From Lentiprolixibacter aurantiacus (GTDB taxonomy: Bacteria > Bacteroidota > Bacteroidia > Flavobacteriales > Flavobacteriaceae), in contig NZ_JAPFQP010000001.1 in assembly GCF_026241225.1 (NCBI RefSeq), forward strand, positions 186,001 to 250,000: a stretch of DNA of 64,000 nt, in the 5' to 3' direction. Positions 1 to 64,000 of this stretch are shown in pieces; position 1 is the stretch's first letter, and each line of letters starts with the position of its first letter. The position numbers and the translations under genes are program-made. Below the pieces are notes generated by a model. That model did no database searches. It was not told where the DNA came from and worked only from the letters and a program-made list of their open reading frames with translations.

Positions 1-1
1 A

Positions 2-193
2 TTAATTCACGGGGAACAAGATAAGTTGGTGCCCATACAGCAATCAGAAATTCTGGTTAAACTCTTGAAAGAAGCTGAGGTGACCCATGAACTTCACGAA
101 ATAAAGGGAAGAGGACATGGATTAGCTCCGCAATCGAAAGAGGAATCCCTGAAGGCCCTGGAGTGGTTTAAAAAGTATCTAAACCAGGATTAA
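2..193 (+). CDS. Alpha/beta hydrolase, C-terminal fragment
   Basis: This is the last 63 residues of a protein that starts left of the window. The visible part has two blocks typical of the alpha/beta hydrolase fold: HGEQDKLVPIQQS near the start, whose Asp would be the acid of the catalytic triad, and GRGHG further on, whose His would be the triad base. The nucleophile serine and any signal peptide lie outside the window. The family (esterase, dienelactone hydrolase or prolyl oligopeptidase-like) and the substrate cannot be told from this piece. About 120 bp without a clear promoter separate it from the next gene. Confidence 0.75.
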   Translation, partial: LIHGEQDKLVPIQQSEILVKLLKEAEVTHELHEIKGRGHGLAPQSKEESLKALEWFKKYLNQD

Positions 194-316
194 GCAATAA
201 ACCTCTAACTTTAAACACTGTAAACGCTTTTTAACTTACCCGGTCATTTGGCATATTCCAATTTTCAGAGGATTACACAGTCCTAATTCCAACATTTAAT
301 AACTAAACAAGCCGAA

Positions 317-1606
317 ATGAAATCTCTGCAAAATAAACTCTTCTACATTCCCCACTTTTTTGTGGGCTGCATCCTAGTTCTAGTAGTCTCCTGTCGCAGC
401 GAAGTAAAAATATCTCAGTATAACCCTGCCACACAGCAATTGATTACACTGGTAGAAAGCGATCCCGAATTGAAGTCGATGCTGGAGGCATCCCTGGAAA
501 AAGCCAAACAGATCAATCCGGATCCCAATACCAATCCGGCACAAAACCTGGAAGAATACTACGCATTTGTTTCCTGGGCCGAAACTTCTATGCCCTGGGC
601 CTTACTGCAAAAAGAGGAATACCCGGAGATTTTTGATAATATCTTCCAAAGCCTATGCGCTTTCTATTTCCTGGTAGACCAGCCCCTGGCCGAACTCGAA
701 GGAAAAGGACTGGTTAACAACTCCCTTCAGTATACAGAACCCTTTGCCTCCTGGTTAATGGAATTCAGCAGATCCTGGGGCAACTTCCTGGATAGTGAAG
801 CTTCATGGAATGAGGAATATTACCAGATGGCCCTGAACGATCCTAATTTCGGCTTACAAAATGGCTGGTACGAAGACCCATCCAACTGGACCACCTTCAA
901 CGAATTCTTTTCCCGCTACCTGAAATCACCGGAAATGCGGCCAATTGCCGCTCCGAAAACAGATTCCATTGTTGTTGCCTTTGCGGATTCCGAACCACAG
1001 GGAGTATGGGCCATTGACAGCTTGTCCCAGCTGGTTGTTGAGGATGGGGTTCCCGTAAAATCGGCTACCATTAGGTCCATATCCAAATTAATTGGGGAAG
1101 ATTCCGAATATAAAGATGCCTTTGCTAATGGCACATTCACCCACTCCTTTTTGAATGTAAACGACTATCATCGCTATCATTTCCCTGTGGGGGGAACCAT
1201 CAAAGAAGCCCGGATCATAAAGGGGATCAATCCCCCTGGTGGCGAACTCAAATGGGATAGTGAAAATAAAAGGTATGCCTTTAACCCGGCAGCTAAAACC
1301 GGATGGCAATCCATCGAAACCCGGGGTTGTGTTATTGTGGAAACCCAGGATTACGGATTGGTAGCACTGCTCCCCATAGGCATGGCTGCGGTGAGTTCTG
1401 TTAATCTTGAAGATACGGTGGTTCCGGGAGCCAGGGTGAAGAAGGGAGATATGCTGGGTCATTTTGCCTTCGGCGGATCTGATTTTATCGTAATTTTCCA
1501 AGAGGGGGTCACCTTTACGCTCGATGCCCCTGTGCAGGAAGGAAGCGAATACTACCAGCATATCCTGATGGGGGAACGCCTGGGCTATCTCAGTAAGGAA
1601 CAATAA
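317..1606 (+). CDS. Phosphatidylserine decarboxylase-like lipoprotein
   Basis: The 429-residue product begins with a lipoprotein signal peptide (VVSC, lipidation Cys26), so it should sit outside the cytoplasm. The block FNEFFSRYLK...RPI near residues 194-210 and the C-terminal block from about residue 275, ending in HFAFGGSDFIVIF, match the phosphatidylserine decarboxylase family. The GGS motif (Ser388) corresponds to the self-cleavage site that makes the pyruvoyl group in that family. The N-terminal 150 residues resemble the extra domain of PsiD-type decarboxylases, which act on amino acids rather than phospholipids. The substrate is therefore unknown; a decarboxylase is the likely activity. 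It is odd to find this fold on an exported lipoprotein. It is followed 30 bp later by a membrane-protein gene. Confidence 0.8.
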   Translation: MKSLQNKLFYIPHFFVGCILVLVVSCRSEVKISQYNPATQQLITLVESDPELKSMLEASLEKAKQINPDPNTNPAQNLEEYYAFVSWAETSMPWALLQKEEYPEIFDNIFQSLCAFYFLVDQPLAELEGKGLVNNSLQYTEPFASWLMEFSRSWGNFLDSEASWNEEYYQMALNDPNFGLQNGWYEDPSNWTTFNEFFSRYLKSPEMRPIAAPKTDSIVVAFADSEPQGVWAIDSLSQLVVEDGVPVKSATIRSISKLIGEDSEYKDAFANGTFTHSFLNVNDYHRYHFPVGGTIKEARIIKGINPPGGELKWDSENKRYAFNPAAKTGWQSIETRGCVIVETQDYGLVALLPIGMAAVSSVNLEDTVVPGARVKKGDMLGHFAFGGSDFIVIFQEGVTFTLDAPVQEGSEYYQHILMGERLGYLSKEQ

Positions 1607-1636
1607 AGTACCGTCAACTTATAAATATGTACCGAT

Positions 1637-2227
1637 ATGAAACTAGCAAAAATATTCTGGTCCCTGGGAAGCCTGCTAATTAATGTTACCATCATTATTT
1701 ATATTGCCCTCTCCAGCAAAGCCCCACAGGACATTGTAGAGCGATATGCCTACATAAACAGCAACTGGGCCTTATACGGGGCGCACTGGAAAGCGGAGTT
1801 TTTATTTATGACCCTGATTGCCATCGGGGCTGTATTTTTTGCAGCAAGATTCAGGAAGATAAGCTGGTCAGTCATTGTCGTTGGGCAGCTTATCCTGCTG
1901 CTTACCTATCCCATTATGCTCGGAGGGTATCAGAATACACCATTTGAACTGGCCGAGATGGCTAACCAGATGGCTACAGTGGTTTTTGTTTTTGGAAATC
2001 TCGTATTCTTTTCCGGTTTGCTGCTGTTGTATCGGGAAGACGGATTGCTAAAAAAGTGGTTACGGATCGTTGCCATGGGGCTGTCGGGGATTGGCGCACT
2101 AGTTTTCCTAATCACTTTTGCCGGAGTTATCAGTTGGAAACAGGCAATGATGGCGGGGCCTCTCATAAACATACTCTACCTGATCAATGCCTACTACGGA
2201 TTAAAAATTGGGGCAGATGAAAAATAA
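1637..2227 (+). CDS. Hypothetical six-helix membrane protein
   Basis: I do not recognise this 196-residue protein. It is strongly hydrophobic, with about six predicted transmembrane segments (roughly residues 8-27, 54-72, 76-95, 112-132, 140-163 and 170-188) and short polar loops. No catalytic or binding motif is evident. It lies 30 bp after the decarboxylase-like lipoprotein gene and 12 bp before a small monooxygenase-like gene, so the three may be co-transcribed. DUF4386-like or other small membrane families are possible, but I cannot assign one. Confidence 0.75.
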   Translation: MKLAKIFWSLGSLLINVTIIIYIALSSKAPQDIVERYAYINSNWALYGAHWKAEFLFMTLIAIGAVFFAARFRKISWSVIVVGQLILLLTYPIMLGGYQNTPFELAEMANQMATVVFVFGNLVFFSGLLLLYREDGLLKKWLRIVAMGLSGIGALVFLITFAGVISWKQAMMAGPLINILYLINAYYGLKIGADEK

Positions 2228-2239
2228 ATCGGTAATATA

Positions 2240-2572
2240 ATGGCCACCCACCAAAAAATCATCCGGACCTGGAGTGGATGGACCACACTTGAAAATGCAT
2301 CGGCTTACGAAAAGTTTCTTGTAGAAGAGGTTTTCCTTGATGTAAAAAAGAAGGGAGTAGACGGACTGGAAAAAGTGAGCATCTCCACCCTTACTCATAA
2401 TGAGGAAGTACAATTTTTCCTTGTTCTTCAGTTCAGTACCCTTGAAGCTGTAAAGAAATTTGCAGGAGAAAATTATAAAATGGCCTATATCCCTGAAAAA
2501 GCAAAGCAGCTTTTAAAACGATATGACCATACAGCCAAACATTTTGAATTAAAGCAGGAGCTATTGCTATAA
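2240..2572 (+). CDS. Antibiotic-biosynthesis-monooxygenase-like (ABM) small protein
   Basis: A 110-residue cytoplasmic protein of the size of a single dimeric alpha-beta barrel (ferredoxin-like) domain. It has the pattern of ABM/stress-responsive A/B barrel proteins: an opening beta strand (IIRTWSGWT), a helix with a VEEVFLDVKKKG stretch, a strand running EVQFFLVLQFSTLEAVKKFAG, and a closing helix. Such proteins include cofactor-free oxygenases, haem-degrading enzymes and proteins of unknown role, and no substrate can be inferred. It lies 12 bp after the membrane protein gene. Confidence 0.6.
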   Translation: MATHQKIIRTWSGWTTLENASAYEKFLVEEVFLDVKKKGVDGLEKVSISTLTHNEEVQFFLVLQFSTLEAVKKFAGENYKMAYIPEKAKQLLKRYDHTAKHFELKQELLL

Positions 2573-2616
2573 ACCCTATCTTTTCAATATAAAATAACCA
2601 CCAACCATCCAACCCA

Positions 2617-5052
2617 ATGCCTTGTTTTAAAATACGGTACTTTATTCTTCTGTGCTGCTTTATTTGCCCCCTCGTTGTTCCTGGGCAGAATGCAGTCGAT
2701 GAAATAAGAGGCGTGGTAAAAAACGGGAATGGGGATTTTATTGAACTGGCCACCATATCACTATTCCGGGAAGACAACCGTTTTGTCAGCAGCACCATTA
2801 CCGACGTCCAGGGTGAATTTATTCTTGCCGATGTGTCGCCGGGTAGCTACAGCATCCGAATAGATCATTTGCTTTATGCCGCCTATGAGAGTGAAAGTCT
2901 GATTAAGATCGCTGGCAGAACCCTGAACCTGCCAGATATAATGCTGACCGAGAACGTCAGTGAACTGGACGAGGTAGTGCTGGTAGATCAAAAGGAGTTT
3001 ATCCAGGTAAAGGCAGATAAGATTGTCTTTAACGTGGCAAGCAGTCCCAGTGCATCGGGAAGCAATGGGTTGGACTTACTGAAAGTGGCCCCGGGAATTA
3101 CCGTGGATTTTGATAATTCCATATCGCTTTTGGGTAAAGACAATGTTCAGGTGTATCTGAATGGGGTGCAATCCCGCCTGGCAGGGAGTGACCTCGTCAA
3201 TTTTCTGCAAAGCCTGACCTCAGATACGGTAGAGTCCATTGAAATCATTTCCAACCCTGGAGCGCAATACGAGGCAGAAGGAACGGGAGGGATTATCAAT
3301 ATCCGACTTAAAAAATCCGTTGCCCGGGGATTAAATGGCAATGTCACTTCCAGTTTTACCAAAGGGGAAGAATACCGGTACAGCAATAATGTTGTGTTGA
3401 ATCTCGGTGGGAGCAAATTGCAAACCAGGCTGGATGTTACCCAATCCCACAACAATTCACTACGGATCTTTGATGATCGGATACAACAGAACAATGCTGT
3501 CCTTTTCGGGCTATCACGCGAAAACCAGATACAGGATGGATTTAATATAGGCTTGGGGCTGGAATCACAGATCAGTGAAAAACACTATGTAGGCCTGGAA
3601 GGAAGAGCTATTTTTAATGATACGGAAAACCGACTTGTGAATTTTACCGACATATTCACAGTAGAACCACCTGAATTCACAGAAATTCTCTTTTCCCGGG
3701 TACAGGCCAAGGGCAACTCCGCAAACTACCTTTTTAACGGCTTTCATTTATGGAATTTTGAGGACGAAAGCTCCATCACCACCAACATCAGTTTTGGGAC
3801 ATACAACAGCGACCAGATTACCTTGCAGCCCAATACTTATTTCGAAACAGACGGCACCACAGTGATCAACACGGAAGACAGCAGGTTCGATGCCGATACA
3901 AAAATTAATTTATGGTCTGTTAAGACCGATTACCAGAAAAGCTGGGAAACCGTAAGTCTCTCAACTGGATTTAAATATGCCCAGGTTAAAACCGACAACA
4001 GTTTCAACTTCTTCAATTTTGAAAACAGCACCCCTGTTTTTGACCCCACACAAAGCAATGACTTTACCTATACCGAAAATGTTACGGCAGCCTATGCCAA
4101 CCTCAACTTTAAGATAAGTGAACATCTCTCCCTCAATACCGGCTTGAGGATGGAACACACGGAATCACGGGGACAACTCTTTTCTGAGGTGGAGACGGCA
4201 AATAATGACGTTTCCCGCAGCTATACAGATTTCTTTCCCAGTTTAGGACTGTCCTTTGACGACCAGGAAAAACACAGTTTCAGCCTGGGCATCGGAAGGC
4301 GTATAACCCGACCGGTTTACCAGGACCTGAATCCTTTTGAACGCCCCAATAGTCAGCTGGTCATCTGGAAAGGCAACCCTTTCCTGAACCCTAATTACAT
4401 CATGAATTACCAGGGCTCTTATGCCTATAAACAAAAATTTGTCTTAACGGCCTATTACAGCGAAACCACGGATTTCTTTTCCAGGATCGTGGAAATTACA
4501 GGGGAAGAGACCTCTCAAATCATCCCTAGGAACATGGAAAAGGCAACCAACCTGGGTGCATCCCTAAGTGTTCCCCTAAAGCTCACTGAAAAATGGGATG
4601 TGCTGTTGTTTGGAAACCTCTTTCAGGAAACCTTTAAGGGCGATGTGGAAAGTACCTTTATTGACCTCTCCAACTGGCAGTGGGATTATCGCATTCAAAA
4701 TATCATTAGCCTCCCATCAGATTTTCTGCTGGATATTACCTTCACCCAGCGCAGCCGGTGGATCTGGCGGGGTTCCGTTTATATAAAGGGTACGGAAGGA
4801 CTAAGTTTCGGTATCCGAAAAGACTTCTTTGATAAAAAATTACAACTTCGGATTACCGGGGCCGATATCCTCCGCACAGAAAGCGACCTCCCTTATACAT
4901 CGGATTACGGTGGGATAGACCTGGATGGTGTCTACACGGCAGACAACAGGCGTTTTGGTATGGGGCTGACCTATAATTTTGGCGGCAGCAAAACCGAAAG
5001 TAAAAGGAAAAAAGGCGCACTGGACGAAGAATTAAAACGTATACAGGATTGA
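2617..5052 (+). CDS. TonB-dependent outer-membrane beta-barrel receptor (OMP_b-brl_3 type)
   Basis: The 811-residue protein has a signal peptide (cleavage near residue 24, ...VVPGQ), then a carboxypeptidase-regulatory-like domain (about 28-110, with GVVKNGNGDFIELATISL). Next comes a plug-like region (NGLDLLKVAPGITVDFDNSI, then VQVYLNGVQSRL and IEIISNPGAQYEAEGTGGIINIRL). The rest is a long beta-rich barrel ending in MGLTYNFGG. This is the arrangement of the Bacteroidota outer-membrane beta-barrel family related to TonB-dependent receptors. Unlike SusC proteins it has no SusD partner beside it, so a role in metal, peptide or siderophore uptake is as likely as sugar uptake. The ligand is unknown. 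Confidence 0.88.
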   Translation: MPCFKIRYFILLCCFICPLVVPGQNAVDEIRGVVKNGNGDFIELATISLFREDNRFVSSTITDVQGEFILADVSPGSYSIRIDHLLYAAYESESLIKIAGRTLNLPDIMLTENVSELDEVVLVDQKEFIQVKADKIVFNVASSPSASGSNGLDLLKVAPGITVDFDNSISLLGKDNVQVYLNGVQSRLAGSDLVNFLQSLTSDTVESIEIISNPGAQYEAEGTGGIINIRLKKSVARGLNGNVTSSFTKGEEYRYSNNVVLNLGGSKLQTRLDVTQSHNNSLRIFDDRIQQNNAVLFGLSRENQIQDGFNIGLGLESQISEKHYVGLEGRAIFNDTENRLVNFTDIFTVEPPEFTEILFSRVQAKGNSANYLFNGFHLWNFEDESSITTNISFGTYNSDQITLQPNTYFETDGTTVINTEDSRFDADTKINLWSVKTDYQKSWETVSLSTGFKYAQVKTDNSFNFFNFENSTPVFDPTQSNDFTYTENVTAAYANLNFKISEHLSLNTGLRMEHTESRGQLFSEVETANNDVSRSYTDFFPSLGLSFDDQEKHSFSLGIGRRITRPVYQDLNPFERPNSQLVIWKGNPFLNPNYIMNYQGSYAYKQKFVLTAYYSETTDFFSRIVEITGEETSQIIPRNMEKATNLGASLSVPLKLTEKWDVLLFGNLFQETFKGDVESTFIDLSNWQWDYRIQNIISLPSDFLLDITFTQRSRWIWRGSVYIKGTEGLSFGIRKDFFDKKLQLRITGADILRTESDLPYTSDYGGIDLDGVYTADNRRFGMGLTYNFGGSKTESKRKKGALDEELKRIQD

Positions 5053-5139
5053 TATTAGAAATTTTAGCGTTCAATAAAATTTTAATCTTTCAAGATGCGT
5101 ATTATACCTGATCCCTTACGAACATAATTAACATATTCG

Positions 5140-5235
5140 ATGTGGTCTAAAAACAAGATAAAGTCTTACCTCTATGAAGGAAGAATCCATAATATTCCTA
5201 AATTGGAGGACATCACCCAGAAAACCAACCAATGA
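5140..5235 (+). CDS. Possible 31-residue small ORF coupled to the next gene
   Basis: A short frame, ATG at 5140, encodes 31 mostly polar residues (it starts MWSKNKIKSYLYEG) and ends in a TGA that overlaps the ATG of the next gene (ATGA). Such overlap is typical of translationally coupled genes. The peptide has no hydrophobic segment and matches no family I know. It could equally be chance in a 179-bp gap. I list it only because nothing else explains the gap and the junction is tidy. Confidence 0.2.
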   Translation: MWSKNKIKSYLYEGRIHNIPKLEDITQKTNQ

Positions 5236-5810
5236 AAAACGATAAGAACTTGTCCAGAAGGGAGTTCAGCAAGGCGGTAATTTCTGCTCAGCTACTATTA
5301 GCCTCCGGATTTTTAACCGTACACCTGGCATGCAAAGGGAATAAGGATTCTAAAGCCGGGGCAATCTTTAATCCTTCACAAAAAGAGACCTTAAGTCTTG
5401 CCACGGATGAAATTATCCCGGCAAACAAAAATATGCCTTCGGCCTCCGAGGTTGGAAGCCTTCAATATGTTACCAGTATTATTGAAGAAATGCCGGAGCT
5501 CGCCCCATTATTTAATAGCCTGATTGATGAAATTGAAAGTCAGAGTGCAAATACCTATAAGGCAGCCTTCGCAAGTTTAAACCGGGAACAGCGAATCGAA
5601 GTTTTGAAAAACCTGGAACAATCTTCCCCTGAACTATTTAACATTCTTAAGGACTTCACCTATGAAAGTTACTACACCAATGAGAAGGTGTACAGCCTGA
5701 TTAAATACGAGCCGCACCCTACCGGTACCTCCGGACCAGATATGGAACCTTTTGATGAAAAATTATTGGAAAGGGTAAAAAACATACCTCCCATGTACAC
5801 CAAGATATAG
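5232..5810 (+). CDS. Gluconate 2-dehydrogenase subunit 3 family protein, Tat-exported
   Basis: The 192-residue protein opens with a twin-arginine signal (SRREFSKAV, residues 8-16) followed by a hydrophobic stretch and LAC at 32-34. It is thus probably a Tat-exported lipoprotein with lipidated Cys34. The remainder (FNPSQKETLSLATDEIIPANKNMPSA...) matches the gluconate 2-dehydrogenase subunit 3 family, small partners of GMC-type flavoprotein dehydrogenases. The GMC oxidoreductase begins 5 bp downstream and carries no signal of its own, so this subunit probably carries it through the Tat system as a folded complex. The cytochrome c subunit found in classic gluconate dehydrogenase is not in the window. 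Confidence 0.88.
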   Translation: MKNDKNLSRREFSKAVISAQLLLASGFLTVHLACKGNKDSKAGAIFNPSQKETLSLATDEIIPANKNMPSASEVGSLQYVTSIIEEMPELAPLFNSLIDEIESQSANTYKAAFASLNREQRIEVLKNLEQSSPELFNILKDFTYESYYTNEKVYSLIKYEPHPTGTSGPDMEPFDEKLLERVKNIPPMYTKI

Positions 5811-5815
5811 GGATT

Positions 5816-7399
5816 ATGCAAAACAAAGAGATAGATGTATTAGTTATTGGCGCTGGCGCGGCCGGGGCAGCCCTCTCCTGGAGATTAACGGAAAGAGGGG
5901 CAAAAGTGGTCTGCCTGGAACAAGGTGGCTGGATAGATCCTTTAACATTCCCCTCCTTAAAACCAGATTACGAAATCCAATTGTCAAGGGGTGATTTTAA
6001 CTTAAGTCCTAATATTAGAAAGCGTCCCGAGGACTATCCGGTAACAACGGGCGGGGAAAATCCTCCATTTGTAATGATGTTTAATGCAGTGGGAGGTTCT
6101 ACCATTCACTGGCAGGGACTTTTCCCGAGGTTCCATCCTTCAGACTTTAAGGTTAAAACCCTGGATGGAGTTGCAGATGATTGGCCAATAAGCTACTGGG
6201 ACCTGGAACCATATTACGATTTGAACGACAGGATGATTGGTGTGTCTGGTGTCTCTGGTGATCCTGCTAACCCTCCGCGATCACCTCGCCAAATGCCTGC
6301 ATTGCCCATTGGTAAAATGGGGAAAACCCTGGTTAATGGTTTTGAAAAACTGGATTGGCACTGGTGGGTTCAGGACCAGGCCATAAATTCCAAACCTTAC
6401 AATAACAGGTCTCCATGTATGCTTCATGGTAAATGCATGTTTGGATGTCCGATGGGAGCAAAAGCATCTACAGATAGAACGTATTGGCCCCTGGCTATTC
6501 AGAAAGGTGCAGAAATAAGACCCTGGTCCAGGGTTAAAGAAATAACAGTTGACAAAACCGGCAGGGCCAAAGGAGCTATATATTTTGATCAAGACCACAA
6601 CATCCAGGAAGTCACAGCCAAAGTGGTGGTGGTTTGTTGCAATGGCATTGGAACCCCAAGACTTCTGTTAAACTCAAAGTCCAGCCTGTTCCCGGATGGA
6701 CTTGGCAATTCCAATGGCCTTGTTGGTAAAAATTTCATGGTGCATCCAACTCACTTTATCTCAGGTATTTTTGATGAAACCCTGGACGGCCATATAGGTC
6801 CAATGGGCAGCCCACTGTTTAGTCAGGAATTCTATGAAACGGATGAAAAAAGAGGATTTAAAAGAGGATATATGATGATTGGTGAGCGAACATTTGGCCC
6901 TCTTTCACAAACTGCCTCAATCCCATGGGGCAATAAGCATCATGATGAATTCAGCAGGGTATTTCCCCATCAGGCGGGCATAACCATTGTTGCCGATGAT
7001 CTACCTGAAGAAACCAATACGGTAACCCTGGATGAAAAGGAAACAGATTCTAATGGTATTGCAGCTGCCAAAGTCACCTACTCCCTTTCTGAAAATTCCA
7101 AAAAAATGCTGGCCCATGCTGCGCAGAAAGCAACCGAAGTACTGGAAGCGTCCGGAGCCAAAGAAGTCGTGGTACCTCCTCCTACAAATTTAGCACATCT
7201 TATGGGTACTGCCCGGATGGGCACCAGTGATAAAAATTCAGTGGTTAATGCTGATAATCAAGCACATCATATAAAGAACCTTTTTATTGTTGATGGAAGT
7301 TCTTTTACGACTGGGGCTGGTGTTAATCCCACTTCAACAATTATGGCTCTGGCGTTACGGGCAGCAGATAAGATATGGGAAAGGCGTAGGCAGTGGTAA
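5816..7399 (+). CDS. GMC family FAD-dependent oxidoreductase (gluconate dehydrogenase-like large subunit)
   Basis: A 527-residue flavoprotein. The N-terminal Rossmann motif GAGAAG (residues 12-17), with LEQGG at the end of the second strand, binds the ADP part of FAD. The C-terminal block HLMGTARMG...NLFIVDGSS...GVNPTSTIMALA is the conserved GMC C-terminal region carrying the active-site His and Asn. A GKCMFGCP Cys cluster near residue 205 occurs in the gluconate dehydrogenase branch. It probably oxidises a sugar or polyol in the periplasm and passes electrons to the respiratory chain. The substrate is not evident. It pairs with the Tat-exported small subunit directly upstream. Confidence 0.92.
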   Translation: MQNKEIDVLVIGAGAAGAALSWRLTERGAKVVCLEQGGWIDPLTFPSLKPDYEIQLSRGDFNLSPNIRKRPEDYPVTTGGENPPFVMMFNAVGGSTIHWQGLFPRFHPSDFKVKTLDGVADDWPISYWDLEPYYDLNDRMIGVSGVSGDPANPPRSPRQMPALPIGKMGKTLVNGFEKLDWHWWVQDQAINSKPYNNRSPCMLHGKCMFGCPMGAKASTDRTYWPLAIQKGAEIRPWSRVKEITVDKTGRAKGAIYFDQDHNIQEVTAKVVVVCCNGIGTPRLLLNSKSSLFPDGLGNSNGLVGKNFMVHPTHFISGIFDETLDGHIGPMGSPLFSQEFYETDEKRGFKRGYMMIGERTFGPLSQTASIPWGNKHHDEFSRVFPHQAGITIVADDLPEETNTVTLDEKETDSNGIAAAKVTYSLSENSKKMLAHAAQKATEVLEASGAKEVVVPPPTNLAHLMGTARMGTSDKNSVVNADNQAHHIKNLFIVDGSSFTTGAGVNPTSTIMALALRAADKIWERRRQW

Positions 7400-7414
7400 C
7401 TCATTTACGGTGTG

Positions 7415-7852
7415 ATGGATTACCAAAAGCTCCATGAAATCCTGAATGTGATCCAGGAATTTGCAGCGGCAAATGAGCAGATCCTGGCCGTTGGATTATG
7501 CGGTTCCTGGGCACGGGGAGCAGCCAATAGCGACTCCGATATTGATTTGTCCTTCATTTGCCGGGACAAGGAATTTTTCAAGACTACAGCCTGGCTCCAA
7601 AAGATCGATTTTAAAATAATAAACAGCAACATAATACGATTTGAAGACCAGAAATATGGTGTTGTCTGGTCCAGGCACGTTTTCCTTGAGGATGGAACAG
7701 AAATTGAATTTTCATTTGCCGATACCTCCTGGGCTAATATTGACCCCCTGGATACAGGGACGGAAAAAGTAGTGTCTGATGGATACAGAATCCTCTACGA
7801 TCCACACCAATTACTGAAAAGACTGCTGCAAAAAGTTAAGGCAAAAACATAA
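7415..7852 (+). CDS. Nucleotidyltransferase domain protein
   Basis: A 145-residue protein with the minimal nucleotidyltransferase fold signature: GLCGSWARG, then SDIDLSF, in which Gly30-Ser31 and the two metal-binding Asp (42 and 44) match the GSx(9-10)DxD pattern of the pol-beta superfamily. A third acidic position probably lies in EIEFSFAD. Such stand-alone domains act as antitoxins (MNT type) or modify nucleotides or antibiotics; no HEPN partner gene is adjacent. A GTG three bases upstream (7412) is an alternative start; I prefer the ATG at 7415. Confidence 0.8.
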   Translation: MDYQKLHEILNVIQEFAAANEQILAVGLCGSWARGAANSDSDIDLSFICRDKEFFKTTAWLQKIDFKIINSNIIRFEDQKYGVVWSRHVFLEDGTEIEFSFADTSWANIDPLDTGTEKVVSDGYRILYDPHQLLKRLLQKVKAKT

Positions 7853-7885
7853 ATTCGCATTATCAGTTTATTCCCTTAGATAGAT

Positions 7886-8344
7886 ATGAAAAGAACAAGC
7901 TATTGGTTTATTGGCGCCCTGATCGTTTTTTGTCTGGCCTGCTATTTCCTGGTCACAGGATCTTCAGTACTGCTCCTTTCCCTTTCTGAATCGAACAATA
8001 TCCCATTGGGCACCATTATCACCTGGTTGGGTATTATTTCCATTCCGCTGCTCTTTTATTTTGGGGTAAGGAGGTTAAGGGACCCGATAACCAAAACAGA
8101 AAGGGTTTTCAGCATACTCTTAAAACTTTCTATCTGCCTGGCCTTGCTATGGGTGCCTATCAGTTACCTGCTTGCTGGAAATTTATCATTCAGTTTTTCC
8201 GAAAAAGCTACATTCCAGGGAGGACAGCTGGCCATGAAGGCCTTCTGGTTCAACGCTTATTTTACAGCAGCAGCACCAGTGGTTCTGGGAATTATGTTCG
8301 GGTTGATTTCCCTGTTCCAGAAAAAACCAGGCAACCAGAATTAA
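7886..8344 (+). CDS. Hypothetical four-helix membrane protein
   Basis: A 152-residue integral membrane protein with four apparent transmembrane segments (about residues 6-28, 36-58, 70-93 and 118-142). The polar loop between the second and third is rich in Arg and Asp. No known domain is recognised. It follows the nucleotidyltransferase gene after 33 bp, without a convincing promoter, and may share its transcript. No function can be proposed. Confidence 0.7.
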   Translation: MKRTSYWFIGALIVFCLACYFLVTGSSVLLLSLSESNNIPLGTIITWLGIISIPLLFYFGVRRLRDPITKTERVFSILLKLSICLALLWVPISYLLAGNLSFSFSEKATFQGGQLAMKAFWFNAYFTAAAPVVLGIMFGLISLFQKKPGNQN

Positions 8345-8435
8345 AGTTGCAGCTTAGTTAATCCAACTCTTAAGACTATTATAAATTGGCCTGGCATGTA
8401 AAGGGAGTTCCCTAATTTTAAAACAAAAACATGCT

Positions 8436-9152
8436 ATGTATAATTTAATCCGAATACTTCTTGTCTGCAGTCTCGCCCTTCCTTTGGGCAGCGGCCACGC
8501 CCAGAACAAAACAGAAGGCCATTATACCTATAGATCCGGAGACTGGAACGGGATTGGCAAATGGTATATGGGTCGTGAGATTGCGCGGGTAATGGGGTAC
8601 CAGGGGATGAGCTGGCTGGAACGCCCGGAAAGGGAGAAAGAGGAAAGGACCTCTTTGCTACTAAAAAACATGAATATTCGCCCGGGAGATGCCATCGCGG
8701 ACATAGGAGCAGGATCAGGGTACCACGTATTTAAAATGGCTGATATGGCTAAAGACGGTGTGGTCTATGCAGTGGATATACAGGATGAAATGCTGGCCGA
8801 GATCAGACGAAAGATAAAAGATGGTGAAATTACCAATGTACAGCCCGTAAAGGGAAGTGAAAAGAGCGTAAACCTGCCCGAAAATTCCGTGGATAAAGTC
8901 CTAATAGTGGATGTATATCACGAGATCAGTTTTCCAAAGGAATTGAGCGCCTCGCTCTACAAGGCCATGAAGGCAGATGCCAAACTCTACCTCATTGAAT
9001 ACCGCGCAGAAGATGCCACAGTCCCCATAAAAAAGATCCATAAAATGTCCGAAGAACAGGCTGTCAGGGAAATGGCGGCTGCAGGCTTCAGGCTTGAGGA
9101 AAATATTGGGAATTTACCCTGGCAGCATTGCATGGTTTTCGTAAAAGAATGA
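8436..9152 (+). CDS. Exported class I SAM-dependent methyltransferase-like protein
   Basis: The 238-residue protein starts with a clear signal peptide (cleavage near residue 23, ...GSGHAQ), followed by a class I methyltransferase core. Motif I is IADIGAGSGY (87-96), the acidic strand-2 end is VYAVDIQ, and motif IV-like VDKVLIVDVYHEI follows. The core looks complete. A predicted periplasmic location is odd because SAM is cytoplasmic. Similar exported proteins occur in other Gram-negative bacteria, and their substrate is unknown to me. The gene stands alone, 91 bp after its upstream neighbour. Confidence 0.82.
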   Translation: MYNLIRILLVCSLALPLGSGHAQNKTEGHYTYRSGDWNGIGKWYMGREIARVMGYQGMSWLERPEREKEERTSLLLKNMNIRPGDAIADIGAGSGYHVFKMADMAKDGVVYAVDIQDEMLAEIRRKIKDGEITNVQPVKGSEKSVNLPENSVDKVLIVDVYHEISFPKELSASLYKAMKADAKLYLIEYRAEDATVPIKKIHKMSEEQAVREMAAAGFRLEENIGNLPWQHCMVFVKE

Positions 9153-9214
9153 GCCTTGAATTATCTGTTATTTTCCATGGGTAACGTATCTTAGTCCTAA
9201 GCATCATTATTTCC

Positions 9215-9940
9215 ATGAAAAAGATTCTCATCTTACAAATGCGCCCGGAAGATGCCACGGCAAACAGCGAGTTTGAAGCCATCATGCGTGTTGGCGGACT
9301 AAAGCCGGAAGAAGTACAGCGCGTAAGGCTGGAGCAGGGGATCCCCGACATCAAACTGAAAGACTATGCAGCCATAATCGTCGGAGGGAGCCCTTTTGAC
9401 CTGAGCACCCCTCCAGCTGACAAAAGTGAAACCCAAAAAAACATTGAAGCCTTTTTCAACAAACTTTTAGAGGAAGTTGTTCAGGTAGACTTCCCCTTCC
9501 TGGGCTGCTGCTCCGGGAACGGATTACTGGGAAAATTCTGTGGGGTCTCAATCTCCCGCACCTACTCAGAACCTATAGGCAGTGTAATGATCTCTGTAAC
9601 CGAAGAGGGTGCGGCAGACCCTTTGTTAAAAGGACTGCCGGATAGTTTTTTGGCAAGGGTGGGGCATAAAGAAGCCTGTGATACCATCCCTGATGAAGCC
9701 GTTCTGCTGGCCACCTCAGATCCCTGTCCGGTACAGATGTTTCGGATTAAAAAGAATATCTATGCTACGCAATTCCATCCTGAAGCTGATGCCCATGAAT
9801 TTATTATGCGGATTAAAACGTATAAGAATTTTGGATACTTCCCCCCGGAACAGGCAGAAGATCTGATTGCAGCTGCTTTGCAAATTAAGACGCCTAAACC
9901 CAAGGAAATACTAAAGCGTTTTGTAGCAGCCTACAAATGA
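9215..9940 (+). CDS. Class I glutamine amidotransferase-like protein (GMP synthase-type domain)
   Basis: A 241-residue single-domain protein. The nucleophile elbow is GCCSG (97-101; Cys99 as nucleophile in the GxCxG pattern), and QFHPEAD supplies His188 and Glu190 of the triad. The overall pattern, with IIVGGSPFDLS near residue 55 and FRIKKNIYATQFHPE, is that of the GMP-synthase-like stand-alone amidotransferases. These hydrolyse gamma-glutamyl amide bonds. No synthetase partner is encoded alongside. The true substrate could be a gamma-glutamyl compound. Confidence 0.85.
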   Translation: MKKILILQMRPEDATANSEFEAIMRVGGLKPEEVQRVRLEQGIPDIKLKDYAAIIVGGSPFDLSTPPADKSETQKNIEAFFNKLLEEVVQVDFPFLGCCSGNGLLGKFCGVSISRTYSEPIGSVMISVTEEGAADPLLKGLPDSFLARVGHKEACDTIPDEAVLLATSDPCPVQMFRIKKNIYATQFHPEADAHEFIMRIKTYKNFGYFPPEQAEDLIAAALQIKTPKPKEILKRFVAAYK

Positions 9941-9953
9941 TAAATGCATGATT

Positions 9954-9986
9954 TTGGGGATCCCTCTTACTAAAATGATACATTTG
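9954..9986 (+). promoter_or_regulatory. Bacteroidota-type promoter for the arsenosugar-type cluster
   Basis: TTG at 9954-9956 and TACATTTG at 9979-9986, separated by 22 bp, match the Bacteroidota vegetative promoter (-33 TTG, -7 TAnnTTTG). The spacer is at the long end of the accepted range. The box ends 23 bp before the ATG of the rhodanese gene, which would give a short leader of about 16 nt. The match is by eye only. Confidence 0.5.
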
Positions 9987-10009
9987 TTTTTCCTGTAATC
10001 TGACCTCAT

Positions 10010-10504
10010 ATGAGAAAATGGCTGGTTTTATTGCTCCTTCCCCTTATGGCCTCATGCCCGGGTAAACAAAGTATGGAGAGTGTACTGGACCTTTACAACA
10101 GTGAGTCTGTGCCCTATATTCAGGTCGACAAACTGGCTGAAGGAACAGAATATATCCTTTTAGATACCCGGGAAAGTGCAGAGTTTCAAGTAAGTCACCT
10201 GGACAATGCCCAATGGGTGGGTTACGATCAATTTGATATTGAGGAATTCCTTAAAAAATACCCGAATAAGGATGAGGCCCTGGTAGTATACTGCTCTATT
10301 GGGGTTCGTTCCGAAGACATTGGGGAGCAATTGCAGGATGCGGGTTATACCAACGTGAAAAACCTGTATGGTGGCATATTCGAATGGAAGAACAAAGGGT
10401 ACCCTGTTGTGGATACGCTGAAGGAAAAAACAGAAAAAGTACACGCCTACAGTAAGTATTGGGGCCGGTTACTGACTAATGCCGAAAAAGTGTATTCGCC
10501 TTAA
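10010..10504 (+). CDS. Rhodanese-like domain lipoprotein
   Basis: A 164-residue protein with a lipoprotein signal peptide (LMASC, Cys16) and one rhodanese domain. LDTRESAEFQVSHLDNA carries the usual Asp-x-Arg and His-Leu features. The active loop is CSIGVR (95-100) with Cys95 as the persulfide- or arsenate-reactive cysteine. It heads a run of overlapping genes with arsenosugar-type functions. Single-domain rhodaneses of this kind can transfer sulfur or act like Cdc25/arsenate reductases, so a role in arsenic or thiol chemistry is plausible but not shown. Confidence 0.88.
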   Translation: MRKWLVLLLLPLMASCPGKQSMESVLDLYNSESVPYIQVDKLAEGTEYILLDTRESAEFQVSHLDNAQWVGYDQFDIEEFLKKYPNKDEALVVYCSIGVRSEDIGEQLQDAGYTNVKNLYGGIFEWKNKGYPVVDTLKEKTEKVHAYSKYWGRLLTNAEKVYSP

Positions 10505-10514
10505 TACTCGTAAA

Positions 10515-11135
10515 TTGGAAAAGGATAACCTGCTGCTTATTTTCACAAGAAATCCGGAACTGGGTAAATGCAAAACCCGGCTTGCATCCGTAATAGGTAA
10601 CGAAAGTGCCCTTGAAATCTATAAATTCCTGCTGGCTCGGACATCAGAAATTACAAAGGGTCTGGAAGCAGATAAGGCCGTTTTCTATTCCGATAATGTG
10701 GTGGTGGATGATCTCTGGGACAATCAACATTACAACAAAAGGGAACAGCGGGGTCAAGACCTTGGGGAACGTATGCTAAACGCCTTCCAATGGGGCTTTG
10801 AACAGGGTTATCAAAAAATCCTCATTATAGGCAGTGACCTGTACGACCTGAGTTCGGAAGACCTGAAAACAGCATTTAAGGCACTCGAAAAGAACGAGTT
10901 TGTAATTGGCCCTGCTTCAGACGGAGGCTACTACCTGCTGGGGATGAAACAGCTGAAAAAAGAGCTTTTCCAGGATAAATCCTGGGGAAAGGCCTCTGTT
11001 TTGGAGGATACGCTGAAAGATCTTAAAGGTCAAAGCCTGCAACTCCTGGAGATCAGAAATGATGTAGACCTTTACGAAGACATAAAAGACATAGATGTAT
11101 TCCAGAAATTTCTAAAGAAAACATATGACCAGTAA
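10515..11135 (+). CDS. rSAM/selenodomain-associated transferase 1 (TIGR04282, DUF2064)
   Basis: The protein of about 206 residues has the nucleotide-diphospho-sugar transferase-like pattern of the TIGR04282/DUF2064 family: LLLIFTRNPELGKCKTRLA at the N terminus, GSDLYDLSSEDL in the middle and GPASDGGYYLLGM as the sugar-nucleotide-binding loop. The family is linked to arsenosugar and rSAM/selenodomain clusters. I chose the TTG at 10515, which gives the usual N terminus just before the first strand. An ATG at 10479 would add 12 residues and overlap the rhodanese gene by 26 bp. The end overlaps the next gene by 11 bp. Confidence 0.87.
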   Translation: MEKDNLLLIFTRNPELGKCKTRLASVIGNESALEIYKFLLARTSEITKGLEADKAVFYSDNVVVDDLWDNQHYNKREQRGQDLGERMLNAFQWGFEQGYQKILIIGSDLYDLSSEDLKTAFKALEKNEFVIGPASDGGYYLLGMKQLKKELFQDKSWGKASVLEDTLKDLKGQSLQLLEIRNDVDLYEDIKDIDVFQKFLKKTYDQ

Positions 11136-11940
11136 ACAACTACAGGAGTCTGTTTCCTACCTGAGAAAAAAAGGGTTTGAAAATCCGGAAATCGGAATCG
11201 TATTGGGAACCGGTTTGGGACAAATGGTAGACGAGATAGAATCACCTATTGTTGCTCACTATCACAATATTCCATTCTTTCCGCTGGCCACAGTAGAATT
11301 CCATTCAGGAAAGCTGATTTTCGGTACATTGATGGGCAAAAAGGTAGTAATGATGTCCGGACGTTTCCATTTGTATGAGGGCTATGCTTTTACCGATGTT
11401 ACATATCCCATCCGGGTAATGAGGCTGCTGGGAATACAAAAGCTCTTTATCTCCAATGCCGCCGGAGCAGTAAACCTCAACTTCAAAAAAGGAGATATCA
11501 TGCTGATAGACGACCACATAAACCTTCAGGGTGGCTCCCCTTTGGCCTTTAAGAATGTGGCGGAATTCGGGGATCGATTTGTGGATATGAGCCAGCCCTA
11601 TGATGTGGAAATGAAGAAAAAAGTAGTCGAAATAGCAAAAAAGGAAAACATTTCACTACAGCAGGGTGTATATGCTGCAGTAGTAGGTCCACAACTGGAA
11701 TCCAGGGCAGAATACCGCATGTTGAAAATAATAGGCGCTGATGCCGTAGGAATGAGCACCGTACCCGAAGTAATTGTTGCAAACCACTTACGATTGCCGG
11801 TTATAGCGGTATCCGTTCTAACGGATGAATGCGATCCGGATAATCTTGAGCCAGTCAATATCAAAGAAATACTGGATGTAGCGGCCAAAACGGAGCCGAA
11901 AATGATAAAACTATTTAAAGAACTGATCAGAGAACTATGA
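11125..11940 (+). CDS. Purine nucleoside phosphorylase, trimeric type
   Basis: A 271-residue enzyme of the PNP/MTAP family. The phosphate- and nucleoside-binding motifs are all visible: GIVLGTGLG near residue 25, VEFHSGKL, MMSGRFHLYEGY, ISNAAGAVN, and the purine-site block GPQLESRAEYRMLKIIGADAVGMS. It cleaves purine nucleosides with phosphate to give the base and (deoxy)ribose 1-phosphate. Here it is embedded, with overlapping start and stop codons, between a TIGR04282 transferase and ArsM. Its physiological substrate may therefore be an adenosine derivative made by the arsenosugar pathway rather than a common nucleoside. That last point is inference. Confidence 0.92.
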   Translation: MTSKQLQESVSYLRKKGFENPEIGIVLGTGLGQMVDEIESPIVAHYHNIPFFPLATVEFHSGKLIFGTLMGKKVVMMSGRFHLYEGYAFTDVTYPIRVMRLLGIQKLFISNAAGAVNLNFKKGDIMLIDDHINLQGGSPLAFKNVAEFGDRFVDMSQPYDVEMKKKVVEIAKKENISLQQGVYAAVVGPQLESRAEYRMLKIIGADAVGMSTVPEVIVANHLRLPVIAVSVLTDECDPDNLEPVNIKEILDVAAKTEPKMIKLFKELIREL

Positions 11941-12902
11941 GTTATTTAGAAACTACCAAAAATGTTTATAAAGAAGCTGCCCTGACCCCGGACGTAGGCT
12001 TGTGCTGTACAACCAATCCCGTATGGCAGTTCCCGGGTTTGTCCATTCCAACAATTATGCAGGAAATGAACTATGGCTGTGGCAGCACCGTATCTGCACA
12101 AGACCTCATCAACAACCCAAAGGTTCTTTACGTAGGTGTTGGCGGGGGAATGGAACTGCTACAGTTCTCCTATTTCTCCAGGCAGAAGGAGGGCGTAATT
12201 GGGGTTGACCCGGTTGATGAAATGCTTCAGGCCTCCAGGGATAATTTTAAGGTGGCAGAATCTGAAAATAAATGGTTCAAAAGCGACTTTGTAAAACTCA
12301 TTAAAGGTGATGCCCTTGATCTCCCAATAGAAAGCGAGAGCATAGATGTGGCGGCCCAGAACTGCCTGTTCAACATCTTCAAGACCGAAGACCTCAAAAA
12401 GGCAATCGGTGAAATGTACCGGGTATTGAAACCCCATGGCAGGCTGGTTATGAGCGATCCGGTCTGCGATACTCCAATGAATGATGAACTGCGCAACGAC
12501 GACAGGCTCAGGGCCCTTTGCTTAAGTGGGAGTATCCCCGTAAAAGAGTATATCAAAATGCTAACAGATGCGGGATTCGGGACTATTGAGATTCGGGCCA
12601 GGCGTTCATACAGGGTGCTCTCCCCCAATCACTACCCCACGGATGAGCTGATCCACATAGAATCCATTGAGATAGCGGCGATCAAAGATCCCATGCCGGA
12701 AGACGGCCCTTGTGTATTCACGGGTAAAACGGCCATTTATTATGGGGATGAGGAATACCTCGATGATGGAAAGGGACATGTTTTGGTCCAGAACCAGCCC
12801 CTTGCTGTTTGCGATAAAACGGCGGCTGCACTGGCCGAGGCCAGTAACCAGATCCACATCAGTGAAAGCACCTGGCACTACAATGGTGGTGGATGCTGCT
12901 AA
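11937..12902 (+). CDS. arsM: Arsenosugar-type arsenite methyltransferase ArsM
   Basis: The 321-residue protein has a class I methyltransferase core (LYVGVGGGMELL at 64-75, then GVDPVDEML) and the cysteines of arsenite methyltransferases. These are an N-terminal CC pair (23-24), Cys48 in MNYGCGS, Cys143 in AQNCLFNIF, which replaces the family's SNCV motif, and Cys195 in ALCLSGSI. A GGGCC tail ends the protein, a typical metal-binding finish. It would transfer methyl groups from SAM to trivalent arsenic in the cytoplasm. Its ATG overlaps the stop of the phosphorylase gene (ATGA). The usual partner, the radical SAM protein ArsS, is not found in this window. Confidence 0.9.
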   Translation: MSYLETTKNVYKEAALTPDVGLCCTTNPVWQFPGLSIPTIMQEMNYGCGSTVSAQDLINNPKVLYVGVGGGMELLQFSYFSRQKEGVIGVDPVDEMLQASRDNFKVAESENKWFKSDFVKLIKGDALDLPIESESIDVAAQNCLFNIFKTEDLKKAIGEMYRVLKPHGRLVMSDPVCDTPMNDELRNDDRLRALCLSGSIPVKEYIKMLTDAGFGTIEIRARRSYRVLSPNHYPTDELIHIESIEIAAIKDPMPEDGPCVFTGKTAIYYGDEEYLDDGKGHVLVQNQPLAVCDKTAAALAEASNQIHISESTWHYNGGGCC

Positions 12903-12948
12903 ATGTTTACAGTAAAAAGCCAAAAATAATTAGCTGCAGGGATATTCT

Positions 12949-13692
12949 ATGAACCAAAAAGGAATTTACTTTCTTCTTTTTTGTGTGTTTTTTAATGCAT
13001 TCTCACCTTTATCCCTTACTGCCCAGGATACAACCGAAAAAAGCACTACAATCAGCCATAAGCTTTGGGGAGAGCTTTTGGAAAAACACGTAGATGAGCA
13101 CGGCAATGTAGATTATTACTCGTTCAGGAAAAACATCGATATCCTGGATAAATATCTGCAGTACCTGGCATTAAATGAACCACTGGACAACTGGAGCAGA
13201 GCAGATAGCCTGGCATATTACATCAACCTCTACAATGCTGCCACGGTGAAACTCATTTTACAGCATTACGCGGTGGGCAGTATACAAGAAATAAAACAGC
13301 CCTGGGGCAGAAAATGGATCAGGGTAGGCGAGCATGAGCTTTCGCTCAATCAGATTGAGCATAAGATCTTAAGAAAAATGCATGAACCGCGAATTCATTT
13401 TGCCATCAATTGTGCTTCTGCCTCCTGTCCGAAATTGCTGAACATCCCCTTTGCAGCCCAAAACATAGAAGAACAACTGGAACAGGCAACCCATGCATTT
13501 ATCAATGATCCTCAAAAAAATCAAATCAACCCGGATAGTATTGTGCTTTCGGCCTTGTTTAAATGGTACAAAAACGATTTTACGGAAAATGGGAGCTTAC
13601 TGGGTTATATTAGCAGGTATACCGGTATATCCTATCCGAAAAATGCTAAAATTAAATACCTGAAGTACAACTGGAGTCTCAATGCACAGTAA
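12949..13692 (+). CDS. DUF547 domain protein, exported
   Basis: A 247-residue protein with a signal peptide (cleavage near ...SLTAQD, residue 26) and a full DUF547 domain. The hallmark NCASASCPKL is near residues 153-162, and earlier blocks YYINLYNAATVKLIL and LNQIEHKILRKM fit the same family. The biochemical role of DUF547 is not known to me. In this family it recurs in operons with TIGR04283 glycosyltransferases and ArsM, as here: it lies 46 bp after arsM and overlaps the following glycosyltransferase by 11 bp. Confidence 0.9.
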   Translation: MNQKGIYFLLFCVFFNAFSPLSLTAQDTTEKSTTISHKLWGELLEKHVDEHGNVDYYSFRKNIDILDKYLQYLALNEPLDNWSRADSLAYYINLYNAATVKLILQHYAVGSIQEIKQPWGRKWIRVGEHELSLNQIEHKILRKMHEPRIHFAINCASASCPKLLNIPFAAQNIEEQLEQATHAFINDPQKNQINPDSIVLSALFKWYKNDFTENGSLLGYISRYTGISYPKNAKIKYLKYNWSLNAQ

Positions 13693-14386
13693 CCAGCCCC
13701 AAATCAGTGTCATTATACCGGTTCTTAATGAGGAAGACCTGGTAATAACACAGCACAGGGCTATTAAGGAAGCCTCCACTACCAACAGGCCGCTTGAGAT
13801 TATTTATGTAGACGGGGGAAGCACGGACCAGACAATAGTCAAAACCAAAGAACTGCAGGCTCGATTATTGCATTCAGACAGGGGGAGGGCAAAACAAATG
13901 AACCTTGGAGCAGAAGAAGCAAGAGGTGATATCCTGTATTTCCTGCATGCAGACACATTACCTCCAAAAGGCTTTGACCAGTCCATTATCGACGCGGCTG
14001 ATAATGGCGTAAAAGCAGGGTCTTTCCGAATGAAATTTGATAGCAACAGTACCTTTTTGCGCTTTTTTGCCTGGTTTACCCGCTTTAACCATTGGCTCTG
14101 CAGGGGGGGTGACCAGTCGATCTTCATTAGCAAGGACTATTTTAAAACCTCCGGGGGGTTTGATGAGGACTATATGATTTATGAAGACCTCGAGTTTATA
14201 AAAAGGCTTTACCGCCAGGGTCTTTTTAAAGTGTTGCCGGATTACGTGGTTACCTCGGCTCGTAAATACAACCAATTAGGAAAATACCGTTTGCAGTATC
14301 ACTTTGCAGTCATACACCTTAAAAATTACCTGGGTAAATCTCCCGAAGAAATATATGACTATTACAAACGGTACATTCAGTCATAA
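13682..14386 (+). CDS. rSAM/selenodomain-associated glycosyltransferase 2 (TIGR04283)
   Basis: A 234-residue GT2-fold transferase. Visible motifs are ISVIIPVLNEEDLV (nucleotide binding), YVDGGSTDQT, FLHADTLPP (the His-x-Asp form of the metal-binding DxD) and GGDQSIFISKDYF followed by YEDLEFIKRL. This is the pattern of the TIGR04283 family, found with ArsM and ArsS, and probably attaches a sugar or alcohol to the arsenosugar or another small aglycone. The ATG overlaps the end of the DUF547 gene. The gene converges on a minus-strand lipoprotein gene 16 bp away, so this block of the transcript probably ends here. Confidence 0.9.
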   Translation: MHSNQPQISVIIPVLNEEDLVITQHRAIKEASTTNRPLEIIYVDGGSTDQTIVKTKELQARLLHSDRGRAKQMNLGAEEARGDILYFLHADTLPPKGFDQSIIDAADNGVKAGSFRMKFDSNSTFLRFFAWFTRFNHWLCRGGDQSIFISKDYFKTSGGFDEDYMIYEDLEFIKRLYRQGLFKVLPDYVVTSARKYNQLGKYRLQYHFAVIHLKNYLGKSPEEIYDYYKRYIQS

Positions 14387-14402
14387 CAGGCCATTGGTAA
14401 TC

Positions 14403-15404
14403 CTAAAAAGCCTTATAAAAAAGGCGGATTATTTCTTCAGCCGGCTTGTTCTGTGGCGTAAAACGGTTATCCTGATTTCCTCCGGCTCTGTCGTGGTGAA
14501 TAAACCATTTCCAGATAAATCCCCCGGCAAACCAGTCTTCTGACCAGAATTCTTCAAAAATGGCCTTTTTGGCATTCACCTGACCCTCCAGATTTACAGC
14601 CTCTTCAGTGCGGTCTACCAGCCAGGGTTTCTTTGCCGTGTAATCCATACTTCGATACCCAAATTCCGTAAATAGAATGGGCTTTCCGGTCTGTTCGGCG
14701 ATTTCCTCGATTTTAGTTTTCCAGGGTTGCCAGCCAGCTTTCAGGGCTTCTACTGAGGGTGTTTTTTCTTCTGAAAGGGGAAAATAGGCGTCAATGCCAA
14801 CATAGTCCAGCAAGGACCAGAAAGGTGTCCTTTTGTATTCGTCCCAGTTTGCGGCATAGGTGAGACTACCCTTGTATATATTCCTGATCTTCCCCACCAG
14901 TTGAGTCCAGAATTGGGGACGGGCCTTTATAAATTCTTCCAGTTCTGTGCCAATGCAAAATATCTCTACCCGCGTATCCTGGGCCAGTTGCGCATAGGTA
15001 AGTATAAACCTTTCATAAGATTCCTCCAGGATCTTCCAGTCGTCCTCGGTAGCCATCCTGAGGTCTCCTGTAAATTCCCCTCGCCAGATCCAGATCTGGG
15101 GTTTCAGCATGATCTTAAGCTTGTTGCGCCTGAGCAGCTCAATGTATTGCCTGGCACCCTGTTTAGTTTCACCAAACCACTGACGATCTGTGTCAAAAAT
15201 TATTTCAGGTGAAGAGAGATTGCGGATAAACCCGAAAGGCATAACCGCCGCATGATCGGCAAAAACATCCAAAACAGCCTCCACATGCTCCTGTGAAGCT
15301 TCGTCACGGGAAGCAACAAAACTTACCCCGTTTATCTTACCCACAAACTGACTGCTGCATGACATGTGCAGTATAAATACGATAAGTAGTCCTAGCTTTT
15401 TCAC
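14403..15404 (-). CDS. GH113-like glycoside hydrolase lipoprotein
   Basis: The 333-residue protein has a lipoprotein signal (ILHMSC, Cys16) and a TIM-barrel glycosidase body like the GH113 beta-mannanase family. FCIGTELEEF places the acid/base Glu at 154, and ILFTEFGYRS places the nucleophile Glu at 247. Aromatic residues (IWIWRGEF, GGFIWKWF) would line a sugar cleft. Length and motif spacing fit clan A glycosidases. The substrate is not certain; many Bacteroidota homologues are annotated only as GH113 or TIM-barrel proteins. It lies on the opposite strand inside the arsenosugar/redox block, which suggests an independent gene. Confidence 0.8.
   Translation of the reverse strand: MKKLGLLIVFILHMSCSSQFVGKINGVSFVASRDEASQEHVEAVLDVFADHAAVMPFGFIRNLSSPEIIFDTDRQWFGETKQGARQYIELLRRNKLKIMLKPQIWIWRGEFTGDLRMATEDDWKILEESYERFILTYAQLAQDTRVEIFCIGTELEEFIKARPQFWTQLVGKIRNIYKGSLTYAANWDEYKRTPFWSLLDYVGIDAYFPLSEEKTPSVEALKAGWQPWKTKIEEIAEQTGKPILFTEFGYRSMDYTAKKPWLVDRTEEAVNLEGQVNAKKAIFEEFWSEDWFAGGFIWKWFIHHDRAGGNQDNRFTPQNKPAEEIIRLFYKAF
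14405..14425 (-). terminator. Weak intrinsic terminator of the GH113-like gene
   Basis: Read on the minus strand, GCCTT (14425-14421) and AAGGC (14414-14410) form a 5-bp stem with a 6-base loop, followed by a run of five T that ends in the gene's own stop codon. The stem is short and overlaps the coding end, so this is a marginal call. The run of A on the plus strand gives little support for termination in the other direction. Confidence 0.3.
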
Positions 15405-15426
15405 GATCTTACCAGAGGATTCCTAC

Positions 15427-15434
15427 CAAATTTA
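15427..15434 (-). promoter_or_regulatory. -7 element upstream of the GH113-like gene
   Basis: The minus strand reads TAAATTTG, an exact TAnnTTTG -7 box, ending 22 bp before the ATG at 15404. No clear TTG lies at the -33 distance; the region there is A/T-rich. Listed as a likely but incomplete promoter. Confidence 0.35.
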
Positions 15435-15525
15435 GGAAATCAAAAAAAAACAGAAAGTTAAAATTAGGCTTGCTGTTAAGTTCTTAACTTTAGGAACGAC
15501 ATAAAGAAAACAACCCAGGGAAGGC

Positions 15526-16872
15526 ATGGAACACATTATCATAATTGGTAACGGCATCGCAGGAGTAACCGCTGCCCGTCATATCCGCAAATTATCCGAC
15601 AAGCGAATAACCATCATTTCGGCAGAAACGGATTATTTCTTTTCCCGGACAGCACTCATGTACGTATACATGGGCCACATGAAATTTGAACACATCAAGC
15701 CTTATGAAGACAGTTTTTGGGACAAAAACCGCATAGATCTTGTACGGGGCTATGTTACCCGGGTTGATCCGGAGAAGAAAACCCTGACAGTAGGAAGTTC
15801 AAAGGAGTTTAGTTTTGATAAACTTATTATTGCAACTGGTTCCAAACCCAACAAATTTGGCTGGCCCGGAGAGGATTTAGAAGGTGTACAGGGATTGTAC
15901 TCCAAACAGGACCTCGACCTCCTGGAAAGCAATGCTCCCAACAATCAGATTTGCAAGCGAGCCGTAATTGTTGGAGGAGGACTGATCGGGATAGAACTGG
16001 CAGAAATGCTAAGGACAAGGAATATCCCGGTTACTTTTCTGGTCCGTGAAAAGAGTTTCTGGGATGGTGTATTACCCGATGGTGAATCCCAAATGATCAA
16101 TGAGCATATCAGGGAACACCATATTGATCTGAGGCTGGGAACTAATCTGGTGGAAATACTCTCTGATGACCATGGCAGGGCAAAGGCCGTTGTAACAGAT
16201 AAAGGGGATACCATTGCCTGTAATTTAGTGGGGCTTACCCCGGGCGTAACCCCAAATGTGGAATTCCTAAAAGATTCCGGCATTGAACTGGGACGGGGGG
16301 TTCTGGTTAACCGGTACCTGGAAACCAGTCGCCCTGACATCTACGCAATCGGGGACTGTGCCGAACAGCGAAGGGCGATCGACAGGAGGCGCCCCATTGA
16401 AGCGGTCTGGTATACGGGCAGAATGATGGGTGAAACCCTAGCCCAAACCATTTGCAATAATCGTATTCCATACAACCCCGGACACTGGTTCAACTCGGCC
16501 AAATTTTTCGACATCGAATACCAGACCTATGGCTGGGTTTTCAGCAACCGCAATAAATCTGAAGATGAATTGCATTTTCATTGGAGGCATACGCAGGAAA
16601 AGGTCTGCGTAACCCTGGCATACCAAAGAGATAATCGTCAATTTCTTGGGATTAACACCTTTGGAATCCGGATGCGGCATGAGGTCTTTGACCGGTGGCT
16701 GAATGAAAAACGTTCCGTGGAACACGTTATGGAATACCTGGCCGATGCCAATTTTGATCCTGAGTTCTACAAGACTTATGAAAAGCAGATCCTGGACCAT
16801 TTCAATAAACAAATGGGAACACAATTAAAACCGGCTAAAAGAAGCCTAAAGCGAGTATTTCAACTATCGTAA
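15526..16872 (+). CDS. FAD/NAD(P)-dependent oxidoreductase (pyridine nucleotide-disulfide type)
   Basis: A 448-residue flavoprotein. IIIGNGIAGVTAARH (from residue 4) binds FAD, AVIVGGGLIGIELAEML (about 146-163) binds NAD(P)H, and PDIYAIGDCAE is the second FAD contact. The core resembles rubredoxin/ferredoxin reductases and the front part of nitrite reductases, with no redox-active disulfide. An unusual C-terminal extension of about 130 residues, rich in Trp, His and charged residues, replaces the usual dimerisation domain. It is followed 28 bp later by a membrane polyferredoxin, so the pair may carry electrons between NAD(P)H and the membrane. The electron acceptor is not known. Confidence 0.88.
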   Translation: MEHIIIIGNGIAGVTAARHIRKLSDKRITIISAETDYFFSRTALMYVYMGHMKFEHIKPYEDSFWDKNRIDLVRGYVTRVDPEKKTLTVGSSKEFSFDKLIIATGSKPNKFGWPGEDLEGVQGLYSKQDLDLLESNAPNNQICKRAVIVGGGLIGIELAEMLRTRNIPVTFLVREKSFWDGVLPDGESQMINEHIREHHIDLRLGTNLVEILSDDHGRAKAVVTDKGDTIACNLVGLTPGVTPNVEFLKDSGIELGRGVLVNRYLETSRPDIYAIGDCAEQRRAIDRRRPIEAVWYTGRMMGETLAQTICNNRIPYNPGHWFNSAKFFDIEYQTYGWVFSNRNKSEDELHFHWRHTQEKVCVTLAYQRDNRQFLGINTFGIRMRHEVFDRWLNEKRSVEHVMEYLADANFDPEFYKTYEKQILDHFNKQMGTQLKPAKRSLKRVFQLS

Positions 16873-16900
16873 CTCCGATCTAACCCATAATCAGAACACG

Positions 16901-18484
16901 ATGAGTTCACCTGACAAAAGCATGGCCCTGACCGGGCAACCCCCAAAAGCCTTATCGCTGCCCCAGCGGTTAGCCACCCTCATTGGGTTCCTGGGCCTTG
17001 CCATACTGTTTCTGGCAGCCTTTGGAATAAACTTCCCCAATAAAGGACTTTGGATGAGCTTATCCACCATCCTGTTGTTTGCTGGTATAATCTGGTATAC
17101 GGCCCTGAGCTATGGGCAAAAAACCAAAGGCATTAAAAATGACGGGGTCTGGTTTAAATCTATTTCCAGTATGGGGTTCTGGGGCTGGATAGCAGGAATA
17201 GCCATAACTTCCTTTTATATAATCCTCTACTTCTTTCCGGAATTCCTGGGGCTGGTCAGGGATGGGAAAAATACAGGTGTTATTGCCCTGTTTGACCCAC
17301 TGAGCCGGGCACTAAGCGGGAATCCGGCCAGCCAGTGGTTTGTTTACGGCACACTTTACACTGTGGCCATACTGGCCTTTGGCATCAAATTTATCTGGAA
17401 ATACAGGCACAACCGCTATGAGATCATTCGAACGATCAGTGTGATGTTCTTTCAGACAGCCTTTGCCTTCATCATACCGGAAATCATGGCCCGGCTTAAT
17501 GGTTCTATTCCCTATTACGACCTGAAGAATATTTGGCCCCTGAACTACTACAATTTTGAACGATATCGGATAAACGGGTTCATCAGTTCAGGAGATATTG
17601 GCCTCGCACTGCTCATCTTCGGGGTTCTGTCTGTTTTTGTCATCTCCCCCATCCTGACATACCGCTATGGCAAGCGCTGGTATTGCTCATGGGTTTGCGG
17701 TTGTGGTGGACTTGCGGAAACTGCGGGGGATGCCTTCAGGCAACTCAGCGACAAGACTGTCAGAGCCTGGAAGATTGAACGCTGGGTAGTCCACAGCGTG
17801 GTCGTTTTCGTAACCCTGATGACCACTGCCGTGATCTACTCTTATCTGGGCAATGATACGAGTAAATACTGGTTAACAAAGAGCAGCTTCCTTACAGGGG
17901 TTACCGTGCTGCTAACCCTGGTATTCGGCTGGGCGATGCTTTTCAAACGCAAACAGCTGCAGAAAGATGCACAGTATGGGGCTATTGGGTATTTTGTAGT
18001 GATACTGGTTCTGATCGCCCTGCATCAATTCAGCGGGGAAGGGAACATCTTCCTTTTCAAATCGGAGACACTCCGGAAATCCTACGGGTTCCTTATCGGA
18101 AGTATCTTCTCCGGGGTTATAGGAACCGGTTTTTATCCCATATTTGGCAATAGGGTCTGGTGCAGGTTTGGCTGTCCCATGGCAGCTATCCTCGGTTTCC
18201 AGCAAAAACTGTTCTCCCGATTCCGGATAACTACAAACGGCGGACAATGTATTTCCTGCGGGAATTGCTCTACCTATTGCGAGATGGGTATCGATGTCAG
18301 GGCTTACGCCCAGAAAGGTGAAAATATCGTTCGTTCCAGTTGTGTAGGCTGTGGAATCTGCTCGGCAGTATGTCCCCGTGGTGTGCTCAAACTGGAAAAT
18401 GGTCCGCTCAAAGGACGTATTGAAGCCAATCAGGTATTGCTTGGTAACGATGTGGATCTCATGGATCTTGTTAATAGGAATTAA
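16901..18484 (+). CDS. Membrane-bound 4Fe-4S polyferredoxin (NapH/CcoG-like)
   Basis: A 527-residue integral membrane protein with about ten transmembrane segments. It has two Cys blocks in the membrane domain (WYCSWVCGCGG near residue 263 and VWCRFGCP near 422) and two complete ferredoxin motifs at the C terminus (CISCGNCSTYCEMG and CVGCGICSAVCPRG). This is the NapH/CcoG/NosR-type arrangement for moving electrons across or along the membrane. With the FAD oxidoreductase just upstream it probably forms a two-protein redox chain. Known neighbours do not reveal the terminal acceptor; thiol, arsenic or lipid reduction are all possible. Confidence 0.9.
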   Translation: MSSPDKSMALTGQPPKALSLPQRLATLIGFLGLAILFLAAFGINFPNKGLWMSLSTILLFAGIIWYTALSYGQKTKGIKNDGVWFKSISSMGFWGWIAGIAITSFYIILYFFPEFLGLVRDGKNTGVIALFDPLSRALSGNPASQWFVYGTLYTVAILAFGIKFIWKYRHNRYEIIRTISVMFFQTAFAFIIPEIMARLNGSIPYYDLKNIWPLNYYNFERYRINGFISSGDIGLALLIFGVLSVFVISPILTYRYGKRWYCSWVCGCGGLAETAGDAFRQLSDKTVRAWKIERWVVHSVVVFVTLMTTAVIYSYLGNDTSKYWLTKSSFLTGVTVLLTLVFGWAMLFKRKQLQKDAQYGAIGYFVVILVLIALHQFSGEGNIFLFKSETLRKSYGFLIGSIFSGVIGTGFYPIFGNRVWCRFGCPMAAILGFQQKLFSRFRITTNGGQCISCGNCSTYCEMGIDVRAYAQKGENIVRSSCVGCGICSAVCPRGVLKLENGPLKGRIEANQVLLGNDVDLMDLVNRN

Positions 18485-18527
18485 AAGGCTTTTTAGCCTA
18501 CGTCGGCTCAGGCGAGAAGATAATCCC

Positions 18528-18535
18528 TACTTTTG
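18528..18535 (+). promoter_or_regulatory. -7 element upstream of the GT2 gene
   Basis: TACTTTTG fits TAnnTTTG exactly and ends 29 bp before the ATG at 18565. No TTG is present at the expected -33 distance, so this may be a weak internal promoter of the redox/glycosyltransferase run. It argues against the GTG at 18535 as the start of the downstream gene. Confidence 0.3.
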
Positions 18536-18564
18536 TGCCTTTCAGAATTTATCCCTACTGGGAC

Positions 18565-19254
18565 ATGCATGACATTCGTGTAATTATACCCGCATTCAAC
18601 GAGGAAAAGTCCATTGCCCAGGTAATTGGAGCAATCCCCGACACGGTAAATGAAATTATCGTCGTTAACAATAATTCCACAGACCAGACAGCCAGTGTTG
18701 CCGCAGAAGCAGGGGCTACCGTGCTAACTGAAACCCGAATGGGTTATGGCTATGCCTGCCTCATGGGGTTAAATTATGTGGATAAACAATCCAAAACACC
18801 TGATATCATCGTATTTATCGACGGAGACTATTCAGATTATCCGCAGGAACTTCCCAAAGTGGTGGCTCCCATCATAAAAGAAGGTGTGGATTTTGTGATT
18901 GGTGCAAGGGTAAAATCGCTTAGGGAAAAGGGCTCCATGACACCTCAACAGGTGTTTGGTAATTGGCTGGCCACCACTCTGATGCGACTGATGTACGGGG
19001 CAAAATTTAGCGACCTGGGACCCTTCAGAGCTATTCGATACGATAAGCTGAAGGAGCTGGGAATGCAGGACAAAACATACGGCTGGACCGTGGAAATGCA
19101 ATTAAAGGCGATTAAACATCGTTTGGCATATGTCGAAGTACCAGTGCGTTACAAAAAAAGAATAGGCATCTCCAAAGTGTCTGGTACTGTAAAAGGTACT
19201 ATATTTGCCGGCGTAAAAATATTGGGTTGGATCTTTAAATACGGTTTTAAATAA
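18565..19254 (+). CDS. GT2 glycosyltransferase, polyprenol-phosphate sugar synthase-like
   Basis: A 229-residue GT-A enzyme related to DPM1-type (dolichol-phosphate mannose synthase-like) transferases. Motifs are VIIPAFNEEKSIAQVI, VVNNNSTDQTA, FIDGDYSDYP (metal-binding acidic motif) and FSDLGPFRAIRYDKL. There is no C-terminal membrane anchor. The DPM1 relation suggests transfer of a sugar from a nucleotide sugar to a polyprenyl phosphate. I chose ATG 18565; a GTG ten codons upstream is possible but overlaps a promoter-like box. The next glycosyltransferase begins 1 bp after the stop, so the two are surely co-translated. Confidence 0.88.
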   Translation: MHDIRVIIPAFNEEKSIAQVIGAIPDTVNEIIVVNNNSTDQTASVAAEAGATVLTETRMGYGYACLMGLNYVDKQSKTPDIIVFIDGDYSDYPQELPKVVAPIIKEGVDFVIGARVKSLREKGSMTPQQVFGNWLATTLMRLMYGAKFSDLGPFRAIRYDKLKELGMQDKTYGWTVEMQLKAIKHRLAYVEVPVRYKKRIGISKVSGTVKGTIFAGVKILGWIFKYGFK

Positions 19255-19255
19255 T

Positions 19256-20740
19256 ATGGGACTAACGATTTCTTATCTTGTCATTGCGATCTACAGTATC
19301 GCCCTGATCCTCATCTTTCTGTATAGTCTTTCCCAGTTGAACCTGCTGGTAAACTACCTCAGCAATAAAAGACGCAACCAGGAAGCCCCTAAATTCAACT
19401 TGCTGGATCCCAAGGAAATTCCGTTTGTCACCATTCAGCTCCCTATCTACAATGAAAAGTACGTTGTGGAGCGCTTACTGGACAATATTGCTAAAATAGA
19501 ATACCCCAAAAGCAAGTTGGAAATACAGGTTCTGGATGATTCTACTGACGACTCCGTAGCAGAAACAGCAACACGTATCGAGGCCTTACAAAACACTGGG
19601 CTGGACATTCAGCATATTCGCAGGGAGAACCGTGAAGGTTTCAAAGCCGGCGCCCTTAAAGAGGGGCTCAAGATAGCCAAAGGGGATTTCATTGCCATTT
19701 TCGATGCAGACTTCCTCCCGGACAGTGACTGGTTGAAAAAGACAGTGATCTATTTTAAGGATGAAGAAATTGGAGTGGTCCAAACCCGTTGGGGACATAT
19801 TAATCGGGATTATTCGACCCTGACCCGTATACAGGCTTTTGCCCTGGATGCACATTTTACCCTGGAACAAGTGGGCCGGAATTCTAAGGGGCATTTCATA
19901 AACTTCAACGGTACGGCAGGAATATGGAGGAAAACCTGTATCCTGGATGCCGGTAACTGGGAAGGTGATACCCTCACAGAAGACCTGGATCTGAGCTATC
20001 GTGCCCAGTTGAAGAACTGGAAATTCAAATACCTGGAAGACGTGGAGACCCCGGCGGAATTACCGGTGGTTATAAGCGCCGCCAGGTCCCAGCAATTCCG
20101 ATGGAACAAGGGAGGGGCAGAAAACTTCAGGAAGACTGTTCTTAGTGTGATCACTTCCAAAAACATCCCGTTCAAGACCAAATTCCATGGGGTAATGCAT
20201 CTGCTGAACAGCAGCATGTTCCTTTGTGTATTCATGGTTGCTGTACTGAGTATCCCTATGCTTTATATCAAAAATTCGTACGGCCACCTGGGCTGGATTT
20301 TCGAGGTTACCAGCTTTTTCATTGTAAGTACCATCATACTCTTCATTTGTTACTGGTTTACTTACCGAAGCATACAGGGGAGCAGCTTTGATCATTTTGT
20401 GGACTACATAAAACTATTCTTTACCTTTTTCTCGGTTGCACTTGGATTTTCCTTGCACAACACCGTTGCCGTACTTGAGGGGCATATGGGCAAGCGAAGT
20501 GAGTTTGTGAGAACGCCAAAGTTCAACATCAACAGTATCACAGACAGCTGGAAAGGAAATAAATACCTGACCAAAAAACTTTCTCCGAACATGATCCTGG
20601 AATTCGGGCTGATGCTTTACTTCCTTTTTGGAATGTACAGTGCCATTCCCCTGAATGATTTTGGTTTGTTCCCATTTCACCTGATGCTTTTCCTCGGATT
20701 TGGATTTGTGTTTTTCAAATCCCTGACGGCTAAAGCCTGA
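19256..20740 (+). CDS. Membrane GT2 glycosyltransferase, cellulose-synthase-like
   Basis: A 494-residue processive-type GT2 enzyme. An N-terminal transmembrane helix (about 5-28) precedes the catalytic domain with VTIQLPIYNEKYVVERLL, DDSTDDS, IFDADFLP (DxD), TEDLDLSYRAQ and QFRWNKGGAENF (the Q-x-x-R-W block). Four or so transmembrane helices follow. The family includes ceramide glucosyltransferases and glucomannan/cellulose synthases; a glycolipid or short polysaccharide product is likely. It sits 1 bp after a polyprenol-type GT2 gene and about 90 bp before a GT87-like gene. Confidence 0.88.
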   Translation: MGLTISYLVIAIYSIALILIFLYSLSQLNLLVNYLSNKRRNQEAPKFNLLDPKEIPFVTIQLPIYNEKYVVERLLDNIAKIEYPKSKLEIQVLDDSTDDSVAETATRIEALQNTGLDIQHIRRENREGFKAGALKEGLKIAKGDFIAIFDADFLPDSDWLKKTVIYFKDEEIGVVQTRWGHINRDYSTLTRIQAFALDAHFTLEQVGRNSKGHFINFNGTAGIWRKTCILDAGNWEGDTLTEDLDLSYRAQLKNWKFKYLEDVETPAELPVVISAARSQQFRWNKGGAENFRKTVLSVITSKNIPFKTKFHGVMHLLNSSMFLCVFMVAVLSIPMLYIKNSYGHLGWIFEVTSFFIVSTIILFICYWFTYRSIQGSSFDHFVDYIKLFFTFFSVALGFSLHNTVAVLEGHMGKRSEFVRTPKFNINSITDSWKGNKYLTKKLSPNMILEFGLMLYFLFGMYSAIPLNDFGLFPFHLMLFLGFGFVFFKSLTAKA

Positions 20741-20830
20741 TAATTACTTTTTGACAGATTTAGGGGCCAATTGTTCTGGCACCGTTCAGCAATTTTTCAG
20801 TTATTTGTAGGACGACTTAGCTGACTGAAC

Positions 20831-22189
20831 TTGCTGAAATCACTACGCAAATATTGGAATCTGCATAGGCTCTCTATACTGATCATCCTGGCTTCAGTTA
20901 TATTTTATTTTGTATTTGCCTATCAACTGGAACGTCAGGACTTTCCAAAACTATTAGGCCTCTACCTTGCGCTTTTTTTCTTTTGCTTTAAGCTGATCCA
21001 ATTTGAAAAATGGAATTTCAAACTGCTACTTGTAGCAGGAATCCTTTTCAGAGTGGTATTTCTCTGGTCAGAACCCAACCTTTCCCAGGACTTTTACCGC
21101 TTCCTGTGGGACGGGCATCTCTGGATTCTGGGCGGCAACCCTTACCTGAATACCCCTGATGAACTTATGGCCATGGGTGGTATGCAGATCCCGAATGCTT
21201 CAGTGCTTCACGAAGGCATGGGAGCGCTAAGCTCTCGGAACTACAGTAATTATCCGCCCCTTAACCAGTTGTTTTTTGCACTGGCCGCCCTTTGGGGAGG
21301 TAAGAGTATAATGGGAACCGTTATAGCGAGCAGGCTTATCCTCATTTTTGCAGATATTGGAATCTTCTATTTCGGGAAAAAGCTGTTGTTGTTCCTCAAT
21401 CGTTCCCCCCATCTGATTTTTTGGTATTTCCTGAACCCGCTGTGTGTAATAGAACTCACAGGAAACCTGCATTACGAAGGACTGATGCTGTTCTTTTTCA
21501 TTTGGGCCTTATATATGCTCGCCGTAAACCGATGGGTCCCTGCGGCATTGCTCCTGGGAGCATCTATATCCATAAAACTGATCCCCCTGCTATTCCTTCC
21601 TCTTTTCCTGAAAAATTTGGGCTGGCTTAAAAGCCTTGCTTTTTACAGCCTGGTTTTTCTACTTGCGGGCATTTCGTTGATGCCTTTCTACACTGCTGAA
21701 TTCTTTCCAAATTATACGGCTACTTTGCGTCTCTGGTTTTCCAATTTCGAATTCAATGCCAGTCTGTATAATCTCGCAAAAACCATAGGTTACCAATTCG
21801 ATATCAGGTCCTGGGAGCTGATCAGAGTTTACGGAAAAATAACACCATTGATTACAGCATTAACCGTATTCTTGCTATCGTTTTTGAGGAAAAGAACACT
21901 TGGCGTATTGCTGGAAAATATGCTAATTGCCATCAGCATCTTCTATTTTATGTCCCCTACGGTACATCCCTGGTATATAATATTTCCGCTGGCCATATCC
22001 CTTTTTACAAATTACCGCTTCCCAATCCTCTGGTCTGCCCTCGTTATGCTGAGTTATTCTGCTTATATGCACCCTCAGGTAAAAGAATCCATGCTAATGC
22101 TCTCCATTGAATATATTATAGTATTTGGTTTCCTGTGCTATGAATTATTCAGGCATAAGTCCTATAAATCCTTATTTCAGAAAAATTAA
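20831..22189 (+). CDS. Multi-spanning mannosyltransferase-like protein (GT87/GT-C type)
   Basis: A 452-residue membrane protein with about ten hydrophobic segments. The first large loop carries SQDFYRFLWDGHLWILGGNPY, with an Asp and aromatic cluster typical of GT-C polyprenol-phosphate-dependent mannosyltransferases (GT87/PIG-M-like). The late MSPTVHPWYIIFPLAI block is also common in that group. It would use a lipid-linked sugar such as the one made by the upstream GT2 enzyme. The start is a TTG at 20831; no in-frame ATG or GTG precedes the first membrane segment. The arginine promoter begins 10 bp after its stop. Confidence 0.82.
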   Translation: MLKSLRKYWNLHRLSILIILASVIFYFVFAYQLERQDFPKLLGLYLALFFFCFKLIQFEKWNFKLLLVAGILFRVVFLWSEPNLSQDFYRFLWDGHLWILGGNPYLNTPDELMAMGGMQIPNASVLHEGMGALSSRNYSNYPPLNQLFFALAALWGGKSIMGTVIASRLILIFADIGIFYFGKKLLLFLNRSPHLIFWYFLNPLCVIELTGNLHYEGLMLFFFIWALYMLAVNRWVPAALLLGASISIKLIPLLFLPLFLKNLGWLKSLAFYSLVFLLAGISLMPFYTAEFFPNYTATLRLWFSNFEFNASLYNLAKTIGYQFDIRSWELIRVYGKITPLITALTVFLLSFLRKRTLGVLLENMLIAISIFYFMSPTVHPWYIIFPLAISLFTNYRFPILWSALVMLSYSAYMHPQVKESMLMLSIEYIIVFGFLCYELFRHKSYKSLFQKN

Positions 22190-22199
22190 GAGGGCTTCT

Positions 22200-22228
22200 T
22201 TGTCAGTTCAGTAGATTTTGTACATTTG
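22200..22228 (+). promoter_or_regulatory. Promoter of the arginine operon
   Basis: TTG at 22200-22202 and TACATTTG at 22221-22228, with an 18-bp spacer, form a full Bacteroidota-type promoter. The same 18-bp spacing is found at the susC promoter in this window. The start of transcription should lie about 22235, immediately at the ATG of the leader peptide. A GGAGG just before that ATG would then be outside or at the very edge of the transcript. Confidence 0.7.
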
Positions 22229-22235
22229 GAGGAGC

Positions 22236-22316
22236 ATGAAAAATAAAGCGCACATAACGGTTTCTTTACACGGCCTCTTTCGTCCGTTAGCTACTCCGCG
22301 CAACCGCCGCCCGTAA
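22236..22316 (+). CDS. Putative arginine leader peptide (26 residues)
   Basis: A 26-codon frame starts with ATG at 22236, a few bases from the predicted transcription start, and ends at TAA 22314-22316. It begins MKNKAHITVSLHGLF and ends RPLATPRNRRP. Four Arg codons (CGT, CGC, CGC, CGC) fall in the last eleven positions, three of them within the final five, directly before the first gene set for arginine synthesis. This is what a ribosome-sensing leader peptide should look like: scarcity of charged tRNA-Arg would stall the ribosome near the stop codon. Translation would have to be leaderless or nearly so. Not shown experimentally; chance remains possible for so short a frame. Confidence 0.55.
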   Translation: MKNKAHITVSLHGLFRPLATPRNRRP

Positions 22317-22356
22317 GGGTGTAATTCTGTCATGGGAAATAGGTGAGTCCATTTCC
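22255..22356 (+). promoter_or_regulatory. Structured leader of the arginine operon, candidate attenuator
   Basis: Several short stems can form in the leader. TAACGG (22255-22260) pairs with CCGTTA (22284-22289), and a competing ACGG/CCGT pairing (22270-22273 with 22284-22287) excludes it. A 5-bp stem with a GUAA tetraloop lies at 22308-22321 and has the leader-peptide stop codon in its loop. GGAAAT (22335-22340) pairs with ATTTCC (22351-22356) around an inner GG/CC pair. A T-rich stretch (TTTTT at about 22373-22377) follows after a 16-base gap, so no textbook intrinsic terminator is present. A Rho-dependent or translational mechanism would fit better. Confidence 0.4.
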
Positions 22357-22403
22357 GCAAAATCTTCCGATCCTTTTTAGTTTTAAGTTCAAATCGAAAA
22401 GCA

Positions 22404-23021
22404 ATGAAAATTGTAATTGCTAACGAATCTCATATAAAATACGCACAAGTCATCAGCGATACCATTACGGAATCTGCAAAAGTCAGGGGTACGGGAATAG
22501 CCCGGCGAACCCCTGAGTACATCATAAAGCGACTGGAGAATGGCAATGCGATAATAGCTCTTGATGGTGATAAATTTGCAGGCTTTTGCTATATCGAGGT
22601 ATGGGGGCATAAGAAGTTTGTTGCTAACAGCGGACTTATCGTTCACCCGGATTACCGCAAACAGGGCCTGGCCAAAAAGATCAAGAAAGCCATCTTTGAT
22701 CTATCGAGGAAAAAATTCCCGGATGCCAAGATATTTGGTATTACCACTGGTCTTGCCGTTATGAAAATGAACTACGAACTGGGCTACAAACCAGTTACAT
22801 TCTCCGAACTGACAGATGATCCGGAGTTCTGGAAGGGTTGTCAGACCTGCAAGAATTTCGACGTGCTTACCCGTACAGATCACAAGATGTGTCTGTGTAC
22901 AGGCATGCTTTACGACCCAAATGACAAAACCAAGATCCAAAAATCAAAAGGACCAGGTAAATCCATAAAATCACTGAAAAATATCAAGACTAACCTGTTC
23001 TCAAAAAAAGACAAGAAATGA
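22404..23021 (+). CDS. GNAT acyltransferase, probable N-acetylglutamate synthase of the arginine operon
   Basis: A 205-residue protein of the GNAT fold: SGLIVHPDYRKQGLAKKIKKAI (about 76-97) contains the acetyl-CoA pyrophosphate loop (RKQGLAK). A C-terminal stretch holds a Cys cluster (GCQTCKNF...KMCLCTGM), which could bind zinc. It is the first structural gene of the arginine operon and overlaps argG by 4 bp. No argA or argJ is otherwise present, so it is the natural candidate for the first step, acylation of glutamate. Whether it uses acetyl-CoA or succinyl-CoA cannot be told from the sequence. Confidence 0.83.
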   Translation: MKIVIANESHIKYAQVISDTITESAKVRGTGIARRTPEYIIKRLENGNAIIALDGDKFAGFCYIEVWGHKKFVANSGLIVHPDYRKQGLAKKIKKAIFDLSRKKFPDAKIFGITTGLAVMKMNYELGYKPVTFSELTDDPEFWKGCQTCKNFDVLTRTDHKMCLCTGMLYDPNDKTKIQKSKGPGKSIKSLKNIKTNLFSKKDKK

Positions 23022-24208
23022 AAAAATTGGTATTAGCCTATAGCGGCGGCCTGGACACTTCCTATTGTGCCATACACCTTTCCAAAGAAAAAGGCTATGA
23101 AGTACATGCCGTTACCGTAAATACCGGCGGATTCACTGAAGCGGAAATATCCGAAATAAAAGAAAAAGCACTGCAGTTAGGAGCAAAGTCCTATAAAGCC
23201 ATAGATGCCGTTGGAACGTTCTACGATAAAGTGGTTAAATACCTGATTTATGGCAATGTCCTCAGAAACAACACCTATCCCCTGTCCGTCAGTGCAGAGC
23301 GGATAGTTCAGGCCATGGAGATCGTAAACCATGCCAAAAGTATTGGTGCCGATAGTATTGCTCATGGAAGTACAGGGGCCGGGAACGACCAGGTCAGGTT
23401 TGATATGATTTTTCAAATACTGGCTCCGGAAATAGCAATAATTACCCCCATCAGGGATATGCGACTTTCCAGGCAGGAAGAAATCACCTACCTTCAGGAA
23501 CAGGGTATTGACTACTCCTGGGAAAAGGCAAAATACTCCATAAACAAAGGGCTTTGGGGCACTTCGGTTGGTGGAGATGAAACCTTGAGTTCTCACCTGC
23601 CCTTGCCCGATGAGGCCTTCCCAAGTCCCCTGCAAAAAGAAGATCCCGGTCAAATTAAACTGAGCTTTAATAAAGGAGAATTGGCTGCCCTGAACGACGT
23701 AAAAGGCAGCCCGGTTGAAATCATAGAGAAACTAAGCAATCTGGCATCTCAATATGCTATTGGGCGGGATATCCATGTTGGTGATACTATTATAGGGATA
23801 AAAGGTCGTGTGGGTTTCGAAGCTGCCGCCCCGCTGATAATCATCAAGGCCCATCATCTGCTGGAAAAACATACACTGAGCAAATGGCAACAGTATCAGA
23901 AAGAACAACTGGGGAATTTTTACGGTATGCTGCTGCACGAAGGAAACTACCTGGACGAGGTAATGCGGAATATTGAGGCTTTTCTTGAAGATACGCAGAA
24001 GAATGTGAGTGGAGATGTATTTATAAGCCTCCATCCATACCGGTTTGAGTTGGAGGGAATCTCCTCGCCCCACGATCTTATGAATGCCTCTTTCGGAAGC
24101 TACGGTGAATGGAATGAAGGCTGGACCGCTGAAGACGCCAAGGGATTCATCAGGATCCTTTCCAATCCGGGAAAAATAGCTAACCATGTAAATAATAGTC
24201 ATGATTAA
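23018..24208 (+). CDS. argG: Argininosuccinate synthase
   Basis: The 396-residue enzyme joins citrulline and aspartate with ATP to give argininosuccinate. The N-terminal PP-loop AYSGGLDTSYC (8-18) binds ATP, and GSTGAGNDQVRFD (about 112-124) is a signature of the family. Length fits the bacterial short form. The ATG overlaps the stop of the GNAT gene (ATGA), and its own end overlaps argC by 8 bp, so translation of the three is coupled. Unlike many genomes, argG stands at the front of the operon and argH at the end. Confidence 0.97.
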   Translation: MKKLVLAYSGGLDTSYCAIHLSKEKGYEVHAVTVNTGGFTEAEISEIKEKALQLGAKSYKAIDAVGTFYDKVVKYLIYGNVLRNNTYPLSVSAERIVQAMEIVNHAKSIGADSIAHGSTGAGNDQVRFDMIFQILAPEIAIITPIRDMRLSRQEEITYLQEQGIDYSWEKAKYSINKGLWGTSVGGDETLSSHLPLPDEAFPSPLQKEDPGQIKLSFNKGELAALNDVKGSPVEIIEKLSNLASQYAIGRDIHVGDTIIGIKGRVGFEAAAPLIIIKAHHLLEKHTLSKWQQYQKEQLGNFYGMLLHEGNYLDEVMRNIEAFLEDTQKNVSGDVFISLHPYRFELEGISSPHDLMNASFGSYGEWNEGWTAEDAKGFIRILSNPGKIANHVNNSHD

Positions 24209-25175
24209 GGTAGGAGTCATTGGAGGTTCTGGGTATACCGGAGGCGAACTTCTCCGTTTGCTTTCAGCCCACAGCCAGGTAGAACTCAGCTTTGTTTACA
24301 GCAGAACACGGGCAGGCAAACCCGTTTCCAGTGCTCACCCAGATCTTCTTGGGTTAACTGATCTCAGGTTCAGTGGTGAGGTACAGCCCGATGTAGACCT
24401 GGTCTTTCTTTGCCTGGGACACGGGAACAGCAGAAAATTCTTAGAGGAACAAATATTTAGTCCGGAGACAAAGATAATTGACCTTAGCAGTGATTTCAGA
24501 CTTAAAGAAGACTGTTCCTTTAACGGACAACCTTTTGTGTATGGACTGCCGGAGCTTTATAAAGAGCAAATTCAACAGGCCAGCTATATAGCTAATCCGG
24601 GATGTTTCGCCACTGCAATACAACTGGCCCTGCTCCCCATGGCCAGGATGGGTATCCTGACAGGCGATGTGCATGTCAATGCCACAACGGGCAGTACGGG
24701 GGCTGGAGTAGTTCCTTCAGAAACAACACATTTCAGTTGGCGTAACAATAATGTTTCCTGGTATAAAGCCTTTACGCATCAACACCTGGATGAAATAGAA
24801 GAGAGCCTGGACAATGAACAAACCAACAGGGGGGACTTACTTTTCCTACCTGTTCGCGGAAACTTCAGCAGGGGGATTTTTGCAACTGCCTATACGCGGT
24901 ATAATGGTGATCAGGACACTGTAGTAAACCTCTTCAAAGATTACTACCGCGAAGCAGCTTTTACCCAAATAAGTGAACATCCCGTTCATTTGAAACAGGT
25001 GGTCAACACCAATCAGTGCCATTTGCATGTCCACCTAGGTGAAGGTGTACTCTTGGTGACATCAGTAATTGATAACCTGCTGAAAGGGGCATCCGGACAG
25101 GCGGTACAGAATATGAACCTGATGTTTGGGTTTCCCGAGACGAAAGGCCTAAACCTGAAAGCAAGTGCGTTTTAA
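24201..25175 (+). CDS. argC: N-acetyl-gamma-glutamyl-phosphate reductase
   Basis: A 324-residue NADPH-dependent reductase of the third step. The N-terminal GVIGGSGYTGGELLRLL binds NADP, and IANPGCFATAIQLALLP carries the catalytic Cys. The late HQHLDEIEESL supplies the active-site His region. The length is typical of the short (type 1) ArgC. It starts inside the end of argG and is followed after 31 bp by proC. If the pathway runs on N-succinyl intermediates, as in Bacteroides, this enzyme would act on the succinyl analogue; the sequence alone does not say. Confidence 0.95.
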   Translation: MIKVGVIGGSGYTGGELLRLLSAHSQVELSFVYSRTRAGKPVSSAHPDLLGLTDLRFSGEVQPDVDLVFLCLGHGNSRKFLEEQIFSPETKIIDLSSDFRLKEDCSFNGQPFVYGLPELYKEQIQQASYIANPGCFATAIQLALLPMARMGILTGDVHVNATTGSTGAGVVPSETTHFSWRNNNVSWYKAFTHQHLDEIEESLDNEQTNRGDLLFLPVRGNFSRGIFATAYTRYNGDQDTVVNLFKDYYREAAFTQISEHPVHLKQVVNTNQCHLHVHLGEGVLLVTSVIDNLLKGASGQAVQNMNLMFGFPETKGLNLKASAF

Positions 25176-25206
25176 ATAGCTCCCCTAACCTCAAAAAACA
25201 AACAAC

Positions 25207-26004
25207 ATGAAAATAGCAATAATCGGAACTGGGAATTTGGGCAAATCCATTGCCAAAGGTATCCTCCACAGCAACGGGGCTACCAAAATGTATCTCACAA
25301 AAAGACACCCCGATAGTATCCGCGATTTTGAGAAATACGGAAACGTCAAGGTCACTGCGAACAACAGGGAGGCTGTGGCCGATTCGGACATTCTGATCTT
25401 TGCCGTGCAACCAGGTCATTTCAGTGATATCCTGCTTGAAATAAAGGACCTGCTCACAGACAAACATGTTGTTATCTCTACGATCACGGGCTTTAGCATA
25501 AAAAGAATTGAAGAGTTGATCGGGAAGGAACACTATATAATAAGGAGTATGCCCAATACAGCTATTTCAGTTGGAAAGTCCATGACCTGTCTCTGCGGCA
25601 ATGAAGCAGGCCAGAAACGTATCGATCTGGCAAAAGCCATATTTAACAGAATGGGGCATTCCCTTGAAATCCCGGAAGAACAGATGCAGGCAGCCACAGT
25701 AATCTGTGCCAGTGGCATCGCTTTCTGGATGCGTTTGATACGGGCTACCACCCAGGGAGCGATCCAACTCGGATTTGATGCCCGCGAAGCCCAGGAACTG
25801 GCCATGCACACCTGCGACGGGGCAGCTGGACTACTAATAGCCTCCGGCAACCACCCGGAACAGGAAATAGACAAGGTTACCACTCCTATGGGTTGTACTA
25901 TTCAGGGATTGAATGAGATGGAACATCAGGGCCTGTCTTCTTCCCTCATCAGAGGTATTGTCGCTTCATTTGAGAAGATCAATGATTTCAAAATCAATTC
26001 GTGA
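25207..26004 (+). CDS. proC: Pyrroline-5-carboxylate reductase
   Basis: A 265-residue enzyme that reduces 1-pyrroline-5-carboxylate to proline with NAD(P)H. It has the N-terminal Rossmann motif IAIIGTGNLGKSIAKGI, the family block RSMPNTAISVGKSMTCLCG (about 117-135), and the C-terminal helix stretch VTTPMGCTIQGLNEMEHQG. Its presence between argC and argD is a Bacteroidota habit that ties proline formation to the glutamate/ornithine branch. It could also act on a related five-membered imine arising from the acylated semialdehyde, though that is only a guess. Confidence 0.95.
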   Translation: MKIAIIGTGNLGKSIAKGILHSNGATKMYLTKRHPDSIRDFEKYGNVKVTANNREAVADSDILIFAVQPGHFSDILLEIKDLLTDKHVVISTITGFSIKRIEELIGKEHYIIRSMPNTAISVGKSMTCLCGNEAGQKRIDLAKAIFNRMGHSLEIPEEQMQAATVICASGIAFWMRLIRATTQGAIQLGFDAREAQELAMHTCDGAAGLLIASGNHPEQEIDKVTTPMGCTIQGLNEMEHQGLSSSLIRGIVASFEKINDFKINS

Positions 26005-26027
26005 GACCCTAATAACAACTTTGGCAA

Positions 26028-27155
26028 ATGAAACTTTTTGATGTCTACCCCCTTTATAAAGTTACGCCGGTCTCAGCCCGGGGAATCACTATCACGGATG
26101 AAGATGGGAAAGAGTATCTTGATTTTTACGGGGGCCATGCCGTGATTTCAATAGGGCACTCCCACCCCACCTATGTGAGCCGGCTGAAAGCGCAGTTAGA
26201 TAAAATGGGCTTCTACAGTAATTCTGTTGCCAATCCCCTTCAGGAAAAACTGGCCTACAAACTCTCCAAAATGGCACATTGCGAACAATATCAATTGTTC
26301 CTATGCAATTCCGGGGCCGAAGCCAATGAGAATGCTTTGAAACTAGCTTCTTTTCATACGGGTAAATCCAGGGTCATTGCCTTTAACAATAGTTTTCACG
26401 GAAGAACTTCAGCAGCAGTTGCCGTTACCGACAACCCTAAAATAACTTCCCCACTGAACAGTCAGCACCAGGTGACTTTCCTTGATTTCGAGGACAGGGA
26501 ATCTCTGGAAAGGGAATTGGCAAAAGGAGATGTCTGTGCCGTTATACTGGAAGCTATACAGGGGGTTGGCGGACTGGATCAGCCTTCCACAGCCTTTTAC
26601 CACTTCCTTGCAGAAAGCTGCAATAAGCATAAGGTTATGCTCATAGCAGATGAGGTGCAATCCGGTTTCGGAAGAAGCGGGAAATTCTTCGCCTTTCAAC
26701 ATTATGGGGTGGAACCCGATATCATAAGCATGGCGAAAGGCATGGGAAATGGCTTTCCGGTTGGGGGGATCCTGATACATGAAAAGATCAGGGCTTCCTT
26801 TGGGATCCTTGGAACGACCTTTGGCGGAAACCATCTGGCCTGTACAGCTGTCCTGGCAGTGCTGGAAGTACTGGAGTCTGAAGACCTGATTGCTAATGCC
26901 GCCGCTTTAGAAGGTTTTTTCAGGGAAGAGGCTGCAAAAATTCCACAGGTAAAAAGGGTCAAAGGGCGCGGCCTTATGCTGGGTCTTGAATTCGATTTTG
27001 AAGTAGCGCCTTTGCGCGAAAAACTGATTTATGAACACCAAATATTTACCGGGGGCGCGAAAGACAGGCATGTATTGCGAATTCTGCCATCGCTGGGAGT
27101 AAAACGCGATGAACTCCAACAATTTTTTATCGCACTTAAAGCCGCGCTTTCATGA
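26028..27155 (+). CDS. argD: Acetylornithine (acylornithine) aminotransferase
   Basis: The 375-residue class III PLP aminotransferase moves an amino group from glutamate to the acylated semialdehyde. The pyridoxal lysine lies in SMAKGMGNGFPVGG (about 239-252), with ADEVQSGFGRSGKFFAFQHY upstream supplying the Asp that contacts the PLP nitrogen. NSGAEANENALKLA near residue 94 is the phosphate-binding block. It overlaps argF' by 4 bp. The arginine-binding site that decides between N-acetyl and N-succinyl substrate cannot be judged by eye. Confidence 0.95.
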   Translation: MKLFDVYPLYKVTPVSARGITITDEDGKEYLDFYGGHAVISIGHSHPTYVSRLKAQLDKMGFYSNSVANPLQEKLAYKLSKMAHCEQYQLFLCNSGAEANENALKLASFHTGKSRVIAFNNSFHGRTSAAVAVTDNPKITSPLNSQHQVTFLDFEDRESLERELAKGDVCAVILEAIQGVGGLDQPSTAFYHFLAESCNKHKVMLIADEVQSGFGRSGKFFAFQHYGVEPDIISMAKGMGNGFPVGGILIHEKIRASFGILGTTFGGNHLACTAVLAVLEVLESEDLIANAAALEGFFREEAAKIPQVKRVKGRGLMLGLEFDFEVAPLREKLIYEHQIFTGGAKDRHVLRILPSLGVKRDELQQFFIALKAALS

Positions 27156-28096
27156 AACACTTTACCTCTGTTTTAGATATACCATCCCTGGGCAACTGGC
27201 TTGAAGATGCAAAAGCTTTAAAAAAGGATCCCAGGGGGCACTTGCATCTGGGAAAAGGCAAAACCCTGGGGCTATTGTTCTTTAATAATAGCCTTAGGAC
27301 CCGCCTAAGCACACAGAAAGCAGCCATCAACCTGGGTATGGATGTGATGGTGATGAATTTTGGCAAAGAAGGCTGGGCACTGGAATTTGCCGATGGTACT
27401 GTAATGAATGGCCAAAGTGCCGAACATATCAGGGAAGCTGCACGGGTAGTATCTCAGTATTGCGATATTTTGGGAATCAGGGCATTTGCTCAATTAGAAA
27501 ACAGAGAACTGGACGAGTCGGAACCTGTCCTTAACGGATTCCTGCAACATGCAACCATACCAGTTGTCAATCTGGAAAGTGCATTAGGGCACCCCTTGCA
27601 AGCCCTGGCCGATGCCATTACCCTGGAAGAAAACCGCATTAAAAAACAACCCAGGGTGGTGCTTACCTGGGCACCTCATCCCAGGGCCCTGCCACATGCC
27701 GTTGCCAATTCATTTGTACAAATCATGCAACGCATGCCTGTGGACCTTTCTATAGTGCAACCGTCAGGCTACGAACTGGATAAGTCCATCATAGGGAATA
27801 CCCCGGTTTATTTCGATCAGGCAAAAGCACTGCAAGGGGCAGATTTTGTCTATGCCAAAAACTGGAGCAGCTTTGAGCAATACGGGCAGGTGGTCAGTGA
27901 AGATCAGGACTGGATGGTTACAAAGGAAAAGCTCGGGGATGCGAAATTTATGCATTGCCTTCCCGTAAGGCGAAACGTAGTGGTGGAAGATGCCGTGCTT
28001 GAAAGTGAACAATCTTTGGTGATTCAACAGGCAAATAACAGAACTTATTCGGCTCAACTGGTGCTGAAGAAATTACTGGAAGGACTAACGCTGTAA
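27152..28096 (+). CDS. argF': N-acetyl/N-succinylornithine carbamoyltransferase
   Basis: A 314-residue transcarbamylase of the class that acts on N-acylornithine instead of ornithine. Carbamoyl-phosphate motifs are FFNNSLRTR (43-51), ALGHPLQALAD (HPxQ) and HCLPVRR. The strong match to the Bacteroides fragilis succinylornithine enzyme (NSSLRTRLSTQKAALNLGM in that protein) puts it in this branch. At the position that sets substrate choice, Pro90 in B. fragilis SOTCase and Glu92 in Xanthomonas AOTCase, this protein has Ala90 (in NGQSAEH). Its substrate is therefore open. It starts in the ATGA overlap with argD. Confidence 0.93.
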   Translation: MKHFTSVLDIPSLGNWLEDAKALKKDPRGHLHLGKGKTLGLLFFNNSLRTRLSTQKAAINLGMDVMVMNFGKEGWALEFADGTVMNGQSAEHIREAARVVSQYCDILGIRAFAQLENRELDESEPVLNGFLQHATIPVVNLESALGHPLQALADAITLEENRIKKQPRVVLTWAPHPRALPHAVANSFVQIMQRMPVDLSIVQPSGYELDKSIIGNTPVYFDQAKALQGADFVYAKNWSSFEQYGQVVSEDQDWMVTKEKLGDAKFMHCLPVRRNVVVEDAVLESEQSLVIQQANNRTYSAQLVLKKLLEGLTL

Positions 28097-28106
28097 TAAT
28101 TTAGGA

Positions 28107-28886
28107 ATGAAGAGGGAACTTAGCATTGTAAAAATTGGCGGTAATGTAATTGAGAATTCCAGTGAACTCAACAACTTCCTGAGGCTTTTCAGCGCCCTGG
28201 ACACGCATAAAATACTGGTTCACGGGGGTGGTAAGAAAGCCACGGAAATCGGGCAAAAATTAGGGATTAAGTCAAAAATGATTGAAGGCAGGCGCATCAC
28301 CGATGCGGGCAGCCTTGACGTGGCATTGATGGTTTATGCCGGCCTGGTAAACAAGAAAATAGTAGGTACATTACAGGCTATGGATTGTAACGCCCTGGGT
28401 TTAAGCGGTGCCGATGCCAACCTGGTACAGGCATACAAAAGACCGGTAACTAAGGTAGATTTTGGTTTAGTGGGAGATATTAGCGGGGTCAACGCATCAG
28501 CATTAAAAAACTTTCTCGAGATGGGTATGGTTCCTGTTTTTTGCGCTCTGACCCACGACCAAAAGGGGCAAATGCTTAATACCAATGCAGATACCATAGC
28601 AGCAGAACTGGCCATTGCCCTGAGTTCAAACTATAAGGTTACCCTATATTACTGTTTTGAAAAACAGGGAGTTCTTATGGATAAAGATGATGAGCAGTCT
28701 GTTATACCCGATATCAATTGGACTTCATACCAGCAGTTGATTACTGACCGCATTATAACGGATGGGATGCTGCCAAAAATGGAAAATAGTTTCAGGGCGC
28801 TTAAATCCAAAGTAGCGCGGGTCTGTATTGGAAATATATCCATGCTGGAATCCGGCAAAAGCCTTTATACAACCCTAAGCTTATGA
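28107..28886 (+). CDS. argB: N-acetylglutamate kinase
   Basis: The 259-residue amino acid kinase phosphorylates N-acylglutamate, the second step. It shows IVKIGGNVI at the N terminus, LVHGGGKKATEIG (phosphate-binding glycines), GLSGADANLV and the late LNTNADTIAAELAIAL. The length is that of the short, arginine-insensitive E. coli type, without the N-terminal helix that gives arginine feedback in hexameric enzymes. Arginine control is thus more likely at transcription or at the GNAT step. It lies 10 bp after argF' and overlaps argE by 4 bp. Confidence 0.95.
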   Translation: MKRELSIVKIGGNVIENSSELNNFLRLFSALDTHKILVHGGGKKATEIGQKLGIKSKMIEGRRITDAGSLDVALMVYAGLVNKKIVGTLQAMDCNALGLSGADANLVQAYKRPVTKVDFGLVGDISGVNASALKNFLEMGMVPVFCALTHDQKGQMLNTNADTIAAELAIALSSNYKVTLYYCFEKQGVLMDKDDEQSVIPDINWTSYQQLITDRIITDGMLPKMENSFRALKSKVARVCIGNISMLESGKSLYTTLSL

Positions 28887-29977
28887 AAAATGAACTGCAA
28901 ATACTGACAGAAAAGGCGCTGGGGCTTCTTAAGGACCTGATCTCCACACCTTCTTTTTCATCTGAGGAAGAAAACACCGCTGAAGCCATTGAACTCTGGT
29001 TCCACGAATTTGGAATACCCGTAAAGAGATGGCACAACAATGTTTATGCTTTTAACAAGTATTTTGACCCATCTAAACCCACCCTGTTGCTTAATTCGCA
29101 TCACGACACGGTAAAGCCCAATAAAGCATACACCAGAGATCCATTTCATCCACATATTGAGGATGGGAAATTATACGGCCTGGGAAGTAATGATGCCGGG
29201 GGCAGCCTTGTTTCTCTTATGGCCACCTTTGTGCATTTTTATAACTGGGAAAATCTCAGCCATAATCTGATCATTGCAGCTACAGCTGAAGAAGAAACGG
29301 CCGGTGACAAAAGCCTCAGGGGATTGCTTCCTCACTTGCCTGAGATCGCCGTGGCTATTGTTGGTGAACCTACACTGATGCAGCTCGCGGTAGCCGAAAA
29401 AGGACTTATCGTCTTTGATGCTGAGATCAAGGGAACCCCATCCCATGCCGCACATCCAAATAACAATAACTCCATCTACAACAGCATTCAAGTACTGGAA
29501 TGGTTTAAGAATTATAGGTTTGAAAAGGTTTCGGAAGTCCTCGGGGAGGTAAAACTAACCGTAACCCAAATCAATGGAGGCTCCCAGCATAACGTGGTTC
29601 CGGCTAAAATTGATCTGGTTATCGATGCAAGGGTCAATGATTGTTATTCCAATGAAGAAATTGCCGAAATCCTGGAAAGGGAAGCGCCCTGCGCTATAAA
29701 ACCACGATCGCTACGCCTGAATTCGTCATCGATTAGTCGGGACCACCTTTTGGTACAAGCCGGAATTGCACTGGGAAGGGAAACCTATGGTTCCCCAACA
29801 TTGTCGGACCAGGCAGCACTGGATTGCCAGTCACTGAAACTTGGTCCGGGAGACAGCACCCGCTCCCATTCTGCAGATGAATTTATCTATGTACGTGAAG
29901 TGGAAGAAGGTATTCAACTCTATATTAATTTGCTCCATAAGTTTTTGGAAAAACCAGAACAATCATTAGACTTATGA
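28883..29977 (+). CDS. argE: M20 family N-acylornithine/N-acetylcitrulline deacylase
   Basis: A 364-residue metallopeptidase-type deacylase. LLNSHHDTVKP carries the first zinc His and Asp, GLGSNDAGGSL the bridging Asp, and ATAEEETAGDKSL the catalytic Glu pair. A dimerisation domain (SHAAHPNNNNSIYNSI...) sits in the middle and the last metal ligand is likely in STRSHSADEF. Because the transcarbamylase of this operon acts on N-acylornithine, this enzyme probably removes the acyl group from N-acylcitrulline rather than from acylornithine. It overlaps argB by 4 bp and precedes argH by 30 bp. Confidence 0.92.
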   Translation: MKNELQILTEKALGLLKDLISTPSFSSEEENTAEAIELWFHEFGIPVKRWHNNVYAFNKYFDPSKPTLLLNSHHDTVKPNKAYTRDPFHPHIEDGKLYGLGSNDAGGSLVSLMATFVHFYNWENLSHNLIIAATAEEETAGDKSLRGLLPHLPEIAVAIVGEPTLMQLAVAEKGLIVFDAEIKGTPSHAAHPNNNNSIYNSIQVLEWFKNYRFEKVSEVLGEVKLTVTQINGGSQHNVVPAKIDLVIDARVNDCYSNEEIAEILEREAPCAIKPRSLRLNSSSISRDHLLVQAGIALGRETYGSPTLSDQAALDCQSLKLGPGDSTRSHSADEFIYVREVEEGIQLYINLLHKFLEKPEQSLDL

Positions 29978-30007
29978 GCATTACCTCGAAAAGTAAAGAA
30001 GCAGGAT

Positions 30008-31294
30008 ATGAAACTATGGGATAAAGGACAAAGCACAGATAAAAAAATTGAAGCCTTCACGGTTGGAAATGACCGGGAACTGGACCTGGTCCTGGCGTAC
30101 TATGATGTAAAAGCCTCAATGGCACATGCAAAGATGCTGGCCAGGGTTGGCCTGATCTCCAGGAAAGAAGGAGATGCGCTCCTGGAAGAGCTGAAAGCCA
30201 TTGAAAACTCCATTGAAAAGGGTGAGTTTACGATTGAAGAAGGTTTTGAGGACATGCACTCTAAAATCGAATACCTGCTGACCCAAAAACTTGGGGATAC
30301 CGGGAAAAAAATACATACGGCCCGTTCCCGCAACGATCAGGTACTGGTTGCCATGCAACTTTACCTGAAGGATGAAATTAAGTCCATTGAAACCGCCGTA
30401 TCTGAATTATTTACGCTCCTTATAACTCTTGCGGAAACCCATAAATCTGTCCTGATCCCTGGTTACACGCATCTGCAGATTGCCATGCCTTCATCTTTCG
30501 GTTTATGGTTTTCCTGTTATGCGGAAAGTCTTATTGATGATATCCACTTATTGAAAGCTGCCCGGAAAATTACGGACCAGAACCCATTGGGAAGTGCAGC
30601 GGGCTATGGAAGTTCATTTAACATAGACCGTTCATATACCACGGAATTAATGGAATTCGAAACCATGAAGTACAATGTGGTAGCAGCTCAAATGGGGCGC
30701 GGTAAAGTGGAAAAATCTCTGGCCTTTGCCATGGCCAGCCTGGGGGGTACCCTTAGCAAACTGGCTATGGATTGCTGCCTGTATATGAGTCAGAATTTTG
30801 ACTTTATTTCTTTCCCTGATCAATTAACTACGGGGAGCAGCATAATGCCACATAAAAAAAATCCGGATGTGTTTGAACTGATCAGGGCCAAATGCAACGT
30901 GCTTCAATCCCTTCCCAATACCTTGATCATGCTGACAAATAACCTGCCTAGTGGCTACCATCGGGACCTGCAGCTGTTAAAGGAAAATATACTCCCCGCT
31001 ATTGAAACTCTGAAGAGTTGCCTGGAGATCACCACCTTCAGTATGGCACAGGTAGAAGTGAGTCAAGATATTCTGAATGACTCCAAATACGATTATCTGT
31101 TCAGCGTGGAAAACCTTAATGCACTGGTTAAGGAAGGGATGCCCTTCAGGGATGCCTACAAGAAACTCGGAAAAGATATTGCCAGTGGCAGTTACCAGCC
31201 AAACAAGAAACTGGAACATACCCATGAAGGTAGCATTGGAAACTTATGCCTTGGGGAGATAACCCGAAAAATGGAGCAGGCACTTAAAGGATAA
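30008..31294 (+). CDS. argH: Argininosuccinate lyase
   Basis: The 428-residue enzyme splits argininosuccinate into arginine and fumarate. The superfamily signature GSSIMPHKKNPD (about 278-289) is complete, and HTARSRNDQV near residue 98 and TPGYTHLQ-like PGYTHLQIAMP near 152-162 match the active-site blocks. It is the last gene of the arginine operon. It is slightly shorter than the common 460-residue form and diverges in the C-terminal third, as is usual in Bacteroidota. A 68-bp gap leads to the BLUF gene on the same strand. Confidence 0.95.
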   Translation: MKLWDKGQSTDKKIEAFTVGNDRELDLVLAYYDVKASMAHAKMLARVGLISRKEGDALLEELKAIENSIEKGEFTIEEGFEDMHSKIEYLLTQKLGDTGKKIHTARSRNDQVLVAMQLYLKDEIKSIETAVSELFTLLITLAETHKSVLIPGYTHLQIAMPSSFGLWFSCYAESLIDDIHLLKAARKITDQNPLGSAAGYGSSFNIDRSYTTELMEFETMKYNVVAAQMGRGKVEKSLAFAMASLGGTLSKLAMDCCLYMSQNFDFISFPDQLTTGSSIMPHKKNPDVFELIRAKCNVLQSLPNTLIMLTNNLPSGYHRDLQLLKENILPAIETLKSCLEITTFSMAQVEVSQDILNDSKYDYLFSVENLNALVKEGMPFRDAYKKLGKDIASGSYQPNKKLEHTHEGSIGNLCLGEITRKMEQALKG

Positions 31295-31362
31295 GATAGA
31301 ATTTATAGGGAGAAGGAGCCCTGAAATTTTGTACTTTTCCTTTTAGAAATAGTTTTATAAAT

Positions 31363-31800
31363 ATGTTCGCACTCGTATACAGGTCCAGGGCTGTTCCGGG
31401 ATTTGGCCCGGTACAAATACAGGAAATGCTTGAAAAAGCAAGGCCCTACAATTCAGAACAGGGCATTACAGGATGTTTGCTTTTCCACGAGGGCGAATTT
31501 TTACAGTATCTCGAAGGCAATCAGATTCGGGTCCTGAAACTGTTTGATAAAATAAAAAATGACCCGCGCCATACGGATATGGAATTAATATCCCATGGCA
31601 ATAGACCGGAAAGGTGGTTTAAGGACTGGGAAATGGCTTTTGAAGATTTTTATGGGGATAATGACCAGATTTCTTATTTAAAGTTGCTGGTTGAAGGTCA
31701 TCTGGGGGATCTGGAAGTAAATATTTCCGATCCGGCTGTGTATGCCTTTTGGGAAAATGTAAGCCGTATGCTTCGCGGCGATTTGCAGGCCAGCCCCTGA
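31363..31800 (+). CDS. Short BLUF-domain blue-light photoreceptor
   Basis: A 145-residue protein that is almost entirely one BLUF domain, which binds FAD. The photocycle residues are all present and spaced as in AppA: Tyr6 (LVYRSRA), Asn30 (RPYNSEQGITG), Gln48 (FLQYLEG), Trp89 and Met91 (WFKDWEMAF). The differences 24, 18 and 41 equal those of AppA Tyr21, Asn45, Gln63 and Trp104. DPRH (67-70) is also typical. The last 45 residues would form the capping helices. There is no effector domain, so it must signal by contacting another protein. It follows argH and converges on a pseudouridine synthase gene 1 bp away. Confidence 0.92.
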   Translation: MFALVYRSRAVPGFGPVQIQEMLEKARPYNSEQGITGCLLFHEGEFLQYLEGNQIRVLKLFDKIKNDPRHTDMELISHGNRPERWFKDWEMAFEDFYGDNDQISYLKLLVEGHLGDLEVNISDPAVYAFWENVSRMLRGDLQASP

Positions 31801-31801
31801 C

Positions 31802-32629
31802 CTACTGAATCATTTTCAGGTTGATCACTTCCTGAGGAGTAAGATGCCTCCAGTGGCCCCTGGGAAGATCTTTTTTAGTGAGGCCCGCAAACACTACCCT
31901 GTCCAGTTTAACAACTTCATAACCAAGGTGTTCGAAAATCCGCCTCACGATACGGTTTCTACCACTGTGGATTTTAATTCCGACTTCCCGTTTGGGCGCA
32001 TTCTTGATATAACTAACCTCATCTACCACAACAGGACCATCCTCGAGCTTCAAGCCTGTCCGGATCTTCTTCAAATCCTCGTCTTTTAGGCTTCTATTCA
32101 ACTCTACATGGTAAATTTTCCGTACTCCATGCCTGGGGTGGGTTAATTTTTTGGCCAGGTCCCCATCATTTGTGAACAACAATAAACCTGTAGTGTTTCG
32201 ATCTAGTCGGCCTACCGGAAGCAAACGGGCTTTTGATGCACTGGAAATCAGTTCCATTACTGTCCTCCTGCCCCTTTCATCACTGGTGGTAGTAATGAAG
32301 TTCTTGGGTTTGTTAAGCAATACATACTCCTTCTTTTCCGGATTGAGCAACCTGCCGTCAAAACGAACCGTGTCACCAGGCTTCACTTTATATCCCATTT
32401 CGCTAACCACCTTGTCATTAACAGTCACATTGCCGGCTGCGATATAAGTATCTGCCTCCCTTCTGGAGCAAACGCCGCTGTTGGCTACATATTTATTCAG
32501 ACGGATAAGACCGGAATCTTCGGGTTTCCCTGATGGCCCACCCTTTGGTTTAACGGCTTTTCGGGATCCTGCATTACCTTTCTGATGCTGGGGTCTACCC
32601 GATTTATAATTCCTTCTGGGCTTTTCCAT
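31802..32629 (-). CDS. RluB/RsuA-family pseudouridine synthase
   Basis: A 275-residue enzyme. The first 38 residues are basic and low in complexity (Lys, Arg, Gly, Pro). An S4 RNA-binding domain follows (IRLNKYVANSGVCSRREADTYI, about 42-63). The catalytic core has GRLDRNTTGLLLFTNDGD with the nucleophile Asp143, and later GRNRIVRRIFEHLGYEVVKLDRV. It isomerises a uridine in rRNA, most likely 23S as RluB does. The basic N-terminal extension is common in Bacteroidota members. A minus-strand -7 box lies 18 bp upstream of the ATG. Confidence 0.93.
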   Translation of the reverse strand: MEKPRRNYKSGRPQHQKGNAGSRKAVKPKGGPSGKPEDSGLIRLNKYVANSGVCSRREADTYIAAGNVTVNDKVVSEMGYKVKPGDTVRFDGRLLNPEKKEYVLLNKPKNFITTTSDERGRRTVMELISSASKARLLPVGRLDRNTTGLLLFTNDGDLAKKLTHPRHGVRKIYHVELNRSLKDEDLKKIRTGLKLEDGPVVVDEVSYIKNAPKREVGIKIHSGRNRIVRRIFEHLGYEVVKLDRVVFAGLTKKDLPRGHWRHLTPQEVINLKMIQ

Positions 32630-32647
32630 TATTCTGTGTTAAGGGGG

Positions 32648-32655
32648 CAAAGGTA
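32648..32655 (-). promoter_or_regulatory. -7 element of the pseudouridine synthase gene
   Basis: The minus strand reads TACCTTTG, an exact TAnnTTTG box, ending 18 bp before the ATG at 32629. No good TTG is seen at the -33 distance. The position would give a leader of about 12 nt. Confidence 0.35.
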
Positions 32656-32680
32656 AACAATACCCCTGATTCTGTTTACT

Positions 32681-33643
32681 TTAAAGGGGATTATCCGCTT
32701 TGTCTTTCAGGGTTGATTGACGTTCCCTGTTCAGGTGAAGTTGGGTAACATCCGGCCTTGAATAATGCCCTGCAGGATCAAAATTCTGACGTTCTTCAAA
32801 AACACGGTTAATATCCAGGCTGGCGTAGAGTATGCCCTCATCATCCACTACTGGTTCAAGTATCCATTCACCATCCGGTCCTGCAATACAGGAACCACCA
32901 TTGGCCATTACTTCAGGTGTATTTTGTTGTAGTACATCCAGATAGGGGGTATCCTTGGGAAAATCGGACTTCCTCATAAGGGAAGAAACAGAAATCACAT
33001 AACTCCTGGATTCCCTGGCGATGAATCGGGTAATATCTTTGGTGTTATTCAGGTTGCCAGGCCATACCGCAATATGGAGGTTTTCGCCCTGTGCATAGAG
33101 TGAAGCCCTGGGTAATGGCATCCAGTTTTCCCAGCAATTGAGTCCCCCCAGGGTATATTGCTTCAGGGAGTGGGTCCTTAACCCATGCCCATCCCCCGGA
33201 GCCCAGGTTAAACGTTCGTCATAAGTGGGTTGCAGCTTTCGGTGCACAGACCTGATTTTTCCTGTACCATCAATGTAAACTAAAGAGCAATACAAACTGT
33301 GCCCTCCGCGGTCCAAGGGCCTTTCGATAATCCCGAGGTATACAGCCAAATGCAATTTAGCCGCGAGATCACAGACCCGACCAAGTTCTCCGGCTTCCAG
33401 TGTTACTGCATTGCAACTATAGTGAGCGTGCAGCTGTTTATTTATCTTCAGGTCCCAGCCGGCACCATTGGTATAGGCCAGCCAAAAGGGATATCCGGGT
33501 AATAAAGCCTCACCAAAAACCAGTAATTCCGCTTTGTTCGAGGCGCCCTCTTCCATACAGTCCATTATCTTCTGCGTGGTTGCAGCCTTATCCAGCCATA
33601 CCGGCGCAATCTGGGCCAGGCCTACTTTGAGGTAATTATCCAT
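32681..33643 (-). CDS. Nitrilase-family carbon-nitrogen hydrolase
   Basis: The 320-residue protein has the full catalytic set of the nitrilase superfamily: Glu45 (VFGEALLPGYPFW), Lys136 (HRKLQPTYDE) and Cys170 (GGLNCWENWMP). The sequence around the Cys (NCWENWMP) and the PGYPFW block are those of true nitrilases (branch 1), which hydrolyse nitriles to acid and ammonia, rather than amidases. Its ATG overlaps the stop of the UbiA-type gene upstream (TAATG), so it is translated with it. A link between a nitrile and isoprenoid lipid synthesis is not obvious. Confidence 0.9.
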   Translation of the reverse strand: MDNYLKVGLAQIAPVWLDKAATTQKIMDCMEEGASNKAELLVFGEALLPGYPFWLAYTNGAGWDLKINKQLHAHYSCNAVTLEAGELGRVCDLAAKLHLAVYLGIIERPLDRGGHSLYCSLVYIDGTGKIRSVHRKLQPTYDERLTWAPGDGHGLRTHSLKQYTLGGLNCWENWMPLPRASLYAQGENLHIAVWPGNLNNTKDITRFIARESRSYVISVSSLMRKSDFPKDTPYLDVLQQNTPEVMANGGSCIAGPDGEWILEPVVDDEGILYASLDINRVFEERQNFDPAGHYSRPDVTQLHLNRERQSTLKDKADNPL

Positions 33644-34548
33644 TAAAATAACCTGTTAAGTACTAAATCTATATCGATAAGCAAGATACTGAATACACCA
33701 GCTACTATGGTAAACTTAAGTATGTTATGAAGCCAGATGTAATGCTTTTTTCCTTCTGCCTTCCAGAGCAGGATAAGGAAAAGAATTAACAGCACTATAC
33801 TTGCCATAAAATACAAATACATATATCCCACATCAAATTTGCGGATCAGAAGCAAGGCAGGCACCAGGGTAAGCAGGATCAGGAACATAATGGTTACCTT
33901 GGAAAAAAGGGTTCCGTACAGTATCGGAATTGTTCGGTAGGCCTGTGCAAGATCACCAGCTATGTTTTCCAGGTCCTTAACCATTTCCCGGGCAAGGATT
34001 AGCAAAAACAGGAATATCGCGTGCACAAATATGACCGTTTCAAAATTCCTGTAGTAAACGAAGACCGCAAAGAACGGAGTAATCGCCAGTGTAGAAGACA
34101 CCAGGTTCCCAATAAAGGGAATGCGTTTCAGTTTATGTGAATACAACCAGATGCCAAAAATATAGGCCAAAAAGAACACCGAGGCCCGGAATGAAATGTA
34201 ACTGCCCAGCAATACCGCTAAAAAGTTGAGCACAAAATATGCCGAAAGTTTGGTTCGCTGGCTCACCAGGCGATCCAGCATGGATTTATGTGGTTTATTG
34301 ATCAGGTCCTTCTCCGAGTCGTAGAAACTATTGATGATATATCCCCCCGCTATTACCAGGGCGGAAGCCAGTACAAGCACAGACAAGCTAGGGTCCAATA
34401 CCACTTCTCTTAGCGGCAGGTCTGGCGAGAGAATAAAAACCGAAGCCAGGTATTGTGCCAGGATGATCATCAATACGTTGTACCCCCTGACAATAGAGAA
34501 AAGGCTCAACATCTTGAGCAACAAGAGTCTGTTTCTTCTGCTAAGCAT
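33643..34548 (-). CDS. UbiA-family prenyltransferase (geranylgeranylglycerol-phosphate-type)
   Basis: A 301-residue membrane protein with about eight transmembrane segments. The first Asp-rich motif is complete, N73-x3-D77-x3-D81 (NSFYDSEKD), and the second lies in REMVKDLENIAGD. The fold transfers a prenyl chain from a diphosphate to an acceptor. Bacteroidota proteins of this type are commonly annotated as geranylgeranylglycerol-phosphate geranylgeranyltransferase, though quinone or other acceptors are possible. It lies 12 bp after the mevalonate-type kinase gene, in one operon with mevalonate diphosphate decarboxylase, which supplies the isoprenoid precursor. Confidence 0.85.
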   Translation of the reverse strand: MLSRRNRLLLLKMLSLFSIVRGYNVLMIILAQYLASVFILSPDLPLREVVLDPSLSVLVLASALVIAGGYIINSFYDSEKDLINKPHKSMLDRLVSQRTKLSAYFVLNFLAVLLGSYISFRASVFFLAYIFGIWLYSHKLKRIPFIGNLVSSTLAITPFFAVFVYYRNFETVIFVHAIFLFLLILAREMVKDLENIAGDLAQAYRTIPILYGTLFSKVTIMFLILLTLVPALLLIRKFDVGYMYLYFMASIVLLILFLILLWKAEGKKHYIWLHNILKFTIVAGVFSILLIDIDLVLNRLF

Positions 34549-34560
34549 AAAGAGGGGTAT

Positions 34561-35499
34561 TTAGAAGGTATATACCACTTCAAGGGAATGCCCTTTCAGG
34601 GCCCTGCGCGCTTTTTCGATATCCTGTGTAAAGCCAAGGATATAACCTCCACCCCCGGAACCACAAAGCTTCAGGTAGTAATCATTGGTTTCTATGCCCT
34701 GCCTCCAGAGTTGATGAAACTCCTTGGGTATCATAGGCTTAAAATGATCGAAAACCACATGGGAAAGTTCCTTGAGGTTGCTGAAAAGTGACTTGATATT
34801 GCCACTTATAAAGTCCTCTACACAGGCATCCGTATGTTTGATAAACTGGTCCTTAAGTACGGTACGGAATCCCTCATTTTTGAGCTTTTCCATAAATATT
34901 TCCACCATGGGAGCCGTTTCACCCGTGATCCCGCTGTCTAAAAGAAATACAGCCCCCGTACCCTGAAGGTTCTGAGAAGGGATACTGGTAGATTCCACAT
35001 GGTCCTGGGAATTGATAAGGATAGGCAGACTTAGGTAGCTATTCAAAGGATCAAGCCCGGAAGATTTGCCGTGGAAAAAAGATTCCATTTTACCCAGAAT
35101 CTCCTTGAGTTTAAGTAATTTCTCGCGGGTAAGGTTCTCAAGGACGGTAATTTTGTCAAAAGCATAACGGTCATAAACTGCAGCAACAAGTGCCCCGCTG
35201 CTCCCTACCCCATAACCCTGAGGAATGGAACTATCAAAATACAAGCCCTCTTCTATATCGCCCAGAAGGCTTTCCATGTCAAAAGTTACCAGTTGAGGTG
35301 ATTCCGTTTGAAGTTTTTTAAGATGTAAGGCGAAATTATACAGGCTTTGATTGGATTTTTGGGCTGTGCCATCCAGGTCTGCTGACTTCTTAAGGGCCCC
35401 CTTGAAGAAATTATACGGGATCGACAGGCCTTTGGAATCTTTAATGATCCCATACTCACCAAATAACAGGATTTTGGAATAAAAGAGCGGGCCTTTCAT
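34561..35499 (-). CDS. Mevalonate kinase-like GHMP kinase
   Basis: The 312-residue protein belongs to the GHMP kinase family. The N terminus KILLFGEYGIIKDSKGLSIPY matches mevalonate kinases, IPQGYGVGSSGALVAAVYD is the ATP-binding GxGSSA block, and KLCGSGGGGYILGF is the third, glycine-rich motif. Next to mevalonate diphosphate decarboxylase it most probably phosphorylates mevalonate, although phosphomevalonate cannot be excluded. The intervening gap to the decarboxylase gene is 59 bp. Confidence 0.9.
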   Translation of the reverse strand: MKGPLFYSKILLFGEYGIIKDSKGLSIPYNFFKGALKKSADLDGTAQKSNQSLYNFALHLKKLQTESPQLVTFDMESLLGDIEEGLYFDSSIPQGYGVGSSGALVAAVYDRYAFDKITVLENLTREKLLKLKEILGKMESFFHGKSSGLDPLNSYLSLPILINSQDHVESTSIPSQNLQGTGAVFLLDSGITGETAPMVEIFMEKLKNEGFRTVLKDQFIKHTDACVEDFISGNIKSLFSNLKELSHVVFDHFKPMIPKEFHQLWRQGIETNDYYLKLCGSGGGGYILGFTQDIEKARRALKGHSLEVVYTF

Positions 35500-35558
35500 A
35501 TTATTTCTGGCGTAATGCTAATTCAAATTTACATTTTATTTCCAAACGGGCTCATGCC

Positions 35559-36641
35559 TTAGGAAATTTTGGTGCCTTCACCAAGCTGGTCGCAAATATA
35601 CTGTCCGTTTTCGCAATACGCAACTAACTCATTCTTAATAAATTGTAAAACTTTCTCCTTATTCTGGCCTGGATATAGCAGATGTACATTGGCCCCTGCA
35701 TCCAGTGTAAAACACAGCGGCAGCCCTGTATTGCGCCTGAACTCCCATACCTTTTCGATGATGGAGAGCGTATTTGGTTTCATCAGGATGAAGTAGGGCG
35801 AACTGGTCATCATCATAGCGTGAAGGGTCAGTGCTTCGCGCTCAACAAGGTCCACGAATGCATCCAGGTCACCGCTAATCATAACCTCTTTTATCCTTCT
35901 TAGATTACTGTGTGCCTGCTCAAACCTTTGTTTTGCAAAGGGGTGGCCTTCCATAAGCTTGTGGCCAACCGTACTGCTCACCTGCTTCTGACCGCGATGC
36001 ACCAGCAGAATGGTATCCTGGTAATCCTGAAAAATTTTGGCAATAGTATCGGGAAAGGGAACCCCATATAAATCAGAACTGCCTGGAATATCTGCATGTT
36101 CTCCCCAAACCACAAGGCTTCCTGATATGCTGCGGCAGGCACTGCCGGAACCCAATCGTGCCAGGAAAGAGGATTTTAGGTTCGCAAATTGCCGGTCCAT
36201 TTCCGGATTATGCCTTCTTTCCAGTTCAACAAGGCTGCTGGCCAAAGCGGCCATGGCGCTGGCCGAAGAAGCAATCCCGCTGCTATGGGGAAAGGAATTG
36301 GAAGAGGAAATCTTCAGATGGTAGTTTTTGAGGAATGGCAAATACTTAGCGGTCCTGTCAAAAAAGGTCTGAAGCTTTGGCTCAAAATCGGGTTTGGGTT
36401 TTCCTTCAAAAAAGAATTCAAAGGACGCTTTTCCCGTTTTAGCTGGCAGCGCATTGTACTCTACAGTGGTAGACGTTGCACAGGTATCCAGGGTAAAACT
36501 TATGGAGGGATTGGCCGGAATCTGATCGGGGAATTTCCCCCAGTATTTGACGAGCGCAATATTGCTTGGAGATTCGGAATGTATTACCCCTTGATCTGTA
36601 GGGTTAAACAGGTCGGACGGAATAAAGTCCTTCTCAGTCAT
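35559..36641 (-). CDS. mvaD: Diphosphomevalonate decarboxylase
   Basis: A 360-residue GHMP-fold enzyme that converts mevalonate 5-diphosphate to isopentenyl diphosphate. Motifs are SPSNIALVKYWGK near the start, SFPHSSGIASSASAMAALA (ATP and Ser loop), GSGSACRSISGSLVVWG and the late TLDAGANVHLLYP with the catalytic Asp. I chose the ATG at 36641 (MTEKDF) over the one at 36653, because a -7 box ends at 36659 and would leave only 5 bp before the upstream ATG. It is the first gene of a minus-strand isoprenoid operon. Confidence 0.95.
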   Translation of the reverse strand: MTEKDFIPSDLFNPTDQGVIHSESPSNIALVKYWGKFPDQIPANPSISFTLDTCATSTTVEYNALPAKTGKASFEFFFEGKPKPDFEPKLQTFFDRTAKYLPFLKNYHLKISSSNSFPHSSGIASSASAMAALASSLVELERRHNPEMDRQFANLKSSFLARLGSGSACRSISGSLVVWGEHADIPGSSDLYGVPFPDTIAKIFQDYQDTILLVHRGQKQVSSTVGHKLMEGHPFAKQRFEQAHSNLRRIKEVMISGDLDAFVDLVEREALTLHAMMMTSSPYFILMKPNTLSIIEKVWEFRRNTGLPLCFTLDAGANVHLLYPGQNKEKVLQFIKNELVAYCENGQYICDQLGEGTKIS

Positions 36642-36658
36642 TTTGAATTGCATTTTTG

Positions 36659-36666
36659 CAAAGATA
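36659..36666 (-). promoter_or_regulatory. -7 element of the mevalonate operon
   Basis: The minus strand reads TATCTTTG, an exact TAnnTTTG, ending 17 bp before the chosen ATG at 36641. No clear TTG lies at -33. The position suggests a short leader, and decides between the two possible starts of mvaD. Confidence 0.4.
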
Positions 36667-36736
36667 GCCTTTAGCGGACTTTGCTTTTGACACCTATTAA
36701 ATTATTTTGCTATTTTAGGGTGCAAGCCAGCCAAAA

Positions 36737-37210
36737 TTGAAAAAACAGGTCTTCTACATATCCATTTCCGTGGGAGTGTGCCTTCTTATTGGGTTCTTAT
36801 CCGGATTTGCCACCCAGAGCTCTGTTGGCGATTGGTATGCAACCCTCAATAAACCCTCTTTTAATCCCCCTAATTGGATTTTCGGCCCCGTTTGGACTTT
36901 GCTATATATTATGATGGGGGTATCGGCTGGTATAGTATGGTCAAAAGGCTTCTACCATAAATGGGTAAAGACAGGGCTCTATCATTTTGGGTTTCAATTG
37001 CTTTTCAATGCTCTATGGAGCGTGGTTTTTTTTGGATTTCAAAGTCCTTTCTGGGCGCTCCTGGTGATCCTGGTGCTCATGATGCTCATCCTGGCAACCA
37101 TACGCTGGTTTAATATTGTGAGCAAAACCGCAGCCTACCTGCTAATGCCTTATTTCCTGTGGGTATGTTTTGCCTCCCTGCTCAATTACCGCATCTGGAT
37201 GCTGAATTAA
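36737..37210 (+). CDS. tspO: TspO/MBR family tryptophan-rich sensory protein
   Basis: The 157-residue protein has five transmembrane helices and the family's aromatic motifs: WYATLNKPSFNPPNWIFGPVWTLLY (30-54), then ALWSVVFFGFQSP and a last helix ending LNYRIW. TspO proteins bind porphyrins and other ligands and relate to oxygen or light stress. The start codon is a TTG at 36737. The gene is divergent from mvaD, with only about 95 bp between them. Confidence 0.93.
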   Translation: MKKQVFYISISVGVCLLIGFLSGFATQSSVGDWYATLNKPSFNPPNWIFGPVWTLLYIMMGVSAGIVWSKGFYHKWVKTGLYHFGFQLLFNALWSVVFFGFQSPFWALLVILVLMMLILATIRWFNIVSKTAAYLLMPYFLWVCFASLLNYRIWMLN

Positions 37211-37347
37211 TGGAGTGTAAAGACTAGCATGTCAAAGGAACAGATCGGATACATTCATGTTCAAAAGCCGATACTCATTATGAAGAATCGATTAAATAAT
37301 TTACATTTAAACCAGAGCACAAAGACCAAACCAACATCTCCGGATTA

Positions 37348-38844
37348 ATGGAACACTACATCTTGGCCCTTGATCAGGGAACGACCAGCTGTCGCGCCAT
37401 AGTCTTTGATAAGCAAGGACAGATCATCTCTACAGCGCAGGAAGAATTTACTCAGTATTTCCCGAATCCCGGATGGGTTGAGCACGACCCTCTTGAAATC
37501 TGGGCAACCCAGTCAAAAATGGCCAGAAAAGCCCTTGAAGAAAAGGGGATCAGTGCCTCTCAAATTGATGGAATTGGCATTACCAACCAACGTGAAACTA
37601 TAGTTGTATGGGAGAAAAAGTCGGGGAAACCTGTCTATCCGGCCATTGTCTGGCAGGATAAGCGTACGTCAGATTATTGTGATCAGTTAAAATCAGAGGG
37701 GTACGAGGAACTCATCAGAAACAATACCGGCCTGGTAATAGACGCCTATTTTTCCGGAACCAAGGTAAAATGGATCCTCGATAATGTGGAAGGTGCAAGG
37801 GAGAGGGCGAAATCAGGGGAGTTGCTCCTGGGAACCATCGATACCTGGCTCATTTGGAATATGACCAAGGGGGAACTGCATATAACGGATCCTACCAATG
37901 CCTGCAGAACGCTTTTTTTCAATATCAATACCATGGATTGGGACGAGGATTTACTACAATTGTTGGATATCCCGAGGAAGATGCTCCCCAAAATACGGCA
38001 GTCCAGTGAAATATACGGGAAGAGCTCCAGGGAATTCCTGGGTGAAGCGGTGCCCATTTCAGGTATTGCGGGCGACCAGCAGGCGGCCCTTTTCGGGCAG
38101 ATGTGCACCCAAAAAGGCATGGTAAAAAACACCTATGGAACAGGTTGCTTTATGCTAATGAATATTGGCGAAACGCCTATTGTTTCCGAAAATAACCTGC
38201 TGACTTCGGTTGCCTGGCAGATTGGTGGGAAAACCCAGTATATGCTTGAAGGAAGTATATTCATAGCAGGGGCGGTTGTGCAATGGCTTCGCGATAGCCT
38301 TAAGATCATTGAACATTCTTCGGACGTGGAAGCACTTGCCACTTCTGTTCCCGATTCGGGCGGGGTGTATTTTGTACCGGCATTTGCCGGACTCGGGGCT
38401 CCTCATTGGAATCAAAAGGCTCGTGGAACCCTTTTTGGCTTAACCCGGGGTAGTACAGATGCGCATATTGCCAGGGCCGCACTGGAAGCAATTGCTTATC
38501 AGACCCTGGACATCGTTAAGGCTATGGAGGCCGATTCCGGGATAGCTATAGGTGAATTAAGGGTAGATGGGGGAGCTACCGTAAACGACTTATTGATGCA
38601 ATTCCAGGCCGATGTCCTGAATACGGTAACCGTACGCCCCAAAGTGGTGGAAACCACGGTTATGGGTGCAGCTTTTCTTGCCGGCTTAGCCGTAGGTTAC
38701 TGGTCAGACCTACAGGATATTGAAAAAATATGGGAGGCAGAAACCTCTTTTACCCCTACTTCGGAAAGAGCGGGGATTGAAGCAGATATAGCGGGTTGGT
38801 ACCGCGCAATTAAAGCACTGGAATTCTGGAGTAAATCCATTTAA
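37348..38844 (+). CDS. glpK: Glycerol kinase
   Basis: The 498-residue FGGY kinase phosphorylates glycerol with ATP to sn-glycerol 3-phosphate. [19 protein letters not shown] near the N terminus is the phosphate-1 block. [30 protein letters not shown] (about 77-106) holds the glycerol contacts, including the Arg-Glu pair, and [13 protein letters not shown] is the Asp-containing catalytic motif. Length and all blocks are standard. The aquaglyceroporin gene follows after 11 bp; no glpD is visible in the window. Confidence 0.97.
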
Positions 38845-38855
38845 ACTATTCGAAT

Positions 38856-39584
38856 ATGGAACCCATTTATGCCGAAATAGTAGGTACTTTTTTACTCATG
38901 CTCCTGGGTTGCGGGGTTAATGCCAACGTGGTACTGGAAGGCACCAAGGGACAGGGAAGTGGCTGGATCGTAATTACCACAGGATGGGCCTTTGCCGTCT
39001 ACATTGGCGTATTGGTAGCCGCACCCTACAGCGGGGCACATATAAACCCGGCCGTAAGCATAGGTCTGGCCTTTGCCGGGGAATTCCCCTGGTCTGATGT
39101 TCCCGCCTACGTGGGGGCACAGTTAATAGGCGCATTTGTTGCAGCAGTGGTTGTGTGGTTACTGCACAAAGACCATTTTGATGCCACTCCCGAACCTGCC
39201 AGAAAGCTGGGCGTTTTTTCTACATCACCAGCCATCAAAAATACTCCTTTGAATCTCTTCAGCGAGATAATCGGAACCTTTGTACTCCTTTTTGCCGTAT
39301 TGTATTTTACAGATGCGACCCTTCAGGATACAGACCAGATCATAGGTCTTGGTTCACTGGGAGCCCTTCCTGTGGCACTCGTGGTTTGGGGCATTGGGCT
39401 TTCCCTTGGCGGAACCACCGGATATGCTATTAATCCAGCGAGGGATCTGGGGCCGCGTATCGCCCACGCTGTACTGCCTATTAAGGATAAAGGCGGGAGT
39501 GACTGGGGTTACAGCTGGATACCCATCTTAGGTCCCATTATTGGGGCCGTTGTAGCCGCTTTGCTGTATTTATTCCTCTCCTAA
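38856..39584 (+). CDS. glpF: Glycerol uptake facilitator (aquaglyceroporin)
   Basis: A 242-residue MIP-family channel with six membrane helices. The two NPA boxes are at 64-66 (HINPAVSIGLA) and 193-195 (AINPARDLGPR). The Asp after NPAR (Asp197) is the marker of glycerol facilitators as against water channels. It is co-transcribed with glycerol kinase. It converges on the glycerophosphodiesterase gene, with 12 bp between the two ends and no hairpin terminator. Confidence 0.96.
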   Translation: MEPIYAEIVGTFLLMLLGCGVNANVVLEGTKGQGSGWIVITTGWAFAVYIGVLVAAPYSGAHINPAVSIGLAFAGEFPWSDVPAYVGAQLIGAFVAAVVVWLLHKDHFDATPEPARKLGVFSTSPAIKNTPLNLFSEIIGTFVLLFAVLYFTDATLQDTDQIIGLGSLGALPVALVVWGIGLSLGGTTGYAINPARDLGPRIAHAVLPIKDKGGSDWGYSWIPILGPIIGAVVAALLYLFLS

Positions 39585-39596
39585 ATATACTTTTGC

Positions 39597-40346
39597 CTAT
39601 CGGGGCACGCGTTCCGGGTAATCGCTTATAATACCATCCACCCCGAGCTCAATCAGGTTTTGAATCGATTCCTGATCGTTTACCGTCCAGGTATAGATCT
39701 TGAATCCTGCCTTGTGCATTTCTTCAATATTGGAAGCATTCAATCTGCGATAATTCGGGTTGATGGCAACAGCCCTGAGTTCCTGTGCCATTGGAATGGC
39801 TTTTAGTGGATCTGATTCGGTGAGTACCGCAATGGGAACTTCAAGGTTCAATTTGCGCATCTCCCTGAGCTCATCCCAGTTAAAACTTGAAATCACAAAA
39901 TTATCCCATGTCCAGCCGTGATCTTCCACAAAATAGCTCATGATATGGTTAACCTGCTCGGCAGTTCCCGCACCCTTGAGTTCAATGTTGAGATCTGCTT
40001 TTTTGTCTATAAGGCTTATCACATCCGCGAGCAAGGGAATCTCATGACCTCCTTTAAGTTCCACCTTTCTGAGATCCGTCAAATTGAATTCCTCAATATA
40101 CCCTGAAGCATTGGTCAGGCGTTTCAATTTCTTATCGTGGAAAACAACAATTTCTCCGCTTTTAATCCTGAAAACATCTATTTCGATCATATCCACCCCC
40201 AGGTCGAGCGCCTTCTGAACAGATGGCAGGCTATTCTCCATTTCATGCCCTTTTGCACCGCGATGCCCGATTACCAAATAGTCCTGCCCCATTGAATTAC
40301 AAGCTACCAAAAAAAACAGTATAAAAATTAACGAAAGTTTACGCAT
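39597..40346 (-). CDS. Glycerophosphodiester phosphodiesterase lipoprotein
   Basis: The product of about 249 residues has a lipoprotein signal (LVAC, Cys16) and a GDPD TIM barrel. Catalytic residues are visible as VIGHRGAKGHEMEN (His28, Arg29, Glu36), MIEIDV (Glu55, Asp57) and VVFHD (His70). It splits glycerophosphodiesters outside the inner membrane to glycerol 3-phosphate and an alcohol, which suits its place beside the glycerol genes. I chose the ATG at 40346; a longer frame from 40394 would put a -7 box inside the coding sequence and spoil the signal peptide. Confidence 0.93.
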   Translation of the reverse strand: MRKLSLIFILFFLVACNSMGQDYLVIGHRGAKGHEMENSLPSVQKALDLGVDMIEIDVFRIKSGEIVVFHDKKLKRLTNASGYIEEFNLTDLRKVELKGGHEIPLLADVISLIDKKADLNIELKGAGTAEQVNHIMSYFVEDHGWTWDNFVISSFNWDELREMRKLNLEVPIAVLTESDPLKAIPMAQELRAVAINPNYRRLNASNIEEMHKAGFKIYTWTVNDQESIQNLIELGVDGIISDYPERVPR

Positions 40347-40369
40347 GTCTGACTTTTTAAGTGTTCGAT

Positions 40370-40377
40370 CAAAACTA
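40370..40377 (-). promoter_or_regulatory. -7 element of the glycerophosphodiesterase gene
   Basis: The minus strand reads TAGTTTTG, an exact TAnnTTTG, ending 23 bp before the ATG at 40346. No TTG is seen at the proper distance upstream. It supports the shorter start of the gene. Confidence 0.4.
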
Positions 40378-40440
40378 CAATTAGAATAGCTCACCCTCAG
40401 GCTAAGCGCTTCAGATTTAATGCTTTCTTAACCCGGGTCT

Positions 40441-42312
40441 TTAATCCCCTACAGCATAAATATAGGACTGAAGTGGTTCGAGTTTGACCGGAATATGTCC
40501 AACACCTTCCTTTATTTCCAAAACATTCTCTTCTCCATACAAGGCATCCCGAACGGAGTAGGTGCCATCTTCCAATGCCCAGTTTTGGACAATGTGGCCT
40601 GGGATTTTAAGATCACAATCATAGGAGCGTTCAGCGTCAAAATTGCTGATTACCACCAGCTTTTCCCTTTCCGACCATCGGACGTAAGAAAGTAGCCTGT
40701 GGTCATAGCCCGGTGTGTGCTCTTTATTGTAAAAATGGATTTCCTCATAGGCTCCCATTAGGGCTTCACTTTTTACAGTGAAATTGAGGAGGCGCTGGTA
40801 GAAATCCCGTAGGGCCATTTCCTTTTCAGACAGTTGACCACCATCGAACTTTTTGTTATTTACCCATCTTTGGTGTTGGGGCACCCCGATATAATCAAAA
40901 ATAGAGGTCCTGGTCGGACTGCCAAACCCAGCCCTTTCTGCACCCGGTTCCCCCACTTCCTGTCCAAAATATACCATGGTAGGGGAAGTACTGATTGTAG
41001 CGGAGACTACCATGGCTGGTTTTCCTTTTTCCGCATCCCCTGCAAAATCCGGACTGGCTATTCGCTGTTCATCATGGTTTTCCAGGAAATGCAGCATGTG
41101 GTGCTCAATGTCCATAAGTCCTTTCTGAACAACAGGAATATGGTCTGTCCATCCATGCCCCTGCATAATATGCTTGATGCTGTCATACAATTCTACCTTA
41201 TCATAGAGGTAATCCATTTTCCCTTTTTTGATGTAGTCCCTGTATAATGAAGGGTTATACACCTCGGCAAGCAACAGGGCATCCGGGTTCTTCGCTTTAA
41301 TATGAGAATTGAGGTAGCTCCAGAATTCTACCGGAACCATCTCGGCCATATCAAAACGGAAACCATCTACTCCCATTTCCTGCCAGTACCAGGCTATGTC
41401 CCGGAATTTTTCCCAGGACCCCGGAACATCTTTATCCTGCCAGAACTGATAATGTACATTGTGGTCTTCTTCATCTATTCCCTGAGGCAAGGTATCGAAG
41501 TCGTAGGATCCATCCGGGCGAACCCCATAATTAATCTTCACTGTTTCATACCAATCGTTGAAATTGGGTTTGGCCAGTCGGGAACCATTACCGGTCCATT
41601 TGGCGGGGTTTTCATCAAAATATCCATCGGATAACGGATGTGCATCTCCTCCCAGAGGTTTGAATTCTTCCGGAATATCGGGGACCTGAAAAGCCTGATC
41701 CGGGATGTAGTAAAAATCGTTGTCCCTTTTATACACCAATGTTACATCATCATCTGCCCCGAAAGGTCGTTTGCCTTCCGGTGTAGAGGCTCCCTCATAG
41801 TTACGGGCTACATGGTTGGGAACTATGTCGATCAGCAGTTTTAACCCGGCCCTGTGCGTACGTGCAATCAATTCCTGGAATTCTTCCAGGCGTTTCCCGG
41901 GATCATTTGCCAGATCGGGATTCACATTGTAATAATCCTTTACCGCATATGGCGATCCTGCCCTGCCCTTGACAACATCCGGATCATCTGCAGAAATACC
42001 GTATTTGCTGTAATCGGTTACCAGGGCATGATGGGGCACCCCGGTATACCAAATGTGTGTAACCCCAAGCCCTTTTATTTCCTCAAGGGCCTTATCCGAA
42101 AAATCCGAAAATTTCCCCACCCCGTTCTCCTCAAGTGTTCCCCATGGGGTATTGGTAGTATTGGTGTTGCCGAACAGCCTGGTAAATACCTGATAAATGA
42201 CCTTTTTACTCTTAAATTGCATCTGTTCCTCTTGTTTTTGATCTGAAGTTGTTTTCGGACTCTCCGCACAGGAAGCCAAAAAGCAAAGTAGTATTATAGC
42301 CCATAAACGCAT
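40441..42312 (-). CDS. Alpha-amylase family (GH13) lipoprotein
   Basis: A 623-residue protein with a lipoprotein signal (FLASC, Cys15) and a GH13 TIM barrel. IDIVPNHVAR (161-170) is conserved region I, VDGFRFDMAE (315-324) carries the nucleophile Asp321, LLLAEVY (347-352) the acid/base Glu350, and FLENHDEQ (409-416) the transition-state Asp414. It should cleave or transfer alpha-glucan outside the inner membrane. It is the last gene of the minus-strand maltodextrin operon, 7 bp after a second GH13 gene. Confidence 0.93.
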   Translation of the reverse strand: MRLWAIILLCFLASCAESPKTTSDQKQEEQMQFKSKKVIYQVFTRLFGNTNTTNTPWGTLEENGVGKFSDFSDKALEEIKGLGVTHIWYTGVPHHALVTDYSKYGISADDPDVVKGRAGSPYAVKDYYNVNPDLANDPGKRLEEFQELIARTHRAGLKLLIDIVPNHVARNYEGASTPEGKRPFGADDDVTLVYKRDNDFYYIPDQAFQVPDIPEEFKPLGGDAHPLSDGYFDENPAKWTGNGSRLAKPNFNDWYETVKINYGVRPDGSYDFDTLPQGIDEEDHNVHYQFWQDKDVPGSWEKFRDIAWYWQEMGVDGFRFDMAEMVPVEFWSYLNSHIKAKNPDALLLAEVYNPSLYRDYIKKGKMDYLYDKVELYDSIKHIMQGHGWTDHIPVVQKGLMDIEHHMLHFLENHDEQRIASPDFAGDAEKGKPAMVVSATISTSPTMVYFGQEVGEPGAERAGFGSPTRTSIFDYIGVPQHQRWVNNKKFDGGQLSEKEMALRDFYQRLLNFTVKSEALMGAYEEIHFYNKEHTPGYDHRLLSYVRWSEREKLVVISNFDAERSYDCDLKIPGHIVQNWALEDGTYSVRDALYGEENVLEIKEGVGHIPVKLEPLQSYIYAVGD

Positions 42313-42319
42313 AAAGCTC

Positions 42320-44224
42320 TTATTTCACATTAGTGAGTATCAGGGCATCCCTCTCCTTCAGCAGGAGACTGCCCGTCCAATCAAGAATTTCTCCTGAAAT
42401 TATGTTGCGCATCCGTTTTCCTTCAAGGTCCATTTCTGCGAAGCGGGATAAATCCAGTTCAACCGTTTTTTTATTTTTATTCAAGATTAGCACCACCTTA
42501 CTATCCCCCAGAAATCGAAACAGCACATAAACCCCATCATTGGGGGCAAAATGTTTTGTACGTCCACCATGCAGGACTTTTTCTTCCTTGCGGAATTGCA
42601 GGATTTTTTTCAGGAATTGCTGCATTTCCTTTTGTTCCGATGTTAGCCCTTCCCCTGTAAAAGCATTTACGGAATCCCCTTCCCAGCCTCCGGGAAAATC
42701 GGACCGGATCAGCCCATGACTATCCGGTTTTGCAGTATTTTCCATCAGGATCTCCGTGCCGTAGTATACTTGGGGTATCCTCGGTGCAATGAGCACAAAG
42801 GCCAGTGCCATTCTGGCAAGCACCGGGTCTTCATTTACCTGGGTAAAAACACGGTCCATATCATGATTATCAGCGAAGAGCAACAAATCCTCTGGGGTTG
42901 CATAATGGAAGTCATTTGCCAAAGCCTCATACAACCGGATCAGCCCGCTATTCCAGTCTTCCTCTTCCACGAGTGATTCCACCAGCGTACGCTGCATGGG
43001 AAAATCCATTGTGGACTTCAAATAAGACCGGTACCCGTCTTTGTTTGGCATCCCATCCTGCCAGTAAGCCACTAGCAGGGGGTTGTAACTCCATTCTTCT
43101 CCCACTATGGAAAAATCCGGGTACTCTAGCATGATGCGTTTTGCCCAGCTGGCCATAAAGTGTTTGTCCGGATAAGGATAAGTATCCTGGCGTATTCCAC
43201 CAAGGCCCAAAGTCTCAATCCACCAGATACTGTTTTGTATAATGTAGTTGGCTAAAAAAGTGTTCTCCTGATTTAGATCGGGCATGGCCGTTACAAACCA
43301 CCCGTCAACCATAAGATCTTTATCGTACCTAGATGCATAGGGGTCCTGGTGCGTGGTCCTCCTGTGGTTGGAGGTTTTTACGTCTTTACCATTTTCAAAG
43401 GCAGACTGGTCGTTTATCCAGTCCGAAAAGGGCAGGTCTTGCATCCACCAGTGGTAAAGCCCGCAATGGTTGGCCACCTGGTCCATGATGAGTTTGATTC
43501 CTTTCTCCCTTGCTTTATCTGCCAGCTCACGGTAGTCCCCCAATGTTCCGAACCTGGGATCTACCCGGTAAAAATCTGTTATGGCATAACCGTGGTAGGA
43601 TTGTTCCGGCATATCGTTTTCAAGCAGCGGACTGGGCCAGATGGCTGTAAATCCCATATCGGAAATGTAATCCAGATGGTTGATGACACCCCTAATATCC
43701 CCTCCGTGCCTGGCGTAATCATCTTTTCGGTCTATAGCTTTCTCACGCATAGCGGGCTCCTCATCATTATCCTTAACGCCATTGGCAAAACGATCAGGGG
43801 TAATCAGGTAAATGGCATCCTTCGCTGAAAAACCGGTAAAAACCGAGGAATCATGTTCGCGTTCCCGCAATTCATATGTAAATGTACGGGGAGCTTTGCC
43901 AGGCTGCTCCAACTCAAACTCCAGCTGGCAGGCTGGAGTTCCCTCTTGGATTATAAGGTCCAGAAACAGGTAATTGGGACTATCAGCTCTGTGTATTGCC
44001 TCCAGGCTAACCTGAGAATGATCTAGTTTTGCGCTACCCTGCCCTATTCCATCCCCATATAGTAGCAGTTGCAGCTTCTGGTCTTCAAACCCCACCCACC
44101 AGTTGGGTGGTTCTATCCGCTCTACCTGGGCTAAACCCATATTCACAGCTGAAATGAAAACAAAGAACAGAAACCCATAACGGGAGAACTGAGAACACCC
44201 CTGGGATTCTGATCCTTTACCCAT
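42320..44224 (-). CDS. GH13 neopullulanase/cyclomaltodextrinase-like enzyme, exported
   Basis: The 634-residue enzyme has a signal peptide (cleavage near ...NMGLAQ, 32). An N-terminal beta domain (about 35-125) of the maltogenic-amylase/SusA type follows, and then the GH13 barrel: LIMDQVANH (245-253), GIRQDTYPYP with nucleophile Asp347, IVGEEW with acid/base Glu376, and LLFADNHDMD. By position and structure it resembles SusA, a periplasmic neopullulanase that breaks down maltodextrins. It starts one base after the stop of the GH65 gene. Confidence 0.93.
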   Translation of the reverse strand: MGKGSESQGCSQFSRYGFLFFVFISAVNMGLAQVERIEPPNWWVGFEDQKLQLLLYGDGIGQGSAKLDHSQVSLEAIHRADSPNYLFLDLIIQEGTPACQLEFELEQPGKAPRTFTYELREREHDSSVFTGFSAKDAIYLITPDRFANGVKDNDEEPAMREKAIDRKDDYARHGGDIRGVINHLDYISDMGFTAIWPSPLLENDMPEQSYHGYAITDFYRVDPRFGTLGDYRELADKAREKGIKLIMDQVANHCGLYHWWMQDLPFSDWINDQSAFENGKDVKTSNHRRTTHQDPYASRYDKDLMVDGWFVTAMPDLNQENTFLANYIIQNSIWWIETLGLGGIRQDTYPYPDKHFMASWAKRIMLEYPDFSIVGEEWSYNPLLVAYWQDGMPNKDGYRSYLKSTMDFPMQRTLVESLVEEEDWNSGLIRLYEALANDFHYATPEDLLLFADNHDMDRVFTQVNEDPVLARMALAFVLIAPRIPQVYYGTEILMENTAKPDSHGLIRSDFPGGWEGDSVNAFTGEGLTSEQKEMQQFLKKILQFRKEEKVLHGGRTKHFAPNDGVYVLFRFLGDSKVVLILNKNKKTVELDLSRFAEMDLEGKRMRNIISGEILDWTGSLLLKERDALILTNVK

Positions 44225-44225
44225 C

Positions 44226-46532
44226 TCATGCGTAGGTTACTGCGTTGGAGTTCAACACCAGTCGTTTTCCGTTTACCCGAATGGACATTTCCTCAGCTCC
44301 TTCCAGTTCAAATGAAGAGCCGGATTTCGTAACATTGACCGTAATGATCCTGCTGCGGAAATTGATCTTAAAGGAATAAGATTCCCATTCTTCAGGAATG
44401 CGAGGATTAAAGCTGAGTTTATCGTCCCGGATACGCATCCCGCCAAAACCTTCCACCACGCTCATCCAGGTACCCGCCATGGAGGTAATGTGCAGGCCTT
44501 CTTCCACCTCCTTGTTGTAATCGTCCAGGTCCAGGCGGGAAGTCCTCAGGTAAAACTGGTATGCCTGATCCATCCTGTCCAGTTTAGCCGCCTGTATACT
44601 GTGTACACAGGGAGACAGGGAAGACTCGTGCACAGTGAATGGCTCATAGAAATCGAAATGCCTTTCCAGTTCATCCAATGTAAAGTGGTCTTCAAAGAAA
44701 TAGAATCCCTGAAGCACATCTGCCTGTTTGATATAAGGGGATCGCAGGATCCTGTCCCAGCTCCATTTCTGGTTAATAGGTCGGTTAGACCGATCCAGGT
44801 CTTCCACGGTAACCAGTTCCTTATCCAGAAAACCATCCTGCTGCAAATAAATATTGTATTCTTCCGAGCGTGGGAAATACAGGTTCTCGGCAACGGTAGA
44901 CCAGCCTTCCAGTTCCGCAGCGGTTAATTTGGTATGGCCCATGATGCGACCGTGGTCTTCCGGATAGCCTTCTTTCACTTTCTGGATTTGCTCTAGTGCG
45001 TATTGTATACACCAGCGGGCGGTATAATTGGTGTACCAGTTGTTGTTCACATTGTTCTCGTACTCATTGGGTCCGGTTACTCCAAGGATAACATATTTGT
45101 TCCGGAATTTTGAAAAAGTAGCGCGCTGGTACCAGAAGCGGGCAATCCCGATCAGGACTTCCAGTCCCATCTCCGGGATATAGGAATAGTCGCCGGTGTA
45201 ACGGTAATAATTGTAAATCGCAAATGCAATAGCTCCATTTCGGTGTATCTCTTCAAAGGTAATCTCCCATTCATTATGGCATTCTTCACCGTTCATAGTT
45301 ACCATAGGATAGAGTGCAGCCCCATTTTCAAATCCGAGCTTTTCAGCATTCTCAATAGCCTTATCCAGCTGGTTGTATCTATACTGTAAAAGGTTGCGGG
45401 CAACGTGGTGGTCCTTGGTGGCCATATAAAAAGGTATACAATACGCCTCCGTATCCCAGTAAGTACTACCCCCGTATTTCTCACCTGTAAAGCCTTTGGG
45501 GCCAATATTGAGTCGGGAATCCGTTCCCAGGTAGGTCTGGTTAAGGTGGAAGATATTGAACCGGATACCCTGCTGTGCTTTCTGGTCGCCTTTGATGGTG
45601 ATATCGCTCATTTCCCATATTTTGGCCCAGGCATCGGCCTGTTCGGCTAGTAATTGGTCAAATCCTTTATCCCGAGCCATAGACAGGGTTTCCTTTGCAG
45701 CCTGTATCAGGGCATCCGCCTTATGATTTCGGGATACGGTATAGCCTGCAAACTTTACGAGCTGAACAGCCTCTCCCTTTTCTGCCCTAACCGCATATGA
45801 ATGCGTTACCTTCAAGGGTTCCTGATTGAGTTCGGGTTCTGTTTCCTGCTCTTCCCCACCTTTAAAAAGAAGGTTGTCCATAAAGGTGCAGGTTTCAAAA
45901 TGCGTCTTCATGGTATGGGCCTCTATGAATGCCTGCCTGCCTTCGGAAAGCACTTCGGTGGTATTCCAGAACTGGTCGTCCCAGTTGCTGTCCTCGTTCT
46001 TTATTCCGCTATCGAGATAGGGTTTAAAGACAACCTCTGCTGCCTTGTTAAGTGGTGTCACGCTATACCGGATTGCACCCAGTTCGTCCTGCACCAGACT
46101 AAGGAAGCGCAGTACATTTACGTCAATCTGGATTCCATTTGGCAGGGTAGCCTTGAATGTCCTTTGGTACCAGCCCTCCTTCATATTTAGTTCCCTTCTG
46201 AAATCTGAGACCGATTTACAAGTGTTGAGATCGAGCACCTCCCCATTAATCTCCACGTCAATGCCAATCCAACTGGGGGCATTGAGCACCTTGGCAAAAT
46301 ACTCCGGGTATCCATTCTTCCACCAGCCCACCCGGGTTTTGTCGGGATAGTATACCCCGGCAATGTAACTTCCCTGGAAGGTGGATCCGGTGTAGCGCTC
46401 TTCAAAATTAGCCCTTTGCCCCATGGCCCCATTGCCAAGGCTGAAAAGGCTTTCGGACGACTTTACCTGTTCCGGGTCGAATCCTTCTTCAATAATAGAC
46501 CAGTTATCCGGTTTAATATAATCCTGATTCAT
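44226..46532 (-). CDS. GH65 family phosphorylase, probably maltose phosphorylase
   Basis: A 768-residue inverting GH65 enzyme without a signal peptide. VTGPNEYENNVNNNW, with the acid Glu at about 490, is the family's catalytic block, and QKWSWDRILRSPYIKQADVL and SSLSPCVHS are further conserved blocks. It probably uses phosphate to split maltose into glucose and beta-glucose 1-phosphate in the cytoplasm. The beta-phosphoglucomutase gene immediately upstream (2 bp) handles that product, which strongly supports the assignment. Trehalose or kojibiose phosphorylase are the alternatives. Confidence 0.93.
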   Translation of the reverse strand: MNQDYIKPDNWSIIEEGFDPEQVKSSESLFSLGNGAMGQRANFEERYTGSTFQGSYIAGVYYPDKTRVGWWKNGYPEYFAKVLNAPSWIGIDVEINGEVLDLNTCKSVSDFRRELNMKEGWYQRTFKATLPNGIQIDVNVLRFLSLVQDELGAIRYSVTPLNKAAEVVFKPYLDSGIKNEDSNWDDQFWNTTEVLSEGRQAFIEAHTMKTHFETCTFMDNLLFKGGEEQETEPELNQEPLKVTHSYAVRAEKGEAVQLVKFAGYTVSRNHKADALIQAAKETLSMARDKGFDQLLAEQADAWAKIWEMSDITIKGDQKAQQGIRFNIFHLNQTYLGTDSRLNIGPKGFTGEKYGGSTYWDTEAYCIPFYMATKDHHVARNLLQYRYNQLDKAIENAEKLGFENGAALYPMVTMNGEECHNEWEITFEEIHRNGAIAFAIYNYYRYTGDYSYIPEMGLEVLIGIARFWYQRATFSKFRNKYVILGVTGPNEYENNVNNNWYTNYTARWCIQYALEQIQKVKEGYPEDHGRIMGHTKLTAAELEGWSTVAENLYFPRSEEYNIYLQQDGFLDKELVTVEDLDRSNRPINQKWSWDRILRSPYIKQADVLQGFYFFEDHFTLDELERHFDFYEPFTVHESSLSPCVHSIQAAKLDRMDQAYQFYLRTSRLDLDDYNKEVEEGLHITSMAGTWMSVVEGFGGMRIRDDKLSFNPRIPEEWESYSFKINFRSRIITVNVTKSGSSFELEGAEEMSIRVNGKRLVLNSNAVTYA

Positions 46533-46533
46533 T

Positions 46534-47190
46534 CTATATATGTACTAGTTGTTTAATAAATTTTATATCGATCTCAGTAAAATCCTTAAAAACATGCTGT
46601 GCTTCTGACAGGACCCCGGGGTCTCCGATCCCAACGCTTATCATATCTGCTGAATTTGCAGCCTCAATCCCGGCAACAGCGTCTTCAAAAACCACACAGT
46701 TTTCTGGTGACACCTGTATATCCCTGGCTGCGATCAGAAATACTTCCGGATCCGGTTTTGCCCGGGTAACCTTGTTGCCATCCACAACCGTGTCAAAATA
46801 AGACAATAGATCCACTTTTTCCAATATTGGAATGGCATTTTTACTCGCCGAGCCTAACGCCATGGGCACATGGTTTTCTTTGAGGAAATTCAGGACCCTG
46901 GGCACATCAGGCAAAATTTCGGAGGCGTCCATTCTGGCGATGTAGGAAAGGTAGTCTTCGTTTTTCTCATGAAGCCATTGCTCAAACTGAGCCTCATCCA
47001 CCGTTATGCCACCCAGTTCAAGAAGGATCTCCAGGCACCTGCGACGGCTTACTCCCTTAAAGGCCTCGTTCTGTTCTTCGGTAAAATCAAACCCAAGTTC
47101 ATTGGCAAGGTTCTTCCAGGCCAGGTAATGGTATTTGGCGGTGTCCACAATAACCCCATCCAAATCAAAAATAAATCCCCGTTTCCCCAT
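46534..47190 (-). CDS. pgmB: Beta-phosphoglucomutase
   Basis: The 218-residue HAD enzyme converts beta-glucose 1-phosphate to glucose 6-phosphate. FIFDLDGVIVDT contains the nucleophile Asp9 and the acid/base Asp11. LGSASKNAIPILEK is motif II, and FEDAVAGIEAANSA the metal-binding motif. I chose the ATG at 47190, which places the first strand directly after it; a longer start at 47232 would overlap the LacI gene. It sits between lacI-type regulator and GH65 gene in a single operon. Confidence 0.95.
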   Translation of the reverse strand: MGKRGFIFDLDGVIVDTAKYHYLAWKNLANELGFDFTEEQNEAFKGVSRRRCLEILLELGGITVDEAQFEQWLHEKNEDYLSYIARMDASEILPDVPRVLNFLKENHVPMALGSASKNAIPILEKVDLLSYFDTVVDGNKVTRAKPDPEVFLIAARDIQVSPENCVVFEDAVAGIEAANSADMISVGIGDPGVLSEAQHVFKDFTEIDIKFIKQLVHI

Positions 47191-47209
47191 ATTTGGCTTA
47201 ACTAAATAA

Positions 47210-48235
47210 TTAATCTGTTGATTCCCTATCAATAATACTAGCCTTAATTACCTCAGTAATGTACTCAGGCTCATCCATATCCCGAAAATCGGCTTCTATG
47301 CGATCCACCAGCAATCGGGCTGCTGTTTCACCCATAAGCTCACCGTGCTGGGCAATAGAAGTAAGTGAGGGAATGGAATATCTGGAAAGAATCCCGTCAG
47401 TAAAGCCAATTACCGCAACATCCTGAGGTATGCGCTTACCCTGACTTTGTAGATGCCTCATACTGCGTACAGCGTAAATTTCATTCACGCAAAGGACGGC
47501 ATCGGGATTTGTTCGTCTAAAGAATCCTTCGCTTAAGTTTTCCTCATGATACATATGTGGCAAAACCAGAACCAATTCCTCATCCACAGGCAGGCTATGT
47601 TCCCGTAAAGCCCTGTAATATCCTTCTGCCCGCTTCTCACTGACATTAAAATGTGCTTCGGAAGTTAATAGGGCGATGCGCTTGCGACCTGAGTTTATCA
47701 TTTTCTTTACCGCGAGGTAGGCTGCCTCTTCATCATTGATAACCACTTTGTCACAGGCCACCTCGTCGGTTACCCTGTCAAACAACACAAGGGGGATGCC
47801 CTGATCGGTTACTTGTCTGAGATGGTTGTAATCGTTTTTTAGCTGGGTTCCCGCAGAAAGGGCCATAATAAATCCGTCGATACTGCCATTAGCCAACATT
47901 TCCATATTGATCACCTCCTTGTCGAATGATTCATCGGAGATGCAGGCAATAACGTTGTATCCGCGGGCATTGGCGTATTTCTCTATACCGTGAAAGACAG
48001 TGGTGAAAAAATGATGGACAATATCCGGCAGGATTACCCCGATATTCTTGGTCCTCTTGTTTTTGAGGCTGATCGCGATGTTATTGGGACGGTAATTGTA
48101 CAGCCTGGCAAATGCCTGTACCTTCTCTTTTGTATCCCTGCTAATTTCCTCACTGTTCTTCAAAGCTTTTGAAACAGTAGAAATGGAAACATCGAGTTCC
48201 CTGGCAATATCCTTAAGTGTTATCTTTCGCTTCAA
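47210..48235 (-). CDS. LacI-family regulator of the maltodextrin locus
   Basis: A 341-residue transcription factor. The helix-turn-helix ITLKDIARELDVSISTVSKAL (4-24) and hinge helix region (RPNNIAISLKNKRTKNIGVILP) bind DNA; the rest is a periplasmic-binding-protein-type sensor domain. It heads the minus-strand operon of maltose-using enzymes and faces susC across 371 bp. An 18-bp near-perfect palindrome at 48495-48512, with the central CG of LacI-family operators, is its likely site. The inducer is probably maltose or a maltodextrin. Confidence 0.95.
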   Translation of the reverse strand: MKRKITLKDIARELDVSISTVSKALKNSEEISRDTKEKVQAFARLYNYRPNNIAISLKNKRTKNIGVILPDIVHHFFTTVFHGIEKYANARGYNVIACISDESFDKEVINMEMLANGSIDGFIMALSAGTQLKNDYNHLRQVTDQGIPLVLFDRVTDEVACDKVVINDEEAAYLAVKKMINSGRKRIALLTSEAHFNVSEKRAEGYYRALREHSLPVDEELVLVLPHMYHEENLSEGFFRRTNPDAVLCVNEIYAVRSMRHLQSQGKRIPQDVAVIGFTDGILSRYSIPSLTSIAQHGELMGETAARLLVDRIEADFRDMDEPEYITEVIKASIIDRESTD

Positions 48236-48371
48236 GCTTTTTTTATAAGAAATTGTTCCGGACTGCCTTTAACATAAAAGGTGTTAAAGATATTTAAAAA
48301 AAATGGTAAAGAAATAATTATGGTAAGGATCAATAAGGGTCAGAAAGCGCCCGTAAATTATAGCTTCAAAG

Positions 48372-48400
48372 TTGACCGTATAAAAAAAATATTATATTTG
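48372..48400 (+). promoter_or_regulatory. Promoter of susC
   Basis: TTG at 48372-48374 (in GTTGACC) and TATATTTG at 48393-48400, with an 18-bp spacer, match the Bacteroidota promoter perfectly. Transcription would begin near 48407, leaving a leader of about 200 nt before the ATG at 48607. The same spacing occurs at the arginine operon. Confidence 0.72.
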
Positions 48401-48494
48401 TTCGGGTTTTGGCAATAAATTCACCCCCAAATTCAGGATAACATAATTTTTATATGCCATTATTATGTATCCGTCAGAACCAAAAAGTTATCAA

Positions 48495-48512
48495 CACGAA
48501 AACGGTTTCGTG
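48495..48512. promoter_or_regulatory. LacI-family operator upstream of susC
   Basis: CACGAAAACGGTTTCGTG is an 18-bp palindrome with a single mismatched pair and the central CG of LacI-family operators. It lies about 95 bp downstream of the proposed -7 box, inside the susC leader, where a bound repressor would act as a roadblock or serve a second, closer promoter. I assign it to the neighbouring LacI-type regulator by position; I see no second copy in the window. Confidence 0.65.
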
Positions 48513-48606
48513 CTTGATAGCCATTTATATTTAAATGTATTAACATTTATTTTATATATGTTTAACCCTTAGAATTAAAATTAACTAAACTTAAAATTAA
48601 CTATCT

Positions 48607-51600
48607 ATGAAGATTACGCTACTTAAAAGCTTTTTATTGGTTGGGGCCATTTTGTGCTTCGGACTGGTTGAAGCACAAGAAGTATCAGGTACGGTTACAG
48701 ATGCTAACGGTCCTTTACCAGGAGCTAGTGTTGTAGTGAAAGGTACTACTACTGGTACGCAAACAGACTTCGACGGTAACTACACCTTAAGTAACGTAGA
48801 TGCAAATGCTACGCTGGTCTTTAGTTACATTGGTTACAGTACGCAGGAAGTCCCTGTTAACGGAAGATCTACTATCAATGTAGTGCTGCAGGAAGACGCG
48901 CAGGCGCTGGATGAAGTAGTTATCATTGGTTATGGTACCACTACTGTTAAGGACGCTACCGGAGCAGTTGCCTCCGTATCATCGGAAGACTTTAACGGCG
49001 GGGTTATTTCATCTCCTGAGCAATTAATACAAGGTAAAACTGCCGGTGTTCAGATCACTCAATCCAGTGGTGAGCCTGGAGCAGGAATAGCTCTGAGAAT
49101 TCGAGGTACAGGTTCCGTTAGGGCCAACAACAGTCCTTTATTCGTTATTGACGGTGTCCCTGTTTCTAATGATGGTGTTACCTCAGGTACAGCTGACCTT
49201 GGTGTTGGTGACGCTGGTGCCAGAAACCCATTGAATTTCCTGAACCCTAATGATATTGAAAGCATGAGTATCCTGAAAGATGCTTCTGCTACTGCTATTT
49301 ATGGTTCCAGAGGTGCAAATGGTGTTGTGGTAATTACTACAAAATCAGGAAAAGCCGGAGGTGCACAAGGGCAATGGAATTTTTCCACTAACCTGAGCTT
49401 TGCTGGAACGGCAGACCGATACGACCTTTTAAGTGCAGATGAATTTGTTGAAAGGGGTGGTTCCGATCTAGGTGGTAATACTGATTGGCAGGATTACATC
49501 TTCAGGACTGCAGCCTCAACGGATAATAACTTGTCCTATGCCATGAATTACGGAAAAGGAAATGTAAGGGCAACCTTTGGATACGCCAAACAATTTGGTG
49601 TTATTGAAAACACCGAACTGGAACGTATTACAGGAAGGATAAACGCGAATCACAGATTTTTTGATGATAAATTAAGAGTAAGTCTGCAAGCGACTCTTTC
49701 CAGGGTAAATGACAAGTCTCCTTTTATAAGTAGAACATCCGGTAGTACCGGAGACTTACTGTCTGCTGCTTATTATTCCAACCCTACTTTGAATGCAGAC
49801 CCTGATTTCAATACCAATCCAGACAGAAACCCGGCAAACCTGTTGAAATACTACGATGACAATACTAATACGGATAGATTTCTCGGAAACCTGTCTTTTG
49901 AGTATGACATAACCGAGGAGTTTTCAGCTAAATTGACTTTAGGTATGGACACCTCTGAATCTGTCAGGGGTCAGGTTGTAGGGCCACAGATTGTAGCGAT
50001 AGATAATGGTGCAATCAATAATGGTAGGGCTGCGGTTAGTTATTTAGATACGGAAAGCCTTTTGATGGAATTGACAGCCACCTATAAAAAAGAGTTTGAA
50101 AATTCTTCTATAGATGCCCTGGTTGGTTATTCTTTCCAGGATTTTAACAGACAAGGGCAGTTCCTTTTGGGTCAGGGTTACGCGAGCTCAGATTTGAACC
50201 AAATCATATCCATTACCCAGGACACCTATAATTCCACAAAAAACCTTGCTGACAATTATCAGCAATATGGCATAGGTGTATTTCAAGATACTGGTGTACG
50301 GGAATTCAGAGTATTAAGCTTATTCCCGTCTCCTTCAGATAACTCTGTTCTACCTGTACCAGGTATTCCTATCGATGCATTTGGTGTTAATACTTTTGAT
50401 AACACAGATGAATTACAATCCTTCTTCGGGAGGGTTAACTATACCTTAATGGACAAGTACCTGTTCACTGCGACACTAAGGGCTGATGGATCTTCAAGGT
50501 TTGGTGGCAATAATCAGTATGGTTATTTCCCTTCTGCTGCTTTTGCCTGGAAAATCAATGAAGAAGATTTCATGGGAGATTCCTTCTCAACCCTGAAGTT
50601 GCGATTGAACTGGGGTATTACCGGTAACCAGGATGGTATTGGCTACGGTCAATTTGTAAACAGAACAAGGTGGGCAGATGGAGGAATTAACCCTAATTCG
50701 CAAATAAACACTCCGGCCACTTCTGAAGTAGCATTTGCCAACCCTGACCTCAAATGGGAAGAAACCACACAATACGGACTAGGTATCGATTTTGGCCTGG
50801 GTAATGACCGATTGACAGGTAATATTGATTTGTACAGGAAAGAAACAAGAGACATCCTATTGAATTTACCTGCGGTTCAGCCAGCAACAACTCCTTTTGT
50901 TTTCCAGAATGTTGATGCAGTAATTGTTAACCAGGGTATCGAATTTGGTGTGGATTATGATATTGTCCAATCCGAGGATTTCACCTGGAATGCTAACTTT
51001 AACATTGCATACAATGAAAACGAGTTAACCGAATACGACGGTCCTAACCTTCAGGCGGGTAATCTATTCGGGCAAGGATTAACAGGTGCAACAAGCCAGA
51101 TTTTAACAGAAGGCAGGTCTCTATTTACTTATAACTTACGTCTGGTTGATGATAACTTAAACGTAGATGCAGAGCCAACTATTCTAGACAAATCCGGTCT
51201 TCCAGATATCACTGCGGGATTCTCAACAAGTGCCTCCTACAAGAACTGGGATGCTTCCTTGTTCTTCTCGGGACAATTTGGCCATTATGTTTACAACAAC
51301 ACGGCAAATGCACTGTTTGCACTTCCTCAGATTGGAAGTAGAAACAATTTAAAAAGTGTTTTAGACAGGGGTGATAATTTATCTTCAACAAATCCAAGCA
51401 CCTACTTTTTAGAAAAAGGTGACTTTGTAAGACTTCAATCTGCTTCAATTTCTTATAATGTTCCTCTGAGTGGTGATGGAGCTTTAAAGAGTATGCGTCT
51501 TAGTTTGAATGGTCAAAACCTGTTTCTAATCACAGATTACAGTGGTCTGGACCCAGAGGTAAGTACGACTAATATACCAGCAAATGGATTGCCTTCCGCT

Positions 51601-51666
51601 TCCATTGATTACCTTCAGTATCCTAGACCAAGAACTTTTACATTAGGAGTTAACGTTACCTTTTAA
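48607..51666 (+). CDS. SusC-type TonB-dependent outer-membrane transporter
   Basis: The 1019-residue protein has a signal peptide (cleavage near 23, ...GLVEAQ). A carboxypeptidase-regulatory-like domain follows (about 26-98; GTVTDANGPLPGASVVVKG). The plug carries the SusC signature LDEVVIIGYGTTTVKDATGAV and MSILKDASATAIYGSRGANGVVVITTK. The large barrel ends ...TFTLGVNVTF. With the SusD partner 15 bp downstream it imports an alpha-glucan oligosaccharide across the outer membrane, judged from the adjoining maltose genes. Codons end in T/A more often than in neighbouring genes, as often seen in highly expressed genes. Confidence 0.96.
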   Translation: MKITLLKSFLLVGAILCFGLVEAQEVSGTVTDANGPLPGASVVVKGTTTGTQTDFDGNYTLSNVDANATLVFSYIGYSTQEVPVNGRSTINVVLQEDAQALDEVVIIGYGTTTVKDATGAVASVSSEDFNGGVISSPEQLIQGKTAGVQITQSSGEPGAGIALRIRGTGSVRANNSPLFVIDGVPVSNDGVTSGTADLGVGDAGARNPLNFLNPNDIESMSILKDASATAIYGSRGANGVVVITTKSGKAGGAQGQWNFSTNLSFAGTADRYDLLSADEFVERGGSDLGGNTDWQDYIFRTAASTDNNLSYAMNYGKGNVRATFGYAKQFGVIENTELERITGRINANHRFFDDKLRVSLQATLSRVNDKSPFISRTSGSTGDLLSAAYYSNPTLNADPDFNTNPDRNPANLLKYYDDNTNTDRFLGNLSFEYDITEEFSAKLTLGMDTSESVRGQVVGPQIVAIDNGAINNGRAAVSYLDTESLLMELTATYKKEFENSSIDALVGYSFQDFNRQGQFLLGQGYASSDLNQIISITQDTYNSTKNLADNYQQYGIGVFQDTGVREFRVLSLFPSPSDNSVLPVPGIPIDAFGVNTFDNTDELQSFFGRVNYTLMDKYLFTATLRADGSSRFGGNNQYGYFPSAAFAWKINEEDFMGDSFSTLKLRLNWGITGNQDGIGYGQFVNRTRWADGGINPNSQINTPATSEVAFANPDLKWEETTQYGLGIDFGLGNDRLTGNIDLYRKETRDILLNLPAVQPATTPFVFQNVDAVIVNQGIEFGVDYDIVQSEDFTWNANFNIAYNENELTEYDGPNLQAGNLFGQGLTGATSQILTEGRSLFTYNLRLVDDNLNVDAEPTILDKSGLPDITAGFSTSASYKNWDASLFFSGQFGHYVYNNTANALFALPQIGSRNNLKSVLDRGDNLSSTNPSTYFLEKGDFVRLQSASISYNVPLSGDGALKSMRLSLNGQNLFLITDYSGLDPEVSTTNIPANGLPSASIDYLQYPRPRTFTLGVNVTF

Positions 51667-51681
51667 AAAAAAAAATCGATT

Positions 51682-53277
51682 ATGAGAAAAATAACAAATT
51701 ATTTAAGTATTGCACTTTTGATCCCATTTGTGTTTTCCTGCACAGATCTGGAGATTGAAGGTACTGATTCATTGATCAGTGATGGGTTTGCAGGTGTTGC
51801 CAATATTAAAGGTGAAGTTGATAATATATCTAACACTATTGCCAATGGTGCCCTGGCTAATCAGGAAAGTCTTTATGCATTAAACGAGGTGACTACGGAT
51901 GAATACTTCGTTCCTACCCGGGGAACTGACTGGGGGGATAACGGTAGGTGGTTATCCATCCACCAGCAAACCTGGAATGCGGAACTTTTTGATGTAGTTC
52001 AACCCTGGCAGGCCTTAAACAGTGTTACTATTAATGCTTCCCGGGTTATTAACGAAAAGAGTGTAAATACAGCCAGCGGGGATGTGGCACAATTAAAGGC
52101 CGAAGCACGGTTCTACAGAGCCTGGGCTATGGAATGGATCCTTGATATGTGGAGACAAGTACCTATTAGGAATGTTGATGAGCCTAACAGTGCTATTCCT
52201 GATGTACTTACAGGACAGGATGCCATTGATTTTATAGTTGCTGATCTTACTGCTGCCCTTCCAGACCTGCCTACGGTTACCGCAGCTGATGGTATTGATT
52301 TAAAATCTCGACCTACAAAAGCAGCGGCAAACCTTTTATTGGCCAGACTGCATTTAAACAAGCACGTCTATTTAGATACAAGTCCGGATAATGCAGATAT
52401 GCAGGTAGTTATTAATGCAGTAGACGCAATTACTGCAGATGGGTACACATTAGCAGCTCCTGGTGAATATTTTGATATTTTCCGTCCAAGTAATGATGTG
52501 GAAACAATCTGGTGGTCACCTGCTGATACAGGGCCCAGAATCTGGAATACTTTACATTACAGTCAGGACTGGCCGGGTGTCAATGATGGAGGCGGATGGA
52601 ATGGTTTTGTCACGCTTTCTGAATTCTACCAATTATTTGAAGGAGATCCGGATGTTAACACTCCTGGTAGTGGACAGGAAGAACGAAGAGGGGTGGTTCA
52701 CGATGCTTCTACAGCAGATGAAGATAACCTGGGTATTGGTTTAGGCTTCTTGATTGACCAGCAATACGATCAGGATGGTACGCCTTTAAATGCCAGGAAT
52801 AATGTAGGTGGAGTTCCTTTAGTATTTACCAAGGAAGCAGAGAAAACCGAATATTCAGCCCCAGCTGATAATGCTGTACTTGAAACAGCAGGAACAAGAT
52901 TGTTGAAATACCACCCTAATGAAGAAGGTGGAGACAGAAGAAGGCATATCGTTAGATATCGATATGCAGATGCCTACCTGATGAAAGCAGAGGCTATGTG
53001 GAGAATGGGAGGTGATCCTTTAACAATGATCAATGCTCTTAGATCACAAAGGGGTGCTACAGAACTAACAGGGCCACTTGATGGACAAGACCTATTAGAT
53101 GAAAGAGGTAGAGAACTTTACGGTGAAATGGTAAGAAGACAAGATCTTATCAGGTTCGATCAGTATCTTAGGGCCTGGAACCAGAAAGAAGCTGGTTCTG
53201 ACCATCTGAAAATATTCCCAATACCAGTTTCAGATGTATTGGCTAATCCTAATCTGTCTCAGAACCCTGGTTACTAA
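51682..53277 (+). CDS. SusD-family starch/maltodextrin-binding lipoprotein
   Basis: A 531-residue lipoprotein (FVFSC, lipidation Cys20) of the RagB/SusD family. The N-terminal domain carries tetratricopeptide-like helices (AQLKAEARFYRAWAMEWIL). The C-terminal block LMKAEAMWRMGGDPLTMINALRSQRGA...DERGRELYGEMVRRQDLIRF is the family hallmark. It forms the lid of the SusC channel at the cell surface. Unlike the Bacteroides sus operon, no SusE or SusF gene follows; an intrinsic terminator ends the transcript. Confidence 0.96.
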   Translation: MRKITNYLSIALLIPFVFSCTDLEIEGTDSLISDGFAGVANIKGEVDNISNTIANGALANQESLYALNEVTTDEYFVPTRGTDWGDNGRWLSIHQQTWNAELFDVVQPWQALNSVTINASRVINEKSVNTASGDVAQLKAEARFYRAWAMEWILDMWRQVPIRNVDEPNSAIPDVLTGQDAIDFIVADLTAALPDLPTVTAADGIDLKSRPTKAAANLLLARLHLNKHVYLDTSPDNADMQVVINAVDAITADGYTLAAPGEYFDIFRPSNDVETIWWSPADTGPRIWNTLHYSQDWPGVNDGGGWNGFVTLSEFYQLFEGDPDVNTPGSGQEERRGVVHDASTADEDNLGIGLGFLIDQQYDQDGTPLNARNNVGGVPLVFTKEAEKTEYSAPADNAVLETAGTRLLKYHPNEEGGDRRRHIVRYRYADAYLMKAEAMWRMGGDPLTMINALRSQRGATELTGPLDGQDLLDERGRELYGEMVRRQDLIRFDQYLRAWNQKEAGSDHLKIFPIPVSDVLANPNLSQNPGY

Positions 53278-53291
53278 ACCATTTAGAACTA

Positions 53292-53328
53292 TAAAAAAAA
53301 CCCTTGCCTGCCGGCAGGGGTTTTTTTA
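53292..53328 (+). terminator. Intrinsic terminator after susD
   Basis: An A-run, then CCCTTGCC pairing with GGCAGGGG around a TGCC loop (8 bp, one G-T pair), followed by a run of seven T. The A-run and T-run can lengthen the stem. It lies 15 bp after the susD stop. This is the clearest terminator in the window and separates susCD from the symporter gene. Confidence 0.92.
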
Positions 53329-53388
53329 TTAAATAATTGTATATCTTGTTGCTATAGCACAGACAATTCTTAACCGATCCTCTTAGTT

Positions 53389-55041
53389 ATTACTTCAACA
53401 TTCAGCATTTGGGATTATTTGATTTTTGCCGCTTACGGTTGCCTGATACTAGTCGTAGGACTATGGGTGTCACGTGACAAAAAAGGGCACCAGAAGAATG
53501 CCGAAGATTATTTTTTAGCAGGAAAATCCCTCCCCTGGTGGGCGATCGGAGCTTCCTTAATTGCCGCCAATATTTCTGCAGAGCAATTTATTGGGATGTC
53601 GGGCTCTGGTTTTGCCGTGGGGTTAGCTATTGCCTCCTATGAATGGATGGCGGCCATTACGCTGCTAATCGTTGGAAAATTCTTTCTGCCCATCTTTATT
53701 GAGAAAGGGCTTTACACCATACCGGAATTTGTTGAAAAACGCTATTCCACCAACCTGAAGACCATCCTGGCCATTTTCTGGATTGCACTTTATGTCTTTG
53801 TAAATCTCGCCTCAGTGCTCTACCTGGGTTCCCTGGCCCTGGAAACCATCATGGGGATTCCAATGGTCTATGGTGTTCTTGGTTTAGCGCTTTTTGCCGC
53901 AGCTTACTCACTCTATGGCGGGCTCTCTGCCGTGGCCTGGACAGACGTTATACAGGTTATTTTCCTGGTCCTCGGCGGACTGGTTACCTCATACCTGGCC
54001 CTGTCTGCAGTTTCTGATGGCCAGGGAGTTTTGGCTGGATTGAAAACCGTATATGAGACAGTCCCTGAAAAGTTTGTAATGATCCTGGACAAGTCCAACC
54101 CGGAGTATAAAAACCTTCCAGGCCTAGGGGTAATTGTAGGAGGTCTCTGGGTAGCCAATCTCTATTATTGGGGATTTAATCAGTACATCATTCAGAGGAC
54201 GCTGGCGGCAAAATCACTCAGGGAATCTCAAAAAGGGATTATACTGGCCGCTTTCCTGAAAATCATTATCCCAGCTATAGTCGTTGTTCCGGGTATTGCC
54301 GCCTATGTGATGGTAAAAGACACAGAGATTTTATCACGACTTGGAGAAACAGCACTTCAGAATATGCCTTCTCTGGAGCAGGCAGATAAGGCCTACCCCT
54401 GGTTATTGCAATTCCTACCCGTAGGACTAAAAGGTGTTGCTTTCGCAGCCCTGGCAGCCGCAGTGGTTTCCTCCCTGGCCTCAATGCTTAATTCCACTTC
54501 TACCATTTTTACCATGGATATATACAAGCCATATATAAATAAGAAAGCATCTGACAAAGCCACGGTAAATGTAGGTCGAATTTCGGCGGCCGTAGCACTC
54601 ATTATTGCCAGTATCATGGCACCATTATTAGGTGGTATTGATCAGGCTTTTCAATTTATCCAGGAATATACCGGTCTGGTTAGTCCCGGTATCCTGGCCG
54701 TATTTATCCTGGGTTTATTCTGGAAAAAAACAACAAACAGGGGCGCCATAGCAGGTGCCCTGGTATCTATTCCAATAGCTCTTTACTTCAAGGTCGCGCC
54801 CAATAGCTGGTCCCAAAGTGACTTTTTTTTAAACGTTCCCTTCCTGGATCAGATGGGATATACCTGCCTGCTCTCCATGCTGGTTATCTCACTGGTAAGC
54901 CTGGTTCAAAACAAAGGAACCGATGACCCCAGGGCAATCCCGGTTTCAAGGAAAACTTTTACCACCAGTCCCAAATTTAACATAGGGGCGTTCGCAGTAA
55001 TGATCATTACTTCGGCTATTTACGCTTTTTTCTGGAGTTAA
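53389..55041 (+). CDS. Sodium/sugar symporter (SSS family)
   Basis: About 550 residues with 14 or so transmembrane helices. AEDYFLAGKSLPWWAIGASLIAANISAEQFIGMSGSGFA is the SSS signature. SLYGGLSAVAWTDVIQ and GVAFAALAAAVVSSLASMLNSTSTIFTMDIY are later conserved blocks, the last including the sodium-site Ser pair. It probably imports glucose or maltose with sodium ions. No ATG, GTG or TTG lies before the first membrane helix. An ATT at 53389 gives the N terminus ITSTFSIWDYLIFAAYG, typical of the family. The only TTG (53419) is inside that helix. Confidence 0.88.
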   Translation: MTSTFSIWDYLIFAAYGCLILVVGLWVSRDKKGHQKNAEDYFLAGKSLPWWAIGASLIAANISAEQFIGMSGSGFAVGLAIASYEWMAAITLLIVGKFFLPIFIEKGLYTIPEFVEKRYSTNLKTILAIFWIALYVFVNLASVLYLGSLALETIMGIPMVYGVLGLALFAAAYSLYGGLSAVAWTDVIQVIFLVLGGLVTSYLALSAVSDGQGVLAGLKTVYETVPEKFVMILDKSNPEYKNLPGLGVIVGGLWVANLYYWGFNQYIIQRTLAAKSLRESQKGIILAAFLKIIIPAIVVVPGIAAYVMVKDTEILSRLGETALQNMPSLEQADKAYPWLLQFLPVGLKGVAFAALAAAVVSSLASMLNSTSTIFTMDIYKPYINKKASDKATVNVGRISAAVALIIASIMAPLLGGIDQAFQFIQEYTGLVSPGILAVFILGLFWKKTTNRGAIAGALVSIPIALYFKVAPNSWSQSDFFLNVPFLDQMGYTCLLSMLVISLVSLVQNKGTDDPRAIPVSRKTFTTSPKFNIGAFAVMIITSAIYAFFWS

Positions 55042-55146
55042 GCAGAACAGCAATGCCTCTGGTGTTCCCCACAGACCGTTAAATATCGTTCTAAAATCGC
55101 AATTTGCTTATCTCTAAATAGGATAGGATAGTTGATTATCTTAATT

Positions 55147-55176
55147 TTGAGATTCGACTTTTTGACCCTAGTTTAG
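55147..55176 (+). promoter_or_regulatory. Possible promoter of the ASPIC/haloperoxidase cluster
   Basis: TTG at 55147-55149 and TAGTTTAG at 55169-55176 (one base from TAnnTTTG) are spaced by 19 bp. It would give a leader of about 85 nt. The match is imperfect and found by eye, so the call is tentative. Confidence 0.3.
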
Positions 55177-55267
55177 GCTACAATCAGCTGGTATAAACCC
55201 ATTTTATTGATTGTACAAGCCCACCCGATAAAACAGGCTGAACTTTTACAGGTCAAATAAAATTTTA

Positions 55268-58200
55268 ATGATCGGGTTAACCATTATCAGAAAAAATCTT
55301 ATGCAGATTAAACTGAACTTACTAGTAGGCATAATTATTTGTAGTAGTCTGTTCTATTCATGTTCTACCGAGGATAAATCAGCTAAAAAAGAAAGCGAAG
55401 AAAAACTGACCCTATTTAAATTGTTATCCCCCACCAAAACCGGTGTACGGTTTATAAACGCCATAGAAAACCAAAAGGATTTCAATATCTTCAAGTACAG
55501 GAACTTCTATAACGGGGGTGGTGTTGCTATTGGTGATATAAACAATGATGGCCTTGCCGATATTTATCTGACGGGTAATATGGAACCGAACAGGCTCTAC
55601 CTCAACAAAGGCAACTTGACCTTTGAAGACATTTCCGAAAGTGCAGGGGTTATGGGAAATAAGCCCTGGTCCACTGGGGTTGTCATGGTTGACATTAATG
55701 CAGACGGACTTCTGGACATATACGTCAGTAATGCCGGAAATATGGAAGGAAACAACCATGACAATGACCTGTACATCAATAACGGGGATCTCACTTTCAC
55801 AGAAAAGGCGGCAGAATATAACCTGGCCAAAACTGGTTTCTCTACACACGCCTCATTTTTTGATTATGATAAGGATGGTGACCTGGATGCCTATATCCTG
55901 AACAATAGCAATATTCCGGTAAGTAGCCTGGGTTATGCCGAGCAGCGGCAGGTAAGAGCCCAGGATTGGGAAGGGGTGCCTAAAATATTTCGAGGTGTTG
56001 GGGATATGCTGCTCCGTAATGACAACGGCAAATTTGTAGACGTAAGTGAAGATGCCGGTATTTACGGCAGTTTGATAGGTTTTGGCCTGGGGGTTATGGT
56101 GACTGATATCAATAAAGACCTGTATCCGGATATTTATGTTTCCAATGATTTTTATGAGCGGGATTACCTTTATATCAATAACCAGGATGGCACCTTTACG
56201 GAGGATATCAAAAACTGGACCTCACACTTGTCCTTGTCAGCCATGGGAATCGATATGGCAGACATCAATAACGATGGGCATGCCGAGATCTTTATCACAG
56301 ACATGCTTCCGGAACCCGAGGAGCGTGTAAAATCTGTTATGACCTTTGAAGGATATGATGTCTTTAGACTTAAGCAAAGTAAAGACTTCTATCAGCAATA
56401 CATACAGAATACCCTGCAGTTGAATAATGGTAATGGCTCTTTTTCCGAAGTAGCCTATTTCAGCGGTGTAGATGCTACTGACTGGAGCTGGGCTGGTTTG
56501 ATTTTTGATATGGACAATGACGGTTTTCGTGACATCTTTATCACCAATGGTATCAATCACGATCTTACCGACCTTGATTTTGTAGACTTTTTTGCCAATG
56601 AAATCATCCAGAAAATGGCCCTTACTGGTAAGAAGGAGTCCATAGATTCCATAATTGCCAAAATGCCTGTCAAGCCACAGCCTAACTACGCATACAAGAA
56701 CAACGGGGATATTACCTTTGATAATGCTAATAAAGACTGGGGATTTGAATTACCAAGCCTCTCCAATGGTGCAGCCTATGGTGATCTGGACAACGATGGC
56801 GACCTTGACCTTGTGGTCAATAATGTAAATATGGAGACTTTCATTTATCAAAACCTTACTGATGAGCAAAGGGATCACAACTATATCAAGATGCGGTTCG
56901 AAGGCACGGAGAAAAATAAATTTGCAATTGGTACCACGGCATTGCTTTACTATGGAGAGAACATTGTATTTCAGGAGTTAATGCCCTTTCGTGGTTTCCA
57001 GTCCTCAATGGACTACAACATGACAATAGGATTGGGAACAACCGATAGAATAGACTCGATCAGAATTATCTGGCCGGATGACCGAACACAATTCCTTAAA
57101 GACGTCTCGGTAAATCAATCACTTGACTTTAAATATTCCGATACCCTTAAAACTTATCAACCGCCGCAACTCGAACCTATAAGACCCCTGCTGAGAGAAA
57201 TGGAAAATAGCTCGCTGATTGCGCACAGGGAAAATAACTACAATGACTTTGACTATGAGGGCCTTATCTATAAGCAACTATCTCAGGAAGGTCCCGCATT
57301 GGCTATAGCGGATGTTGACAGAGATGGGAATGACGATATTTTTATCGGTGGCGCCAAAGGGCAGCCGGGTATTCTATACAGACACCTGGGTAATGGTAAA
57401 CTAGCCATCGTTGAACAGTCCGCCTTCGGTAAGGACATGGATCTTGAAGACACAGCTGCAGCTTTTCTTGATGTCGATGGTGACGGTGATATGGATTTAA
57501 TGGTTGGTAGTGGAGGAAACCAGGTCGGGGACGAACAGTCCTATCGTACGCGTCTGTATTTGAATGACGGCAAGGGAATCTTCTCAAAATCACCTTCGCC
57601 ATTGCCTTCGGTATTTAAAAATATAGCCGTGATTGCACCTCAGGATTTCGATGCTGATGGAGATATGGATGTATTTATAGGTTCACGCAGTGTGGTTGGC
57701 ACTTATGGGGTAAATCCGGATCATCTTTTCCTTGAAAATGATGGAAATGGTTCCTTTTCTGATGCAACCGAACGACTGGCTTATGATTTGAGGAATGAAG
57801 GAATGGTTACCGATGCTATCTGGGCAGATCTCGATGGTGACGGAAGGAATGACCTGCTAACCATATCCGAATGGGACAACCCGCGCATTTACAGGAATAC
57901 GGGCAGGAGGTTAACCCAAATGCCAACAACCCTTGACAGCCTGAGTGGTTGGTGGAATACCGTGGAAACAGCCGACCTGGACAAAGATGGGGACCTTGAC
58001 CTTATCCTTGGAAACCAGGGAGCAAACCTTCATTATAAACCTTCTCCAAAAGCGCCTATGCGAATCTGGATCAATGATTTTGATAACAACGGGACTATTG
58101 AACAAATCGTAACCATGCACGAAAATGGTAAGGACTACCCGATTCACCAAAAGAAAGAACTCACCAGTCAGTTGGTTTCCCTTAAAAAGGAAAATCTGAA

Positions 58201-58657
58201 AGCCTCGGAATACGCCAGAAGAAGCATAGATAAACTTTTCCCCAGGAATATTTTCGAAAGGTCAATCATGAAAGAGGTAACCTATTCGGAGTCAATAATT
58301 GCCATTAACGAAGGGGATGGGAAATTCAGCATACAATTCCTGCCAAACCGGGTACAACTATCCTGCGTTTGTGGAATTAGCTGTGAAGACGTCAATGGCG
58401 ACGGTAATCTCGACTTAATCATGGGAGGAAATAATTTTGAATACAAGCCGCAATTCTCCCGTCTGGATGCCAGCTATGGAAATGTATTGCTCAATGACGG
58501 TAATCTTGGATTTACCTGGCAGGATTATAAGCAGAGTGGCTTCTTCATCAAAGGTGAAATCAAACACCTGAAATCTTTCAAGGATAAATCCGGAAAGCGC
58601 TTCCTGATCGCAACCATCAATGACAATAAACCCAAGATTTACGCCCTGGATGAATAA
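55268..58657 (+). CDS. FG-GAP/VCBS-repeat ASPIC/UnbV-domain lipoprotein, first copy
   Basis: The 1129-residue protein has a lipoprotein signal (FYSC, Cys32 from this start, or Cys21 if the ATG at 55301 is used). Many FG-GAP/VCBS repeats follow, of the form D-x-N-x-D-G-x-x-D-[IL] (e.g. GDINNDGLADIY, GDLDNDGDLDLV), which bind calcium and build a beta-propeller. Around residues 535-620 lies an ASPIC/UnbV domain (RFEGTEKNKFAIGTTALLYY...GLGTTDRIDSIRIIWPD). It is a surface or periplasmic binding protein of unknown ligand. The second copy overlaps its end by 8 bp, and the two are plainly paralogous. Confidence 0.9.
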   Translation: MIGLTIIRKNLMQIKLNLLVGIIICSSLFYSCSTEDKSAKKESEEKLTLFKLLSPTKTGVRFINAIENQKDFNIFKYRNFYNGGGVAIGDINNDGLADIYLTGNMEPNRLYLNKGNLTFEDISESAGVMGNKPWSTGVVMVDINADGLLDIYVSNAGNMEGNNHDNDLYINNGDLTFTEKAAEYNLAKTGFSTHASFFDYDKDGDLDAYILNNSNIPVSSLGYAEQRQVRAQDWEGVPKIFRGVGDMLLRNDNGKFVDVSEDAGIYGSLIGFGLGVMVTDINKDLYPDIYVSNDFYERDYLYINNQDGTFTEDIKNWTSHLSLSAMGIDMADINNDGHAEIFITDMLPEPEERVKSVMTFEGYDVFRLKQSKDFYQQYIQNTLQLNNGNGSFSEVAYFSGVDATDWSWAGLIFDMDNDGFRDIFITNGINHDLTDLDFVDFFANEIIQKMALTGKKESIDSIIAKMPVKPQPNYAYKNNGDITFDNANKDWGFELPSLSNGAAYGDLDNDGDLDLVVNNVNMETFIYQNLTDEQRDHNYIKMRFEGTEKNKFAIGTTALLYYGENIVFQELMPFRGFQSSMDYNMTIGLGTTDRIDSIRIIWPDDRTQFLKDVSVNQSLDFKYSDTLKTYQPPQLEPIRPLLREMENSSLIAHRENNYNDFDYEGLIYKQLSQEGPALAIADVDRDGNDDIFIGGAKGQPGILYRHLGNGKLAIVEQSAFGKDMDLEDTAAAFLDVDGDGDMDLMVGSGGNQVGDEQSYRTRLYLNDGKGIFSKSPSPLPSVFKNIAVIAPQDFDADGDMDVFIGSRSVVGTYGVNPDHLFLENDGNGSFSDATERLAYDLRNEGMVTDAIWADLDGDGRNDLLTISEWDNPRIYRNTGRRLTQMPTTLDSLSGWWNTVETADLDKDGDLDLILGNQGANLHYKPSPKAPMRIWINDFDNNGTIEQIVTMHENGKDYPIHQKKELTSQLVSLKKENLKASEYARRSIDKLFPRNIFERSIMKEVTYSESIIAINEGDGKFSIQFLPNRVQLSCVCGISCEDVNGDGNLDLIMGGNNFEYKPQFSRLDASYGNVLLNDGNLGFTWQDYKQSGFFIKGEIKHLKSFKDKSGKRFLIATINDNKPKIYALDE

Positions 58658-61600
58658 ATTCATTGCACTTTTTTGCCTGGTAATGGTCCTCATTTCCTGT
58701 TCAGGGGATGGAGAATTATTCCATAATCCAGACGCATCTGAAACCGGAATCGATTTTAAAAATGTGTTGACTCCCAGGGAGGACCTGAACATCCTGGATT
58801 ATCTGTATTTCTACAATGGGGGAGGCACGGCTATTGGCGATATTAATGGAGATGGTCTGCCCGATATCTATCTGGCTGGTAACCAGGTGAAAAATAAACT
58901 TTACCTCAATAAAGGCAATTTGGAGTTTGAGGATATAACTGAACAAGCCGGAGTGGCCGGAAATAGCAGCTGGAATACGGGAGCTATAATGGGTGATGTA
59001 AACGGGGATGGCCTGCTGGATATCTATGTCTGTGCCGTAGTAGGGATTAAAGGTTTTAGCGGATACAATGAGCTTTTTATAAACAACGGGGATAACACCT
59101 TTACCGAAAGTGCTGCTCGCTATGGGCTTGATTTTGACTCTTACAGTTCGTCAGCAGCCTTTCTGGATTATGACCTGGATGGGGATTTGGATCTCTATCT
59201 TCTGAACCATGCAGTGCATACTGAAGAATCTTACGGTCGCGCCAATCTACGGTACAAACGTAATTATGAAACCGGTGACAAGTTACTTCGCAACGACGGA
59301 GAATCCTTTACGGACGTAAGTGAAGAAGCAGGTATTTTTGGCGGGATCATCGGCTATGGCCTGGGGGTTGCTGTTTCGGATTTTAACCAGGATGGCTATC
59401 CGGACATCTATGTGGGTAATGATTTCCACGAAGACGACTATTACTACCTGAATAATGGAGACGGAACCTTTACCGAAAGCCTGAAGAAATTTTTTGGTCA
59501 TACTACTCGGTTTTCCATGGGAAATGACGTGGCTGATGTGAATCACGACGGCTGGCCAGACCTAATTTCTTTAGATATGCTTCCCGAAGAGGAAGAGATA
59601 CTCAAAACATCGGAAGGCGATGACAATGTTCAAACACAGCGAATGCGCATTGACCGTTTTGGTTACCATTACCAATTTTCTCGGAACATGTTGCAGTTGA
59701 ATCGTCCCGGCTCTTTTTATGCGGAAACCGCACTTCAAAGTGGTATAGCTGCCTCTGACTGGAGCTGGAGTGCCCTATTTGCTGACTATGACCAGGACGG
59801 AGAACAGGACCTGTTTATCTCTAACGGGATTCCAAAAAGGCCCAATGATCTGGATTATATTCGCTTTGTTTCCAGTGAAGAAATAAGAAGTAAAATCAAC
59901 AATACACGGCTGGTTGACCAGGATGCTCTGGAAATGATGCCTTCGGGAGCAGTCCATAACTATTATTTCCGCGGTAAGGGAGCATCATTTGAAAATCTTT
60001 CAGAAACCATGTTGCGCAAAGACACATTGGTTTCCGGGGCAACGGCCTATGCCGATCTGGATTTGGATGGGGACCTGGATCTGGTAACCAATAACCTGAA
60101 CCGTGAGGCCAGTTTGTACATCAATCAAACAAATAACAAAGCGAATTACCTGAAAATCAAATTCAATTATCCCGGACCCAATAAATTTGGAATTGGAACT
60201 AAGGTGTTTTCATATCATAAAGGGCTGCTTCAATATAAGGAGCTGTACCCGGTGAGGGGCTTTCAGGCCTCCTCCGAGCCCATTATACATTTTGGATATG
60301 GACAGACGGATGTAGTAGACTCACTTAAGATAGTTTGGCCCGATGGGACATTTCAGGTAGTGAAAAATGCAAAGGTTAATCAGACACTAAAGCTTAGTCC
60401 TGAAAACACGCTAAAGTTTGACTATGCTTCACTCCTGCCGCAGCAAGGGAATCGCTTTAAACAAGTAACGGATAATCTGGGGATCGATTATGAGCATGTG
60501 GAAGACAATTACGTTGATTTTAACCGACAAAAACTTATACCTTATCAGATTTCAGACAGGGGGCCTGCGGTGGCTTCCGGAGATCTTAATGGGGACGGGA
60601 AAGACGACCTCTATTTTGGAGGTTCCAAGTATCATTCTGCCCAGATATACCTGCAAACAGACACCGCCTTTGTAAGCTCATCTTATCCGGAACTTGTCAG
60701 GGATTCCGTTATCGAGGAAATAAGTGCTGTAATTGAGGATTTCAATTCGGATGGTAAAAAAGATCTGTTCCTGGGAACGGGGGGTGGCGACTTTTTTGGA
60801 CAAAGTACGCGCTTGCTGGACAGGTTATTTATACAGGGAGAAAGTGGATTTAATCAAGCCCAGGTTCCGGAATACTTTGAACATGCCGCTGTGATAAAAC
60901 CCCACGATATTGATGGTGATGGTGATCTTGATCTTTTTGTCGGTAATTATACCCGTACCAATGATTTTGGTGCCATTCCACCTTCCTACCTTCTTAGAAA
61001 CGAAGGTGGTGTTTTTCAAATCGTGGATAACCTGTCGTTGCAAAAACTGGGGCTTGTTACCGATGCCTATTGGGCAGATCTGGATAATGACCAAAAGGAG
61101 GAACTGATTGTAGTAGGAGAATGGATGGCCCCGCGTTTCTTTAAAAATGACAAGGGTAGTTTAACAGAGGTTGAACTGCTGGAACAGGAAATTTCAGGGC
61201 TATGGCAGGCTGTTATCCCTAACGATATAGATGGCGATGGGGACCTGGACCTCATTTTAGGTAACTGGGGAAATAACAATAAATTTAGGGCCTCACAAAG
61301 CAATCCCCTGAAAATGTACTACGGGGATTTTGACTCCAACGGGAGTACAGAAACCATAATAGCTATCCCCAAAGATGGTAAATACTATCCCCTGGAAAGC
61401 CTGGAAGGTTTATCTCAACAGATAGTATCACTGCGAAAAAAGTTTACTACTTTCCGCAGTATGGCAGGGAAATCTGTTGAGGAGATACTGGACAAAAAAA
61501 CACTTAAAGAAGCAAGCCTATTCCAGGTCAGTGAATTGCGTTCCGGCATTCTTATGAATAATGAGGGAAAATTTTCTTTCACGCCCTTTGGACAGGAACT

Positions 61601-61892
61601 GCAAGTGGCACCAATAACTTCTTTTGTATCCTATGATTTCGACCAGGATGGCAAAGAAGAAGTTTTGGCCGGGGGAAATTACTTTGGTGTAAAACCCTAT
61701 CACGGGAGGTTTGGTTCCTTTTCCGGGGCTATGATAGCCGGCGAAAATGATGTAATTTTGGGGCATGAAATGGGGATGGACTTTTCACAAAAAGCTGTAC
61801 GCCATCTTCATATAATACATATGAATGACCAGCCTTATATATTGGTAACATTCAATAACGGCAAAGCAGAGGTATATCAGTGGTTAAATTAA
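58650..61892 (+). CDS. FG-GAP/VCBS-repeat ASPIC/UnbV-domain lipoprotein, second copy
   Basis: A protein of about 1080 residues, paralogous along its whole length to the gene just upstream (both share FYNGGGxAIGDINxDGLxDIYLxGN). The ATG at 58650 gives MNKFIALFCLVMVLISC, an ideal lipoprotein signal; an ATG at 58620 would place an unneeded tail before it. It has at least seven FG-GAP calcium-loop repeats and an ASPIC/UnbV domain near residues 510-600 (KFNYPGPNKFGIGTKVF...HFGYGQTDVVDSLKIVWPDG). The 8-bp overlap suggests translational coupling with the first copy. Ligand unknown. Confidence 0.9.
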   Translation: MNKFIALFCLVMVLISCSGDGELFHNPDASETGIDFKNVLTPREDLNILDYLYFYNGGGTAIGDINGDGLPDIYLAGNQVKNKLYLNKGNLEFEDITEQAGVAGNSSWNTGAIMGDVNGDGLLDIYVCAVVGIKGFSGYNELFINNGDNTFTESAARYGLDFDSYSSSAAFLDYDLDGDLDLYLLNHAVHTEESYGRANLRYKRNYETGDKLLRNDGESFTDVSEEAGIFGGIIGYGLGVAVSDFNQDGYPDIYVGNDFHEDDYYYLNNGDGTFTESLKKFFGHTTRFSMGNDVADVNHDGWPDLISLDMLPEEEEILKTSEGDDNVQTQRMRIDRFGYHYQFSRNMLQLNRPGSFYAETALQSGIAASDWSWSALFADYDQDGEQDLFISNGIPKRPNDLDYIRFVSSEEIRSKINNTRLVDQDALEMMPSGAVHNYYFRGKGASFENLSETMLRKDTLVSGATAYADLDLDGDLDLVTNNLNREASLYINQTNNKANYLKIKFNYPGPNKFGIGTKVFSYHKGLLQYKELYPVRGFQASSEPIIHFGYGQTDVVDSLKIVWPDGTFQVVKNAKVNQTLKLSPENTLKFDYASLLPQQGNRFKQVTDNLGIDYEHVEDNYVDFNRQKLIPYQISDRGPAVASGDLNGDGKDDLYFGGSKYHSAQIYLQTDTAFVSSSYPELVRDSVIEEISAVIEDFNSDGKKDLFLGTGGGDFFGQSTRLLDRLFIQGESGFNQAQVPEYFEHAAVIKPHDIDGDGDLDLFVGNYTRTNDFGAIPPSYLLRNEGGVFQIVDNLSLQKLGLVTDAYWADLDNDQKEELIVVGEWMAPRFFKNDKGSLTEVELLEQEISGLWQAVIPNDIDGDGDLDLILGNWGNNNKFRASQSNPLKMYYGDFDSNGSTETIIAIPKDGKYYPLESLEGLSQQIVSLRKKFTTFRSMAGKSVEEILDKKTLKEASLFQVSELRSGILMNNEGKFSFTPFGQELQVAPITSFVSYDFDQDGKEEVLAGGNYFGVKPYHGRFGSFSGAMIAGENDVILGHEMGMDFSQKAVRHLHIIHMNDQPYILVTFNNGKAEVYQWLN

Positions 61893-61904
61893 ATCGGATT
61901 GGTG

Positions 61905-63248
61905 ATGAGGAACTTTAGTGTATTGGTTCTGATACTTTGGATGGTATCTTGCAACGTGAAACAAGAGCCAATAGAGGTATCTGCAGAAGAATTGCATAGT
62001 GCAGTGGATAGGGTCACTAATATTATGGTTCATGACATATTCTCACCTCCTGTTGCCAGCCGGATATATGCCTATCCCAATATTGCTGCCTACGAAATCA
62101 TGGCGTTGAACAATGAAGGGTACAATTCCCTTTCCGGACAGGTTCGCGACCTAAGTCCCATTCCAAAACCAGAAGCGGAAAAGGCCATAAATTACTCCCT
62201 TGCCGCACTCATTGCCCATATGGATGTAAGCCGCCGACTGATCTTCACAGAGGAAATGATCGAGGTATTCCGCGACAGCCTCTATGGTGTTTGGGAAGGG
62301 CAAAACAGCAAGGAATTTAACGAATCCAAAGAATACGGCCTTAGAGTAGCTGAACATATTGCTTCCTGGATGGATAAGGACAACTACAAGCAAACCAGGA
62401 CCATGCCGAAGTTTACTGTTGATACGGACAATCCCGGGCGCTGGCAGCCTACACCTCCGGCCTATATGGATGGGATTGAACCTCACTGGAACAAAATCAG
62501 GCCATTTGTGATTGACTCTGCCGATCAGTTCAAGCCTGTTCCCCCTCCTCCATTCTCCATGGAGGAAGGATCGGACTTTTATAAGGAGGTAAAGGAGGTA
62601 TACGACATCAGCAATGAAATAACAGAAAAAGGAGATACTTCAGAGGAAATTGAAATTGCGCAGTTCTGGGATTGCAATCCCTATGTTTCCGTAACCCGGG
62701 GACACCTGATGTTTGCCACCAAGAAAATCACTCCCGGAGCCCACTGGATTGGAATTACAAAGATAGCCTGCAGAAAAACCAACAGCTCCTTTGACGATGC
62801 CCTGTATGCCTATACGAAAGCTTCCATTGCCATGGCCGATGCATTTATCAGTTGCTGGGATGAAAAATACCGCAGTAATCTGATACGGCCGGAAACTTTG
62901 ATTAATGAACACTTTAACGACAACTGGAAACCCATTTTACAAACCCCTCCTTTTCCGGAATATACCAGTGGTCATAGTGTAGTTTCTGGAGCCGCAGCAA
63001 CCACCCTTACTAATATCTTCGGTGATAATTTCGCATTTGATGATGATACGGAACTGCGGTATGGACTGCCTGTGCGAAGTTTTAATTCCTTTAATGAAGC
63101 TGCAGATGAAGCTGCTATAAGTAGGATGTACGGGGGTATCCACTACAGGACGGCAGTAGAGGTTGGTGTTAAACAGGGGCGTGATCTTGGTAAATTTGTA
63201 TTGGAAAATCTAAATATGACTAAGGAAACAATAGTAGCTACTAAATAA
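61905..63248 (+). CDS. Vanadium-dependent haloperoxidase-like (PAP2) lipoprotein
   Basis: The 447-residue lipoprotein (MVSC, Cys15) has a full vanadate/phosphate site of the vanadium haloperoxidase/PAP2 superfamily: Lys321 and Arg328 (KYRSNLIRP), Ser355-Gly356-His357 (YTSGHS), and Arg407 with His413 (SRMYGGIHYR). The spacings (7, then 6) equal those of the fungal chloroperoxidase. It could oxidise halides with peroxide or act as an acid phosphatase; sequence cannot decide. I chose ATG 61905; GTG 61902 and TTG 61899 are alternatives. It follows the ASPIC pair after 12 bp, as in other Bacteroidota clusters. Confidence 0.9.
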   Translation: MRNFSVLVLILWMVSCNVKQEPIEVSAEELHSAVDRVTNIMVHDIFSPPVASRIYAYPNIAAYEIMALNNEGYNSLSGQVRDLSPIPKPEAEKAINYSLAALIAHMDVSRRLIFTEEMIEVFRDSLYGVWEGQNSKEFNESKEYGLRVAEHIASWMDKDNYKQTRTMPKFTVDTDNPGRWQPTPPAYMDGIEPHWNKIRPFVIDSADQFKPVPPPPFSMEEGSDFYKEVKEVYDISNEITEKGDTSEEIEIAQFWDCNPYVSVTRGHLMFATKKITPGAHWIGITKIACRKTNSSFDDALYAYTKASIAMADAFISCWDEKYRSNLIRPETLINEHFNDNWKPILQTPPFPEYTSGHSVVSGAAATTLTNIFGDNFAFDDDTELRYGLPVRSFNSFNEAADEAAISRMYGGIHYRTAVEVGVKQGRDLGKFVLENLNMTKETIVATK

Positions 63249-63255
63249 CAAATCG

Positions 63256-64000
63256 ATGAAAAAGATTTTATTCGTTGTGGGCGTCTTATTAATAGGCGGT
63301 CTTGTTTGGTATTTATTTCTAAGGCCTTATGATTATGTGGTAAACTTTAAGGCTAAAACATTTCCGGGAGCAATTCAACAGACTATTCAGCTGTGGAATA
63401 ATAGACTCGATAACTCAGAGATAATAGCTAAAGAGGGAATTACTGAATTTACCCAGCAACTAAAATTCGGTGATTCGGTTCATATATACGAATGGCAGAT
63501 AATACGTATCAATGACTCGCTTTCCAAGATTAAGGTCTATGCCAGGGATCGGGATTATAGTTTGAGCAATAAAATTGCAATACCTTTTTCAGATACTGAC
63601 TTTGAAAAGCGAACCAGAAAAACCATTTTGGATCTTGGAGAAATGCTGGTAAACCATATCGATAAATTTAAGGTTGATGTAATAGGAAAGGAGCAACTGA
63701 AAAGTACATACTGTGCATGTACTACATTGCAGACCAACCAGTTAGACAAAACCAAGGCAATGAGGAATGACTTTCCTTTATTGGATAGTTTCTTTGTCAG
63801 CAATGATGTTCAGCTAAACGGGCAACCGTTTATTGAAGTAACGGCTTGGGATATGCTAAAGGATAGTATTCAATTTAACTTCTGCTACCCAATTATACAA
63901 CCAGAGCTCGATCCCTTCCATCCGGAGATAACCTACAAAAGACTTACTCGCCAGCAGGCAATAAAAGCAGTATACTATGGAAACTATACGACATCTGATA
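63256..64000 (+). CDS. Membrane-anchored protein with GyrI-like C-terminal part (truncated by window end)
   Basis: A frame from ATG 63256 runs off the window after 248 residues. It begins MKKILFVVGVLLIGGLVWYLFL, one membrane anchor or signal. An SRPBCC-like stretch follows (VVNFKAKTFPGAIQQTIQLWNN, DSVHIYEWQIIRINDSLSKI). The last 50 visible residues (QFNFCYPIIQ...RLTRQQAIKAVYYGNYT) look like the beginning of a GyrI/AraC-effector-binding domain, which binds small molecules. The gene is 7 bp after the haloperoxidase-like gene and probably belongs to the same transcript. The function is unknown. Confidence 0.75.
   Translation, partial: MKKILFVVGVLLIGGLVWYLFLRPYDYVVNFKAKTFPGAIQQTIQLWNNRLDNSEIIAKEGITEFTQQLKFGDSVHIYEWQIIRINDSLSKIKVYARDRDYSLSNKIAIPFSDTDFEKRTRKTILDLGEMLVNHIDKFKVDVIGKEQLKSTYCACTTLQTNQLDKTKAMRNDFPLLDSFFVSNDVQLNGQPFIEVTAWDMLKDSIQFNFCYPIIQPELDPFHPEITYKRLTRQQAIKAVYYGNYTTSD

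Follow-up and report, generated by a model that had tools for sequence, protein, structure and literature searches.

A widely conserved candidate arginine leader with an unusual two-hairpin layout precedes the arginine operon in Flavobacteriaceae

Arginine synthesis is commonly cited as a pathway governed by a repressor protein, ArgR, and in fungi it has the arginine attenuator peptide, a leader peptide of about 24 residues encoded by the arg-2/CPA1 uORF, which acts in eukaryotes through nascent-chain arrest and whose sequence is not known to be related to that of the leader reported here. The classical attenuators, namely those of the trp, his, thr and leu operons of enterobacteria and the Bacteroid-trp RNA (RF01692; PMC2864571), share with this leader a short upstream ORF that is rich in codons of the product amino acid and lies near hairpins. 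Arginine is sensed through two consecutive Arg codons, with a hairpin past the stop and the participation of Rho and mRNA decay, in Salmonella speF orf34 (SpeFL) (PMC6386406), and arginine limitation is sensed by an Arg-codon leader peptide in S. aureus rbfL (PMC13009471). The ORF of Sinorhizobium rnTrpL/peTrpL lies at the transcript 5′-end (PMC7298713), and therefore leaderless attenuator leaders are known. Additionally, the F. psychrophilum transcriptome study remarks in general terms on leader peptide attenuation upstream of amino-acid operons (PMC9723704), and leaders with short ORFs are reported from B. thetaiotaomicron (PMC7366714). Among the titles and abstract beginnings listed by full-text searches of the open-access literature, none described an arginine-operon attenuator in Bacteroidota; an earlier note on this DNA knew of none of such form.

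Here, we analyzed a window, that is, the whole stretch of 64,000 nucleotides taken from the 3.13 Mb genome of Lentiprolixibacter aurantiacus, in which a leader precedes an arginine operon of nine genes (Table 1). The earlier note, made from the sequence alone, had pointed out a promoter, a 26-codon Arg-rich frame, a stop in a hairpin loop and a second stem, all of which were confirmed base for base. The leader peptide reads M K N K A H I T V S L H G L F R P L A T P R N R R P stop, and the ORF listing gives its frame from an upstream TTG at 22218. The second gene of the operon is argG, from 23018; in NCBIfam, the matches of argD and of the deacylase fell below the curated cut-offs, and the other genes from argG to argH each had one match above. 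Relatives of the GNAT first gene were not found in viral contigs. The GNAT protein also carries a Cys-rich stretch, CQTCKNFDVLTRTDHKMCLC (window 22839-22898), which could be a metal site.

Table 1. Features of the arginine leader and operon, in window positions
Feature	Positions	Strand	Basis
Promoter: TTG (22200-22202), 18 bp, TACATTTG (22221-22228)	22200-22228	+	Read from sequence
Predicted 5′ UTR of about 3 nt, predicted start A22233	22233-22235	+	Prediction from F. psychrophilum box spacing (PMC9723704)
Leader ORF, 26 codons, MKNKAHITVSLHGLFRPLATPRNRRP-stop; Arg codons CGT, CGC, CGC, CGC	22236-22316	+	Sequence, relatives
HP1: CGCCC-GTAA-GGGTG, stop TAA (22314-22316) in loop	22308-22321	+	Folding, variants in divergent members
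HP1-HP2 linker, TAATTCTGTCATG in window, T-rich family-wide	22322-22334	+	56 representatives
HP2: GGAAAT-A-GG-TGAGT-CC-ATTTCC; six-pair stem, bulged A, two G-C pairs, loop TGAGT	22335-22356	+	
Spacer up to first gene, G-poor family-wide, terminator not found	22357-22403	+	
GNAT-family N-acetyltransferase, operon gene 1	22404-23021	+	Weak NCBIfam match NF005840, below its cut-off
argG, argC, proC, argD, N-acetyl(or succinyl)ornithine carbamoyltransferase, argB, argE/dapE-like deacylase, argH	23018-31294	+	NCBIfam, ORFs

The GNAT protein is present in 266 of the 397 genomes of the family, and among the matches listed, the named loci nearest to the first gene belong to Flavobacteriaceae bacterium D16, an Eudoraea and a Muriicola. 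The close loci, which draw on the best 80 named loci of at least 495 GNAT relatives, are ranked by GNAT similarity with near kin over-represented; loci L001-L110 minus two whose contigs begin inside the gene (L003, L032) and 11 duplicates make up 97 distinct upstreams, with L093 kept. Taking as leader an ATG frame upstream of GNAT that ends in Pro, with two or more Arg among the last six codons, a leader ending R-P-stop occurs in 96 of these 97, and the single miss is a contig with only 123 bases upstream (L093). The leader length varies from 22 to 30 codons (26 or 27 in 81/96), the promoter spacing and the stop context are retained, and the distance from the leader stop to GNAT is 82-98 nt. 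Codon -2 (CGC), codon -1 (CCG) and the GGGT directly after the stop are invariant in 96/96. Codon -3 encodes Arg in 88/96 leaders (CGT 68, CGC 20) and Pro in 8, and codon -4 encodes Arg in 91/96 (CGT 52, CGC 38, CGA 1), so that both Arg codons vary synonymously, at the third base; such conserved Arg codons with synonymous changes are what the earlier note had proposed to look for in related genomes. Over 342 pairs of leaders, which are not independent of each other, the differences at codon positions 1, 2 and 3 number 1506, 952 and 1867.

Arg is also enriched along the leaders, with a mean of 4.1 per leader and 15% of the leader residues versus 3.6% in eleven window genes. CGT or CGC makes up 278 of the 297 Arg codons of the 96 leaders when the fixed codon -2 is left out, and 100 of the 118 outside the last four codons, compared with 40 of 138 in the eleven window genes, where AGG is the commonest, a comparison that is indicative as it uses the codon usage of the window alone. 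The CGY codons are read by one tRNA-Arg (anticodon ACG), and since the leader Arg codons are mostly CGY, the leader may report on a single tRNA-Arg isoacceptor. Based on the established principle of attenuation and on the conservation of the leader, we consider it highly likely that this is an arginine-codon sensor; the suggestion in the earlier note that the leader senses arginine supply thus appears well supported, by the conserved Arg codons and by the covarying second hairpin (HP2) described below.

In 94 of the 96 leaders, the gap between the end of a promoter box, TANNTT[TA][GA], and the ATG measures 5-9 nt, and in 62 it is exactly 7 nt; of the remaining two, one has the box at 2 nt and the other (L101) is without it. 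The sigma-A box of F. psychrophilum occupies -12 to -5 relative to the transcription start (PMC9723704), so the start in the window is predicted at 22233, giving a 5′ UTR of about 3 nt rather than zero. Set against the 0-5 nt of leaderless mRNA, this predicted value, which derives from the promoter spacing, corrects the earlier note in placing the start at 22233 and not at the ATG itself. Because the box spacing is kept in 94/96, the predicted near-leaderless start is itself conserved. A GGAGGAG just 5′ of the leader ATG resembles a Shine-Dalgarno sequence, is not conserved among relatives, and would mostly be untranscribed if transcription starts at the predicted 22233. The sigma-70 promoter scan of the window does not cover the flavobacterial promoter type.

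The first hairpin, HP1, folds at -7.2 kcal/mol (z -3.1), and its 5′ arm combines the last Arg codon with two bases of the Pro codon; codons -2 and -1 both form this arm, which accounts for their fixity. Among 40 non-redundant close relatives, HP1 is invariant except for the outermost pair, which is broken in 3, and it shows no covariation; in divergent members, a paired change to CGCAC/GTGCG is found. These belong to a distant set of 60 upstreams of lower GNAT similarity, taken from 107 further regions, in which 48/60 Arg-rich frames end R-P-stop, 3/60 end R-R-T-stop (L165, L179, L185) together with an HP1 of the CGCAC/GTGCG type, 5/60 read through HP1 and end just beyond it (L158, L168, L171, L206, L211), and 4/60 are unclear or lost (L178, L188, L199, L201). 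The translated stretch lacks an in-frame ATG in 10 of the 48, several of which have GTG or TTG instead. In three genomes of genus g127 (L219, L220, L236), the GNAT gene is kept, and a stretch of about 440 bases upstream yielded neither the Arg leader nor HP2; of 20 same-family genomes listed as having no match to the two-hairpin model R1, 19 belong to this genus. Docking of the HP1 GUAA loop as a GNRA loop was rejected as a general feature, as GTAG, TTAG, CTAG and GTTT loops occur.

The fixed end of the leader could also be read as an arrest peptide of the kind known from TnaC, SpeFL or the fungal AAP, with an R-R-P-stop chain that would stall at the stop with free arginine bound. R-P precedes the stop in 96/96 complete close and 48/60 distant leaders, and the leader of L245, from another family, also ends R-P-stop inside a hairpin. 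However, codons -2 and -1 double as the HP1 5′ arm, Pro becomes Thr where HP1 changes (L165, L179, L185), and five distant leaders read past the Pro; beyond HP1, only Arg -3 and -4 are widely kept, with Pro -1 following HP1. Besides, the upstream residues differ between clades, and to our knowledge the known arrest peptides do not vary their upstream residues between clades in this way. The retention of the residue rather than the codon at Arg -3 and -4 is compatible with both tRNA sensing and an arrest peptide. On balance, we regard an arrest peptide as improbable.

Some Flavobacteriaceae have a second, distal Arg leader (e.g. MKNLKNKIRCTIPGLPVRSRRRF) about 200-310 nt before GNAT, forming tandem leaders. 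Such loci are L196 (-297 to -225 from GNAT), L174, L180, L184, L186, L187, L191 and L192, and further L193, L197, L200, L205, L214 and L216. In tandem loci, the HP1-proximal frame ending R-P-stop is often very short (MRRIFPRRP); the second of the two is without an in-frame ATG in L186, L191, L193 and L200, and L199 keeps the distal leader only. In L179, L206 and L211, CAAATAATATTA is complementary to TAATATTATTTG, the two flanking the distal leader at about -270 and -180 from GNAT, and a long-range stem around the distal leader reaches p <0.05 in 5/25 loci, being strongest in L179 and L211.

The second hairpin, HP2, lies in a 26-nt stretch that folds at -7.7 kcal/mol (z -2.2). For the whole family, 62 representatives were compared, with L191 and three members without the loop motif left out beforehand; as the MAFFT alignment misplaced the HP2 5′ arm, the counts were taken from a scripted layout that chooses a bulge length of 1 or 2, with the same choice in the null. 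Of the 372 cells that the six stem pairs make up, 360 hold a canonical pair, with 32 distinct stems represented, versus 308±5 paired cells when the 3′ arms are permuted (highest of 2000 permutations, 324), a test that ignores kinship and is to be read as strong, not as a probability. In the 40 close relatives, two HP2 pairs show double changes, in 10 cells; the cell number is reached by 0/500 shuffles, and the number of such pairs (2) by 239/500. Of the covarying stems that the earlier note had suggested looking for, HP2 provides one (360/372 paired versus 308±5), and HP1 in the 40 close relatives does not.

In contrast to the changing stem, the loop region of HP2 is nearly fixed. Of 157 upstreams, 151 carry the exact loop motif GGTGNGTCC, 3 differ from it by up to two changes and 3 lack it, and the bulged A adjoins the inner pairs in 60/62 representatives. 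In L210 and L215, two of the three near-misses, and in L218, all of which have AGATGNGTTC, changes in both arms turn the second inner pair from G-C into A-T, and as a result of this paired change the invariant part of HP2 is reduced to the predicted UGNGU pentaloop and the bulged A, both nearly fixed. The same change weakens the idea that HP2 is a Shine-Dalgarno mimic (AGGTGA). In the genome, AGGTGNGTCC occurs at 21 sites, with a stem of at least 5 pairs only at the arg site and at two sites opposite long ORFs, and the strict HP2 pattern, when 3 mismatches at most are allowed, matches once. Given the nearly fixed bulged A and UGNGU loop, HP2 is probably a contact site for a factor, the polymerase or the ribosome. 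A nearly fixed loop and bulged A on a covarying stem is the pattern of a binding site, and it could be argued that the RNA element acts alone, HP1 and HP2 binding a protein or arginine and the ORF being incidental. This we hold to be very improbable, since the conservation of Arg codons with synonymous changes extends beyond the hairpins, the differences concentrate at third codon positions, and other families have Arg leaders with different hairpins.

In the class, the GNAT gene is found in 70 of 198 genomes. For the other families, 35 of 40 loci were used, 5 same-family loci being left out, and 22/35 upstreams carry a short ATG frame with at least three Arg in eight codons near its end; first-order shuffles give an expectation of 2.1 such upstreams, and the reverse complement has 4. 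Among these 22 Arg leaders, 10 have their stop inside the loop of a hairpin (2.9 expected), and a terminator-like site follows the leader in 8 (1.7 expected), most clearly in L237. In this locus, a strong intrinsic terminator comes after the Arg leader MKQVLLNYRSLRRRPYAAG, and the 5′ arm of this terminator appears complementary to the last codons of the leader. In L226, L228, L238 and L241, also of other families, GCGTA, the 3′ arm of the stop hairpin, is complementary to a downstream TACGC (TGCGC in L226), a pairing that resembles the classical switch. Matches to model R1 reach E 0.1 in 37/246 genomes of the order and 88/395 of the phylum, and those with E <2e-5 all lie inside the family; eight weaker loci outside it (L126-L131, L142, L143) were inspected, and none resembles the arg leader. 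Rfam gave three weak matches below the gathering score in window 20000-26000 with E up to 5, none of them at the leader.

Chance could be invoked for the ORF and hairpins, which would then have no regulatory function, as the folding of the single leader sequence is not significant (185-nt leader versus shuffles, z +1.03; 71-nt core, z -0.69), and therefore the case against chance rests on comparison. The leader in 96/97 close relatives, the conservation of the Arg codons, the HP2 covariation and the leaders of other families contradict this explanation, whose probability we take to be negligible.

The repressor offers a further comparison. The ArgR C-terminal domain (PF02863) has no match in the window genome, and it matches 72/198 phylum genomes, 71 of them outside the class and one, weakly, within it; with the domain absent here and 71 of the 72 matches outside the class, an exchange between the repressor ArgR and the leader, in whichever direction, is likely on these genomic grounds. 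Upstream of hisG in the same genome (L278 from 1352), a GTG frame reads M K T N N T H H H F Y T C T Q A R, its start lying close behind a TAATTTTA box, and is followed by a long stem and a T run (1434-1463). It has the appearance of a textbook histidine attenuator, and so the organism appears to use ordinary attenuation elsewhere. Upstream of ilvD, no clear leader was found.

As to the output step, the linker between HP1 and HP2 consists of 55% T and 7% G and is 10-15 nt long, 11-13 nt in 53 of the 56 representatives (of 62) whose HP1 fits the search expression. A terminator-like rule, requiring HP1 and a T-rich tract, is passed by 31/62 representatives versus 4.0 expected, an excess that is overstated because the shuffle null destroys HP1 too. 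The window is not among them, its tract after HP1 being TAATTCTG with 4 T in 8, and no Rho-independent terminator was found on the + strand from the leader to the first gene in the window; the remark in the earlier note that no textbook intrinsic terminator is visible thus holds for the window. Pairing of an antiterminator was not found in the window in silico, and a classical 2:3 antiterminator was rejected, since by eye no partner tracks the change of the HP1 3′ arm from GGGTG to GTGCG. When a ribosome was masked in silico at the Arg codons or the stop, in the 54 of the 62 representatives whose HP1 fits the search expression, the mean HP2 pairing was unchanged, and the RBS showed no predicted effect of the ribosome position (mean difference -0.002). 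Any single output route, whether termination, Rho or a translational one, seems unlikely when taken by itself.

One such route would couple the Arg-codon sensor to Rho, with the leader ribosome deciding on Rho loading at the unstructured, G-poor RNA between HP2 and the gene, and with HP1 and HP2 merely tuning access. The spacer has a low G content, 6.7% over the 62 representatives versus 15% in 21 window spacers, the window lacks an intrinsic terminator, and in Salmonella the speF orf34 with its two Arg codons acts partly via Rho (PMC6386406). However, the background spacers are few and come from a single genome, and the spacer of the window itself has 12% G. An upstream stall would expose RNA to Rho at low arginine, which has the wrong sign unless the stall alters the structure, and such a change was not predicted in silico; the fixed HP2 loop would also stay unexplained. 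A Rho-dependent output is an unlikely explanation, if a stronger one than the arrest peptide.

Based on the layout of the locus, we propose that the leader acts in cis, sensing charged tRNA-Arg with gating at HP1 in some form, a combination we think somewhat better than an even prospect. When charged tRNA-Arg is scarce, the ribosome would halt at codons -4 to -2, on CGY, and cover the HP1 5′ arm, so that HP1 would stay open and the polymerase would enter the operon. When arginine is plentiful, the ribosome would finish and leave, and HP1 could fold behind the polymerase in the T-rich linker, leading to a transcription pause or early end, perhaps aided by Rho or another factor. Arginine shortage would thus very probably switch the operon on, a direction that we infer from the role of the operon. 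HP1 is the simplest gated element, because it incorporates both the stop and the last sensing codon, and a ribosome at the end of the leader would hold it open. As the gated element alone, HP1 is nevertheless a somewhat doubtful candidate: the poor T tract of the window makes it a poor intrinsic terminator, termination there would leave the strong conservation of the downstream HP2 without explanation, and a weak terminator is odd here when the his operon of the same genome has a textbook one. Tentatively, and with rather less confidence, a reduced attenuator may be envisaged, in which one hairpin would be part of the codon sensor, stop context and gated structure at once and HP2 would recruit a factor. 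It would have neither an antiterminator nor an ordinary terminator, the factor at HP2 turning HP1 occupancy into termination, pausing or decay, and it might be specific to Flavobacteriaceae and the arginine operon, standing in there for ArgR.

In conclusion, this work reports a widely conserved arginine leader element with an unusual layout, undescribed as far as the literature searches go. Control of arginine synthesis in a large bacterial family seems to rest on two hairpins and a leader peptide with a near-leaderless start, and in further families of the class on different Arg leaders. The system offers a direct and cheap test of the codon-supply reading in bacteria that seldom rely on Shine-Dalgarno sequences, and HP2, a covarying hairpin whose loop hardly varies, provides a concrete bait for its binding factor.

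Compared with the described systems, speF orf34 controls polyamine synthesis and not an arginine biosynthesis operon, has its transcription start 516 nt upstream and a masked RBS, and encodes a peptide of a conserved family (PMC6386406). The rbfL leader uses the rare codons AGG and AGA and belongs to a biofilm regulator, its stalled ribosome blocking the next RBS and thereby repressing, and hairpins of the HP1/HP2 kind are not mentioned in the available portion of that report (PMC13009471); rnTrpL/peTrpL serves the Trp operon, and its RNA and peptide act in trans too (PMC7298713). Unlike the classical attenuators, the arg leader in the window is without a strong terminator or antiterminator pairing, the last sensing codon and the stop belong to HP1, an extra hairpin with a conserved loop is present, and the amino acid is arginine. 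Therefore, this leader, the function of which we infer from its sequence and conservation, differs in layout from the textbook attenuator.
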